A stretch of 38,977 nucleotides of DNA, from positions 1-38,977 of IMG/VR virus record IMGVR_UViG_3300046009_009987; one strand, 5' to 3'. The notes below the pieces were generated by a model. The model ran no database searches, was not told the origin of the DNA, and saw nothing but the letters and a program-made list of their open reading frames with translations. This document shows positions 1 through 38,977 of the stretch, piece by piece. Source of the stretch: a virus. How positions within the stretch are numbered: position 1 is the first letter of the stretch; each line of letters begins with the position of its first letter. Made by a program: the position numbers and the translations under genes.

Positions 1-94
1 CGTCTATGTCGTCCCACCAACCATCAAACCCACCTCTATTTCCAAGCGAAATTATAATTTCTTTTATTATGGATTCTGCCTTCTTTTTGTTCAT
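1..94 (-). CDS. Small hypothetical protein, 3' end cut by window edge
   Basis: An ATG at 94 (minus strand), preceded by an AGAAAG SD sequence, opens a frame that runs off the left edge after 31 codons. The visible protein starts with a basic stretch (MNKKKAESIIKEII) followed by a Gly/Trp-rich segment ending GGFDGWWDDID. I do not recognise a function. It is the last visible member of the leftward operon and begins 29 bases after the stop of the preceding gene. Real gene likely because start, SD and spacing fit its neighbours. Confidence 0.6.
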   Translation of the reverse strand, partial: MNKKKAESIIKEIIISLGNRGGFDGWWDDID

Positions 95-122
95 TATTTC
101 TTTCTAGGAGTGTTAGTCCTTG

Positions 123-434
123 TTAGTTAGTAATCTCTAAATCATCCTCTGTGATCTTGCCAATGTCGTATAACTCAAGTCTATTGTTTTGGACAATAGC
201 AAGAGAGTGACCAAAGTTTTGCCCTGCTTGTTTCCCAATTACTAACGCCAGTCTCTCTGAGTTATCTATGTCTTCCAGGACTGAATCAACATCGTGGTCA
301 GCTCCGATCATCATGCCACCAGTTTTGAAGTTATGGATTTGCTTGAAGTCTTTGGATTTTATCCACTGTTTCAAACTTTCTTTATCAGGAACATAGATGT
401 CTTTTCTTCCTTCTGGTATACATTTTATTTTCAT
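123..434 (-). CDS. Hypothetical protein (103 aa)
   Basis: The frame of 103 codons starts at an ATG with a purine-rich upstream stretch (AGGGAGAA). The product is soluble, of mixed charge, with no membrane segment or Cys pair. A central stretch (FKTGGMMIGADHDVDSVLEDIDNSERLALVIGK interrupted at 20 residues here) looks like a compact alpha/beta fold. No family is recognised. It lies in the small-gene run downstream of the repressor promoter near 1.95 kb and is probably expressed early with its neighbours. Confidence 0.7.
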   Translation of the reverse strand: MKIKCIPEGRKDIYVPDKESLKQWIKSKDFKQIHNFKTGGMMIGADHDVDSVLEDIDNSERLALVIGKQAGQNFGHSLAIVQNNRLELYDIGKITEDDLEITN

Positions 435-462
435 ACTCTATTCTCCCTGTAATTACTTAGTG

Positions 463-654
463 CTACTTCAACATAAATTTAGGTATATCACCAGCTGGTT
501 TAAGATTCTTAATCCGCTCTGCTTCTAGTTTTTTTTCTAGCCAAGTTATAAATGGCTTATTCTTCTTGCTAAACATCCCATTTGCTTTTACTTCATCCTT
601 CCACTCTTGACAAACTATTTCTACGATTGAGTAACACCTTTGAATTAGTTGCAT
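463..654 (-). CDS. Hypothetical small basic protein (63 aa)
   Basis: A 63-codon frame starts at ATG 654, shortly after the stop of the clamp-motif gene. The product is Lys-rich in its C-terminal half (KKNKPF, KKLEAERIKNLK), has two Cys near the N-terminus and is predicted mostly helical. No recognisable domain. The operon position and lack of competing frames support it as a gene; function is unknown. Confidence 0.65.
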   Translation of the reverse strand: MQLIQRCYSIVEIVCQEWKDEVKANGMFSKKNKPFITWLEKKLEAERIKNLKPAGDIPKFMLK

Positions 655-671
655 AAATCCTTGTTAGTAAA

Positions 672-1118
672 TTAAAACAATGACAGTTGTTTACTACTTA
701 TCGTTGCTTTTGTCTTGAACTCAACCTGTTCACCATTGCTCGTATCAAAACTCTTACTACCAGTGAGCTTGTAGTAGTTCAGCAGGTGGTTGCTCATGGT
801 TTCTTCAATTTCTTTTTGTTCCTCAGATAACTCTGATTTTTTCGCTTTAAGGTTTACCATCTCAATGGTATTTTTAAGCTCTGCCTTACGCATTTTGACT
901 TGCTTGTTAAGCGTCTCAGCTGACTCTTGAACAATTGATAACTGGCTATCGTTATCAAGTATCGACTTCTCTTGCTCAGTAAGTAGTTTCTTGTCATTTT
1001 TGAGCCGTTTAAGCTCTGCAGCGTATCGCTCAATAAGTGACTGCAGTCTTTGTATTGTTTCACCAACTTGATCTGCCTGTTGCACAATCGCTGGTGGTGT
1101 TGTTGGTAAAGATTCCAT
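672..1118 (-). CDS. Coiled-coil protein ending in a sliding-clamp-binding motif
   Basis: The 148-residue product is a long helical, heptad-rich protein: residues about 10-110 alternate Leu/Ile with Lys/Glu runs. A short folded tail (about 112-140, YKLTGSKSFDTSNGEQVEFK) follows. The last five residues are QLSLF, directly before the stop. QLxLF is the classical pentapeptide that binds the hydrophobic pocket of the bacterial beta sliding clamp (DnaN), known from polymerases, MutS, Hda and some phage proteins. The inference is that this protein docks on the host clamp, either to recruit a partner or to interfere with replication. The coiled coil resembles phage Gp157-type proteins in length and composition, but I cannot confirm that family. 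Confidence 0.8.
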   Translation of the reverse strand: MESLPTTPPAIVQQADQVGETIQRLQSLIERYAAELKRLKNDKKLLTEQEKSILDNDSQLSIVQESAETLNKQVKMRKAELKNTIEMVNLKAKKSELSEEQKEIEETMSNHLLNYYKLTGSKSFDTSNGEQVEFKTKATISSKQLSLF

Positions 1119-1143
1119 AAAATACTTTCTAGCCGTTGGCTAA

Positions 1144-1272
1144 TTATTGTAATAAGTCACAAACTATTTCCCAGTCACCTGAATACACCATGCAGTGATG
1201 AAAATATACAAATATCATCATAATGCCTAGACCAATTAAAAAGCCGGAAATGAAACGTAAGGTGTCTTTCAT
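1144..1272 (-). CDS. Small single-span membrane protein (42 aa)
   Basis: A 42-codon frame from ATG 1272 to TAA 1144 lies between the HAD gene and the coiled-coil gene. It encodes a short charged N-terminus (MKDTLRF), one hydrophobic span (about residues 8-25, ISGFLIGLGIMMIFVYF) and a short tail ending CDLLQ. It fills the gap exactly and starts 4 bases after the HAD stop. Function unknown; one of several tiny membrane proteins in this window. Confidence 0.6.
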   Translation of the reverse strand: MKDTLRFISGFLIGLGIMMIFVYFHHCMVYSGDWEIVCDLLQ

Positions 1273-1275
1273 ATA

Positions 1276-1668
1276 TTATTCTTTTGGCTTGTTCCAGTCC
1301 TTGGCTACAAAGAATGGGAATAGAGCTAATACATCTTTCCAGCTACTAAATCTGTAGGCACGATCATCAATATATAAAATTGCCGGTAATTTAGTATTAC
1401 TTACTACAATCCATGCAAAGTTCTCACCAACTAATTGAGCCCAATGCTCTATGTACTCTTTAACGCCTCCAAGCTGATGATCTGGCCGAGCAGTACAGAT
1501 AAACGGCTCAAGACCAACACTTTTAAGAAATGCTATTGCTTCAACAGCACCATCAATAGGTTTGATATCTTTATTTGGCACCTCACCATCGTAGTGTGGA
1601 TAGAACACACCATCGAAATCAACTGCCACCGCTTTAAGTAAAAATGTTTTCTTTTCTGTATTTTGCAT
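1276..1668 (-). CDS. HAD-superfamily hydrolase
   Basis: The protein (130 aa) has the four HAD motifs: motif I DFDGVFY near the N-terminus (nucleophile and acid/base Asp), motif II Thr in CTARP, a downstream Lys in NTKLP, and motif IV in YIDDRA. It is a minimal HAD fold without a cap, as in phage phosphatases and 5'-nucleotidase-like enzymes acting on nucleotides or nucleic-acid ends. The substrate cannot be told from sequence. I chose ATG 1668 because a GGAAAG SD sits 7 bases upstream; the frame stays open to a TTG at 1683, but that would consume the SD. The SD lies in the last codons of the 23-aa membrane gene. Confidence 0.88.
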   Translation of the reverse strand: MQNTEKKTFLLKAVAVDFDGVFYPHYDGEVPNKDIKPIDGAVEAIAFLKSVGLEPFICTARPDHQLGGVKEYIEHWAQLVGENFAWIVVSNTKLPAILYIDDRAYRFSSWKDVLALFPFFVAKDWNKPKE

Positions 1669-1670
1669 AT

Positions 1671-1742
1671 TTAATCTTTCCAAGCGAAATAACCACCTAC
1701 AAAAGATCCAACTATAAAACCAATTATTAAACCTACTATCAT
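1671..1742 (-). CDS. Tiny membrane peptide (23 aa)
   Basis: ATG 1742 with an AAAGGA SD opens a 23-codon frame encoding one hydrophobic Gly-rich span (MIVGLIIGFIVGSFVGGYF) followed by AWKD. Its stop is 2 bases before the HAD start, so translation of the two is probably coupled. It is the first gene after the XRE regulator. The Gly-zipper-like pattern is typical of small phage membrane peptides; the role is unknown. Confidence 0.55.
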   Translation of the reverse strand: MIVGLIIGFIVGSFVGGYFAWKD

Positions 1743-1752
1743 AAAATCCTTT

Positions 1753-1923
1753 CTATATATTTGTTTTTTCAAGTACTCTAAATACTATGTGATCTTTATT
1801 TATTTTCCCTGCCTCCCATCTTTGTACCGTAGTAATATGAACAGATAGTATGTTTGCTAACTGTTGCTGCGTTAATTTATTTCTAAGCCGAAATTGGCGT
1901 ACTTTATTTGGTTTTTGTTTCAT
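1753..1923 (-). CDS. XRE-family helix-turn-helix regulator
   Basis: A 56-aa single-domain HTH_3 protein. The recognition unit reads KLTQQQLANILSVHITTVQRW, with the usual Q-x3-A turn and the W-E-x-G-K end of the domain (RWEAGKINKDH). It lacks any dimerisation extension. The frame is open to an ATG at 1956, but that codon lies inside a perfect palindrome and upstream of the predicted transcription start. ATG 1923, preceded by AAAGGA, is therefore the better start. A strong promoter with a palindrome in the spacer lies directly upstream, so the protein is probably an autorepressor controlling itself and the genes to its left. Confidence 0.85.
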   Translation of the reverse strand: MKQKPNKVRQFRLRNKLTQQQLANILSVHITTVQRWEAGKINKDHIVFRVLEKTNI

Positions 1924-1942
1924 CAATCCTTTGCTGACTTCT

Positions 1943-1970
1943 AGTATATACAGCATAATGCTGTAGTCAA
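1943..1970 (-). promoter_or_regulatory. Sigma70-type promoter of the XRE/HAD operon
   Basis: On the minus strand the -35 is TTGACT (1970-1965) and the -10 is TATACT (1948-1943), with a 16-base spacer. The predicted start near 1936 gives a short leader holding the AAAGGA SD and ATG 1923. It begins 10 bases past the stop of the VRR-NUC gene. Confidence 0.75.
1949..1965. promoter_or_regulatory. 17-bp palindromic operator
   Basis: TACAGCATAATGCTGTA is a perfect 8-1-8 inverted repeat. It fills the promoter spacer, touching the last base of the -35 and abutting the -10. A protein bound here would block RNA polymerase. The size fits an XRE dimer, and the gene immediately downstream encodes one. Confidence 0.75.
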
Positions 1971-1979
1971 TAACTAATT

Positions 1980-2570
1980 TTATCTGGAAATGTTTAATGC
2001 TGCTTCAATCTGAGCAACTATCTGAGTGGAATCAGTGCAAACAATATATATACCGCCAACCTGATCGAAACGCTGCTGAAACGCTCGCTGGTCGATACTT
2101 TGCTTTTTACCTGGACGCTTGACCTCTATACCTACTGGTCTGCCTTTATATACACCCATGATATCTGGTATACCTGGTGTACCTGCTCTAAAAAAGCGTT
2201 TTTTATTGGGTTCGCCTACCTGCATGAGTCCAGAGTTTTCACGCCAAAAGAATGCACCACTGAGTAAACCAAGACGCTCAAGAATAGATGATTGTATTTC
2301 ATGCTCTGTAGGTTGTGGCATACTAGGCGCACTCTTTTTCTTCCTACTAAAAGTTGTTGTGTGGCCATCAGTAGTTTCTTTAGTTAAAGGATATGCACCT
2401 TTGCCAAGCTCGTAGGATTCATTAACTAAACCGGCATATTTTTTTAATTTAACTACCTTTTGATTACGCTGGTCTATTTCTTTTAAGGTACTATCAAACT
2501 CATTGTCTGGCATAGCGCCTTTGTCAATAAACTGCCTACGGTACTCTGCAGCACTCATGTGTTCTGTCAT
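1980..2570 (-). CDS. VRR-NUC domain nuclease
   Basis: 196 aa. The C-terminal half (about residues 88-190) matches the VRR-NUC fold of the PD-(D/E)xK superfamily: an E-x-x-IQ helix (EHEIQSSILERLG), then GTPGIPDIMGV, then GIEVKRPGKKQSIDQ, with catalytic candidates Glu (EIQ), Asp (PDI), Glu and Lys (EVK), and a final GGIYIV strand. Phage VRR-NUC proteins usually stand alone and are thought to cut branched or flapped DNA in replication and recombination. The first 85 residues are charged and without recognised domain. It overlaps the upstream zinc-finger gene by ATGA, so the two are translationally coupled. Confidence 0.9.
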   Translation of the reverse strand: MTEHMSAAEYRRQFIDKGAMPDNEFDSTLKEIDQRNQKVVKLKKYAGLVNESYELGKGAYPLTKETTDGHTTTFSRKKKSAPSMPQPTEHEIQSSILERLGLLSGAFFWRENSGLMQVGEPNKKRFFRAGTPGIPDIMGVYKGRPVGIEVKRPGKKQSIDQRAFQQRFDQVGGIYIVCTDSTQIVAQIEAALNISR

Positions 2571-2740
2571 AACTTTTTTTCACTTTCATGAAACATAAAA
2601 TGTTTCTCTGGGTACTCTACTTTTCTCATTTCTATACCACAGTATCCGCAATACTCACGGCCACTAATTTTATTAATAACAAACTTAACGCCGTATAACT
2701 CACCAATCTCTACGTTATCAATATTTTTGTCATCTGCCAT
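2567..2740 (-). CDS. Single C2H2 zinc-finger protein (57 aa)
   Basis: ATG 2740 with a GGAGAG SD in the end of the preceding gene; the TGA stop overlaps the VRR-NUC start. Residues 31-51 form C-x2-C-x12-H-x3-H (CGYC ... HFMFH), the classical C2H2 spacing. The N-terminal 25 residues are acidic. It probably binds zinc and may contact DNA or the adjacent nuclease; the role is inferred only from the finger and the coupling. It is one of three C2H2-type proteins in the window. Confidence 0.7.
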   Translation of the reverse strand: MADDKNIDNVEIGELYGVKFVINKISGREYCGYCGIEMRKVEYPEKHFMFHESEKKL

Positions 2741-2741
2741 A

Positions 2742-3065
2742 CTACTCTCCTTCTGGTAAAACTATTTGTACTCTACAAGTTGCCTCACAGTGAATAGCAT
2801 CCTTAGTAGCAACGCTCAGATCAACGATCTTAGGTATTCTCACCTTCTCAAAACCACCTCTGTCTGTGACTTTCGCAATAACATACTCCAAGTTGTCCAG
2901 GTTTATAATGCCAATGTAACTATTCAGAGGGGCATGGTTGTAAGCTACAGTTAGTTTAGTATCATCCAACCGATCACCATTAGCCATTATCATGTTTTCA
3001 CTACAACCAAGACAGCCTGCTACTGAGTAATAACTGGCTAACCCTACTAAGATTAAATTTGACAT
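2742..3065 (-). CDS. RlpA-like double-psi beta-barrel protein
   Basis: 107 aa from ATG 3065, which has an AGGAG SD; the longer open frame to 3095 overlaps the upstream gene. The order of motifs follows RlpA/expansin-like barrels: ASYYS near the N-terminus, MANGDRLDD, LTVAYNHAPLNS, a NLDN turn, AKVTDRGGF with the conserved Asp-Arg-Gly, and KIVDLSVATKDAI. RlpA-type domains bind or cleave peptidoglycan glycans. There is no clear signal peptide: residues 1-8 are only weakly hydrophobic. Two Cys pairs (GCLGC, HCEATC) could bind metal or form disulfides. Its place in the small-gene region rather than the lysis cassette is unusual. Confidence 0.65.
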   Translation of the reverse strand: MSNLILVGLASYYSVAGCLGCSENMIMANGDRLDDTKLTVAYNHAPLNSYIGIINLDNLEYVIAKVTDRGGFEKVRIPKIVDLSVATKDAIHCEATCRVQIVLPEGE

Positions 3066-3066
3066 A

Positions 3067-3450
3067 TTAAAAAGCTCCTGGCCGTAATTTAGCAAATACC
3101 TGTTCAGTTAACTTGGGATTAGACTCAAGCAAAATGTGACAATTCAAACACCCTCTTATAGTATGCTGATAACTTGCTAGTAAATGTTGTTTATTCTTGG
3201 ATTTGTAGTAGCTTCTTTTAAAACGGTGGCAATACGTCATGCCAAGCTTTTGATTATAAGATTTCTTAGATACTACCAAACAGTTATCATGCACTTGTGC
3301 TTCACAAACATCAAACGTACCCAGTTTTTTATATAAAATATCAAGCTCTGCATTAGCATCAATATTCTTCTCAGTTTGAGACTTCTTTTCTTTTCCAATT
3401 TGGGATGATTTTGAATAACCGATCATAAAACTACCAATCACAATGTTCAT
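3067..3450 (-). CDS. Cys/His-rich HNH-like protein
   Basis: 127 aa from ATG 3450, which has GGAAAG 7 bases upstream; a GTG 15 bases earlier is in frame but would bury that SD. It carries VCEAQVHDNC, then TYCHRFKRSYY, then GCLNCHILLESNPKLTEQVF. The arrangement of paired Cys/His with a terminal CxxCH-x3-E resembles phage HNH-like or NinG-like zinc proteins, but the canonical HH of the active site is not evident. It may be a degenerate nuclease or a structural zinc protein. It overlaps the upstream zinc-finger gene by 20 bases. Confidence 0.6.
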   Translation of the reverse strand: MNIVIGSFMIGYSKSSQIGKEKKSQTEKNIDANAELDILYKKLGTFDVCEAQVHDNCLVVSKKSYNQKLGMTYCHRFKRSYYKSKNKQHLLASYQHTIRGCLNCHILLESNPKLTEQVFAKLRPGAF

Positions 3451-4048
3451 GTAAATACTTTCCACCTATTTTCTCTGCAAGCCATACTCTGAATTGAATA
3501 AACTTTGATGTTGACCAACTTTTTCTAGATGTGCCAGTAAAATCACTTGTAACAAATGCAGCGCCAAGTAACTGTCTGCACTCATCATCAATAGAATTTG
3601 AGAGTTCCTGTGCTTTTTTAAAGCTATGTTTACTAATAATGTCGCCAATGCTAATCTGCTCGCCAGCAGCATCAACTACGCCAGTGTGCTTATTTTCATG
3701 GTTTAACATTTCTTCATCAGTAACCCAAGCCATACAGATGCGACATTGGTTTTTTGGGAAGTTGACACCGTTAGCTTGGGGCATATCAAGATCTGGATCA
3801 ATAAGAACTAGTCTTTTATCTTTTAGTATGCCAACTTCATGGTTATATGTATATTCTAAAAATACAGTAAGATAGTTTGTTAGTTTAATAAAATGACTTT
3901 TATCCAACACTTCATAATAATAATCAGTATCAATAATTTGTATTGGCATTTCTACAAATTTCTTAGCCACACAATGTAACCAGTGAAGGTGTAATCCTCG
4001 ATTTCCTTTAAATTCATTTTTACAATATTCACAAGTTACTTTTTTCAT
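3431..4048 (-). CDS. Protein with two C2H2-like zinc fingers (205 aa)
   Basis: The N-terminus begins with a finger (CEYCKNEFKG, then Leu and His residues, HLHWLHC: C-x2-C followed about 10-12 residues later by His). A second finger lies near residues 97-119 (CRICMAWVTDEEMLNHENKH, C-x2-C-x11-H-x3-H). Between and after them are stretches without recognised domain, ending in a Trp-rich segment (KSWSTSKFIQFRVWLAEKI). The start overlaps the stop of the previous gene by 4 bases. Probably nucleic-acid binding; the target is unknown. Confidence 0.75.
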   Translation of the reverse strand: MKKVTCEYCKNEFKGNRGLHLHWLHCVAKKFVEMPIQIIDTDYYYEVLDKSHFIKLTNYLTVFLEYTYNHEVGILKDKRLVLIDPDLDMPQANGVNFPKNQCRICMAWVTDEEMLNHENKHTGVVDAAGEQISIGDIISKHSFKKAQELSNSIDDECRQLLGAAFVTSDFTGTSRKSWSTSKFIQFRVWLAEKIGGKYLHEHCDW

Positions 4049-4371
4049 ACCGTTTCTTCCAATACTGTTTTACAAGCTTCCCAAAGTGCATCACATAGTT
4101 CATCGTGGCTATTTGTTGATTTTTCACTCGCCCAAAAAATGCCATGATCTCCTTCAAAAGTCCACTTGCCGACTTTATCTATAAAAAAATCACAATCTTT
4201 TGTTTCATTGTCTACTAGAAACTCAATCATCTCCCCGATTGATAAATAGGGGAAAACATCAGTGTATGCTCGTCCTTTTTCAAAATAATGTTCTGCATAC
4301 CACTTATCTAGCTTGCCTCTGGCCTTTTGAGTTAAACTAAAATAATCTTGATCAGTTATATTTTGTTTCAT
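4045..4371 (-). CDS. Conserved phage protein of unknown function (108 aa)
   Basis: The protein has the pattern PYLSIGEMIEFL in the middle and ELCDALWEACKTVLEE at the C-terminus. This combination is familiar from small proteins of phages of Gram-positive bacteria, where no function has been assigned. It is acidic and predicted helical. It overlaps both neighbours by 4 bases (ATGA), so the whole 4.8-2.0 kb run is likely translated as a coupled unit. Confidence 0.8.
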   Translation of the reverse strand: MKQNITDQDYFSLTQKARGKLDKWYAEHYFEKGRAYTDVFPYLSIGEMIEFLVDNETKDCDFFIDKVGKWTFEGDHGIFWASEKSTNSHDELCDALWEACKTVLEETV

Positions 4372-4559
4372 AAACTACTTTCCAATAAAACTTTGTCAAA
4401 AACATCTCGAGTATTCCATACTTCCGAAATACCATCCCACTTATATACAGCCAGCGTAGTACCCCTATCTATAATAGCTACATAATAACCATCAAAATAA
4501 ACAAGAATTGGATCTATATCTTCAATAGTTTTTGGGAATTTTTTTAAGTTAATAATCAT
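4368..4559 (-). CDS. Hypothetical protein (63 aa)
   Basis: A short beta-rich protein: PILVYFDGYYVAII, TTLAVYKWDG. No Cys pairs and no membrane span. Coupled by ATGA overlaps to both neighbours. No family recognised; gene status rests on the overlaps and on the tight operon. Confidence 0.7.
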   Translation of the reverse strand: MIINLKKFPKTIEDIDPILVYFDGYYVAIIDRGTTLAVYKWDGISEVWNTRDVFDKVLLESSL

Positions 4560-4846
4560 ACTGTGACCTCATAACAGGCGCTTTTCGGTATTACTGCTAC
4601 TAGCTTGTGATCTTTACCTGTAAAAAAAGATCTCCGCTCTTTGGCTATCTGTAGTGCCACATCAGGGTCAATGGCTAGATTCTTCTTAGATCTCTTGATC
4701 TCAAAAAGTAGATGCTTGCCAGCCATTGCCGTGATGTGCAACAAATTCTCTGCAACACAAAGCCCAGGCGTTTTTTCTAACCATCGATACTTAAGCCAAG
4801 CATCTTGGTATGGCTGTACTTTCTTGATAGTTATAAATCCTGGCAT
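4556..4846 (-). CDS. Hypothetical protein (96 aa)
   Basis: Residues about 46-55 read HLLFEIKRSKKN, which loosely resembles the ExK strand of restriction-like nucleases, but the preceding PD motif is missing, so I do not call it a nuclease. C-terminal strand HKLVAVIPKSACYEV. Starts 6 bases after the upstream stop and ends in an ATGA overlap with the 63-aa gene. Confidence 0.7.
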   Translation of the reverse strand: MPGFITIKKVQPYQDAWLKYRWLEKTPGLCVAENLLHITAMAGKHLLFEIKRSKKNLAIDPDVALQIAKERRSFFTGKDHKLVAVIPKSACYEVTV

Positions 4847-4852
4847 AAATAC

Positions 4853-5098
4853 CTACTCTGGTTGTTTTTCTACAGCAACTTGACTGACTACTTCAATTTC
4901 TTTTATAGCAGCTATAAATTGCTTCTTTATACGAATACGCTCACCAGATTGTGTTTCTACTAACATGTCTGGGTCACGATCTAAATACTGACGCTCTGTC
5001 ATGTTAAATGTGGAAGTGACATCAATACTCATTTCACCATCTGCTTTGGGTGCATCATTGGTGAGAATCAATCTGGATTTTACTGGTTTAACTGGCAT
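4853..5098 (-). CDS. Hypothetical protein (81 aa)
   Basis: Small mixed-charge protein beginning MPVKPVKSRLIL, with a beta-rich middle and a helical KKQFIAAIKEIEVVSQ tail. An AAGGGCAAT stretch upstream of ATG 5098 serves as SD. No recognised domain. Confidence 0.7.
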   Translation of the reverse strand: MPVKPVKSRLILTNDAPKADGEMSIDVTSTFNMTERQYLDRDPDMLVETQSGERIRIKKQFIAAIKEIEVVSQVAVEKQPE

Positions 5099-5125
5099 AA
5101 TTGCCCTTTCTTATATTTTTACTAC

Positions 5126-5305
5126 TTATTCAAGATACGATAGTTTTTTAAGTGTTTTGTCTCTATTTCTTTGTACTTTTAAAAACTTATTATTAGCCCT
5201 TCTTTCAAGGTATTCTGATAGTTTGCAAACTGCATACACTACTACGAATGGTAATACAAAACACAATGCTAATATTGTTAAACCAACTATTTGAGTTACT
5301 TGCAT
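5126..5305 (-). CDS. Small membrane protein with basic tail (59 aa)
   Basis: ATG 5305 with a strong AAGGAG SD at the right distance. Residues about 4-27 form one membrane span (TQIVGLTILALCFVLPFVVVYAV, broken by a Cys at each end), followed by a strongly basic helical tail (ERRANNK, KVQRNRDKTLKK). The tail is probably cytoplasmic. A set of hairpins lies between its SD and the candidate ssDNA-binding gene upstream. Function unknown. Confidence 0.65.
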   Translation of the reverse strand: MQVTQIVGLTILALCFVLPFVVVYAVCKLSEYLERRANNKFLKVQRNRDKTLKKLSYLE

Positions 5306-5312
5306 AAACTCC

Positions 5313-5367
5313 TTACGGCTAATTAGAAAGCTCTACTGTAAGCTCTCTAGTAGGCCGTAAAGCCTAC
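5313..5367 (-). promoter_or_regulatory. Tandem hairpins, one competing for the SD of the 59-aa gene
   Basis: In the minus-strand RNA, GTAGGC/GCCTAC (5367-5362 with 5355-5350) forms a 6-bp hairpin. AGAGAGCT/AGCTTTCT (5348-5341 with 5332-5325) forms an 8-bp hairpin with one G-U. The loop and 3' arm of the first hairpin contain TTACGGC (5360-5354), fully complementary to GCCGTAA (5319-5313), which overlaps the SD at 5314-5309. The two states are mutually exclusive, so this may be an on/off switch or simply a weak intercistronic terminator without a T-tract. Confidence 0.45.
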
Positions 5368-5377
5368 TCTGTCATAC

Positions 5378-6325
5378 TTAAAATGGTGGTGGTTCCGCCT
5401 CGGAATCTGCCGGTGAAGACACAATGTCTTCTGCGGGATTTGCCACTGCATTAAAAGTTTCTTGTACACTTGGTTCAACTATGACCGCTTCTTGCGCTGC
5501 TGGCTCTGAAGCCTTAGGTGTAATATCAGCTTCCATTTCAGATAAGTACTCACCAGTCTCACGATCAACTTCATTTTTTGCAATAAATGGCTCGATCATA
5601 TCGTTAATTAAATCAATTTGTGTTTGCAAGAATGATAATTTTTCTGGATCAATTACTAAAGCTGCATACTCACCGTTTTTAACGATTTTATATTCAACAC
5701 CATAGTTATCACCTACTTCTAAAGTTTTTAGTTCAACAGTAAATGCGTACATTGGAATAGGTGCGGTTTTACTTTTAGTAAATGGTCTGATGCTTTTTAC
5801 AAAATCATTCATTGCTTTCCACCTGATACCTGCACTAAACATCACAAATGGTCTATAGCTATCAGCAAGTACACCACCTACAATTTGATTAAATTTAGTA
5901 ACATACATACCAGAACCATTGGGAACGTCATTACCATTCTGATCTTTTTTTCTAGCCCAATAACCTTTAGAAACAGTTACTAAATGAACTTTTATACTTG
6001 AGCCAAGACCTTCTCTAGTTGGTGAGTAATACAACACTCCTGGTGCTGGCTTACTGCCATCATCAAGTCTATGTTTAGAATTACCCTCAGTAACTTTTAA
6101 CTGTGGCATAGATAGTTCAGATACGTTTTCCATACCATACCCAGCGGTTTCCTTATAAATCTGTGCTACTTCTGCAGAAACTTTTATACCTTGTATTTCA
6201 ACAGTTGTTATTGCATTAGGGTTTTTATCATCAATCATGGGTTTGGCTTCCTCTTGAGCCTGTTCTGCTTTAATTTTTGCTACTAATTCGCGGCCTTTGG
6301 CCAGTGGATCGTTTTTTTCAGACAT
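5378..6325 (-). CDS. Candidate single-stranded DNA-binding protein
   Basis: 315 aa. The core (about residues 45-250) is beta-rich with many aromatic and basic residues (SSIKVHLVTVSKGYWARKK, MYAFTVELKTLE). The C-terminus (about 255-315) is disordered, Ala/Pro/acidic, and ends SEAEPPPF. An acidic tail with a terminal Pro-Phe is the hallmark by which SSB proteins (E. coli ends DDDIPF) and T7 gp2.5-like proteins contact partners. The size and the GVLYYSPTREGLG region match proteins I have seen in phage replication modules, but no OB-fold can be proven by eye. The alternative is a generic phage protein with a disordered tail. Confidence 0.55.
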   Translation of the reverse strand: MSEKNDPLAKGRELVAKIKAEQAQEEAKPMIDDKNPNAITTVEIQGIKVSAEVAQIYKETAGYGMENVSELSMPQLKVTEGNSKHRLDDGSKPAPGVLYYSPTREGLGSSIKVHLVTVSKGYWARKKDQNGNDVPNGSGMYVTKFNQIVGGVLADSYRPFVMFSAGIRWKAMNDFVKSIRPFTKSKTAPIPMYAFTVELKTLEVGDNYGVEYKIVKNGEYAALVIDPEKLSFLQTQIDLINDMIEPFIAKNEVDRETGEYLSEMEADITPKASEPAAQEAVIVEPSVQETFNAVANPAEDIVSSPADSEAEPPPF

Positions 6326-6337
6326 ATTTACTTTCTT

Positions 6338-6673
6338 TTATACTTTGCACACGCAACCTTTTAATTTTAATACTTCTATTTGCTCATCAAGTGTTTGCCA
6401 ATCATTTCTTACTTTATTTCCTAGCAACTCAAATGATGGCATATCGGGTAATTCTTTTGGGTTATATCCTCGCTTTAGCATCTCTTCTCTTGTAATTTTT
6501 AATCGTATCCACAGAGCTAGTAGGGCATTTTCAAACTCTTTAACTGCTGGGTGATTCCGATACCCCTTTTTATCTTCTGTGAGTATTTTGTAACAACCCA
6601 GTCCCTCTCTCCACATAGCGCAGAGATGTTTTTGACAAAGTTTAGGTATAAGTTTTTCATGCCAAATTCTCAT
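6338..6673 (-). CDS. Endonuclease V-like pyrimidine-dimer DNA glycosylase family protein
   Basis: 111 aa beginning MRIW, then LCQKHLCAMWREG, GYRNHPAVKEF, LRLKITREEMLKRGYNP-like spacing (LWIRLKITREEMLKRGYNP). This follows the T4 endonuclease V (DenV, Pyr_excise) pattern: HL-x-A-x2-RE with the catalytic Glu in the first third, then the HP and RG segments. T4 DenV uses Thr2 as its nucleophile after Met removal; here residue 2 is Arg, so the chemistry may differ, as in the bacterial MRxW relatives. Likely base-excision repair of UV lesions. It overlaps the upstream zinc-ribbon gene by ATGA. Confidence 0.75.
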   Translation of the reverse strand: MRIWHEKLIPKLCQKHLCAMWREGLGCYKILTEDKKGYRNHPAVKEFENALLALWIRLKITREEMLKRGYNPKELPDMPSFELLGNKVRNDWQTLDEQIEVLKLKGCVCKV

Positions 6674-6828
6674 ATAGCTTTGCTTTCTTTTTTTACTAGG
6701 TTTCTACGTGGTTTATCCCAATATGGACTCCTACACTTTGGACACATGACTGGTTTTTTATCCGTTCTTGGAAACCACCAGTGACTACAGCGCAAGCAGT
6801 TAAATTTGGGGAATTGTGCTTTACTCAT
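6670..6828 (-). CDS. Small zinc-ribbon protein (52 aa)
   Basis: ATG 6828 to TGA 6670. The protein carries CLRC ... CPKC (residues 11-14 and 29-32), a simple two-knuckle zinc ribbon, with a basic C-terminus (KPRRNLVKKESKAI). Its stop overlaps the start of the endonuclease V-like gene. No SD precedes the ATG; the promoter placed just upstream would give a leaderless message. Such ribbons often support nucleic-acid binding. Confidence 0.7.
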   Translation of the reverse strand: MSKAQFPKFNCLRCSHWWFPRTDKKPVMCPKCRSPYWDKPRRNLVKKESKAI

Positions 6829-6836
6829 ATACGATT

Positions 6837-6866
6837 ATATTACATGATTATATGTATATGTTGCAA
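6837..6866 (-). promoter_or_regulatory. Promoter giving a nearly leaderless mRNA
   Basis: Minus strand -35 TTGCAA (6866-6861), 18-base spacer, -10 TAATAT (6842-6837). Only 8 bases separate the -10 from ATG 6828 and no SD is present, so transcription would start at or next to the start codon. The upstream transcript is closed by a terminator at 6920-6890. Confidence 0.5.
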
Positions 6867-6888
6867 GTAGCAATTACTAGGTCATAGT

Positions 6889-6920
6889 ACAAAAAAACCA
6901 GTCGTTTTTCAGACTGGTTT
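6889..6920 (-). terminator. Rho-independent terminator
   Basis: Minus strand AAACCAGTC (6920-6912), loop of 8, GACTGGTTT (6903-6895), then a T run. A 9-bp stem with a clean T-tract, placed 24 bases past the stop of the 67-aa gene at 6944. Confidence 0.85.
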
Positions 6921-6943
6921 TAAAGTACAAAATTAAAAATAAA

Positions 6944-7147
6944 TTACGCTTTTTTAAGTACTGGCATTTTAGTACGACTCGTTTCAATTAATTCATATCC
7001 TGCTGGTACTGCTTCAATACCGGTTTCTCTTTGATCTAGCGAAAAGAAATAAATGGTTTGTTTTCTACCGCTTTTGAGGTTAACTTCCTTCATATTAAGA
7101 TAGTACTGCTTTCCCTTGCTATTGGTATAAGAAAAAACCGTTTTCAT
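6944..7147 (-). CDS. Hypothetical small basic protein (67 aa)
   Basis: A monocistronic unit with its own promoter and terminator. ATG 7147 has an AGGAG SD. The product is basic and beta-rich (KTVFSYTNSKGKQYYLNMKEVNLKSG in part, QTIYFFSLDQRETG), ending MPVLKKA. The SxGKxYYL-x-F/K pattern is reminiscent of short conserved bacterial and phage proteins without assigned function. Independent expression suggests a distinct timing or a high level. Confidence 0.75.
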   Translation of the reverse strand: MKTVFSYTNSKGKQYYLNMKEVNLKSGRKQTIYFFSLDQRETGIEAVPAGYELIETSRTKMPVLKKA

Positions 7148-7188
7148 AAAACACTCCTATATAAATACTTGGTACTAGTAGGTTTATG

Positions 7189-7217
7189 TTTATACATAAA
7201 ATCTCTAGGTTACACAA
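7189..7217 (-). promoter_or_regulatory. Promoter of the 67-aa gene
   Basis: Minus strand -35 TTGTGT (7217-7212), 17-base spacer, -10 TATAAA (7194-7189). The -10 lies at the centre of an inverted repeat TTTATGT-ATAA-ACATAAA, which could be an operator. Confidence 0.55.
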
Positions 7218-7239
7218 GAAGTAGTTTTTTAATAAGTTA

Positions 7240-7600
7240 GGATAACGACGAGAAAATAGGGACGTGTCTCCCCTCTCCTATTAACAGAAGATTAAATCGG
7301 CAAACGTGTTGCTGTAGCAATTACATTGGCATGGTCAACAATCTTTTAGACTGTTGGTCGAAGCCACCTACGTTTTTATTCGCAGGGGGGGGATTCCTAC
7401 TCATTGCTATAAAGGACAATCCCCACTTTCTCCAAAAACACGTAGTTTCAGGACAACGACTCTAGATTGCTGTCTAGAGAGCATCATTTGTCTACGCTCA
7501 AGCTACTTTTCTGTGAACCGACAATTCAGCTTGATTATGTCTCCCAGTCGGTAAATCTAACCAACACCACTTTTGATGGTTTGTAATACTGTTGGTTGCA
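7240..7600 (-). ncRNA. Structured non-coding RNA candidate, family unknown
   Basis: No protein gene fits here, yet the sequence is full of helices: 7559-7565/7591-7597 (7 bp), 7517-7522/7547-7552 (6 bp), 7441-7445/7492-7496, 7460-7466/7473-7479 (perfect 7 bp), 7389-7395/7418-7424 (7 bp), 7336-7344/7348-7356 (9 bp) and 7368-7372/7381-7385. In three helices the one non-Watson-Crick pair is G-U on the minus strand but A-C on the plus strand, which favours the minus strand. It is not a tmRNA (no tRNA-Ala-like end) and I see no RNase P signature. The ends are approximate, and a terminator at 7603-7632 would serve a plus-strand RNA, so orientation is not settled. Confidence 0.55.
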
Positions 7601-7602
7601 TG

Positions 7603-7632
7603 AAAAAAAACGTCTGTAAAAGACGTTCGTTT
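7603..7632. terminator. Bidirectional rho-independent terminator
   Basis: AACGTCT (7609-7615), loop GTAAA, AGACGTT (7621-7627). On the minus strand it is followed by 8 T; on the plus strand by CGTTTTT. It ends the leftward transcript of the 7926-7738 genes, or a rightward transcript of the structured region at 7240-7600. Confidence 0.8.
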
Positions 7633-7702
7633 TTAATTACTTGATTTATTACTGGAGTTGTATATATAATTTTAAACATATTTTCTTGGACGAAATTATC
7701 TT

Positions 7703-7734
7703 AAACGCTATTGAATTAAAAAACAATAGCGTTT
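7703..7734 (-). other. 11-bp hairpin after the 62-aa gene
   Basis: AAACGCTATTG and CAATAGCGTTT pair perfectly over 11 bp with a 10-base loop, 4 bases past the stop at 7738. There is no T-tract, so it looks like an mRNA 3'-end stabiliser or processing signal rather than a terminator. The 80 bases between it and the terminator at 7627 hold no gene. Confidence 0.5.
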
Positions 7735-7737
7735 CTG

Positions 7738-7926
7738 TTATTTAACAGTAATACCAATAATTATTTCTAATTCTTTGTTTAACTTCTCATTACTAATAGA
7801 ACCTCGTACAGTACCTGAAAATAGGCGTTGTTTACGTAAATAGGACTCTAGTGACTTGATAATGAATAAGTACACTGAAGTACCTGATACATTTGGTTTA
7901 AAGGTTAGTTTTATTTCTTCTACCAT
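7738..7926 (-). CDS. Hypothetical protein (62 aa)
   Basis: Short protein: VEEIKLTFKPN, a helical SVYLFIIKSLESYLRKQRLF, then beta strands ending IIIGITVK. It overlaps the upstream zinc-ribbon gene by 7 bases. It is the last gene of the 8741-7738 unit. Not recognised. Confidence 0.7.
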   Translation of the reverse strand: MVEEIKLTFKPNVSGTSVYLFIIKSLESYLRKQRLFSGTVRGSISNEKLNKELEIIIGITVK

Positions 7927-8138
7927 AGCTCATTTCTGTTTTTAGCAAGATCTATGATTGCACTCTCTGGCCTGACTACTACTTCAATTTCAGGTGGTTT
8001 ACAGAGCGGGCAGACATCTTTTACAGATTTATTCGAAGGTAAAAAAGAAAATGAATTGAAAACCATAATGCCGTTCTGGATCTGCCAGCGCTTAGTGCAA
8101 TGTTTACAAATAAATTCTTTGACTTTAATTTTTGCCAT
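7920..8138 (-). CDS. Zinc-ribbon protein (72 aa)
   Basis: CKHC (about residues 11-14) and CPLC (about 43-46) form a zinc ribbon around a hydrophobic strand pair; the C-terminus is EVVVRPESAIIDLAKNRNELW. GGAATAAT precedes ATG 8138 as a weak SD. The layout resembles small phage zinc proteins; its function is unknown. Confidence 0.75.
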   Translation of the reverse strand: MAKIKVKEFICKHCTKRWQIQNGIMVFNSFSFLPSNKSVKDVCPLCKPPEIEVVVRPESAIIDLAKNRNELW

Positions 8139-8201
8139 ATTATTCCAATATTTGATCCGTTTTTCCCGCTGTTTGTCTTTTGTATTTTGTGTTCAATTTA
8201 A

Positions 8202-8225
8202 TATCGCGATAGTTTATTGATCAAT
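8202..8225. promoter_or_regulatory. Pair of adjacent perfect palindromes
   Basis: TATCGCGATA (8202-8211) and ATTGATCAAT (8216-8225) are each perfect 10-bp palindromes, separated by 4 bases in the 100-base gap upstream of the zinc-ribbon gene. They could be operators or restriction/methylation sites. No good promoter overlaps them. Confidence 0.3.
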
Positions 8226-8238
8226 CTATTTTAGTAAT

Positions 8239-8436
8239 TTAGTTAATTATCTCTGATTTGCATTCTGTGTCTTCCTCAAAGTGCTCTCGTTTATCTGCTG
8301 AATGATGTGTATATATTTTCCAGCCGTTTATGATCTGTATTCTCGGCCAGCACTCACACTCATCTTCTGTGTGCTTCTCCCCAATGGGGATGATGTTGTG
8401 AGTCTTTGCTTTATGGTCTGTTATTCGTTTCCACAT
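8239..8436 (-). CDS. Conserved small phage protein of unknown function (65 aa)
   Basis: The pattern HNIIPIGEKHTEDECECWPR followed by HHSADKREHFEED matches a widespread type of small phage protein (H-x-IP near the start, C-x-C-x-P, then H-x-S-x-D-x-RE). The role is unknown; the Cys and His positions could bind metal. It follows the 99-aa gene by 5 bases. Confidence 0.8.
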   Translation of the reverse strand: MWKRITDHKAKTHNIIPIGEKHTEDECECWPRIQIINGWKIYTHHSADKREHFEEDTECKSEIIN

Positions 8437-8441
8437 ACATG

Positions 8442-8741
8442 TTAAATCTCCATATTTTGTAGCATGTCCACCACTATCATCTTAATGCGACTTGCTCGTA
8501 GTGACTGCCTCTCGATTCTGTCAGACAACAACATTGGTGATGGTTCAGACCCAGCAATACCAGTTGCCTCGTTCACTTCTTTGGGCTTGATTACTGGTTG
8601 GAGACGCACTTTCAACTCCATCAAAGATTCCTCAAGACTACTGAGGTTATATCCCAATTCATTCATCATTCTCTCAACACGAGGCTCTTCACTAATTGCT
8701 ACAGTTTTTTCTGTCTTCATTTCTTGACTAGCTTGATACAT
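8442..8741 (-). CDS. Hypothetical coiled-coil protein (99 aa)
   Basis: ATG 8741 with a strong AAGGAG SD. Predicted helical: residues about 22-50 (RVERMMNELGYNLSSLEESL) and 72-99 (LLSDRIERQSLRASRIKMIV) with a Pro-rich linker. It is the first gene of the 8741-7738 operon, facing away from the plus-strand RNA on its right. No domain recognised. Confidence 0.7.
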   Translation of the reverse strand: MYQASQEMKTEKTVAISEEPRVERMMNELGYNLSSLEESLMELKVRLQPVIKPKEVNEATGIAGSEPSPMLLSDRIERQSLRASRIKMIVVDMLQNMEI

Positions 8742-9206
8742 ATTTTCTCCTTTTTATTACTACTACTTAGCACTTGCACCCATCTGCGAAATGGGATCTG
8801 GTTGGTGGCTTAGATTTTGACCTCTAAATTAAGACCCCTGCACCACCTACCTGCTCTATCAATTGATCTATGCAAGTTCCAGATTGGGTGAGTTCAAAAT
8901 AGCAATTTTCTAATTAAAGAAAATCCCCCGAGCTTATTGATTATTCAGCCCCCTCATCCAATCTATTTAATACTTGGTGGTAAGGATTTGCGAGCCTTGT
9001 CACTTCTGAATTATTTCAGTCAGCGTGATCTCAAGGAATCTACTCGTATAGTCACCTTGCATGAACTAGTCCAATAGGTAAAAGGCTAGTTCTCAACCTA
9101 TGTTCCCGATTCTATTCGGCTCACCAAGTACTTCAGCAGTATGAGTGCTGACAAAGAGTGGCTAGAGATAGAAGAAAAGTTTCCCCTATGATTGTAGAAC
9201 TTGGAT

Positions 9207-9290
9207 GCGCCAGTGGCGGAACTGGTAGACGCGAGAGACCGGAAATCTTTTGTACTTACGTACATGCGGGTTCGAGTCCCACCTGGCGCA
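9207..9290 (+). tRNA. Class II tRNA, Leu-type body with GGA anticodon
   Basis: The acceptor stem GCGCCAG/CTGGCGC is perfect and the discriminator is A. The D-arm GCGGAACTGGTAGACGC is the standard bacterial tRNA-Leu arm. The anticodon stem AGAGA/TCTTT carries the loop CCGGAAA, giving anticodon GGA (a Ser anticodon) and C instead of the universal U33. A long variable arm (TGTAC/GTACA) follows. The T-arm GCGGG-TTCGAGT-CCCAC has one C-A mismatch. CCA is not encoded (ACCC follows). Body and discriminator say Leu, the anticodon says Ser. It sits on an 8-bp helix of the larger RNA, so it may be a structural tRNA-like domain rather than a decoder. Confidence 0.8.
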
Positions 9291-9319
9291 CCCTGGTTCT
9301 ACATTTGAAGTGATATTAC

Positions 9320-9413
9320 GGAGAGTTGGCAGAGTGGTTTAATGCACTCGTTTTATAAACGAGCGGGGTGAGTTTAAGAGCCGCCCCCGCAGGTTCAAAT
9401 CCTGTACTCTCCG
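9320..9413 (+). tRNA. Class II tRNA, Ser-type body with UAU anticodon
   Basis: The acceptor GGAGAGT/ACTCTCC has discriminator G, as in tRNA-Ser. The D-arm GCAGAGTGGTTTAATGC and the long variable arm (GGGGTG/CGCCCC, 6 bp) are Ser features too. The anticodon stem CTCGT/ACGAG is perfect and the loop TTTATAA gives UAU, an Ile (AUA) anticodon. The T-arm GCAGG-TTCAAAT-CCTGT is intact. CCA is not encoded. AUA in this phage codes for Ile at conserved hydrophobic positions (for example in the MazG-like EAADII motif), so a seryl-tRNA reading AUA would be harmful. The tRNA is mounted on an 8-bp helix (9307-9314/9418-9425). Confidence 0.8.
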
Positions 9414-9558
9414 CTGTATTACTTCGATATAGTTATTATAGGCTAACATTGATACCAGAGGGGTGCTAGGTGTAAAGAGTTACCATTACACCCTTTTGAA
9501 AAAGGACTAACTCTCTTTACTTTGTAAACTCTGGATGGCTTACCCATCAGCAATGACT

Positions 9559-9588
9559 ACTATAAACAGTAATGATAATAGTTGTCAA
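9559..9588 (-). promoter_or_regulatory. Strong leftward promoter, antisense to the tRNA region
   Basis: Minus strand -35 TTGACA (9588-9583), 18-base spacer, -10 TATAGT (9564-9559). It would transcribe leftward through the antisense of the giant RNA toward the 8741 operon. It may drive that operon with a long leader, or regulate the RNA by interference. The same bases also form an imperfect hairpin. Confidence 0.5.
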
Positions 9589-9643
9589 ATAGCAATTTAT
9601 ATTGAGTAAATACCGAGCTTTTATAATAGAAGGAATTAGTAAG

Positions 9644-10030
9644 TTATAACTTTGCTGGACTCATATACACTATGTTTTCGGTCTTTTTGCGTTCGTTCCA
9701 TCTATGCTTCAAATTCTGCATTTTCTCTTCATAATCACCGCTTACAAGTTCTTCAGCGGGGTACTTATCATCATTCCTTTGCAACTTACCCCTCACTGCT
9801 TTTTCTGGATCAAACCCAAGACTTCTCAGTAGAGTAATTCCAAGCAAGATTATATCCGCTGCCTCACTTGCTACGTCTTCTGCTGGTGCAAGTCCATCAT
9901 GAAAATCAGCTGCTGCAGCTTCTAGTTCTTCAAATTCACCAACTAATAAGACTAAAGACTGCGCCCAGCACTGATTGTTCTCTAATATAAGAGGCCGTTT
10001 ATCTTGCCAGCTAAGTGCGTCTTTAATCAT
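9644..10030 (-). CDS. MazG-like nucleotide pyrophosphohydrolase
   Basis: 128 aa, all-alpha. It has the MazG-type metal-binding signature: GEFEELEAA (E-x2-E), then SEAADIILL (E-x3-D), then KLQRNDDKYPAE (K-x2-RN-x2-KYP). Such phage enzymes hydrolyse NTPs or dNTPs, or alarmone-like nucleotides, to NMP and pyrophosphate, and either clean the pool or dampen host stress signalling. About 30 extra C-terminal residues are basic and unrecognised. Last gene of the lysis cassette, one base after the holin stop. Confidence 0.88.
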   Translation of the reverse strand: MIKDALSWQDKRPLILENNQCWAQSLVLLVGEFEELEAAAADFHDGLAPAEDVASEAADIILLGITLLRSLGFDPEKAVRGKLQRNDDKYPAEELVSGDYEEKMQNLKHRWNERKKTENIVYMSPAKL

Positions 10031-10031
10031 A

Positions 10032-10274
10032 TTAAAATGGCATTATGCCTTTTAACTTTGTACCGTCCCACTCGTGAATAAATTTATCTACAGCACGCAT
10101 AAACGCAGTGAGTAAATTGAATAGTAAGACTACAAACATCAGTGCATAGTTAATGTGTATTTCTCCAGTAGTTGTATTCAACCCCAGGATGGCAACACCT
10201 GTAGCAGAACTCAGCCCGCCAAGAATGCCAGTTCTAAAAAACTCTTTAATTGCTTCAATAAATGCTTTTTTCAT
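10032..10274 (-). CDS. Holin
   Basis: 80 aa with two membrane spans: about residues 16-32 (GILGGLSSATGVAILGL) and 42-62 (NYALMFVVLLFNLLTAFMRAV), a short basic N-terminus and a polar C-terminus ending GIMPF. Size, topology and position directly after the endolysin fit a class II holin that permeabilises the membrane for the CHAP enzyme. Its ATG overlaps the endolysin stop. Confidence 0.82.
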   Translation of the reverse strand: MKKAFIEAIKEFFRTGILGGLSSATGVAILGLNTTTGEIHINYALMFVVLLFNLLTAFMRAVDKFIHEWDGTKLKGIMPF

Positions 10275-11263
10275 TACTCGCCTTTCTTAAATAGTTTTTT
10301 TATCCATCCTATAAATTTATTTGTTACCTCATACTCTTGCTTTGCCTTTTCAAGTTCATTAATCTCTTTATCAACACGAGCAGAAATGGTATCAATTTCT
10401 TTGCTATGTTGAGTTTGAAGTAACTCAAGTTCTTTTGCTTGGTTTTTTTTAAGCTCTACCATTTCATCTTTTAGTATTTGCAACTTGTTCTGGTAGTCTA
10501 AAACCGTTGCTTTGTGGGCTTGTATTTCTCTATCTAGCTTGTCTTGTAACTCTAAGTTCTTTTCGTCCAGTGACTTGAAGCGAGCTGAGGCATTAACTAC
10601 TTCATCCCAGTCATTAATTGTACCCAGGTTTTGTGCGAGAGTTTCTAATCTATGATTTATAGTTTTCTCAAATTGCTCATGTTCAATTTTTACATTTTTT
10701 AAATCTTCAACCCTATCAAAATTGTTGTCATACCAAGTTGCTTTAGTAATAAGCTCTTCGTTTTTTTCTTTAGTATGGCATACCATGTCACTAGTAGGAG
10801 GCTGAGTATTTATTGGCTTATCATTTTTGAGTGGTTGTAACCAACCTAAAATAGCTTCAGTCCATAAGTGTTTTTGTTTGTGAGCAACACCAGTACCAAT
10901 GAAGTTACCTTTGTCATCTAAATATCCTTGTTGTGGGAAGTTTATGTCAAAACTATAAAAATAATTTGCTTTGGGGTTAGCTTCTATAGCAACTCCTACG
11001 TGGCCAAAATCGCCGTCCCAAATAACTATGTCACCTGGATTGGGTACTTTACCATCACCTTTGACGTTTTTAACCCATCTGAAATTCTTGGGGTCATAGT
11101 TTTTAGCAAGATCTTTAGCACCACGTACACCACCTGGTTGCGGTACATTTAAAACATCACGAAGATAAAATCTGAATAAATCTACACACTGGTTGCCATA
11201 TTTTCCATCGAAGTCCATTTTTTCTTTACCAGTCCAATATTGTATAAAATCAGGAAAAGTCAT
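10274..11263 (-). CDS. CHAP-domain endolysin with coiled-coil C-terminus
   Basis: 329 aa. Residues about 5-145 form a CHAP amidase/endopeptidase domain: catalytic Cys in YGNQCVDLFRFYL, His in GDFGHVGVAIEA, and the PNPGDIVIWDG strand between. It cuts peptide or amide bonds of peptidoglycan. Residues about 165-315 are a long heptad coiled coil (ELQDKLDREIQAHKATVLDY and following) instead of the usual SH3 or LysM wall-binding domain; the end is basic (IGWIKKLFKKGE). There is no signal peptide, so export relies on the holin. The coiled coil may oligomerise the enzyme. Confidence 0.9.
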   Translation of the reverse strand: MTFPDFIQYWTGKEKMDFDGKYGNQCVDLFRFYLRDVLNVPQPGGVRGAKDLAKNYDPKNFRWVKNVKGDGKVPNPGDIVIWDGDFGHVGVAIEANPKANYFYSFDINFPQQGYLDDKGNFIGTGVAHKQKHLWTEAILGWLQPLKNDKPINTQPPTSDMVCHTKEKNEELITKATWYDNNFDRVEDLKNVKIEHEQFEKTINHRLETLAQNLGTINDWDEVVNASARFKSLDEKNLELQDKLDREIQAHKATVLDYQNKLQILKDEMVELKKNQAKELELLQTQHSKEIDTISARVDKEINELEKAKQEYEVTNKFIGWIKKLFKKGE

Positions 11264-11274
11264 AGACTCCTTGA

Positions 11275-11655
11275 CTAATTTATAATGCCAAAAAACTTAG
11301 TTATATAGCTTACTAAGCCAATTATTGCTGCAAATGAACCAACTAACCATTTTAAAATTTTGATTGTGGTATTTGCTTCTCTCAGCTGTCGGTCATGATC
11401 CGAAACAGTAACATATAATTCTTTCGGCTTTGCTTCATCGTTAGTTTTTTCGAGTAAAACAACCCTATTTTCTAATGAAGTAATACGAGTTGCCCACCCA
11501 TCAGCTAAAGCTTTGAGGTCGGAAGCCATATTGTTAACTGCAGCTTCAACACGAATTAGAGTATCATGGTCTTGTCTAGCTATTTTTTCTTTTATTGTTT
11601 CTTCTATCATTTTCTCAGACCATCTATTTTTTTTAATTGATTTTGCATTCTCCAT
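11275..11655 (-). CDS. XhlA-like membrane-anchored coiled-coil lysis protein
   Basis: 126 aa: a coiled-coil segment (about residues 20-95, including RVEAAVNNMASDLKALADGW and RITSLENRVVLLEK) followed by one C-terminal span (about 100-122, LKWLVGSFAAIIGLVSYITKF). This is the layout of hemolysin XhlA-type proteins that work with holins. It precedes the endolysin by 11 bases. No SD is evident before ATG 11655; an internal ATG 45 bases downstream is a possible alternative. The 100 bases upstream are extremely AT-rich and may hold a promoter that I cannot place. Confidence 0.7.
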   Translation of the reverse strand: MENAKSIKKNRWSEKMIEETIKEKIARQDHDTLIRVEAAVNNMASDLKALADGWATRITSLENRVVLLEKTNDEAKPKELYVTVSDHDRQLREANTTIKILKWLVGSFAAIIGLVSYITKFFGIIN

Positions 11656-11754
11656 AATTAAACCATTTTTTTATTATATTATCAATCTAATATACTATAT
11701 ATATCGAATATGTATAAATAGGAATAATTTAGTATTATTGACTATTTGAGGTGG

Positions 11755-14004
11755 CTATTTTTTTGTCTTCTTGTATCTAGCTTTTTTAAGTGCTTTATCA
11801 AGTGCATCAGATTTTTCTTTTTCGATAGCAGCTTTCTTTTCATCATCAGCTAGCCGCTTATATTTATTTGAATCAACTAGTTTTTCTGTTTTCTTTTTAA
11901 ATTCATCATAATAATCAGCTAGCATCTTATCGTATTTTTCTTGATCTACCTGTGATTTATAATCTTTTACACGAGCATTTTTGTTTGGATTAGTGAGTGC
12001 TGGTAATTCATTGGCCTCATACAATCGTTGCATTTCATCAATTACTGCAGATTCACGTACTGTTTTTACTCGTGCGCCAAATAACACTGTAGACCAGGCT
12101 GGCTCACCACGTAGTACTTCACCAAATATATCTACTTTTGGAGTTAGTGACTTACGCCAAATGGGGATTCTGTTTTTAATGATGCTCATTGGGTCTGAGT
12201 AATCTACGGTTCTTTCAACGGTATCAAGTGCTTTTGCAATATCGTACATAATCCCTGGAGTTGTACGAGCCACTAGAAAATCAGTAGCACCAGAAATAAC
12301 ACCAGCAATATTTTTACCCAACCCATTATCTTTATCAGGCGCAATGTCTTTTAGACTACCCAATGTATCAAGTGTTGATTCAATACCTGGAATTTTTACT
12401 GACTGTACAGCCACACCCTGCATATATCTAAATATTGAATCAGGTAGGTTTTCGCCATACTTTCTTGCATACAAGAAACCAACCAGTGGTGCGCCTAAGA
12501 ATCCGAAGTAATCGAGTGATACCCACTTATTACCAATTTTCAGTGAGTTAGTGGTAGCGCCCTTGAGTTTTAATAACTCACGTTCTTTATCAGTTGTGGG
12601 ATACTCACCAATAAAATCATCTGGTTCAAATGCCGCTGAGATAATAAATGCTATTGTTAACCCAAGTCCCGAGAATGCCATACGCTTTGCTACCGACTGT
12701 AAAGGCTCTGGGTTGCCAGATTTTGACTCTTTTATAGCAGCTGGTAACTCATATATACCTTGGATCATCGCAAGCCCTCCTGCGTCAAGCCCAGCGCCTA
12801 TGACATTAGCTGGAGTTTTAGCAAATGGCATAATCTGATCACCTAACCGAAGATCGCCAGAAAATGAATTAAACACAGATCGCAAGCCCATTGCTAGTGC
12901 TGTATACCTGGTCTTATCTTGAAATGTAGCCACTTGAGCATCTGCAATTGCCTGGTCACGTATTGCCTGGCCTTCCATAGAGAGTGGTTTAATCGCAGTT
13001 GCATCTTTCAGTAGCGCATCAACTCTCTGAGTGAGTGCAGCGCCCGATAAGCCTTCACTCTTTGCTAGCTTAGTTGCAGATAGATTTGCCGAGTCTATAA
13101 ATGTGGCCGCTGAAAAAGCCACATCAGGAGTACCAAGCATTGCCTTGAAAATATAGTCCTCGTAGAATCTACCAGTTGCCCTGATAATTCCCTGTCCCTG
13201 TGAATGTGTGATTTCCTCGCCGAGTGTCTTCTGGCCAGTTTCAGATAGATCGTACATTCTGGTGACATCATAACCAGTTTGCTTATAAACATCTAAAGCA
13301 TATTTATAATATCCGTTCACAAGTTCTTTACTACCAGCACCACTATACTGACCACTGCCTATTCTTCTTGCTAGAGACTTACCAATGCCCTGTACGCTGT
13401 TACCAACTAAGTTTGTTACTGAAGATTTAATATTGAATAATAAATTACCTCTAAAAATTGTGGAGGTTATAATACGCAAATTACTGGCCGGCGTAAGAGA
13501 AGATAGATATTTTTCCATCTGGTCACGCTTTTTAAAGTACTCAACACTTGGAAGGTTGAACTCATTAACACCTTTTTTATATTCAGTTTCTAGTTCTTTA
13601 GCCATTTTACTGATAGTAGAAGCTTCTTCGGGTGTGATAGTTATTCCCAAGTCATCAGCAATCATATCTGCGTAAAATGTTTGAGTTGTTTCTGGTGTTA
13701 GTACATTGTCAGCAACAAGCGTATTGATTTTATCAATCACATTTTTACCTACTTTTTTTCTTTGATCCGAGCCTGTAAATGTACGCTCAGCCCAATTCTT
13801 TAAAGCCGTTTTTTGACTACTAGAAATTGCTCTTTCAAAGCCAGCGTTAATACCTTTGGCTGTTTCTTCATCAGTGTATTTCTTGAAGAACTCCCTACGC
13901 TCATTGCTAGACATTTCATAGAGGCTAACCATATTAATCTCACCACGCACTGCTGCTTCTTTAAGATTTGCTGCTAGTTTTTTGGGTATGCAGAATGTTG
14001 CCAT
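11755..14004 (-). CDS. Internal virion (ejection) protein with LPD-type regions
   Basis: 749 aa, starting MATFCIPKKLAANLKEAA, an N-terminal pattern (CIPK-x-A-x2-LK...GEI...MSS-x-ERR-x-FF) that I associate with phage polyvalent/internal proteins. The middle has NIKSSVTNLVGN (about residue 190), typical of large polyvalent protein-associated regions. Two hydrophobic stretches (about 450-465 and 508-522) could insert in the host membrane. The C-terminus is a highly charged helix (KKTEKLVDSNKYKRLADDEK and on). It starts 6 bases after the 1094-aa gene, so both act together, probably as ejected proteins comparable to T7 gp15/gp16. Confidence 0.7.
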   Translation of the reverse strand: MATFCIPKKLAANLKEAAVRGEINMVSLYEMSSNERREFFKKYTDEETAKGINAGFERAISSSQKTALKNWAERTFTGSDQRKKVGKNVIDKINTLVADNVLTPETTQTFYADMIADDLGITITPEEASTISKMAKELETEYKKGVNEFNLPSVEYFKKRDQMEKYLSSLTPASNLRIITSTIFRGNLLFNIKSSVTNLVGNSVQGIGKSLARRIGSGQYSGAGSKELVNGYYKYALDVYKQTGYDVTRMYDLSETGQKTLGEEITHSQGQGIIRATGRFYEDYIFKAMLGTPDVAFSAATFIDSANLSATKLAKSEGLSGAALTQRVDALLKDATAIKPLSMEGQAIRDQAIADAQVATFQDKTRYTALAMGLRSVFNSFSGDLRLGDQIMPFAKTPANVIGAGLDAGGLAMIQGIYELPAAIKESKSGNPEPLQSVAKRMAFSGLGLTIAFIISAAFEPDDFIGEYPTTDKERELLKLKGATTNSLKIGNKWVSLDYFGFLGAPLVGFLYARKYGENLPDSIFRYMQGVAVQSVKIPGIESTLDTLGSLKDIAPDKDNGLGKNIAGVISGATDFLVARTTPGIMYDIAKALDTVERTVDYSDPMSIIKNRIPIWRKSLTPKVDIFGEVLRGEPAWSTVLFGARVKTVRESAVIDEMQRLYEANELPALTNPNKNARVKDYKSQVDQEKYDKMLADYYDEFKKKTEKLVDSNKYKRLADDEKKAAIEKEKSDALDKALKKARYKKTKK

Positions 14005-14010
14005 AAGTTC

Positions 14011-17000
14011 CTAACAAGTTAGTGCGTCAATAATACTTTGAGCTGAATTAAGTTTGCTCAGTGTTTCTTTGTCAATTGCTTTTTTAAGTTGCGCTGCTTT
14101 CTTGTCGATCACTTCAGCTACAAAGTTACTGGCCTTACTGCCTTCCCTTTTTAGAACTTTGAATATATAACTTTTTTTGTTGGCAATATCCATTCTAGCT
14201 TTCAAAACTCTCTGAATAAATGTATGTGGGCTGTGTTCATTAAATCTACCTCTAAAAGCAACGATATTTTGACCTTGTCGAGTACCAGCCATAGAAGTGA
14301 TCCGCTCGATCTGAGCAATCAAGGCTCCGTCTGGGTTTTCTTTTGCCTGTTCTTTTTCTGCTAGTGCCAGTGGAATTGCAAAGTCACTAATACCTTCTGG
14401 CGCACGTTCAAGACCCTGGGCTATTCGTAGTGCCTGCTCTGGGTAGTCCTCTATAAAGTTCTGCGCCCGTACAGTGTCATTTGCAATGCTCATTTCATTG
14501 TAGAACACACTGCCCTGGTACTGTTCTTCAAGCCGTTCTTTGACCTTTTCATAAGCCTGTGAGGGCTTTAATTTACCAGGACTATCTACTGGTTGCCGGC
14601 TGGCTTTCTCTCTTGATTCTGGAGTGGTTACTATTTCTTTTGGTTTTTCCTCAACTAAGACTTGCTGTTCTGCTGCTCCTTGGCTTCCTGCAGCGCTTCG
14701 ATCAACAGCTTTTTTAGATTCTTCTTTCTTTTGAACAGTTTCTTTTTCTTTTGCATTTTCAGCCTTTATATTTTCAATAATACTACTACTATCAAGTCCA
14801 GCTCGTGAATCAATCTCTGCAAGTATTGCATCATACAGCGCCTGCTTGCGTGGTTGTGAGTTTGGTGGATACTCTATTTTTATTGGATCAGCTAATCCTT
14901 TTAAAACACTCTTGAATAGATCAGTGCGCTTTAGTTCTTCAGGTACCCACTCAGGAAATGTAGACTCAATACTACTACTAAATTCACCGTTCTCATCAAA
15001 TATTTTTTGACCTGGTGCTGCAACTTCAAGTTCTGCTAGTACTTCATAATGAGCTTGGCCAAGTTTTTCTGGATCTGCTGCTTTGTAATAGTTGTTGAGG
15101 TCTTTGCTAGTTGCTACTACTGCGTCTACTTTCTCACCAGGTTTGCGTACATTTTTTTGTTCTTCAGTAGGTTTGGCTTCTTTTGCCACCACATCACCTT
15201 CAGACTTCTTACCAATAATCTGATCAAGCTTGGGTAAGTTACTGATAACGTAAGTATTGCCGATAGTACCATCGCTGTTAGGTATTACAGCGCCATCATA
15301 TTCACCAGATTTCTGCAGTGCTTTTACTAGATTCTTTGGTGCAGCTTCAAAGCCCTGGCCACTGATAAAAGCATCTTCTGATTGTTTAGTATCAAGAGTA
15401 ATTAAATTAAGCTGGCGTTTATCAATTTCATAGATAGTGCCAGGGGCTTGTGAGCCAAATTCTTCGATACTACTACTATTTGGACTAGCAAAGTACACAC
15501 CCTCGCCCCAAATGCCGTTTTTAGATGGTTTAACGCCTCGCTTCTGGACATCTGCAAAGGTACTCTTGCCAGCATGAACAATACTGAACTCATCTGATAT
15601 TTCCTCAGTTGATGGGCGGTAGATCTCAAGCTCTTCACCAGTTTGAATCTTTACCTTACGAGCAGGTGCTACTACATCTGTAGTAATAGCTTGAGTTGAT
15701 GCAGTAGAAAGTGCTTGCTTTTGAGCTAATTCCTGATCTACTCTTGGTTTTAAAACATCTTCAATAATCTGTTTTACCTGATCAGGATTTTCTTTAATAG
15801 CTTTTTCAACGGCCTTGATTACCGATAACTGAGTATCACCAGTTTTTGCAATTTCCTTATCAACTTCTTCTTGAACACCTGGGACTGTGGCCACGATTTG
15901 CTGCTGGATCTCTTCAGTAATTTGCTTTGCTTGAGCAATACCAATTTCAGTGACCTGCTTGGTAACGTCTTTACCTGAACGATCTACAATTGCACCACCG
16001 GCTGTAAACGTCAGACCACCAATTAGACCACCAAAGAATTGACCTTGTATGTTTTTAGAGGTCAGATCAATTGGCTTACCCTCCGCAACTAAACCGACAT
16101 TTTCTTGTGCCACTTCCTCAACACCTTCACTTACTACCCCACCAATAGTAGTAGTAGCTCCACCAATTGCTTTATTTAATAGTGATTTTTCTACTTGTTT
16201 TGTAACACCAGACCTAACAATATTTTTCATAAATGGCGCAAATTGCAAAGCATTGGTTATAGCCAACAAAGTAAAATTACCAGCCATAGTTTTTTGAGCT
16301 ATTTTGTTTGCTTCCTCTGGAGATCTACCAGATGCCAACATTTCATCATGCTTACTTCCAGCTGATAAACCAGCTTCAAATAATCCTGATAAAGTAGAAC
16401 CAAATATAGTTCCTAAAATTGTCTTACCCAATACTCCCAACCCGATTGCACCGGCTGTTCCAGCACCAACACTACCGCCAATAAATGATAATGGTAACGT
16501 AGCCAAGGTAAATGGCATAATTCCACCGATAGTACTGAAATAAAATCTGGGATTATGTAAGTCCTTCCAGTCAAATTCGCCTGAATCAAAAGAAGCATCA
16601 TCAGTATATTCACCACCTTTTTTAATAAGTGAAGCGCCCAATCCATCTGCTCCCATCCACTTAGCAGTTTGACCACCTGATATGAGTAAATTTCCAGTAT
16701 TTGCTCTAAATGATGATGCAGTATCTACAACAGCACCAAAAGCACCATACCTATCACTAGGTTGTCCATCAGGCTGTGTTTGCTCATCATACTTCTGTGC
16801 TGCAGATACCCTGATCTTTTGCTTAGTATCTTCGATCTTTTTATCTTGAGCTGCGCCCGCAAGCGCTACCTTATTCTGTAGTGGTTGTGTGAGTTGCGCA
16901 GATGATGCTTGGCTTTTTCCACTGGCCAGATCATAAATAGGTGTTTCTTTTCTAGGTGCGCCGATTACAGCTATATCTTTATTGCTCAGATAGAGTGGCT

Positions 17001-17295
17001 TTAATTCAGGTGGTTTCTTTGTGAGACTAGCTACATTGTCTTTTACTGTAGTTGCAGCCGTTTTTATAGCACTACCAGCTTTCTGAAGTAGATTTTGCCT
17101 AGGTTGTTCTACTGGTTGCTGCTGTACAGGCGCACTAATTGCTTTTGCTTTAGCTGCCTTCTTTCCTTGCTCGCTCTCTGCATAGGTAGTAAATCCGAAT
17201 TTATCAGCTTGAGTCTGTTTTACTTGACTAGCTGCTACTTGAGAAGCTTTACGCTTCTTGTCTTCCTCGTAAGTAACAAAATTGTATGAGGCCAT
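14011..17295 (-). CDS. Internal virion protein with PARP-like ADP-ribosyltransferase signature
   Basis: 1094 aa, the largest protein. Residues 1-250 are polar and repeat-poor; 250-310, 340-350 and 420-437 are Gly-rich hydrophobic segments suited to membrane insertion. Residues about 568-695 read FSIVHAGKSTF, then KNGIWGEGVYFAS, then GTIYEID and NTYVIS: the H ... G-x-GVYFA order of the PARP/Tpt1-type ADP-ribosyltransferase (ART) fold (His574, Tyr601). The usual third-position Glu is not certain. Residues 850-910 are a Lys/Glu linker. The C-terminal SMAGTRQGQNIVAFRGRF (about 1001-1018) resembles LPD regions. Likely packaged and ejected, with the enzyme acting on a host target. Confidence 0.7.
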   Translation of the reverse strand: MASYNFVTYEEDKKRKASQVAASQVKQTQADKFGFTTYAESEQGKKAAKAKAISAPVQQQPVEQPRQNLLQKAGSAIKTAATTVKDNVASLTKKPPELKPLYLSNKDIAVIGAPRKETPIYDLASGKSQASSAQLTQPLQNKVALAGAAQDKKIEDTKQKIRVSAAQKYDEQTQPDGQPSDRYGAFGAVVDTASSFRANTGNLLISGGQTAKWMGADGLGASLIKKGGEYTDDASFDSGEFDWKDLHNPRFYFSTIGGIMPFTLATLPLSFIGGSVGAGTAGAIGLGVLGKTILGTIFGSTLSGLFEAGLSAGSKHDEMLASGRSPEEANKIAQKTMAGNFTLLAITNALQFAPFMKNIVRSGVTKQVEKSLLNKAIGGATTTIGGVVSEGVEEVAQENVGLVAEGKPIDLTSKNIQGQFFGGLIGGLTFTAGGAIVDRSGKDVTKQVTEIGIAQAKQITEEIQQQIVATVPGVQEEVDKEIAKTGDTQLSVIKAVEKAIKENPDQVKQIIEDVLKPRVDQELAQKQALSTASTQAITTDVVAPARKVKIQTGEELEIYRPSTEEISDEFSIVHAGKSTFADVQKRGVKPSKNGIWGEGVYFASPNSSSIEEFGSQAPGTIYEIDKRQLNLITLDTKQSEDAFISGQGFEAAPKNLVKALQKSGEYDGAVIPNSDGTIGNTYVISNLPKLDQIIGKKSEGDVVAKEAKPTEEQKNVRKPGEKVDAVVATSKDLNNYYKAADPEKLGQAHYEVLAELEVAAPGQKIFDENGEFSSSIESTFPEWVPEELKRTDLFKSVLKGLADPIKIEYPPNSQPRKQALYDAILAEIDSRAGLDSSSIIENIKAENAKEKETVQKKEESKKAVDRSAAGSQGAAEQQVLVEEKPKEIVTTPESREKASRQPVDSPGKLKPSQAYEKVKERLEEQYQGSVFYNEMSIANDTVRAQNFIEDYPEQALRIAQGLERAPEGISDFAIPLALAEKEQAKENPDGALIAQIERITSMAGTRQGQNIVAFRGRFNEHSPHTFIQRVLKARMDIANKKSYIFKVLKREGSKASNFVAEVIDKKAAQLKKAIDKETLSKLNSAQSIIDALTC

Positions 17296-17306
17296 ATTTC
17301 ATTCTA

Positions 17307-18584
17307 TTATTCTATCTTTAGCTGATATTGCTCTTCGTTATAAGGGTCGCGGTAATCTCTAAATACAGTATCAAAATCATCAGGGTTACCACCTGCATCG
17401 ACCCACTGTTTTCTATGGAATAAATATTTGTCTCTGTCTAAATGACCCTCATTATTTGTTTCAGTAGACATTTTAGAAGCTATTGCTTGCTGCATGGTTT
17501 CTTTACCACCACCACTAGTTCTAGTTCCATAGCTCTGTACACTAACTGTGCCATCTGGGTTTTTGAAGCCAATCTGTGTTACACCATCATTACTAGTCGT
17601 AAATAAAACATTAGCTTTAGGATCCATTTTAACTGAAGACATAAAGCCAATAGGTAGTCCTGCCTGTACTTCAAGTTTTGTTAGCATCAACTGGTCATCT
17701 GTTGAAAGTGAAGATAAGTCCATATTTCCATTAGTAATAAGGTTTACCATCGTAGTTAAGTTAGCACTGGCAGCAGCACGATCAGATTCAAACGCATCTC
17801 TGGCCTTATCTTGTCTATTTGTAACTATGTTATACATAGCGACATTCTTTTCAAACTCATTATCATATCGCTGTACTGCATCGTTATAATCAAGGCCGAT
17901 GTTTGTCATGTACTGATTGATAATCGAATAATTAGTATTTAGTTCGTCAACTGCCCGAGCCTTTTGTCTGCCAATGGCATCAAGACGCTCATTCGCGGCT
18001 CTTTCTGCTTCTGATACCCTACCTTCAATGACATTCATCGCGACTGGTTTATTACGCTCTCCAGAGGTTAGAATACGATTCTGTGCTACAACTTCTTGCT
18101 CTTGGGCTTTTAGATCAGTTACTAAACCTTCTAGGTCAGCAACACCAAATTTTTCTCGTAAAGTTTCCATTTCAGCGTTACGATTGATTAGCGCTGGTAA
18201 TTGAGTACTTGGTGCAAGCGTACTTTTTAATTCGTCAACGGTTGGTACTCCTCTTGTTGGAGTGGAATTTAGAGAAGAAAACGCAGAAGATCCAATATCA
18301 TTTAGATAGGATGATGTTTGACTAGTCCCTGATACATTTTGTTGATTGTTATTGTTAATGAAAGTTTGATTTGCATTAGGAGCTTTGCCTGCAGCGATTG
18401 AAGTCTGTCTGTTAACTTCTTGGCTTACAGCTTGTCCCGCCCCAATCTGTGAACTACCTGGATGAATTACACCAACTTCACTTAGAGTGCCACCTATATA
18501 CTGTCTACCACCATACCAACCACCCTCTTGAAAACCTGTTTTTGGTGCTTTTATACCGACTTGTTCTGCTTTATATACTGCCAT
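17307..18584 (-). CDS. Internal virion protein, helical (425 aa)
   Basis: The N-terminal 120 residues are Gly/Ser/Asn-rich (INNNNQQNVSG), followed by a long helical region (about 140-290: LRNEMETLREKFG-like heptads, ERAANERLDAIGRQKARAV) and a short beta segment (PKANVLFTTSNDGVTQIGF) before a charged C-terminus. The composition fits the smallest of the three ejection proteins (T7 gp14-like position). It is directly upstream of the two larger internal proteins. No SD is clear before the ATG. No enzymatic domain recognised. Confidence 0.65.
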   Translation of the reverse strand: MAVYKAEQVGIKAPKTGFQEGGWYGGRQYIGGTLSEVGVIHPGSSQIGAGQAVSQEVNRQTSIAAGKAPNANQTFINNNNQQNVSGTSQTSSYLNDIGSSAFSSLNSTPTRGVPTVDELKSTLAPSTQLPALINRNAEMETLREKFGVADLEGLVTDLKAQEQEVVAQNRILTSGERNKPVAMNVIEGRVSEAERAANERLDAIGRQKARAVDELNTNYSIINQYMTNIGLDYNDAVQRYDNEFEKNVAMYNIVTNRQDKARDAFESDRAAASANLTTMVNLITNGNMDLSSLSTDDQLMLTKLEVQAGLPIGFMSSVKMDPKANVLFTTSNDGVTQIGFKNPDGTVSVQSYGTRTSGGGKETMQQAIASKMSTETNNEGHLDRDKYLFHRKQWVDAGGNPDDFDTVFRDYRDPYNEEQYQLKIE

Positions 18585-18614
18585 ATTTATAATAATATAA
18601 CTTTATTTACTTAA

Positions 18615-19448
18615 TTAAAATCCCAAATTTTTACTATATATTTTCCAGTAAACTTTAATTGTCTGAGCAGGGTAGGTAATTGCACCGAAAGCATTACCAA
18701 ACTCTCTTCTGAAAATAAGTTGTGTGGTGGTTACATAAAGTAAATCATATTGCCAAAAGCCACCATCTGCAAAAATAAGCGGCATAATGAATACCTTGCC
18801 TGGATCATCTGCGCTAAATTCTTGATTTGCACTATAGAAAGGATAATATCCAAGATTATGAGTATTCAGTACAGTTTCATAGGAAGAAGTTACATTTGCT
18901 GCAGGGGTAGCAGAACCAATAGTAATTTGAGATATACCTTGATTAAAATACTTTAAAGTACCAAATTGTGAATCATAAATTCTATCGTTTGGATTTGTGC
19001 TTGTGAGTGCATTGACACCCGACTTAGATATAATAATTCTCTTACCTGAAGCATTAGCTACATTAGGTGTACCAGCAAGCGGTATCTCTGTTGCTATATA
19101 TCTAAAAGTTGGAGTTTTATTACTGCCTGAGTCATTGTAATAACCGAATCTAACATTAGTAGCATTGACTCTAAGATTTGTAGAGTAAAACTCTACACCA
19201 GCTTGCTTAGTGCCAATCAGTCCAACCCTACCATCATCAAATTTAACAAAGCCAAATAGTGCTGGTGTATAGTTTAGTCCATGTGCAAGGTCATGGTATG
19301 CCTCACTTCCTGTTGAACTTATCGTTGGTTGTGTAGCTGCCTCTTTAATAATTTTTGGAGTATTCCAATCAGAACCAAATATAAAATCATTCGGATTTGT
19401 TGCCGTCAATGCATTTACGCCGATTTTAGAAAGTCTGAATACATTCAT
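18615..19448 (-). CDS. Tail-fibre-like protein with two repeat modules (277 aa)
   Basis: Two copies of a module are visible: residues 1-~135 begin RLSKIGVNALTATNPNDFIF, and from ~138 RIIISKSGVNALTSTNPND. Each opens with G-V-N-A-L-T-x-T-N-P-N-D, a hydrophobic FIF/RIY, then a beta-rich part with HxLxYxPxF-like stretches (HGLNYTPALFGFV, HNLGYYPFYSANQEF). The same opening occurs in the neighbouring 119-aa gene. Start overlaps the preceding stop (ATGA). Likely a virion-surface or fibre component. Related phage proteins are known but unassigned in function. Confidence 0.7.
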   Translation of the reverse strand: MNVFRLSKIGVNALTATNPNDFIFGSDWNTPKIIKEAATQPTISSTGSEAYHDLAHGLNYTPALFGFVKFDDGRVGLIGTKQAGVEFYSTNLRVNATNVRFGYYNDSGSNKTPTFRYIATEIPLAGTPNVANASGKRIIISKSGVNALTSTNPNDRIYDSQFGTLKYFNQGISQITIGSATPAANVTSSYETVLNTHNLGYYPFYSANQEFSADDPGKVFIMPLIFADGGFWQYDLLYVTTTQLIFRREFGNAFGAITYPAQTIKVYWKIYSKNLGF

Positions 19449-19804
19449 AGTTGATCATAAAAAATAATATAAGTAAATGTTTTAGTACTACCTGCGGCAT
19501 TATATATAACTAAACCAGCAGTAGTAACATAACAAAAATACTCATTGGAAGTTAGCGGGTTAGCATTAAATACATGCTGAAACTCACCCGAAGAAATTTC
19601 TGCCATCACTGCAGCGGAAGGAAAATACCCAAGACTATGAGTTATAGTATCATCATCACCACTAGCTATAGCCTGCGTACCCCTAGAGTGTTCTTTTACT
19701 AAAATATGATTGGTTGTCCCATCAACATACAAAGAGAAATGAGAAGGGTCGGTATCAGTTAAGGCATTATAGCCAGACAAAGCAACTTTTATAACTCTTG
19801 GCAT
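19445..19804 (-). CDS. One-module relative of the 277-aa fibre protein (119 aa)
   Basis: Begins RVIKVALSGYNALTDTDPSHFSLY, matching the GVNALTxTNPND module of the next gene, then THSLGYFPSAAVM (the HxLGYxP element). It is therefore a single copy of the module duplicated in the 277-aa protein. Beta-rich, no membrane segment. It probably arose by tandem duplication; both are likely surface-exposed virion proteins. Confidence 0.7.
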   Translation of the reverse strand: MPRVIKVALSGYNALTDTDPSHFSLYVDGTTNHILVKEHSRGTQAIASGDDDTITHSLGYFPSAAVMAEISSGEFQHVFNANPLTSNEYFCYVTTAGLVIYNAAGSTKTFTYIIFYDQL

Positions 19805-19813
19805 TACAAACCT

Positions 19814-20122
19814 TTATGGTGCAGCAGTTGGATCACCGATAACAATTTCTGGGACTCCTGAGTTATAAAAAATTAAAACACGTGCATTAAAAAAAGATGA
19901 GCCTGCATCATCACTAATCATAATTGATCCCGCCATACTAAATTTAAGTGGGGCATCCTCAAATTTTTCAGCACCAAACCACATACCATCTTTATCGGTA
20001 CGCATAGCCTGAGTTCCAGATCCAACTTGCATTGCAGATATATTATTAAAATAACTCTGGCCATTGATCGTACCGTCATTGGGCTTCATTGACCGGCGCT
20101 TAACATCATTAAATGCTTTCAT
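19814..20122 (-). CDS. Small virion-associated protein (102 aa)
   Basis: Beta-rich protein with a KRRSMKPNDGTINGQSYF N-terminus and a Gly/Ser/Ala-rich body (MAGSIMISDDAGSSFFNARV). Its start shares a base with the stop of the 480-aa gene (TAATG). The pattern FKFSMAGSIxISDDAGSSFF is like distal fibre segments. Function unknown; included in the tail module by position. Confidence 0.65.
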   Translation of the reverse strand: MKAFNDVKRRSMKPNDGTINGQSYFNNISAMQVGSGTQAMRTDKDGMWFGAEKFEDAPLKFSMAGSIMISDDAGSSFFNARVLIFYNSGVPEIVIGDPTAAP

Positions 20123-21564
20123 TATATAAATATTCCAGCGGATTCAATTTTAGCTGCTGTATTTCCGCTTGCAGTAACTTTTACTTTCATCTGTAAAGTT
20201 ATAAAGTTAGTTGCTTCATCTTTACTTTCAACAATTAGTCTATCAGTATCAGTGAATTTACTCAAAGCACTGCCATAGGCTGCATAATTTTTACTCAAGT
20301 ACATATCAATATCAGTATTCGCTGGCAGGTCTGCATACGCAACTATAGACTTCACAAAATTAGTTTCTTTCTCACGCTCTATAGTAGTTACTCTTGTTTC
20401 AAAATAAGCACCACTTAGCTTGTTACTTGAATCTAATTTATCAATCCATGCAGTACCACCACTTTTAACTGACATATAAATATCAGATCCTACTACCATG
20501 ATTCCACCGATATTTACACCTGTAGTAACAAACTCACTCCCACTTCTTTCAGATGTTGGATAAGGAAAGTCAATAATATAATCATAACTATTACTATGTC
20601 TCCCAATACGATAAATACCTTGATCTGCAGGATTACCGGTAATATTAGAAAAACCAATTAGTATCTGGCCTTCTTTATTGGCAACTGAGCTAGGATATAC
20701 TTCACCTGTAGCAGTTGCAGAATACTCACCTGGGATCTTTCCCCAAAGCTCTAGCTGTGAGCCGTTATACGAGTAAATATTGCCCTTAGTGCCACATGAA
20801 ACAAGTATCATGTTATCTGCTTGTAAAAAGGCGTTTATACCTACTTCTGGGATGTCATCTGAACTAGTAAAGCTATTACTCCAAGTATTCCAATTAATTA
20901 TTTGTGTTTTAGTTACAGTATCAGCAACAAAAGTGCCAATCAATAAATTAGTTCCAAATTTACCAAGACACTTTGCTCTAAGCGGTGTGGCAATATCTAA
21001 AGCACTGTTAGAAAAAGTACCAGCATCAACTTGTGCAATATCTCTACCATCACCGATATACAATACCAAATTGACTTCAGCCATTGGATGAAACAGCGCA
21101 TCTGTATTTACAAAAGTAGCCCAATTAAGCGCTATATTTGCAGACCATGCAGCAGCACCATCAGCATTTGCTACTGCAATGCGGTGTAATCGGCTCTCAG
21201 TTGCATAATAAATATATCCTTGATATTCGTAAGCTCCCAGACATATATTAGATCCGGCAGCTGCTGAAGTAGTATAGACTAGGGTATACGTACCGTTTTT
21301 ATTCTGCCAGATTTTACCTGACTCATACGAAAACCAATATTGGATACCATTTGAACAGTTAACTCTCTCTCTACACAACTCGGTAACAGTAGTACCACTG
21401 TCTTTAGTCATTTTCTGTTCGGTTAAAAGAATTCCAGGTAAAGAGTGTGGATCAAAGCCAGTGAGTTTATACAGTGAGTTCTCAAGGCCAGACCATTTCG
21501 AGAAAGCAAGCCCACCTTGATTGAATCTATCTATAGTAATTAGTGGATCTGTATTTTTTGTCAT
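20122..21564 (-). CDS. Beta-propeller-like tail protein (480 aa)
   Basis: The protein starts ITIDRFNQGGLAFSKWSG and then contains repeated strands with NGIQYWFSYESGKIWQNKNG, GNICLGAYEYQGYIYYA, YIGDGRDIAQVD, GTNLLIGTF and SCGTKGNIYSYNGSQLELWG, spaced roughly every 45-60 residues, as in propeller repeats. Podovirus-like genomes often have such a protein among the tail/tubular genes. The C-terminal 130 residues are beta-rich and end KIESAGIFI. Exact role unknown; baseplate hub or tail tubular protein is the best guess. Confidence 0.65.
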   Translation of the reverse strand: MTKNTDPLITIDRFNQGGLAFSKWSGLENSLYKLTGFDPHSLPGILLTEQKMTKDSGTTVTELCRERVNCSNGIQYWFSYESGKIWQNKNGTYTLVYTTSAAAGSNICLGAYEYQGYIYYATESRLHRIAVANADGAAAWSANIALNWATFVNTDALFHPMAEVNLVLYIGDGRDIAQVDAGTFSNSALDIATPLRAKCLGKFGTNLLIGTFVADTVTKTQIINWNTWSNSFTSSDDIPEVGINAFLQADNMILVSCGTKGNIYSYNGSQLELWGKIPGEYSATATGEVYPSSVANKEGQILIGFSNITGNPADQGIYRIGRHSNSYDYIIDFPYPTSERSGSEFVTTGVNIGGIMVVGSDIYMSVKSGGTAWIDKLDSSNKLSGAYFETRVTTIEREKETNFVKSIVAYADLPANTDIDMYLSKNYAAYGSALSKFTDTDRLIVESKDEATNFITLQMKVKVTASGNTAAKIESAGIFI

Positions 21565-21567
21565 AGA

Positions 21568-22593
21568 CTATAAATAGGCGCAAACTGCACTGATTACTAA
21601 ATCACCACACAAAGTTGGATAAATCGTGATGTCAACAACGCTTGAAATAGTTGTTCGGACAATTACGTAGTAAGTTGTTTTGGTTGTGATAACAATATGC
21701 TTGTCAATAGTTACATTTCCGTCTTGCCGATTGTATCCATAGAAACATCGAAGCATCTCATTATCAGAGACACTTGAGCTTGATGTTGATAGTGCCATTT
21801 GTATATTTACGGCAGCAGCAACTTTTGTGACTGAAAAAGGTATTGAACCTATAAAGTCCCATGCTCCAATTGGTACAACAATGTTAATTGATCCCATGCC
21901 TGAGTAGTACCATGCATTCTGGACCGGTGATCCTATAGACGTGTCGGTTGTTTTGGTTGTTTTAACCGTCCACTTGTCTGGGTTCATTGGGAATCCAGCT
22001 GGTACTTTAGCTGAAGAATATGCAAATGCGGTAACTGCTGTAGTTCCTGTAGAAACTAGATCATAGTCAGTTCCACCGTACAGAGTCATCGTGGTATTGG
22101 TAGAGAATGCCATTTTAGTGACAATGAAGAACTTCTCTGTACCTTGAGTCAGCTTGATACGCATACCAGGGTAAATTGTGGTAGTAAGATCAACGCCAGC
22201 AAAAGTGAGTTCAAACGTAGGATCATCTAGCGTGCCAGAAGTGGGTGTTACTGCGGTGTAGTTTTTCCAGTCGCCACCTGAGTTAGCATCTACGTAGGCT
22301 TTACTAGACGCCTGATTGTCAGTCGTTGGAGTAGGTACAATAGGGGAACTAGAAAATGTTTTAACTCCCGCTATGGTCTGATCGCCAGACAATAATGCAA
22401 CACCAGTAAATGTATTATCATTTGCCGAAATAGTTTTATTAGTAAGCGTTTCTGTCAGAGCAGCTAAATAGGCAGCCAGAATAGTTAGGCTCATTTCTTT
22501 AGAAAAACCCGCTGAAAAATCCCAAGTTGGCAATGAATCCTCTGGTGCTGGACTTGTTAAATCGTCTAGTTGTTGGGTTGTTAAATCTGCCAT
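21568..22593 (-). CDS. Tail fibre protein (341 aa)
   Basis: The N-terminus contains TQQLDDLTSPAPEDSLP and LTETLTNKTISANDNTFTG, then GDQTIAGVKTFSSSPIVPTP and NQASSKAYVDANSGG. The GxKTFxSSPIVPxP...AxxKAYVD sequence is the hallmark of trimeric phage tail-fibre shafts. The C-terminal 240 residues are a beta-rich head (TLTFAGVDLTTTIYPG-like) presumably for receptor binding. Coupled to the short YTKE-repeat gene just upstream. Confidence 0.8.
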   Translation of the reverse strand: MADLTTQQLDDLTSPAPEDSLPTWDFSAGFSKEMSLTILAAYLAALTETLTNKTISANDNTFTGVALLSGDQTIAGVKTFSSSPIVPTPTTDNQASSKAYVDANSGGDWKNYTAVTPTSGTLDDPTFELTFAGVDLTTTIYPGMRIKLTQGTEKFFIVTKMAFSTNTTMTLYGGTDYDLVSTGTTAVTAFAYSSAKVPAGFPMNPDKWTVKTTKTTDTSIGSPVQNAWYYSGMGSINIVVPIGAWDFIGSIPFSVTKVAAAVNIQMALSTSSSSVSDNEMLRCFYGYNRQDGNVTIDKHIVITTKTTYYVIVRTTISSVVDITIYPTLCGDLVISAVCAYL

Positions 22594-22594
22594 A

Positions 22595-22777
22595 TTAAGG
22601 TTTTGCTTCCTTCGTATAACTAGTGCCTATTGTTGATTTAACAATAAGTCTATCACCGCTTGAATTGATTAAAAGATAAGAACCAGTATTTATTAATAAT
22701 AAATCGTTATAAAAAGGTCTTGCTTCCTTTGTATAACTAGTACTTGGCTTTGATTCTTTAGTATAAGTTGTTGGCAT
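22595..22777 (-). CDS. YTKE-repeat small protein (60 aa)
   Basis: Three copies of a nonapeptide-like unit: TTYTKESKP, TSYTKEARP and TSYTKEAKP (residues 3-11, 13-21 and C-terminal), separated by FYNDLLLINTGSYLLIN and DRLIVKST strands. The repeated Y-T-K-E-x-K/R-P units may bind a partner or be a fibre-tip spacer. The start shares a base with the adaptor stop (TAATG) and its stop is 1 base before the fibre gene. I have seen comparable repeats in small phage-like proteins but cannot assign a role. Confidence 0.75.
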   Translation of the reverse strand: MPTTYTKESKPSTSYTKEARPFYNDLLLINTGSYLLINSSGDRLIVKSTIGTSYTKEAKP

Positions 22778-23496
22778 TAGTATTGACTTCCATTGTTATA
22801 CTTAACATTCAAATAAATCTCACGATCTAAATTACCATGTTTTAAGGTGTTAAGCGCCTTATTTAAGTCACGATCATACGCAAGCTCTGTCTCATTAAGA
22901 GGTATTGGTTTTTCTCTACTCTCTTTATAGTCAATAATAACACCAGTAGCCCAAATTCTATGTAAAGATCTTGGGATACCATGTGTTGTAGTAGAAGGAT
23001 CTACACTCATATCAACATCACTAGAAAGATGTGTAATTGCTGTTGGCCAAGTATCACACCAAAGCTTGCCACCATTGGTTGTAGCAACAATCGTACCAGA
23101 GTAAATAGTTATAGCTTTTCTTAGAATATCAAACTTAGCCATCCCATACTCATTACTGAATTGATTTGTAATATCGGTCTCGCTAGAAAGTGGAGTAGAT
23201 ATAGTACTCATGTCTATCTCTTCGAGCTTCACCCAATCTGTGCCGTTTAACTTGGCTTCGACTCTCTTTATCCGAGACAATATATCTGCCGGAAATGAGT
23301 ACTCACGAGAGGTTGTACTAGCTACTAAATTGAATGTTTGTGGGATTAATAGTATATCTTCGTCAAGCTTAATAAGTTCTTGAGCTAAATCATCCTGGCG
23401 CTGACGCATAAACGCAATAATATCTGCATTAGAAAATGTACTAGAGTTTGTTCTAGTTTTTAAACGGACATAATGAGCAAATTGCGTTGGTGTCAT
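22777..23496 (-). CDS. Head-tail adaptor protein (239 aa)
   Basis: N-terminal helices (TPTQFAHYVRLKTRTNSSTF, SNADIIAFMRQRQDDLAQEL) then beta strands (TSREYSFPADILSRIKRVEAKLNG) and a C-terminal helical part with YKESREKPIPLNE. This order, with the YxFPxD and RIxRVE elements, is that of podovirus/siphovirus adaptor proteins (gp11 or P22 gp4-like) that form the ring under the portal. About 240 aa is the usual size. Position among the tail genes agrees. Confidence 0.75.
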   Translation of the reverse strand: MTPTQFAHYVRLKTRTNSSTFSNADIIAFMRQRQDDLAQELIKLDEDILLIPQTFNLVASTTSREYSFPADILSRIKRVEAKLNGTDWVKLEEIDMSTISTPLSSETDITNQFSNEYGMAKFDILRKAITIYSGTIVATTNGGKLWCDTWPTAITHLSSDVDMSVDPSTTTHGIPRSLHRIWATGVIIDYKESREKPIPLNETELAYDRDLNKALNTLKHGNLDREIYLNVKYNNGSQY

Positions 23497-23500
23497 ATTA

Positions 23501-23788
23501 TTATTCTACATCTCTTACAAATTCATAGTTTTCATCAGCCTTGAGCTGATTGATCACAGCCTCACTTGATTCTAATTCGACTTGTAGCATTCCATTTTCA
23601 TTTGGTTCTACATTTTCGATGATGGCGTAACCACCCTTAATTAGAGGTACTTCTGTAGGTACGATTTCGCCAAGATCATTTTCTCTATTAACCGTAACCA
23701 TCTCTCCAGTATCGTATGGAAGTATATAACCATTAAAATAAAGACCATCATCACTTGTAAAAGGTACTCTGAAAATTGCTTTCGCCAT
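23501..23788 (-). CDS. Small structural protein (95 aa)
   Basis: Acidic beta-rich protein with MAKAIFRVPFTSDDGLYF, GYILPYDTGEMVTVNRE and a C-terminal SSEAVINQLKADENYEFVRDVE. Located between the adaptor and the large lectin-like protein, so likely a virion or decoration component. Not recognised. An AAAGGAT stretch upstream of ATG 23788 serves as SD. Confidence 0.7.
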   Translation of the reverse strand: MAKAIFRVPFTSDDGLYFNGYILPYDTGEMVTVNRENDLGEIVPTEVPLIKGGYAIIENVEPNENGMLQVELESSEAVINQLKADENYEFVRDVE

Positions 23789-23808
23789 AATTATCCTTTT
23801 TTAAAATT

Positions 23809-26208
23809 TTAGTATTTATCTAAGTTTGCGTACTGTCCTTCATCTCCACTTGCATATACTGTGAAATTATCGTGTGAGTTAAAGTTAGAAGTATTAAATA
23901 ACCCATGCATTGTGTTATTTATAATTCCTGCATCAGATATCGTGAGTTCAGATCCAACAAATGTATTGTTGTAGTAGATTCGATATGCAGTTCCTGATTT
24001 TCTAACTACCAGTTTCGCCGACGCTGAGTATGTAATGGCAGTCGTTGCCAAAGTTGTCCAAGTACCAGCAACGCATTTTTCGGTTCTGATATTGCCGTTT
24101 AGTAGATAAACAAGAACAAAGTTCTGAGGATTACTTACTGAATCGAGATTAAGTACATGTCCAATTTGATATCCAGCTGTAAATATAATTTCAGATGTGA
24201 CAAGAACATTTGCTGTTGAATGAGTAATGTCAGTAAATAGTTCTGATAACGTAAGTGGGGCAGCAGTCACATCATCGACACTACCTGTAGCAGATGTTAA
24301 CGCGTTCACGTCTAAAGAAGTAGCTGTGGCTCTTTGGGTTTCGGTATATGTACCATTAGCTGATCTTGATACGTTTCCAACAGCCCCAACAACTAGTTGG
24401 AATGATCCACCGACATAACCAGATACAGTGAAGGTAGTTCGATACCAAACACCCACTGTTAAAGGTGGTACTGTAGCCGTTAGAAGAGATGTAGCTGCTG
24501 TAGCAGTCGCAACACCTGCTGCAATCGTCCATCCAGTACCTTTAGTCCAGTCAGTATCAGCACCAAACGTACCGTTTACGACTAGATTACTACCTAGATT
24601 TGGAAAATTTAATAACTTACCACCAGATATATACCAAGTGTTGTAGTCACTGATATTAAATGCTCCAAACGTGTTTGATGCAAAAGTTGAGAATAAGCAG
24701 TGATATGTACCAGAAGTGATTGAAGCATCAGATATAGTTCCTGAATAATTGAATGTACCGTTATAGAATACCTGGTATGTTGTTCCAATTTTCTTTACCA
24801 GTAATTGAGCACCAACTGAATACGAAAGTACAGAAGTTCCTAACTGCGTCCATGTACCACTTACTAATTTAGCTATAACTAAATTAGTCCCATCATGGTA
24901 TGCAAACACACCGTTTGTAGGGTTGGCAGGATTATCGACCTGTACTGCTATACCTGCTTGAGTACCAGCTGTTAAAGTTGTAGTACATGCAGCTACGTAG
25001 TTAGTAGATGAATACGTTGTAGGCTGTGATAAAAGTGACGATAAAGTAAGTTGTTTATAGCTCGCATCATCCATATATGCGGTTACAACTGTAGCTCCTG
25101 CCTGAAGGGCAAACGCTCCAGAAGTTGATCCAGTTGCTCTGAAAGTTGCTAATGTTTGATTCCACCCTGTGGCTGAATAATCAACAGACCTAATGACAGT
25201 ACTGCCACCATTTGTTGCAACACCAGTTCGTAAAGTTCCAGCAGCTTCTTTATTAGTCCAGATACTTATTTGATACCAATTTCCAGCAGTTGTTGATGCG
25301 TACTGAAAAATACCATCATTGTTTACTGTTCCTACAAATTTCTGACTTTTTGTACCTCCATGAACAATAGTATTTTCTTCAGATGGAATTACTGAAGCGG
25401 TTGTTTTCGTCCATCCAGGTGCAAGACCCGCAACAAAAGTATTTTCAAAGTCACCATTAGTAGATATTTCACTTCCAAGTGCAGGTGATGGAGATGTAGG
25501 CGTAATTGATATATTAGGAACAAAAGATTGACTTGCTCCACCTGAACCAATACCAGTCGTCTCTGCATGACCTAAGCCATCAGTAACGCCAAACAAACCA
25601 CTAAAACTGTCTGAAGCTAGTGGTGTTGGAAGCCATTTATCTTGAGGCATCTTTATGTAGTCAAGAATATTACCAACTAATCCAGTTGAATAAACGTGGA
25701 CGTTCAAAGCTTGTGCTAGTACGTAGTTGATCGCTAAAAGCTTGTTTTCAGCAAAAAAGAATGTGCCAGTAGCTCTTGTCACCATTGCTAGACGCAATGG
25801 ATAGCTAGGAGCACCATAAACACTGATTCCTGCCCCAATACTCACTATAATGGAAGATCCTGAATTCGAGTATATATATTCAGCAGCACTCAATTGAATT
25901 GATGCGTTATAACCGACTATTGTTATCCCACTTGTTGGCAGTACCCATTTGAGGATTATTCCTTTCTCTCTAGCAAGTGGGGCAGCATACCTAAGAACAG
26001 GATCGCTAACACTACCACCAGCCCTGACTAAATAACCACCAGATGTAGATAGATTGTTACTTGTATCAACGACATTTCTGGCTGGCCCACTAGGTTCAGC
26101 GTTTGTACCATTAACTGCACCTGCTGCACGGTCTGTTGTAAAGTTGTCGTTGAGGAGATACTTTAGCTGATTAAGCGCATTGAATAATCGCCGTCTTTGA
26201 ATTGTCAT
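23809..26208 (-). CDS. Large virion protein with duplicated lectin-like modules (799 aa)
   Basis: Residues about 1-235 form an N-terminal unit without recognised domain. Two similar halves follow. Module A (about 245-400 and again 550-660) starts with EISTNGDFEN or SNLVVNGTFGADTDW and ends near SVDDVT or AYMDDASYK, as in galactose-binding or CBM-like jelly rolls. Module B (about 400-540 and 665-790) contains YHDGTNLVIAKLVSGTWTQL and YLLNGNIRTEKCVAGTWTTL, both followed by YSVGAQLLVKKIGTTYQVFYN or YSASAKLVVRKSGTAYRIYYN, as in LamG/concanavalin-like folds. So the C-terminal 550 residues are a tandem A-B-A-B repeat, probably a sugar-binding surface protein for host recognition. Confidence 0.75.
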   Translation of the reverse strand: MTIQRRRLFNALNQLKYLLNDNFTTDRAAGAVNGTNAEPSGPARNVVDTSNNLSTSGGYLVRAGGSVSDPVLRYAAPLAREKGIILKWVLPTSGITIVGYNASIQLSAAEYIYSNSGSSIIVSIGAGISVYGAPSYPLRLAMVTRATGTFFFAENKLLAINYVLAQALNVHVYSTGLVGNILDYIKMPQDKWLPTPLASDSFSGLFGVTDGLGHAETTGIGSGGASQSFVPNISITPTSPSPALGSEISTNGDFENTFVAGLAPGWTKTTASVIPSEENTIVHGGTKSQKFVGTVNNDGIFQYASTTAGNWYQISIWTNKEAAGTLRTGVATNGGSTVIRSVDYSATGWNQTLATFRATGSTSGAFALQAGATVVTAYMDDASYKQLTLSSLLSQPTTYSSTNYVAACTTTLTAGTQAGIAVQVDNPANPTNGVFAYHDGTNLVIAKLVSGTWTQLGTSVLSYSVGAQLLVKKIGTTYQVFYNGTFNYSGTISDASITSGTYHCLFSTFASNTFGAFNISDYNTWYISGGKLLNFPNLGSNLVVNGTFGADTDWTKGTGWTIAAGVATATAATSLLTATVPPLTVGVWYRTTFTVSGYVGGSFQLVVGAVGNVSRSANGTYTETQRATATSLDVNALTSATGSVDDVTAAPLTLSELFTDITHSTANVLVTSEIIFTAGYQIGHVLNLDSVSNPQNFVLVYLLNGNIRTEKCVAGTWTTLATTAITYSASAKLVVRKSGTAYRIYYNNTFVGSELTISDAGIINNTMHGLFNTSNFNSHDNFTVYASGDEGQYANLDKY

Positions 26209-26210
26209 AA

Positions 26211-27071
26211 CTAGTTATTATCGGCATATAAAATAAGAGTAAACTTTTCAGCACTTGCAGGAGTAAATGCATCCAGTGTTTCCAGTAAAGCATATATTGA
26301 TTTAGTGTTACTTGCTGCCTTGTAAGGTAGTCTTAGGGTTAGATCAATAGATCTACTCATATCACTATTAGTGGTATCAGTAGACGTAATCATTGCTGGC
26401 AGGTCGAAGTAGCCCAAGCGTTTAATACCATCTGCGTATAGATCTTTGTAAGCGACATTATCAACACTGAATGTAGGATCAGTTGCGCTGAATAAATGGA
26501 CTCGGAAACGTGGAGTGATACTCTTCTTATCTGTAGATAGTCTGCATCCCACGATGTACCCAGTACCACCGTTTATGCGGGCTAAATCCGTCATCACCAT
26601 CAAGGAATTGCTTGAAGTAGCATTACTCACCACATCACCAGCTGTATAGGCTGTAGTATCTGAAGGACGAGTAAACTCAGTAGATACCATGTTCATGTTT
26701 CCACCGACTTCACCAAAATGTGATTCAGATGCTCCAGTTCCAGCAGACACGGCGCCAGTACCATTAATGGCGCGAACCATGATAGTGGGAGTACCACTAA
26801 CATAAGCTGAACATCTTACACGAGCTGATAATAAGGCAGAAACATTAGCAAAATAAACACCAGCTGCAGTTATAGAAGTAGCCGGTGTAGCTGAAGATGA
26901 TGGGACTACATTTAGAGTCACCCAGTTTCTACCGTCGACAGTACCTTCAACAAGAAGTGTAGCACTCATGGCGCCAAATACTTGAACTGAAAGGGTATCA
27001 AGGCCAGATACATTTATATCTATGATATCTTGTACTGCAGCTAGTACAGCGTTAGCTTCTTGAATATTCAT
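26211..27071 (-). CDS. Beta-sandwich virion protein (286 aa)
   Basis: Residues about 25-110 (DTLSVQVFGAMSATLLVEGT, DGRNWVTLNVVPSSS, VYFANVSALLSARVRCSAYV) form an Ig-like beta unit as in phage decoration proteins. The rest is beta-rich with a polar middle (SHFGEVGGNMNMVSTEFTRP). A comparable VxGxxDGRxWxxLN element occurs in virion proteins of other phages. ATG 27071 has an AGGACA SD. Position after the beta-helix protein suggests a capsid or tail surface role. Confidence 0.65.
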   Translation of the reverse strand: MNIQEANAVLAAVQDIIDINVSGLDTLSVQVFGAMSATLLVEGTVDGRNWVTLNVVPSSSATPATSITAAGVYFANVSALLSARVRCSAYVSGTPTIMVRAINGTGAVSAGTGASESHFGEVGGNMNMVSTEFTRPSDTTAYTAGDVVSNATSSNSLMVMTDLARINGGTGYIVGCRLSTDKKSITPRFRVHLFSATDPTFSVDNVAYKDLYADGIKRLGYFDLPAMITSTDTTNSDMSRSIDLTLRLPYKAASNTKSIYALLETLDAFTPASAEKFTLILYADNN

Positions 27072-27092
27072 ATAGTATGTCCTAGTAATCTA

Positions 27093-28073
27093 TTAAGCTA
27101 CGTCAACTATTGGCCATAACTTGCCTGAAGCATCAGCAACACCAGTGTAGTAATTCTCGAAGAATCTCAGACCAGTTCCAGCAGTTGCGATAAGCTCTGT
27201 AGTAGTATCTAGTGATGCAACATAGTTATTGGCAACAAAACCTTTTGAGGTTGTGCCTGAACCAGTCAAGAAAATACCGACTGTAGCCCCTGCTGCTCCA
27301 ACTATAATCAATCTATTACTAGAGATTTCTGTACCAAGTAAAATCTTACTTGATAGAGTTACAAACTGACCAGCATCGTTAGTGGCATCTTTCCAAACTT
27401 TATTTTCTCTAAGCTCTAAGCGATTTAAATTACCTAAAATCGAAACAAAAGCATTTTCAGTAGTGGCAAGTCCTCTGTATTTACAATTAATAACTTTCAG
27501 ACCGTCTGCAGCATTATCTGTTGCTCCAGTAACTACAGCACTCAAAAAGTTCAAAATTGTTGAGGTATCATCAAATTCAGAATCTTCTAATCGGAAATCT
27601 TTAGCAGCACCAATTGTATAAGCAGCTGCCACGTTCAAGAAGTTTGCAACATGTAGGAAATTTCTTACAGCAACATTAGCTGCTGAAACGGTAACAGTGG
27701 CTGCAGCTGTACTATAAGTCAAGGTTGGGCGACTTAAGCCGTTTCCAAGACCAATAATTGTTATACCAGCTTTATTTAGGTTCAAGTTACTTGAAGTCAC
27801 AGTCAAAGTAAAGCCAGGTGCAACATAGATAGTGTCATTTCGACCTGCTCTACAAGCAGAAATAGCTGCTGGTAAAGTGGTTTGAATACGTAGTGAGCCA
27901 TCTGGATATGTTGTTTGATATTCATTATAGAATCTTGTATAACCTGGAAAGCTAGTAGGTACAACAATATATAATTGCCCAGTAGTCATAGGAATACTAC
28001 CTGAAGAACCAAGTTCACGTAGTGCTTTTTCAAGCTCGTAATTACTACCTGCTGCCATTGCTGCATTAAACAT
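27093..28073 (-). CDS. Right-handed beta-helix virion protein
   Basis: 326 aa from ATG 28073, which has AGGAG 8 bases upstream; the frame is open to a TTG at 28115, but that would overlap the previous gene. Repeating rungs of about 22-25 residues are visible: DTIYVAPGFTLTV, KAGITIIGLGNG, TVTVSAANVAVRNFLHV, KDFRLEDSEF, DGLKVINCKYRG, NRLELRENKVW, TEISSNRLIIVG. This is the parallel beta-helix (pectin-lyase-like) fold used by tailspikes and some depolymerases. No catalytic motif is obvious. It is encoded just after the capsid gene, which is unusual for a tailspike and suggests a capsid decoration. Confidence 0.75.
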   Translation of the reverse strand: MFNAAMAAGSNYELEKALRELGSSGSIPMTTGQLYIVVPTSFPGYTRFYNEYQTTYPDGSLRIQTTLPAAISACRAGRNDTIYVAPGFTLTVTSSNLNLNKAGITIIGLGNGLSRPTLTYSTAAATVTVSAANVAVRNFLHVANFLNVAAAYTIGAAKDFRLEDSEFDDTSTILNFLSAVVTGATDNAADGLKVINCKYRGLATTENAFVSILGNLNRLELRENKVWKDATNDAGQFVTLSSKILLGTEISSNRLIIVGAAGATVGIFLTGSGTTSKGFVANNYVASLDTTTELIATAGTGLRFFENYYTGVADASGKLWPIVDVA

Positions 28074-28096
28074 ATAAATATCTCCTAAATATTCTA

Positions 28097-28423
28097 CTAA
28101 CCTTGAGCAATCCAACTAATTTGCTCATTAATTACGTTAACATCAGTATCTAAGCCAATAGTGAATCCAGAATCAGAAACCGTAATACCAAGAGTAGTTA
28201 TTAAGGTTCTAGTACCTGCAGCGACTGTTTTGACAGCGCTTGCAGCTGCCATACCCTCAAACCATTCCATTTCATCTCGAGAAGTCACGTTTACAATCCG
28301 AACATGTCTTGGCTTAAAGCCAACCGTAATAGGAATAGCTGCTGCTGTTGCATCTGTAAGGTAGCGACCAACGGAGGTATTAACAATACCGGCTGTGTTT
28401 GTTTGTGTTTGTACTACTGGCAT
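28097..28423 (-). CDS. Small capsid-adjacent protein, possible head decoration (108 aa)
   Basis: Beta-rich protein (PVVQTQTNTAGIVNTSVGRY, HVRIVNVTSRDEMEWFEGMA, TLGITVSDSGFTIGLDTDVN). It follows the major capsid gene and ends 24 bases before the beta-helix gene. ATG 28423 with AAGGA upstream. Similar small beta-rich proteins next to N4-gp56-type capsid genes are often capsid-decorating proteins, but no clear family match is seen. Confidence 0.7.
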   Translation of the reverse strand: MPVVQTQTNTAGIVNTSVGRYLTDATAAAIPITVGFKPRHVRIVNVTSRDEMEWFEGMAAASAVKTVAAGTRTLITTLGITVSDSGFTIGLDTDVNVINEQISWIAQG

Positions 28424-28472
28424 ATTTATATTTCCTTATTTCTAATTAATTTCTATATTACTATCCCGATGT

Positions 28473-29447
28473 TTAAGAATCTGATACACCGTGTTCGATA
28501 CGAACCAATTTGGTCTGGTCTAAAATACGAGCTACGTATGAAGCTTTCCAACCTGAAGTACCACGTTGATCTAGTGGATCTTCTGAACCGCCTGAGCCAA
28601 TTGGCTTAACGATATTTTGTAAAGCTAAACCAGAAATTCTACTTTGGGCATAGGCATTTTTAGCGAATACGATAGTACAGTGAACGTCATTACCGTCTGC
28701 ACCTGAAGCAGCCTTGACTTTAGCGTTGGTTGTTTCAATGAACCGAACTCCAGCCATTGCGCCGACTTCATCTTCCATAACATTACTTTTGTTTGGATAT
28801 TTTTCTACTGGGATAAATCCAGCAGCATCATCAAGATCGAAAGTTGTGTCTTCTGAACAGATAGCCATGAATGAGCGACCAATTGGCACTGTAGCTTGAC
28901 CCGTACTAGCGTCAATCATTTTAGTGATTGGTTTAGCATTAGCACCCTTCAAAGTACGAACAGCAACTTTAACTTCCATACGGTTCAGCTTCATTGCTGA
29001 AGTCACTTCGTTAGTTGCAGTTGCAACTCCGGCATACTGGACGTTAGTACCTGCAGTAACAATGTCACGACAGATTGTATCGAGACTTAAACCAGCCTGC
29101 TCACCAAGCTCACGTGCTGCTTCCATCAAGATTGGGTCGATTGACTCTGTCAAAACTTCATCATCTAAGATCACATAGTCACCATAACGAAGTACCGTAG
29201 CAGTGATGTCAGTTGCTGAAAGAGAAGTACCATTAGGTGTAACCCCTGGACTTAATGGAGTCACATTAGCAGAAAGTGCTGAATATTGACGAAATTTAAT
29301 AACATTAGTACCAGCGTTTTGAGGGATATCACGAACAACTGCGAACATATTATATTTGTATGCAGGGTATGAGGTTTCGATTAACTCACGAGAATAAACA
29401 TTAGACATTTCAGCACTAATTTGTGTACGGCCTGTTAAGGTTGGCAT
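28473..29447 (-). CDS. Major capsid protein, N4-gp56 family
   Basis: 324 aa, within the normal range for this family. Family signatures: an N-arm with ELIETSYPAYKYNMFAV, TNVIKFRQYSALSANVTPLS (the FRxYxALxxxxTPLxxGVTPxG element), TDITATVLRYGDYVILDDEV, LGEQAGLSLDTICRDIV and FIPVEKYPNK. It is the HK97-fold shell subunit of many podovirus-like phages. AAGGAAG precedes ATG 29447. The gene has its own strong promoter (29538-29566) with a terminator between promoter and gene, so its expression is separately tuned for the hundreds of copies needed. Confidence 0.93.
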   Translation of the reverse strand: MPTLTGRTQISAEMSNVYSRELIETSYPAYKYNMFAVVRDIPQNAGTNVIKFRQYSALSANVTPLSPGVTPNGTSLSATDITATVLRYGDYVILDDEVLTESIDPILMEAARELGEQAGLSLDTICRDIVTAGTNVQYAGVATATNEVTSAMKLNRMEVKVAVRTLKGANAKPITKMIDASTGQATVPIGRSFMAICSEDTTFDLDDAAGFIPVEKYPNKSNVMEDEVGAMAGVRFIETTNAKVKAASGADGNDVHCTIVFAKNAYAQSRISGLALQNIVKPIGSGGSEDPLDQRGTSGWKASYVARILDQTKLVRIEHGVSDS

Positions 29448-29466
29448 GGTCTTCCTTTTTATTATA

Positions 29467-29505
29467 CAAAAAAGCGCCTGACTTAGTTAAAAGTTCAGGC
29501 GCTTT
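29467..29505 (-). terminator. Terminator/attenuator between capsid promoter and capsid gene
   Basis: Minus strand AAAGCGCCTGA (29505-29495), loop of 13, TCAGGCGCTTT (29481-29471), followed by TTTTTT. An 11-bp GC-rich stem with a T-tract is a complete rho-independent terminator. It lies about 25 bases downstream of the expected start of the capsid promoter, so every capsid transcript must read through it. It also works on the plus strand. Confidence 0.85.
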
Positions 29506-29537
29506 AGTTTTTCTAATAACGCTATATATATGTGAAT

Positions 29538-29566
29538 AGAATATATATGTATTTATTCTGTGTCAA
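29538..29566 (-). promoter_or_regulatory. Consensus promoter of the major capsid gene
   Basis: Minus strand -35 TTGACA (29566-29561), 17-base spacer, -10 TATTCT (29543-29538). It is the best sigma70-type match in the window. It starts in the intergenic space after the 212-aa gene and points at the capsid gene, implying use of host RNA polymerase. Confidence 0.8.
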
Positions 29567-29575
29567 CAAGCAATT

Positions 29576-30214
29576 CTACAATCTATTCTTGAATGGATTA
29601 CCAGTTCTAGGATCAATACGATTCTCGCTAAACTCTTGACCAGCTCTTTGAGTTCTCATCTGTGAATCACTCCACATCTGATGAATTTGCATTGGTACTA
29701 GTGTCTCAACACCTTTAGGTACAATCACTGTGTAACCATTAATTGTAAAATGTTGGACTGATCCACCTACATGAATATATTCTCTAATACCACGCCTCAT
29801 TATAGTTTTAACAACACCTTCTGGCTGCTCATCTTGTTTAGGAATAAATAAAGGAACTTGAGGTTGTGATTCTAGCTTGCGAAAGATAATACCTTTGCGA
29901 CTATTAAGTATTTTCTCCACCTGCTTCTCCTCAGCTGGATTTGGTTTTTCCTCAATAGTCTCAACTTTTTCAGTTGGTGCTTTTGCTGAACTACCTTTTT
30001 TAATTGTATCAATAATAGCTTGGACTGATGGACGACTACCAATAGACTTCAAAGCATCTTCTGGAAATCCGAGTGCTATAGCTTCTTCTTTGAGTGCCTT
30101 CAGGCTCTTTTCTACTATACCATCAGATGGTTCTACACTTTGCAGACTTACTGTTGGTTCTGTAGGTTGCACTTCACTTGTTGCACCCATTACTGATTTA
30201 GATTGATCTGTCAT
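29576..30214 (-). CDS. Capsid-assembly-associated protein (212 aa)
   Basis: The N-terminal 100 residues are polar and disordered (SVMGATSEVQPTEPTVSLQS) with a short helical piece (ALGFPEDALKSIGSRPSVQAII) like a SAP-like motif. The C-terminal part has strands HFTINGYTVIVPKGVETLVPMQIHQMW and an RTGNPFKNRL end. The xINGYxVxVPKGVExxVP segment is common in small head proteins next to capsid genes. Role in head assembly inferred from position between the scaffold-like gene and the capsid promoter. Confidence 0.65.
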   Translation of the reverse strand: MTDQSKSVMGATSEVQPTEPTVSLQSVEPSDGIVEKSLKALKEEAIALGFPEDALKSIGSRPSVQAIIDTIKKGSSAKAPTEKVETIEEKPNPAEEKQVEKILNSRKGIIFRKLESQPQVPLFIPKQDEQPEGVVKTIMRRGIREYIHVGGSVQHFTINGYTVIVPKGVETLVPMQIHQMWSDSQMRTQRAGQEFSENRIDPRTGNPFKNRL

Positions 30215-30237
30215 ATATTTTCTTTCTTTTTTTGTTG

Positions 30238-30846
30238 TTACTTTCTATTGAGTCCGGCAGCTTTGTACGCTTCCCACTCCTGTTTATTCATCGCCCAAAT
30301 ATCTTTATTTCCGGCAGCATCGTTCGATCTTGTCTGATTACCACCTGCTTGCGTGCCTTTGACTTTTGCAGCAGCAGCACGCTCTTTAGCAGCCCCAATC
30401 CTTTGAGAGTCTTTAGAACTTACAATTGCAGCAATAGCACTCACTGGAATGTTTTTATATGCAGAATGCCCAATAAACTTCATGATTGCTGGCTTGTACT
30501 TTGAATATTCTGGATTATCGACTAAAAAGCCATTAACTTCAATTTCGTCATTTTGTCTCTGAATTTGCTTTTGGATCGGGGTAAGTTGTTTTTGGATTCT
30601 ACTATCGATAGCTTTTCGCTCATCTTCATCCATAGAATCATCATCTTCTTCAGCCTTATCATCAGCTATTTCTTGAGCAGTGCGAACTTCTGGCTCAAGA
30701 GCAGTGAAATCTATTTCACCATCATCTTCAGCAGTGTCTGAAGACTCTTCTTTAGCTTCATTTTCGGTAGATTTATCTACTTGGCCTTCATCGCTAGCTG
30801 TGTCATCAGTGCCAGCACTATTTTCATTGATAATTTCATCTGCCAT
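30238..30846 (-). CDS. Scaffolding-like protein (202 aa)
   Basis: N-terminal 85 residues are extremely acidic (DDGEIDFTALEPEV, KAEEDDDSMDEDERK), followed by a helical region (RIQKQLTPIQKQIQRQNDEI) and a C-terminus with Ala/Gly and a WAMNKQEWEAYKAAGL end. Acidic coiled proteins with a Trp-rich C-terminal helix just before the capsid gene are typical internal scaffolds, which bind capsid through the C-terminus. No protease is visible nearby. Assignment rests on composition and position. Confidence 0.72.
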   Translation of the reverse strand: MADEIINENSAGTDDTASDEGQVDKSTENEAKEESSDTAEDDGEIDFTALEPEVRTAQEIADDKAEEDDDSMDEDERKAIDSRIQKQLTPIQKQIQRQNDEIEVNGFLVDNPEYSKYKPAIMKFIGHSAYKNIPVSAIAAIVSSKDSQRIGAAKERAAAAKVKGTQAGGNQTRSNDAAGNKDIWAMNKQEWEAYKAAGLNRK

Positions 30847-30873
30847 AGTGGTTTTTCCTTTCTAGGGCTATTA

Positions 30874-31185
30874 CTATTTTTTCCTCATTGTCTCTATAGT
30901 ATCATACGGATCTGCAGAATTACTGCTTTGATCAACTAAACTCATGCGATTTATGACATCGTGTGGTAATTTCTTAAGTTCACGGTATGCAACAATCTGT
31001 GCTCGCATTCTATTCAGCTCATCAGAATCTTGGTACGAACCATCAATAATTTTATTCATTATCTCTTGAATATTCAGATCAAGAATCAAATTAATTTGAA
31101 TACAAGCATCTGAAGCAAGATAGTTCTTGAAAGTATTTACGACTAATTGATCACTTCCATCTTTTCTGTAATCTGGAAATTGCAT
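30874..31185 (-). CDS. Hypothetical head-module protein (103 aa)
   Basis: Helical protein (VNTFKNYLASDACIQINLIL, LNRMRAQIVAYRELKKLPHD) ending ADPYDTIETMRKK. It begins one base after the portal stop and precedes the scaffold-like gene. Unrecognised. Confidence 0.7.
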   Translation of the reverse strand: MQFPDYRKDGSDQLVVNTFKNYLASDACIQINLILDLNIQEIMNKIIDGSYQDSDELNRMRAQIVAYRELKKLPHDVINRMSLVDQSSNSADPYDTIETMRKK

Positions 31186-31186
31186 A

Positions 31187-33187
31187 TTATCCTGCAGCCA
31201 TCTGGCTAGGCTTTACTTGAGTTGGTTGTTTAATTTGCTGATACTGTGGATTAGGTGATCCATCCTGCTGAAATTGAGCACTTGACTGATCTTGAGGGAA
31301 CATTTCTGGGTTAGTCTTTTTGAGCAGTAAAGCTTGCTGATGCTCTATCCTATGAGCCTGTGTAGCTGGCGTTTCTTTAGCTTTAGCTAATATTTCGAGG
31401 TGAACATTGTGATCATCTTCTGCATTGGTAGCAACGTATTGATTCTCTGAAAGTCTCTCGTTCTCAATTTCAGCCATACGCTCATCAATTGTCATTGGGA
31501 ACAAACGATCAAGTTCATCTTTAGCCAAGCCAAATAAACGACCAAGCTTTTTAAACCCATATCTTTTATTAGTATTAGGGTCTTGAGCAACGTAGGTAAG
31601 AAACTCAGCAAAAGACCGTCTTTCCTCTATTTTAAGCGCCCGACTTACATTTTTTGAAAGTATCTTAATATCAGGATCTAATTTACAAATTATACTTTTG
31701 CGATCAAGAGGACGCCACTTAGCACCGAAAGCACCAACAATTCTGACAATCTTCTCATCGATATCTTCAGCAAAGAAATCTTTATACAGCTGATACCACT
31801 GGAACCAAAACTCTCTTTCACTCCAGCCAAATATCTTTGCTGATAGTGAATAACGTGTGTCTGTACGAGCTGCAATGATATTGGTCTCACCAAGTGGACG
31901 ATCTTTTTCTGACTGAATACCCTGTTGGATATCTGGTGTTGCTGTAGCTTTCTCTGCAGACATGGCCAAAGAGTTCATAATGAAATCAACTAACTGCAAA
32001 TTAGGATTAACTTTATTCAGCGGGGTAATAGCACCCATGATACTTTTGCGATCAGTGCCATCAATGCCAACAAAATTACTAGTACCTTCAAGATCCTTAC
32101 GACTAATACCCATAGAGGTGTCATAAGCATACTTAGGATCTAAATCCTGTTTCATATACCTAATACCTAAGTTTATCGCGATTGCTCTAGCTCTTTGCTT
32201 ATCTTCAGTCATGTCAGGAATTGATGTACCTCTCCAATCGTGTGAATGTGGATAAAGAGAACGCTTCACTAATGGCCAGTATTTTTTTTCAATCAATTTA
32301 ATGCCAAGTACTTTTGATCGATCATTAGCAAGCCAGACTTTAACTTTACTGATCTTTCCGGCAAACATAGTATGCGTATACCATACAGTTACTTGATACC
32401 GATGATTATCACCAAGACTTTTAACCTGGTCTTTGGTTGTATTGCCAAGGTTCTGAGCGTTGTTCCTAGCCTCTTGCGCGTCATAGAGTAAAGATTGTGC
32501 AGTTGATGTATTACTCAGCTCTGAAAAGTCACCTGTTTTTATTGATGGGAATATATGTTCGTTATCAAGTATCTCTTGTTTAGTAATGCCTATTTCATAT
32601 CCCATAAAACGAGCAGCGCCAGTGCCACGTTTGTCTCGGCCATTAATACTAGTAGCTTCTGGATCACGTAAAAATGTTAGTGGATCAATCACCGAGGGCA
32701 TTGGATAGAACTCATTGTTATCTGCATCACGATAGTACTGCTCCATGTCAACAATACCCCAGCCAAAAAAACAAGTATCAAAGTCCCAATCAAAATCTAC
32801 CTGGTCTTTCATCATCTCATCATAATCAAAATCTGCTACCGCATCTAAATTGTCAGCTGTTTCTTCATCACCTTCTTCACGACCATCAAACTCTGCAGCT
32901 AACCGATCATCATACAGAGATGCGAGAACCGTCCAGAATACCGAAAACATCGTAGTATCGCCAACTGCTTCTTTATCTCGGCGTTGATTGTTGAATAATT
33001 TAAGACGTAGGTAGGCTTCGTCTTTTTCAGGCTGTTGGTGCTTCCAAGCTGCTGTCCACTCATTAGCAATTTGATCTGCTAGCTGCGTATAGTCATCTGA
33101 AGATACTGATTTTTTTTTATCATCATCATCAACAGAAATATCTATTTTTTCTGATGTTTCATCATAATCTGATTTTTTATCAATCAT
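31187..33187 (-). CDS. Portal protein
   Basis: 666 aa, in the size range of podovirus-type portals. After an acidic Lys/Asp-rich N-terminus, a helical clip/stem region has WFTVWTVLASLYDDRLAAEF-like residues (MFSVFWTVLASLYDDRLAAE), then FDWDFDTCFFGWGIVDMEQY, and VIDPLTFLRDPEATSING, the DPxxFxxDP portal signature. Later KRSLYPHSHDWRGTSIPDM, then TRYSLSAKIFGWSEREFWFQ in the wing. The C-terminal 60 residues are Gln-rich (HRIEHQQALLLKKTNPEM). It forms the 12-mer ring for DNA passage. It directly follows the two small genes after TerL, the usual packaging order. Confidence 0.85.
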   Translation of the reverse strand: MIDKKSDYDETSEKIDISVDDDDKKKSVSSDDYTQLADQIANEWTAAWKHQQPEKDEAYLRLKLFNNQRRDKEAVGDTTMFSVFWTVLASLYDDRLAAEFDGREEGDEETADNLDAVADFDYDEMMKDQVDFDWDFDTCFFGWGIVDMEQYYRDADNNEFYPMPSVIDPLTFLRDPEATSINGRDKRGTGAARFMGYEIGITKQEILDNEHIFPSIKTGDFSELSNTSTAQSLLYDAQEARNNAQNLGNTTKDQVKSLGDNHRYQVTVWYTHTMFAGKISKVKVWLANDRSKVLGIKLIEKKYWPLVKRSLYPHSHDWRGTSIPDMTEDKQRARAIAINLGIRYMKQDLDPKYAYDTSMGISRKDLEGTSNFVGIDGTDRKSIMGAITPLNKVNPNLQLVDFIMNSLAMSAEKATATPDIQQGIQSEKDRPLGETNIIAARTDTRYSLSAKIFGWSEREFWFQWYQLYKDFFAEDIDEKIVRIVGAFGAKWRPLDRKSIICKLDPDIKILSKNVSRALKIEERRSFAEFLTYVAQDPNTNKRYGFKKLGRLFGLAKDELDRLFPMTIDERMAEIENERLSENQYVATNAEDDHNVHLEILAKAKETPATQAHRIEHQQALLLKKTNPEMFPQDQSSAQFQQDGSPNPQYQQIKQPTQVKPSQMAAG

Positions 33188-33188
33188 A

Positions 33189-33557
33189 TTAGTTTGCTTT
33201 GTCTACTTTATCTCTAACAGACTCAAACATGGCTACGTTCTGCTTTTGCTTCTCATCAATCTCATTTTCGCCACGCAACATATCAATTGTAGTTGCAGCA
33301 CCAGCATAACACATTTGCGTAACTTCGTTAATTATCTGATTAGTATGTACACTCTGTCCAGCATCTAAAGTCACTATAAAATGGCCACTATACATTTGAC
33401 CATTCCAGATCACATCCCATACAAAAATCTCATTATCAAACAATCGACTTATGATTGTTCCATCTTTATATCCAACCATTTCTAACATTTTATACCGATC
33501 ACTTTTTATTTTTTTATGTGGTATCTGATCATGAAACTCTTGTTTTTTCTTTTTCAT
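33189..33557 (-). CDS. Hypothetical protein between terminase and portal (122 aa)
   Basis: Very basic N-terminus (MKKKKQEFHDQIPHKKIKSD) then a beta-rich body (GTIISRLFDNEIFVWDVIWN, MYSGHFIVTLDAGQSVHTNQ) and helical tail. Coupled to the DUF2292-like gene by ATGA. No domain recognised. In other phages this slot often holds small head-completion or packaging-assisting genes. Confidence 0.72.
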   Translation of the reverse strand: MKKKKQEFHDQIPHKKIKSDRYKMLEMVGYKDGTIISRLFDNEIFVWDVIWNGQMYSGHFIVTLDAGQSVHTNQIINEVTQMCYAGAATTIDMLRGENEIDEKQKQNVAMFESVRDKVDKAN

Positions 33558-33760
33558 AGTACAACCTCAATATCCCTTATCAAAATACTTTTTTGCGACT
33601 GTAAACGTGTAATGTCGCCATTATACTTATGTATTGTAATCTCTCCGAATGTTATTTTTCTTAGCTCCTGAATTAAAGCAGCTTCCTCTTGAGATATTCT
33701 ATAGAGTTTAAAAATCTTCGGCACGTGTGGGATCAATGGTTCATTTGTCATATGGGTCAT
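33554..33760 (-). CDS. DUF2292-like small protein (about 68 aa)
   Basis: The C-terminal part reads ISQEEAALIQELRKITFGEITIHKYNGDI, the pattern of the small bacterial family DUF2292 (E-x-EL-x3-LR-x-I-x-FGE-x-TI). Function is unknown; these proteins occur singly in Gram-positive bacteria and phages. The frame overlaps the TerL end by about 20 bases; two ATGs (33760 and 33751) are possible and neither has a clear SD, so translation is probably coupled to TerL. A TTG at 33775 also keeps the frame open but is less likely. Confidence 0.65.
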   Translation of the reverse strand: MTHMTNEPLIPHVPKIFKLYRISQEEAALIQELRKITFGEITIHKYNGDITRLQSQKSILIRDIEVVL

Positions 33761-35264
33761 AATTAGTTTTAACAATAATTGGCCTATTGTCTACTATAAC
33801 AGGTGCTTTGTAGTTTATGGCAAAGTATTCTGTGGCAGTGCGCGGGTGTGATGTCCAGTTATGTATAGGCTTGGTAATCTCATTAGTACTCTGTGATGTT
33901 TCTGTTTTCTGAGGAAATCTAGCCTCCTGCATTGCTTCAATCCATCGATTAGTCAATATATTTTCATTTACATCAACACCACTTCTAAGCATCAATCTGG
34001 TAGCCTGTAACCTCTCATAAAAAGAATTGCTGATAGTATTAGTCTGTACATAAATACCATTGTCTTGTAATACTTTCCTGGTACTGATCTTATCGACAGT
34101 CTGATATGCTCTTTTCTCTACGTCTGGATCACCATAATGAATTGCCGGCTTCCAATTCCTCACACCAGCTATTAGTGCCAGATCAAGCTCTGAGTAGCTA
34201 AACTTAGAATCAATATCTTTACCAAACAGAGGTAAAAAGAACTGAATGGGCTGATTTTCTGTTGCGTAAGCCTGTACAAGCCTCTTTCTGCCGGTTATTT
34301 CATCGGGCTGCCACCATTGTATAGCTGTACCATCAAGCCCAAAATCCCATGCTACATACAGTGGCCATGATGGATTGTAGGGGAATGCACCCATCCTTAC
34401 CTGCAATATCTCTGGGTAGACAATACCAACCAGCGCCGTGTTCCAATTACGCTTAATCTCACGATTAAAGTCGTCAGTAGACCTACGCTCACGCTCTCGA
34501 GCTTCCCAATTAGCATCTTTGCGTGGATCTTGAGTAGAATCAATCTCTATGATCTTTATTTTTTCACCATCCTTACCAAACCGTAAGCGCTTTGCTTTAC
34601 CTGGCTTTATTCCTGGAGTAGTAAGAATAATACGACAGTTACTAGTATCTGCAGTTGAACCCCAAGCGCTAGTATCATTCTCCCAAAAAGCAAACTCATC
34701 CATGAGTATTGCAGTTCTACGACTACCCCGAGAGAAGTTAGGATTACTTGATTCACCTGATATTGAGTTTCCATTTTCAGGATTGTAGAGCTTCATAAAA
34801 GCAAAGTTCTTTTTTGCATTAAAACCTTTAGGAAGCATAAATGGTGGTAAATGATTGATAAAAAACTCTATTTTTCCAAATAAAGATTCTTCTTTAGTGG
34901 ATTTCACGTTATCTGAATTACCAAAACGATTATCTACATACTCTTCTTTCCGTGAACCAAGAAGAAAATTAGTATCAGGCACATACAGCCAGAACCAAGT
35001 GAAAACTGCCAAAATGGTGTATGTAGCGCCCACGTCACGAGACTTATCTACAAAGATATCTTCACCATATTCAATAGCATGACGAACTTCCTCAATGAGT
35101 TTCTCCTGAAATGGAAAAGGCACAAATGGTAATGTTGATGGCTTGACCCGAGGGTCAAACGTCCAGAGCCAATACTTACAGAAGTCAACAGGATTACTCT
35201 TACCCTGCTTAACGCGTTTTTTAAGCAGTTCTACCTGCTCTTTTGTATACTCAAGTTTCTGCAT
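33741..35264 (-). CDS. Terminase large subunit
   Basis: About 507 aa from ATG 35264 (an in-frame GTG at 35282 gives 6 more residues). N-terminal ATPase: Walker A-like KSRDVGATYTIL (about residues 77-88), Walker B ILMDEFAFWEND with the catalytic Glu, and motif III ILTTPGI. C-terminal nuclease: AWDFGLDGTAIQWW (first Asp) and HYGDPDVEKRAY region. This is the packaging motor that also cuts the DNA. It overlaps the small subunit by 14 bases, which is standard. Confidence 0.92.
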   Translation of the reverse strand: MQKLEYTKEQVELLKKRVKQGKSNPVDFCKYWLWTFDPRVKPSTLPFVPFPFQEKLIEEVRHAIEYGEDIFVDKSRDVGATYTILAVFTWFWLYVPDTNFLLGSRKEEYVDNRFGNSDNVKSTKEESLFGKIEFFINHLPPFMLPKGFNAKKNFAFMKLYNPENGNSISGESSNPNFSRGSRRTAILMDEFAFWENDTSAWGSTADTSNCRIILTTPGIKPGKAKRLRFGKDGEKIKIIEIDSTQDPRKDANWEARERERRSTDDFNREIKRNWNTALVGIVYPEILQVRMGAFPYNPSWPLYVAWDFGLDGTAIQWWQPDEITGRKRLVQAYATENQPIQFFLPLFGKDIDSKFSYSELDLALIAGVRNWKPAIHYGDPDVEKRAYQTVDKISTRKVLQDNGIYVQTNTISNSFYERLQATRLMLRSGVDVNENILTNRWIEAMQEARFPQKTETSQSTNEITKPIHNWTSHPRTATEYFAINYKAPVIVDNRPIIVKTNYDPYDK

Positions 35265-35790
35265 CAGTAATACCAATCGCACGATCTATAAATTGCTTCA
35301 GTGAATCGTCTTTTGCTATTGCAGCAGCATCAGCTGCATACTTGCCATGCACTTTGTAGTACATATCAATACCACCTTTTTTAGCGGCCAGGTCTGCATG
35401 TTGGTTGATTAAAAACATGTGCTGTAGGTTAACATTCTCATCATTAAAACCGTATTCTTTCAGATGTACCGCAATAAAAGCAATGATACTAGGTTTTGAG
35501 AGGTTTTCACGGGCCATTGAGCGAATAAGATTTGAGTTATATTCATAAGATATTTTTCCATTTTTATCACGCTTATAAACATCATAACCAGCTTCAATAA
35601 TTGCATTAAAAGAATCACCATAACTTTCTAGATAACTAACGCAGAACTTTTGTTGCATTGGAGTAAGTCTCTGTTCATTGCCACTAGAATCAAAAAATAT
35701 AAAGTCTCTCGGCTTACTTGCAGTTTTTGGTTTTGAATCTGGGGGTACAACTCTTTTAGGTTGTCGCTTCGGTTTTTCCGTTTTGGACAT
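35251..35790 (-). CDS. Terminase small subunit
   Basis: 179 aa: basic N-terminus (KPKRQPKRVVPPDSKPKTAS), then the conserved RLTPMQQKFCVSYLESYGDSFNAIIEAGY (the L-x2-QQ-x-FC-x2-YL...NAx-x2-AGY pattern of Terminase_2-type HTH domains), then a central helical oligomerisation region and a DDSLKQFIDRAIG tail for contact with TerL. It recognises the phage packaging site. No SD precedes ATG 35790; the promoter found upstream would start at the ATG itself. Confidence 0.88.
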   Translation of the reverse strand: MSKTEKPKRQPKRVVPPDSKPKTASKPRDFIFFDSSGNEQRLTPMQQKFCVSYLESYGDSFNAIIEAGYDVYKRDKNGKISYEYNSNLIRSMARENLSKPSIIAFIAVHLKEYGFNDENVNLQHMFLINQHADLAAKKGGIDMYYKVHGKYAADAAAIAKDDSLKQFIDRAIGITDAET

Positions 35791-35796
35791 ACAAAT

Positions 35797-35825
35797 AGTA
35801 TCGCATATTATTGAATTTTAGTAAA
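35797..35825 (-). promoter_or_regulatory. Promoter giving a leaderless terminase transcript
   Basis: Minus strand -35 TTTACT (35825-35820), 17-base spacer, -10 GATACT (35802-35797). Each element matches 4 of 6 consensus bases. The ATG is 7 bases downstream of the -10 and has no SD, so the mRNA would begin at or beside the AUG. Confidence 0.4.
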
Positions 35826-35833
35826 ATAACTTT

Positions 35834-36538
35834 TTATTTATATACTTTCCAATCAGCAATACATCTACCATTACAGAACTCAGCACCATTATATATTTTT
35901 CCAGAACCTTGTACAAAAGTCTTTAGTCTCAAGCAACTAGGGTTTGCACACTTAATAATTGCAGACTTAACTTTGTATATATCTTCAGTATCAAAATCAC
36001 TGGCAGGTTTAATAACAAAATTAGTTAGTGGAATAGTATTTTCATCGGCAATTTTTTTTGGTGGCAATGTTGTTAACTCTCTGTGAGCAGCAGAAATATG
36101 AACCATCAATCCAGCATTATTTTTAAATTCCTTGCCACAATTATCTTCTAAACAAACTACTTTGGGCTTAACAATATCAGGTTCTAGTATCTCCAGGTTA
36201 TTTAGCAATACAGATAAATCTTCTTTGGCAGTAGTTGGTTCATCTTGTTTAACAATAGTACCATCCGTTTTAAATTTTACAGGATGAAAATGTGATATAT
36301 GTTGTTTTAAACCACGCTCTTTATCACAACTATACTCACAGTTAGGACAACGCCATTGTTTTACTCTTGCGACATTCTTATCTGACTCTTCAGCAACTTT
36401 AAATTCACTAAGTAAATATGACCAGTGTTCTATTAACCACTTTAAGTGTGTTTTTTGTTCTTCAAGTTTATTAATTTCATAGTCAAGACTTTTTAACTTA
36501 AATTCAATATCTGATCTATTTAAATTTATCTTCATCAT
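35834..36538 (-). CDS. C2H2 zinc-finger protein next to terminase
   Basis: 234 aa from ATG 36538 (GAAAG 6 bases upstream; an in-frame TTG 6 bases earlier is less likely). N-terminal coiled coil (about 1-45: LDYEINKLEEQKTHLKWLIE). Finger 1: CPNCEYSCDKERGLKQHISHFH (C-x2-C-x12-H-x4-H). Finger 2: CLEDNCGKEFKNNAGLMVHI ending SAAH (C-x4-C-x12-H-x4-H). C-terminal zinc site CANPSC ... FCNGRCIADW. These are eukaryote-like classical fingers, uncommon in phages. It sits immediately before TerS, so it could bind the packaging region or act as a late transcription factor; that is inference. Confidence 0.8.
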   Translation of the reverse strand: MMKINLNRSDIEFKLKSLDYEINKLEEQKTHLKWLIEHWSYLLSEFKVAEESDKNVARVKQWRCPNCEYSCDKERGLKQHISHFHPVKFKTDGTIVKQDEPTTAKEDLSVLLNNLEILEPDIVKPKVVCLEDNCGKEFKNNAGLMVHISAAHRELTTLPPKKIADENTIPLTNFVIKPASDFDTEDIYKVKSAIIKCANPSCLRLKTFVQGSGKIYNGAEFCNGRCIADWKVYK

Positions 36539-36584
36539 CACCAACTTTCACCACAAGTAAATCCTGTGAAAGGTAGATTAATTA

Positions 36585-36917
36585 CTATTCTTTTAAATAT
36601 GGTTCTGATGCATCTTTTAGGTACTCGAACCTCATTACCTTACACAAACACCCTTTTTCTGCAGAAAGTCTCTCGAGTTCTTCTAGGGCGTTATCAGAGC
36701 ACCAACCGCCTTTATTTCGATTATATTCAATTTTTTCTTTATCCCAATGAGCTGGCATTTCTATTTCATATTCGACAACCATACGAACAAGAACTTTTTT
36801 ATTTATCAAAACACAATCTTTGAGGTGAAAGTCATCGATTTTTTGTAAACAAAAAAAACAACATTTTTCACTCGAAGCAGGTCTCATAGATTTTTCGGTA
36901 ACTTTATATTGCATCAT
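36585..36917 (-). CDS. Zinc-binding conserved phage protein (110 aa)
   Basis: Starts at ATG 36917 (or the adjacent ATG), with a GAGAGAAAGAGA SD region; a GTG at 36935 also keeps the frame open. It has CCFFCLQKIDDFHLKDC (Cys/His zinc knuckle), VVEYEIEMPAHWDKEKIEYNR, GGWCSDN and GCLCKVMRFEYL. The order C-x2-C...H-x3-DC, PxHW, N-x-GGWCxDN fits a small phage protein type seen in many genomes without known role. It overlaps the upstream gene by 14 bases. Confidence 0.78.
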   Translation of the reverse strand: MMQYKVTEKSMRPASSEKCCFFCLQKIDDFHLKDCVLINKKVLVRMVVEYEIEMPAHWDKEKIEYNRNKGGWCSDNALEELERLSAEKGCLCKVMRFEYLKDASEPYLKE

Positions 36918-37224
36918 TCTCTTTCTCTCCCTCACTCAAGGATAGGCTGTCATACATAGTATTTCTGAATCTCTTAAACGCCCTCCACTCCTCAAAAGTA
37001 GTATTGACCTCTACCTCTATTTTAGAGGAAAGTATAACCATTTCTCTTATAGCAGCAGCCCTAGCAGTGCGTTCTGCGGTGGCAAGCTCCTCGGCAAATA
37101 AGTCAGTCATGTGTTTATGTACAAATATCCCGTTAGAACTTTCTCTAGCACATTTATCTATTGCTGCCTGCCATTTTTTACCTATAGATTTAAATCCTTC
37201 AAACAGCTGCTGTTCCGTACTCAT
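36904..37224 (-). CDS. Hypothetical helical protein (106 aa)
   Basis: Mostly helical and charged (EELATAERTARAAAIREMVI, FEEWRAFKRFRNTMYDSLSL). GAGAGGAC is a good SD before ATG 37224. No domain recognised. The pattern AxERTARAAAIREM also appears, in looser form, in the 104-aa gene 37664-37978 (QAERTKALEIAKSC), so these neighbours may be distantly related. Confidence 0.7.
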   Translation of the reverse strand: MSTEQQLFEGFKSIGKKWQAAIDKCARESSNGIFVHKHMTDLFAEELATAERTARAAAIREMVILSSKIEVEVNTTFEEWRAFKRFRNTMYDSLSLSEGEKENDAI

Positions 37225-37262
37225 AGCGTCCTCTCTTTCTGGTTGGTGTGTAGTGTGGTCAT
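37221..37262 (-). CDS. Possible 13-aa leader peptide
   Basis: ATG 37262 opens MTTLHTNQKERTL and its TGA overlaps the start of the 106-aa gene (ATGA). It contains that gene's SD. It may couple translation or be chance. Confidence 0.25.
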   Translation of the reverse strand: MTTLHTNQKERTL

Positions 37263-37287
37263 AATAGTTTTTTCTTTTTTAGTTGTT

Positions 37288-37344
37288 CTAGGTGGTGCTT
37301 AATTTTTTGTGGATGACATTGATGTCACTCGCAACGTATGTCAT
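37288..37344 (-). CDS. Possible 18-aa peptide
   Basis: ATG 37344 overlaps the TGA of the 55-aa membrane gene. The peptide is MTYVASDINVIHKKLSTT. Included only because of the ATGA overlap that is the rule in this genome; coding potential is uncertain. Confidence 0.25.
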   Translation of the reverse strand: MTYVASDINVIHKKLSTT

Positions 37345-37508
37345 AAGTTTTTACCTATATAAAATCCTCCCAGAAAATTAGTTATAAATAAAATTGGAAA
37401 CAGCCAGCCTGGGGCAAGTGGCATTGAGAGCGTACTTACCACTATGATTATGAATGTTAGGCTCAAATCCCAGTTGCGCATGAAGTCTTTAGGTTTTAGT
37501 GTGGTCAT
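37341..37508 (-). CDS. Small membrane protein with two spans (55 aa)
   Basis: ATG 37508, AGAAAG upstream, TGA 37341. Span 1 about residues 16-31 (LSLTFIIIVVSTLSMP), span 2 about 35-52 (GWLFPILFITNFLGGFYIG). N-terminus charged (MTTLKPKDFMRNWD). Three bases after the 50-aa membrane gene. The pair could form a two-subunit membrane complex; alternatives are superinfection-exclusion or holin-like proteins. Function unknown. Confidence 0.55.
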   Translation of the reverse strand: MTTLKPKDFMRNWDLSLTFIIIVVSTLSMPLAPGWLFPILFITNFLGGFYIGKNL

Positions 37509-37511
37509 AAG

Positions 37512-37664
37512 TTATTTACTTTCTCTGAATATATGCATATAAAGGACAAACGCTACTGAAGATACTAAGTTTAAGGTATAGTTGGTACTTGTCAGATATG
37601 TCACAAGTGCTACGAGAAAAAGTGTAAGTAAATATGCGCCTATCGCCATTAGTGTTGTATTCAT
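37512..37664 (-). CDS. Small membrane protein with two spans (50 aa)
   Basis: ATG 37664 shares a base with the preceding stop (TAATG). Span 1 about residues 5-24 (LMAIGAYLLTLFLVALVTYL), span 2 about 29-45 (YTLNLVSSVAFVLYMHI), then FRESK. Short and hydrophobic; function unknown. Confidence 0.55.
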   Translation of the reverse strand: MNTTLMAIGAYLLTLFLVALVTYLTSTNYTLNLVSSVAFVLYMHIFRESK

Positions 37665-37978
37665 TATTTACTTTCTTGTGTGAGGGCTTCTACCCCTGAC
37701 ATGCCTACTTTAAGAACCTGCTCGTACATTTTCTCGGTTATCACTAAAGGGTATGGTGAGCCGAATTTAAGATTGATAATACATGACTTGGCTATTTCTA
37801 GTGCCTTAGTTCTCTCTGCTTGTACTGCTTGAGAGATGGCTATAGATTCCATCTCAGTTATGCTTAGAGCAATAAATGCCTCTACTTCGTCTGCATCAAT
37901 CTCATCGTCTGCCCCTCCCAGAAATGCATCCCAGTTCCTTTTGAGTTGACCTGTGAGTTTTGGTAACTGTTTACTCAT
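37664..37978 (-). CDS. Hypothetical acidic helical protein (104 aa)
   Basis: Acidic middle (GGADDEIDADEVEAFIAL), followed by QAERTKALEIAKSCIINLKF and a C-terminal helix (YEQVLKVGMSGVEAL). Overlaps the upstream gene by 8 bases. No domain recognised. Confidence 0.7.
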   Translation of the reverse strand: MSKQLPKLTGQLKRNWDAFLGGADDEIDADEVEAFIALSITEMESIAISQAVQAERTKALEIAKSCIINLKFGSPYPLVITEKMYEQVLKVGMSGVEALTQESK

Positions 37979-38498
37979 TGGTTTCCTTTCCTTGGGAGAG
38001 TATTTTAAATGTGTGCTTAACTCTATGGAGAATATCTCTACTCATTTCAAACAGAGCATAATTATCTACTACCAAAGCCTTATTAGTTCCTCGTAACTTA
38101 TGATTTTTAATTTCTTCAAGAGTTATTGTTTTCTCTCTTGGCAAATCAATACTCTGCTGTTGTGACTTATGAGCTATTACTAAAACTGCATTGTGATTAT
38201 TTTTAACTCCATTGATTGCAGAATGAGTATGTCCCACTGCTATAGTCATAGACTCAACAGTGGCTTGGAGTTCAGACCTGCTCAACTCTCCCAAAATACT
38301 AGCTTCAATCTTCTCTCGCTCATCTTCTCGGATAGTAGATTCGAGTGAGGCGAGTTTGTCTAGTAAGTAATCAAATACTTCTTCTGGAGAAGCTTCAAGC
38401 CAATCATCATAATCATTTGTTTCTCTGTCCCTATCTGAACCGACAAACTTTGCGTAAAACTCATTTCTCATTTGCTCAGCTGTAGTGTTATTTGGCAT
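37971..38498 (-). CDS. Hypothetical protein (175 aa)
   Basis: Starts MPNNTTAEQMRNEFYAKFVG; the first half is acidic and helical with EDEREKIEASILGEL. A middle VGHTHSAINGVKNNHNAVLV is His-rich. The C-terminus is helical (FEMSRDILHRVKHTFKIL). Unrecognised. Starts 9 bases after the upstream stop. Confidence 0.7.
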   Translation of the reverse strand: MPNNTTAEQMRNEFYAKFVGSDRDRETNDYDDWLEASPEEVFDYLLDKLASLESTIREDEREKIEASILGELSRSELQATVESMTIAVGHTHSAINGVKNNHNAVLVIAHKSQQQSIDLPREKTITLEEIKNHKLRGTNKALVVDNYALFEMSRDILHRVKHTFKILSQGKETNE

Positions 38499-38507
38499 AA
38501 TTAGTCC

Positions 38508-38837
38508 CTAGCATTCAAAATTGTAAGTAAGATATACTGTCGGTGTTATTTCTAGCCAACAAGTACCAGCGAAATTATCACCACTTTCTCCGCTTGAGTA
38601 TTGACTAATATACACATTAAAGCCGTATTCATCCTGGTAGTCATCAACTCCTGGTTCGTCCTCAATTCGATACTCTGATATTTTATATTCATCTTCTTGA
38701 GATTTAATAAAACCTAACAACTTTTTTTTCTTATACTTACTCAAGTGTTTTGTTACTTCTGCAAGAGCTGCATTTTTCTTTTTCTGCCAATCATCATAGT
38801 ACTCATCCATAACTTCATCATAGGTAGGTATTTTCAT
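38508..38837 (-). CDS. Hypothetical protein (109 aa)
   Basis: Basic helical N-terminus (EYYDDWQKKKNAALAEVTKH), acidic middle (EDEPGVDDYQDEYGF), beta-rich end (GTCWLEITPTVYLTYNFEC). The ATG directly follows the stop of the partial zinc protein (TAGATG). Unrecognised. Confidence 0.7.
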   Translation of the reverse strand: MKIPTYDEVMDEYYDDWQKKKNAALAEVTKHLSKYKKKKLLGFIKSQEDEYKISEYRIEDEPGVDDYQDEYGFNVYISQYSSGESGDNFAGTCWLEITPTVYLTYNFEC

Positions 38838-38977
38838 CTAGCACCTCTCTCCACAACTAGAACATACTTTGTCTTCTTTTAGGGGTTGGTTGCAGCAAGA
38901 GAGGGGTTTACATTTATGCTCTCTGTAAGGCATCGGGAAACTTCCAGATGTGTACTTTGTTTCTATATATTCGCCAT
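38838..38977 (-). CDS. C-terminal part of a Cys-rich protein, cut by window edge
   Basis: The frame is open to the right edge, so only the last 46 residues are seen. They end with a Cys-rich zinc-ribbon-like sequence (KCKPLSCCNQPLKEDKVCSS then CGERC). An internal ATG at about 38933 could be an independent start giving 31 aa. Either way the Cys pattern (CC ... CSSC ... C) supports a zinc-binding protein. Confidence 0.5.
   Translation of the reverse strand, partial: GEYIETKYTSGSFPMPYREHKCKPLSCCNQPLKEDKVCSSCGERC

Follow-up and report, generated by a model that had tools for sequence, protein, structure and literature searches.

The window, the whole stretch of DNA that was analysed, comprises a 38,977-base virus record that encodes a capsid protein (phrog_1357) and a terminase. 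According to the list of open reading frames, nearly all of its convincing genes lie on the minus strand. A 902-nt stretch without convincing genes (8742-9643), located between two minus strand genes, is the site of a proposed large RNA on the plus strand, an orientation that opposes the direction of the phage genes. The only open reading frames in this stretch were short, overlapping plus strand frames that enter it from 8464-8813. One flanking minus strand gene (8442-8741) encodes a 99-residue protein that matched no family, while the other (9644-10030) encodes a 128-residue protein with a weak MazG-like match (PF12643, E 9.7e-5) that falls below the family cut-off. A 9.9-kb metagenome contig (L002) was 99.8% identical to positions 25143-35088 of the window, indicating that the same phage recurs.

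A weak promoter-like site on the plus strand, TTGATA-16-TATTAC (8733-8760), was recognized by eye and could place a transcription start near 8767. The promoter scan did not report this site, which is a suggestion only, and found no clear plus strand promoter or terminator. The best promoter-like site, TTGACA-18-TATAGT (11/12), was on the minus strand (9588-9559), from where it would drive leftward transcription through the RNA in antisense.

Two tRNA modules on a three-way junction

The original prediction located two tRNA cores on the plus strand, and ARAGORN and Infernal found both at exactly the predicted positions. tRNA 1 (9207-9290, 46.4 bits) has a class II body judged by eye to be of the tRNA-Leu type, with A73, while tRNA 2 (9320-9413, 57.9 bits) has a class II body judged in the same way to be of the tRNA-Ser type, with G73. 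Both cores exceeded the gathering score of the tRNA family (RF00005), the match covering the whole cloverleaf (model positions 1-71). Neither tRNA encodes CCA. In both, the discriminator forms a pair with the base that precedes the acceptor stem (U9206-A9290 and C9319-G9413), and the acceptor stems of tRNA 1 and tRNA 2 continue into helices designated B and C, respectively. When tRNA 1 was folded alone, in a calculation without tertiary contacts, a rod (-33.1 kcal/mol) was favoured over the cloverleaf (-27.5 kcal/mol).

The two cores had been proposed to be mounted on a perfect three-way junction of helices A, B and C. Helix A was real and one pair longer than predicted (9185-9192/9435-9442, one G-U pair), although with a pair probability of 0.69 it was the weakest of the three. 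Helix B (pair probability 0.97) was also found, but its 9 bp (9193-9201/9295-9303) exceeded the predicted length, and two further pairs (9203-9204/9292-9293) carried the pairing to the acceptor stem of tRNA 1. Similarly, helix C (pair probability 0.97) was present, but with 12 bp (9305-9316/9416-9427, three of them G-U) instead of 8. Helices A and B abut with no gap, as predicted, whereas B and C were separated by 1 nt rather than 3. Since a gap of 7 nt also separates C from A, the term 'perfect' slightly overstates the geometry. Nevertheless, unconstrained folding yielded all three helices (-103.9 kcal/mol, z -6.6, 0/200 shuffles), and the anatomy of the junction is both real and unusual.

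The non-random nature of the arrangement that holds the tRNAs was borne out by shuffling the flanking sequences while the tRNA cores were kept fixed. The energy of the real sequence was -107.9 kcal/mol, compared with a mean of -84.6 kcal/mol (sd 3.2) for the shuffled flanks (z -7.2, 0/1000), and flanking helices of at least 9 and at least 12 bp occurred jointly in 8 of 600,000 flank shuffles. The original statement that such an arrangement is foreign to ordinary tRNA genes was too strong. A flanking helix of at least 8 bp was found in ~3% of 393 other tRNAs in the fetched contigs, so a single long arm is unremarkable, but two adjacent arms closed by a third helix are much rarer than a single arm. 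The counts of G-U versus A-C across the long arms, 13 and 12, did not distinguish the strands.

The anticodons do not match the bodies that carry them. The anticodon loop of tRNA 1, CCGGAAA, has the serine anticodon GGA, and C33 replaces the U33 expected of an elongator tRNA. Its codon, TCC, is rare in the phage (27 codons). The anticodon of tRNA 2 is UAU (loop UUUAUAA, with U33 present), corresponding to the isoleucine codon AUA, which is frequent (245 codons). Relatives had I, L or V at 63% of the positions aligned with AUA codons of the phage, and a recoding of AUA to serine was rejected. On these alignments, the 245 AUA codons would be misread by a tRNA carrying serine, which would harm rather than help the phage. 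Long tRNAs other than Leu, Ser or Tyr accounted for 19 of the 580 in the fetched loci, duplicates counted, and a stand-alone serine-type tRNA(UAU) with an encoded CCA was found in a 45-kb phage contig (L261:1240-1334). Because odd class II tRNAs exist elsewhere, the odd anticodons are supporting rather than decisive evidence. Two tRNA-rich phage contigs carried tRNA-Ile(UAU) whose variable arms were long, whose length was 91-94 nt and whose CCA was encoded (L008:7128-7218 and L016:1170-1263); these were not of the serine type.

Pairing between the leader and the 3'-end of a precursor inhibits RNase P of E. coli by acting on a conformational step that the enzyme requires, but natural E. coli precursors with such pairing exist, and RNase P copes with some of them and can unwind extended stems (PMC9433436). 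With extended acceptor stems, a -1 base paired with the discriminator and no CCA, both modules would be expected to be handled poorly by RNase P and in 3' maturation. Taken with C33 in tRNA 1, these features of the sequence lead us to argue that the modules may be structural or slowly released.

Structure outside the junction

The complete 8742-9643 stretch folded far better than shuffled sequences (z -8.4, 0/20 shuffles). The upstream part begins with a hairpin (8800-8851, pair probabilities 0.82-0.96), followed by a 12-bp helix, AGAUUGGGUGAG/CUCAUCCAAUCU (8881-8892/8953-8964, pair probability 0.98), that encloses a 60-nt loop containing an inner hairpin. Adjacent to it is a tRNA-free domain with a four-way junction (8969-9132, -51.4 kcal/mol, z -5.15, 0/200), for which the centroid and minimum free energy structures were the same. 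This domain consists of a 9-bp closing helix (8971-8979/9122-9130), a long coaxial arm (8980-9060) and hairpins at 9063-9092 and 9106-9119. On the opposite strand the z-score was only -3.3 and the long arm was gone, a difference that favours an RNA on the tRNA strand. The hairpin stem 9063-9071/9084-9092 presents a loop sequence, AUAGGU (9074-9079), that is complementary by eye to ACCUAU (9096-9101), a possible pseudoknot or loop-strand contact. An intramolecular pseudoknot at 9063-9101 would be tight, with a connection of just 3 nt. On the 3' side of the junction there is a 10-bp hairpin, CAGAGGGGUG/CACCCUUUUG (9456-9498, pair probability 0.99).

Since the structure reaches a tRNA-free upstream domain, the original description of the tRNAs as domains of one large RNA was reasonable. 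When the tRNA junction was removed, the remainder had a z-score of -3.0, while genuine ROOL and GOLLD treated alike gave -1.3 and -1.2 to -1.7, respectively. With genuine members so close to chance, the folding energy by itself is no proof for or against an RNA of this kind. Both strands of the region folded better than chance.

Searches for related RNAs

The original prediction had also raised the possibility that the RNA belongs to GOLLD or ROOL. The setting is that of GOLLD, which is found in phages or prophages beside or around tRNA genes, in that the window is a virus record with a capsid and a terminase gene and the tRNAs lie inside the element. Membership, however, was not borne out. 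The GOLLD (RF02032) and ROOL (RF03087) models gave no match at E values up to 10 with permissive filters, although the same searches detected GOLLD in two tRNA-rich phage contigs (316 and 213 bits) and ROOL in plasmid pMP118 (130 bits). Outside the tRNA cores, no match among 4227 Rfam families reached its gathering score, and at a relaxed threshold the sole credible match around the site was tRNA. One phage contig rich in tRNAs (G003) carries a GOLLD (L048:1501-1962) that contains a complete tRNA-Lys(CTT) at 1826-1899, held on its own stem, UGGAGCAG/CUGCUCCG, within the GOLLD match. A large RNA with an internal tRNA is thus of a known kind, and phage tRNAs sometimes sit in the linker of GOLLD, which forms a multimeric RNA cage (PMC12286853). 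The stacking of two acceptor stems on carrying helices at a single junction was not seen there.

No homolog of the RNA was found by DNA similarity, protein baits, tRNA-pair patterns or a covariance model. The DNA matches in phage records were to tRNA parts or to chance only, and the MazG-like protein, a tail protein and an endolysin retrieved no relatives when used as baits. The capsid protein retrieved phage contigs at 40-65% identity together with bacterial bins, the nearest including candidate-phyla (CPR) bacteria. The phages related through the capsid have structural genes in common with the window but not its left part, and none of 41 records or genomes from this group held a sequence relative of the RNA. 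Likewise, 380 genomes from the phylum of a Parcubacteria bin held no relative of the RNA; 12 weak, short matches were taken as chance. The tRNA-pair patterns returned ordinary tRNA arrays, the lone serine-type tRNA of L261 and, in L272, an apparent tRNA-Leu split by an intron. A covariance model of 8969-9132 built from one sequence (R1) found only the window. A candidate at L113:14940-15067 (E 0.18) was rejected, as it was inside the reading frame of a probable tail protein, and another in the 380 genomes (E 0.0027) was at chance level.

A sister contig (G023), whose capsid protein is 62% identical, carries on its minus strand (L244:18671-19212) two tRNAs within one long closing helix, a structured upstream part and copies of TTGACAATT repeated around the tRNAs (z -2.6). 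A gene-like frame of 79 residues overlaps the part that follows the second tRNA, leaving only ~541 nt non-coding.

Several other phage contigs had structured stretches of their own. In G025, an 849-nt stretch (L247:17406-18254, z -3.3 to -3.8) without open reading frames of 70 residues includes an arm of ~25 bp; it had neither a tRNA nor an Rfam match and may be another large RNA. A 538-nt stretch of G036 (L258:7453-7990) likewise had no reading frames of 70 residues, and its minus strand had a z-score of -5.5. G031 has a single long tRNA-like sequence (L071:5117-5205), its anticodon loop odd, next to a G+C-rich hairpin; the 653-nt stretch around them has z-scores of -3.5 on the plus and -5.4 on the minus strand.

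Interpretation and comparison with known RNAs

The best explanation of the locus, in which our confidence is evenly balanced, is a structured non-coding phage RNA of ~0.75-0.9 kb that carries two tRNA-like modules. The plus strand would be transcribed against the direction of the genes to give an RNA in which the multi-helix region (8800-9132) is followed by the three-way junction and then by the hairpin. The junction would bear two tRNA-shaped modules of class II, their acceptor stems stacked on helices of 9 to 12 bp, and these modules would most likely be retained as architectural or tRNA-mimicking domains, or perhaps be slowly released. The role may resemble that of GOLLD or ROOL, presumably that of a structural RNA made during infection.

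Several observations point to a structured RNA: the arms are non-random relative both to flank shuffles and to other tRNAs, the upstream domain folds well with no tRNA in it and better on the tRNA strand, and the remainder without the junction departs from chance no less than genuine ROOL and GOLLD do. There is also a precedent, the tRNA on its own closing stem in a true GOLLD, while tRNA 1 lacks U33, neither tRNA has CCA, a serine-type tRNA acting on AUA would be harmful, and the inhibition of E. coli RNase P by leader pairing (PMC9433436) points in the same direction. Counted against a structured RNA were the failure of the searches to find a homolog, and hence any covariation, the lack of a clear plus strand promoter or terminator in the scan, with the best promoter-like site on the minus strand, and the absence of strand bias in the G-U and A-C counts. 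In addition, RNase P tolerates some such pairing in natural precursors (PMC9433436), and tRNA 2, with its intact U33 loop and 245 AUA codons to read, could decode.

The last two points belong equally to the main rival, an unusual but ordinary pre-tRNA, which we regard as quite possible though on balance doubtful. The locus would then be a phage precursor of two tRNAs in which the paired leader and trailer perhaps aid folding, the processing enzymes open them, the released tRNAs decode and the upstream fold is unrelated. Such a precursor would account for cores that score above the tRNA threshold and for the abundance of AUA; extended stems can be unwound by RNase P (PMC9433436), ~3% of the tRNAs in other contigs have comparable flanking helices of at least 8 bp, and the CCA-bearing tRNA of L261 means that an odd anticodon alone is no proof that decoding has been lost. 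It is harder to reconcile with 9- and 12-bp flanking helices closed by a third, a combination far from chance, with C33 and the missing CCA of tRNA 1, the rarity of its codon, or the misreading of isoleucine codons by a serine-type body.

An element acting at the level of DNA, such as an origin, an attachment site or a regulatory region, in which the inverted repeats function in the DNA and the tRNA sequences are passengers, is improbable. It would be compatible with the folding of both strands and with the good minus strand promoter-like site at the edge of the region, but less so with an upstream domain that folds better on the tRNA strand and loses its long arm on the other. Attachment sites usually hold 3' fragments of tRNAs, whereas both tRNAs here are complete, and there was no integrase among the scanned proteins, a subset of the open reading frames. 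It is highly improbable that the RNA truly belongs to GOLLD or ROOL but has diverged beyond recognition by the Rfam models. Its setting (a phage, beside tRNAs, 0.6-0.9 kb) is the same, GOLLD can contain a tRNA, as in L048 and in the linker tRNAs (PMC12286853), and the linker of a 659-nt ROOL, at 414-464, is near the division seen here (~425 nt, the insert and 200 nt), a comparison of sizes and not of helix order. Nevertheless, true members score 130-316 bits in searches where the window gave no match, and the ~200 nt that follow the tRNAs are short relative to the 416-position GOLLD model.

In its boldest form, the structured RNA reading would make this a giant phage RNA of a new class, one that has taken in tRNA folds for good as structural parts. 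The two modules, their anticodons useless or misleading and their acceptor stems locked on the junction, would then serve as rigid L-shaped arms or as a decoy that looks like tRNA; we consider this rather unlikely. To our knowledge, no function has been established for GOLLD or ROOL, nor is it clear why they accompany tRNAs. If an unrelated RNA rigidly builds in two tRNA folds, that association would be part of the mechanism, and the junction RNA would be a compact object for testing whether the tRNAs are releasable cargo or structure. Even as no more than an unusual precursor, it would illustrate the degree to which a phage can hold back the release of its tRNAs.

The cores resemble those of phage class II tRNA genes (RF00005) in scoring above the cut-off, with complete cloverleaves and long variable arms. 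They differ in the mismatch between body and anticodon (Leu-type with GGA, Ser-type with UAU), in C33 of tRNA 1, in the absence of CCA and in the 9- to 12-bp helices that prolong the acceptor stems. The element of G023 is likewise in a related phage, with two tRNAs inside a closing helix and structure upstream. However, it has no detectable sequence homology to the RNA of the window, its tRNAs (Ala TGC and Met CAT) are not individually extended, and it lies on the same strand as the genes. Given its weaker fold and a 3' flank that looks coding, we regard it as analogous rather than homologous.

ROOL, an RNA of ~0.55-0.66 kb from phages, prophages and plasmids, consists of an upstream domain and a smaller 3' part on either side of a linker, a layout with which the RNA described here agrees roughly in size. 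There was, however, no covariance match to ROOL, and the ROOL example that was fetched (L046) has no tRNA. GOLLD is also a large structured RNA of phages and prophages that occurs near tRNA genes and can hold a tRNA on its own stem. In the GOLLD of L048, unpaired spacers suspend the tRNA in the stem, whereas here two modules are mounted on a single junction, their acceptor stems run almost directly into the helices that carry them and the 3' part is short.
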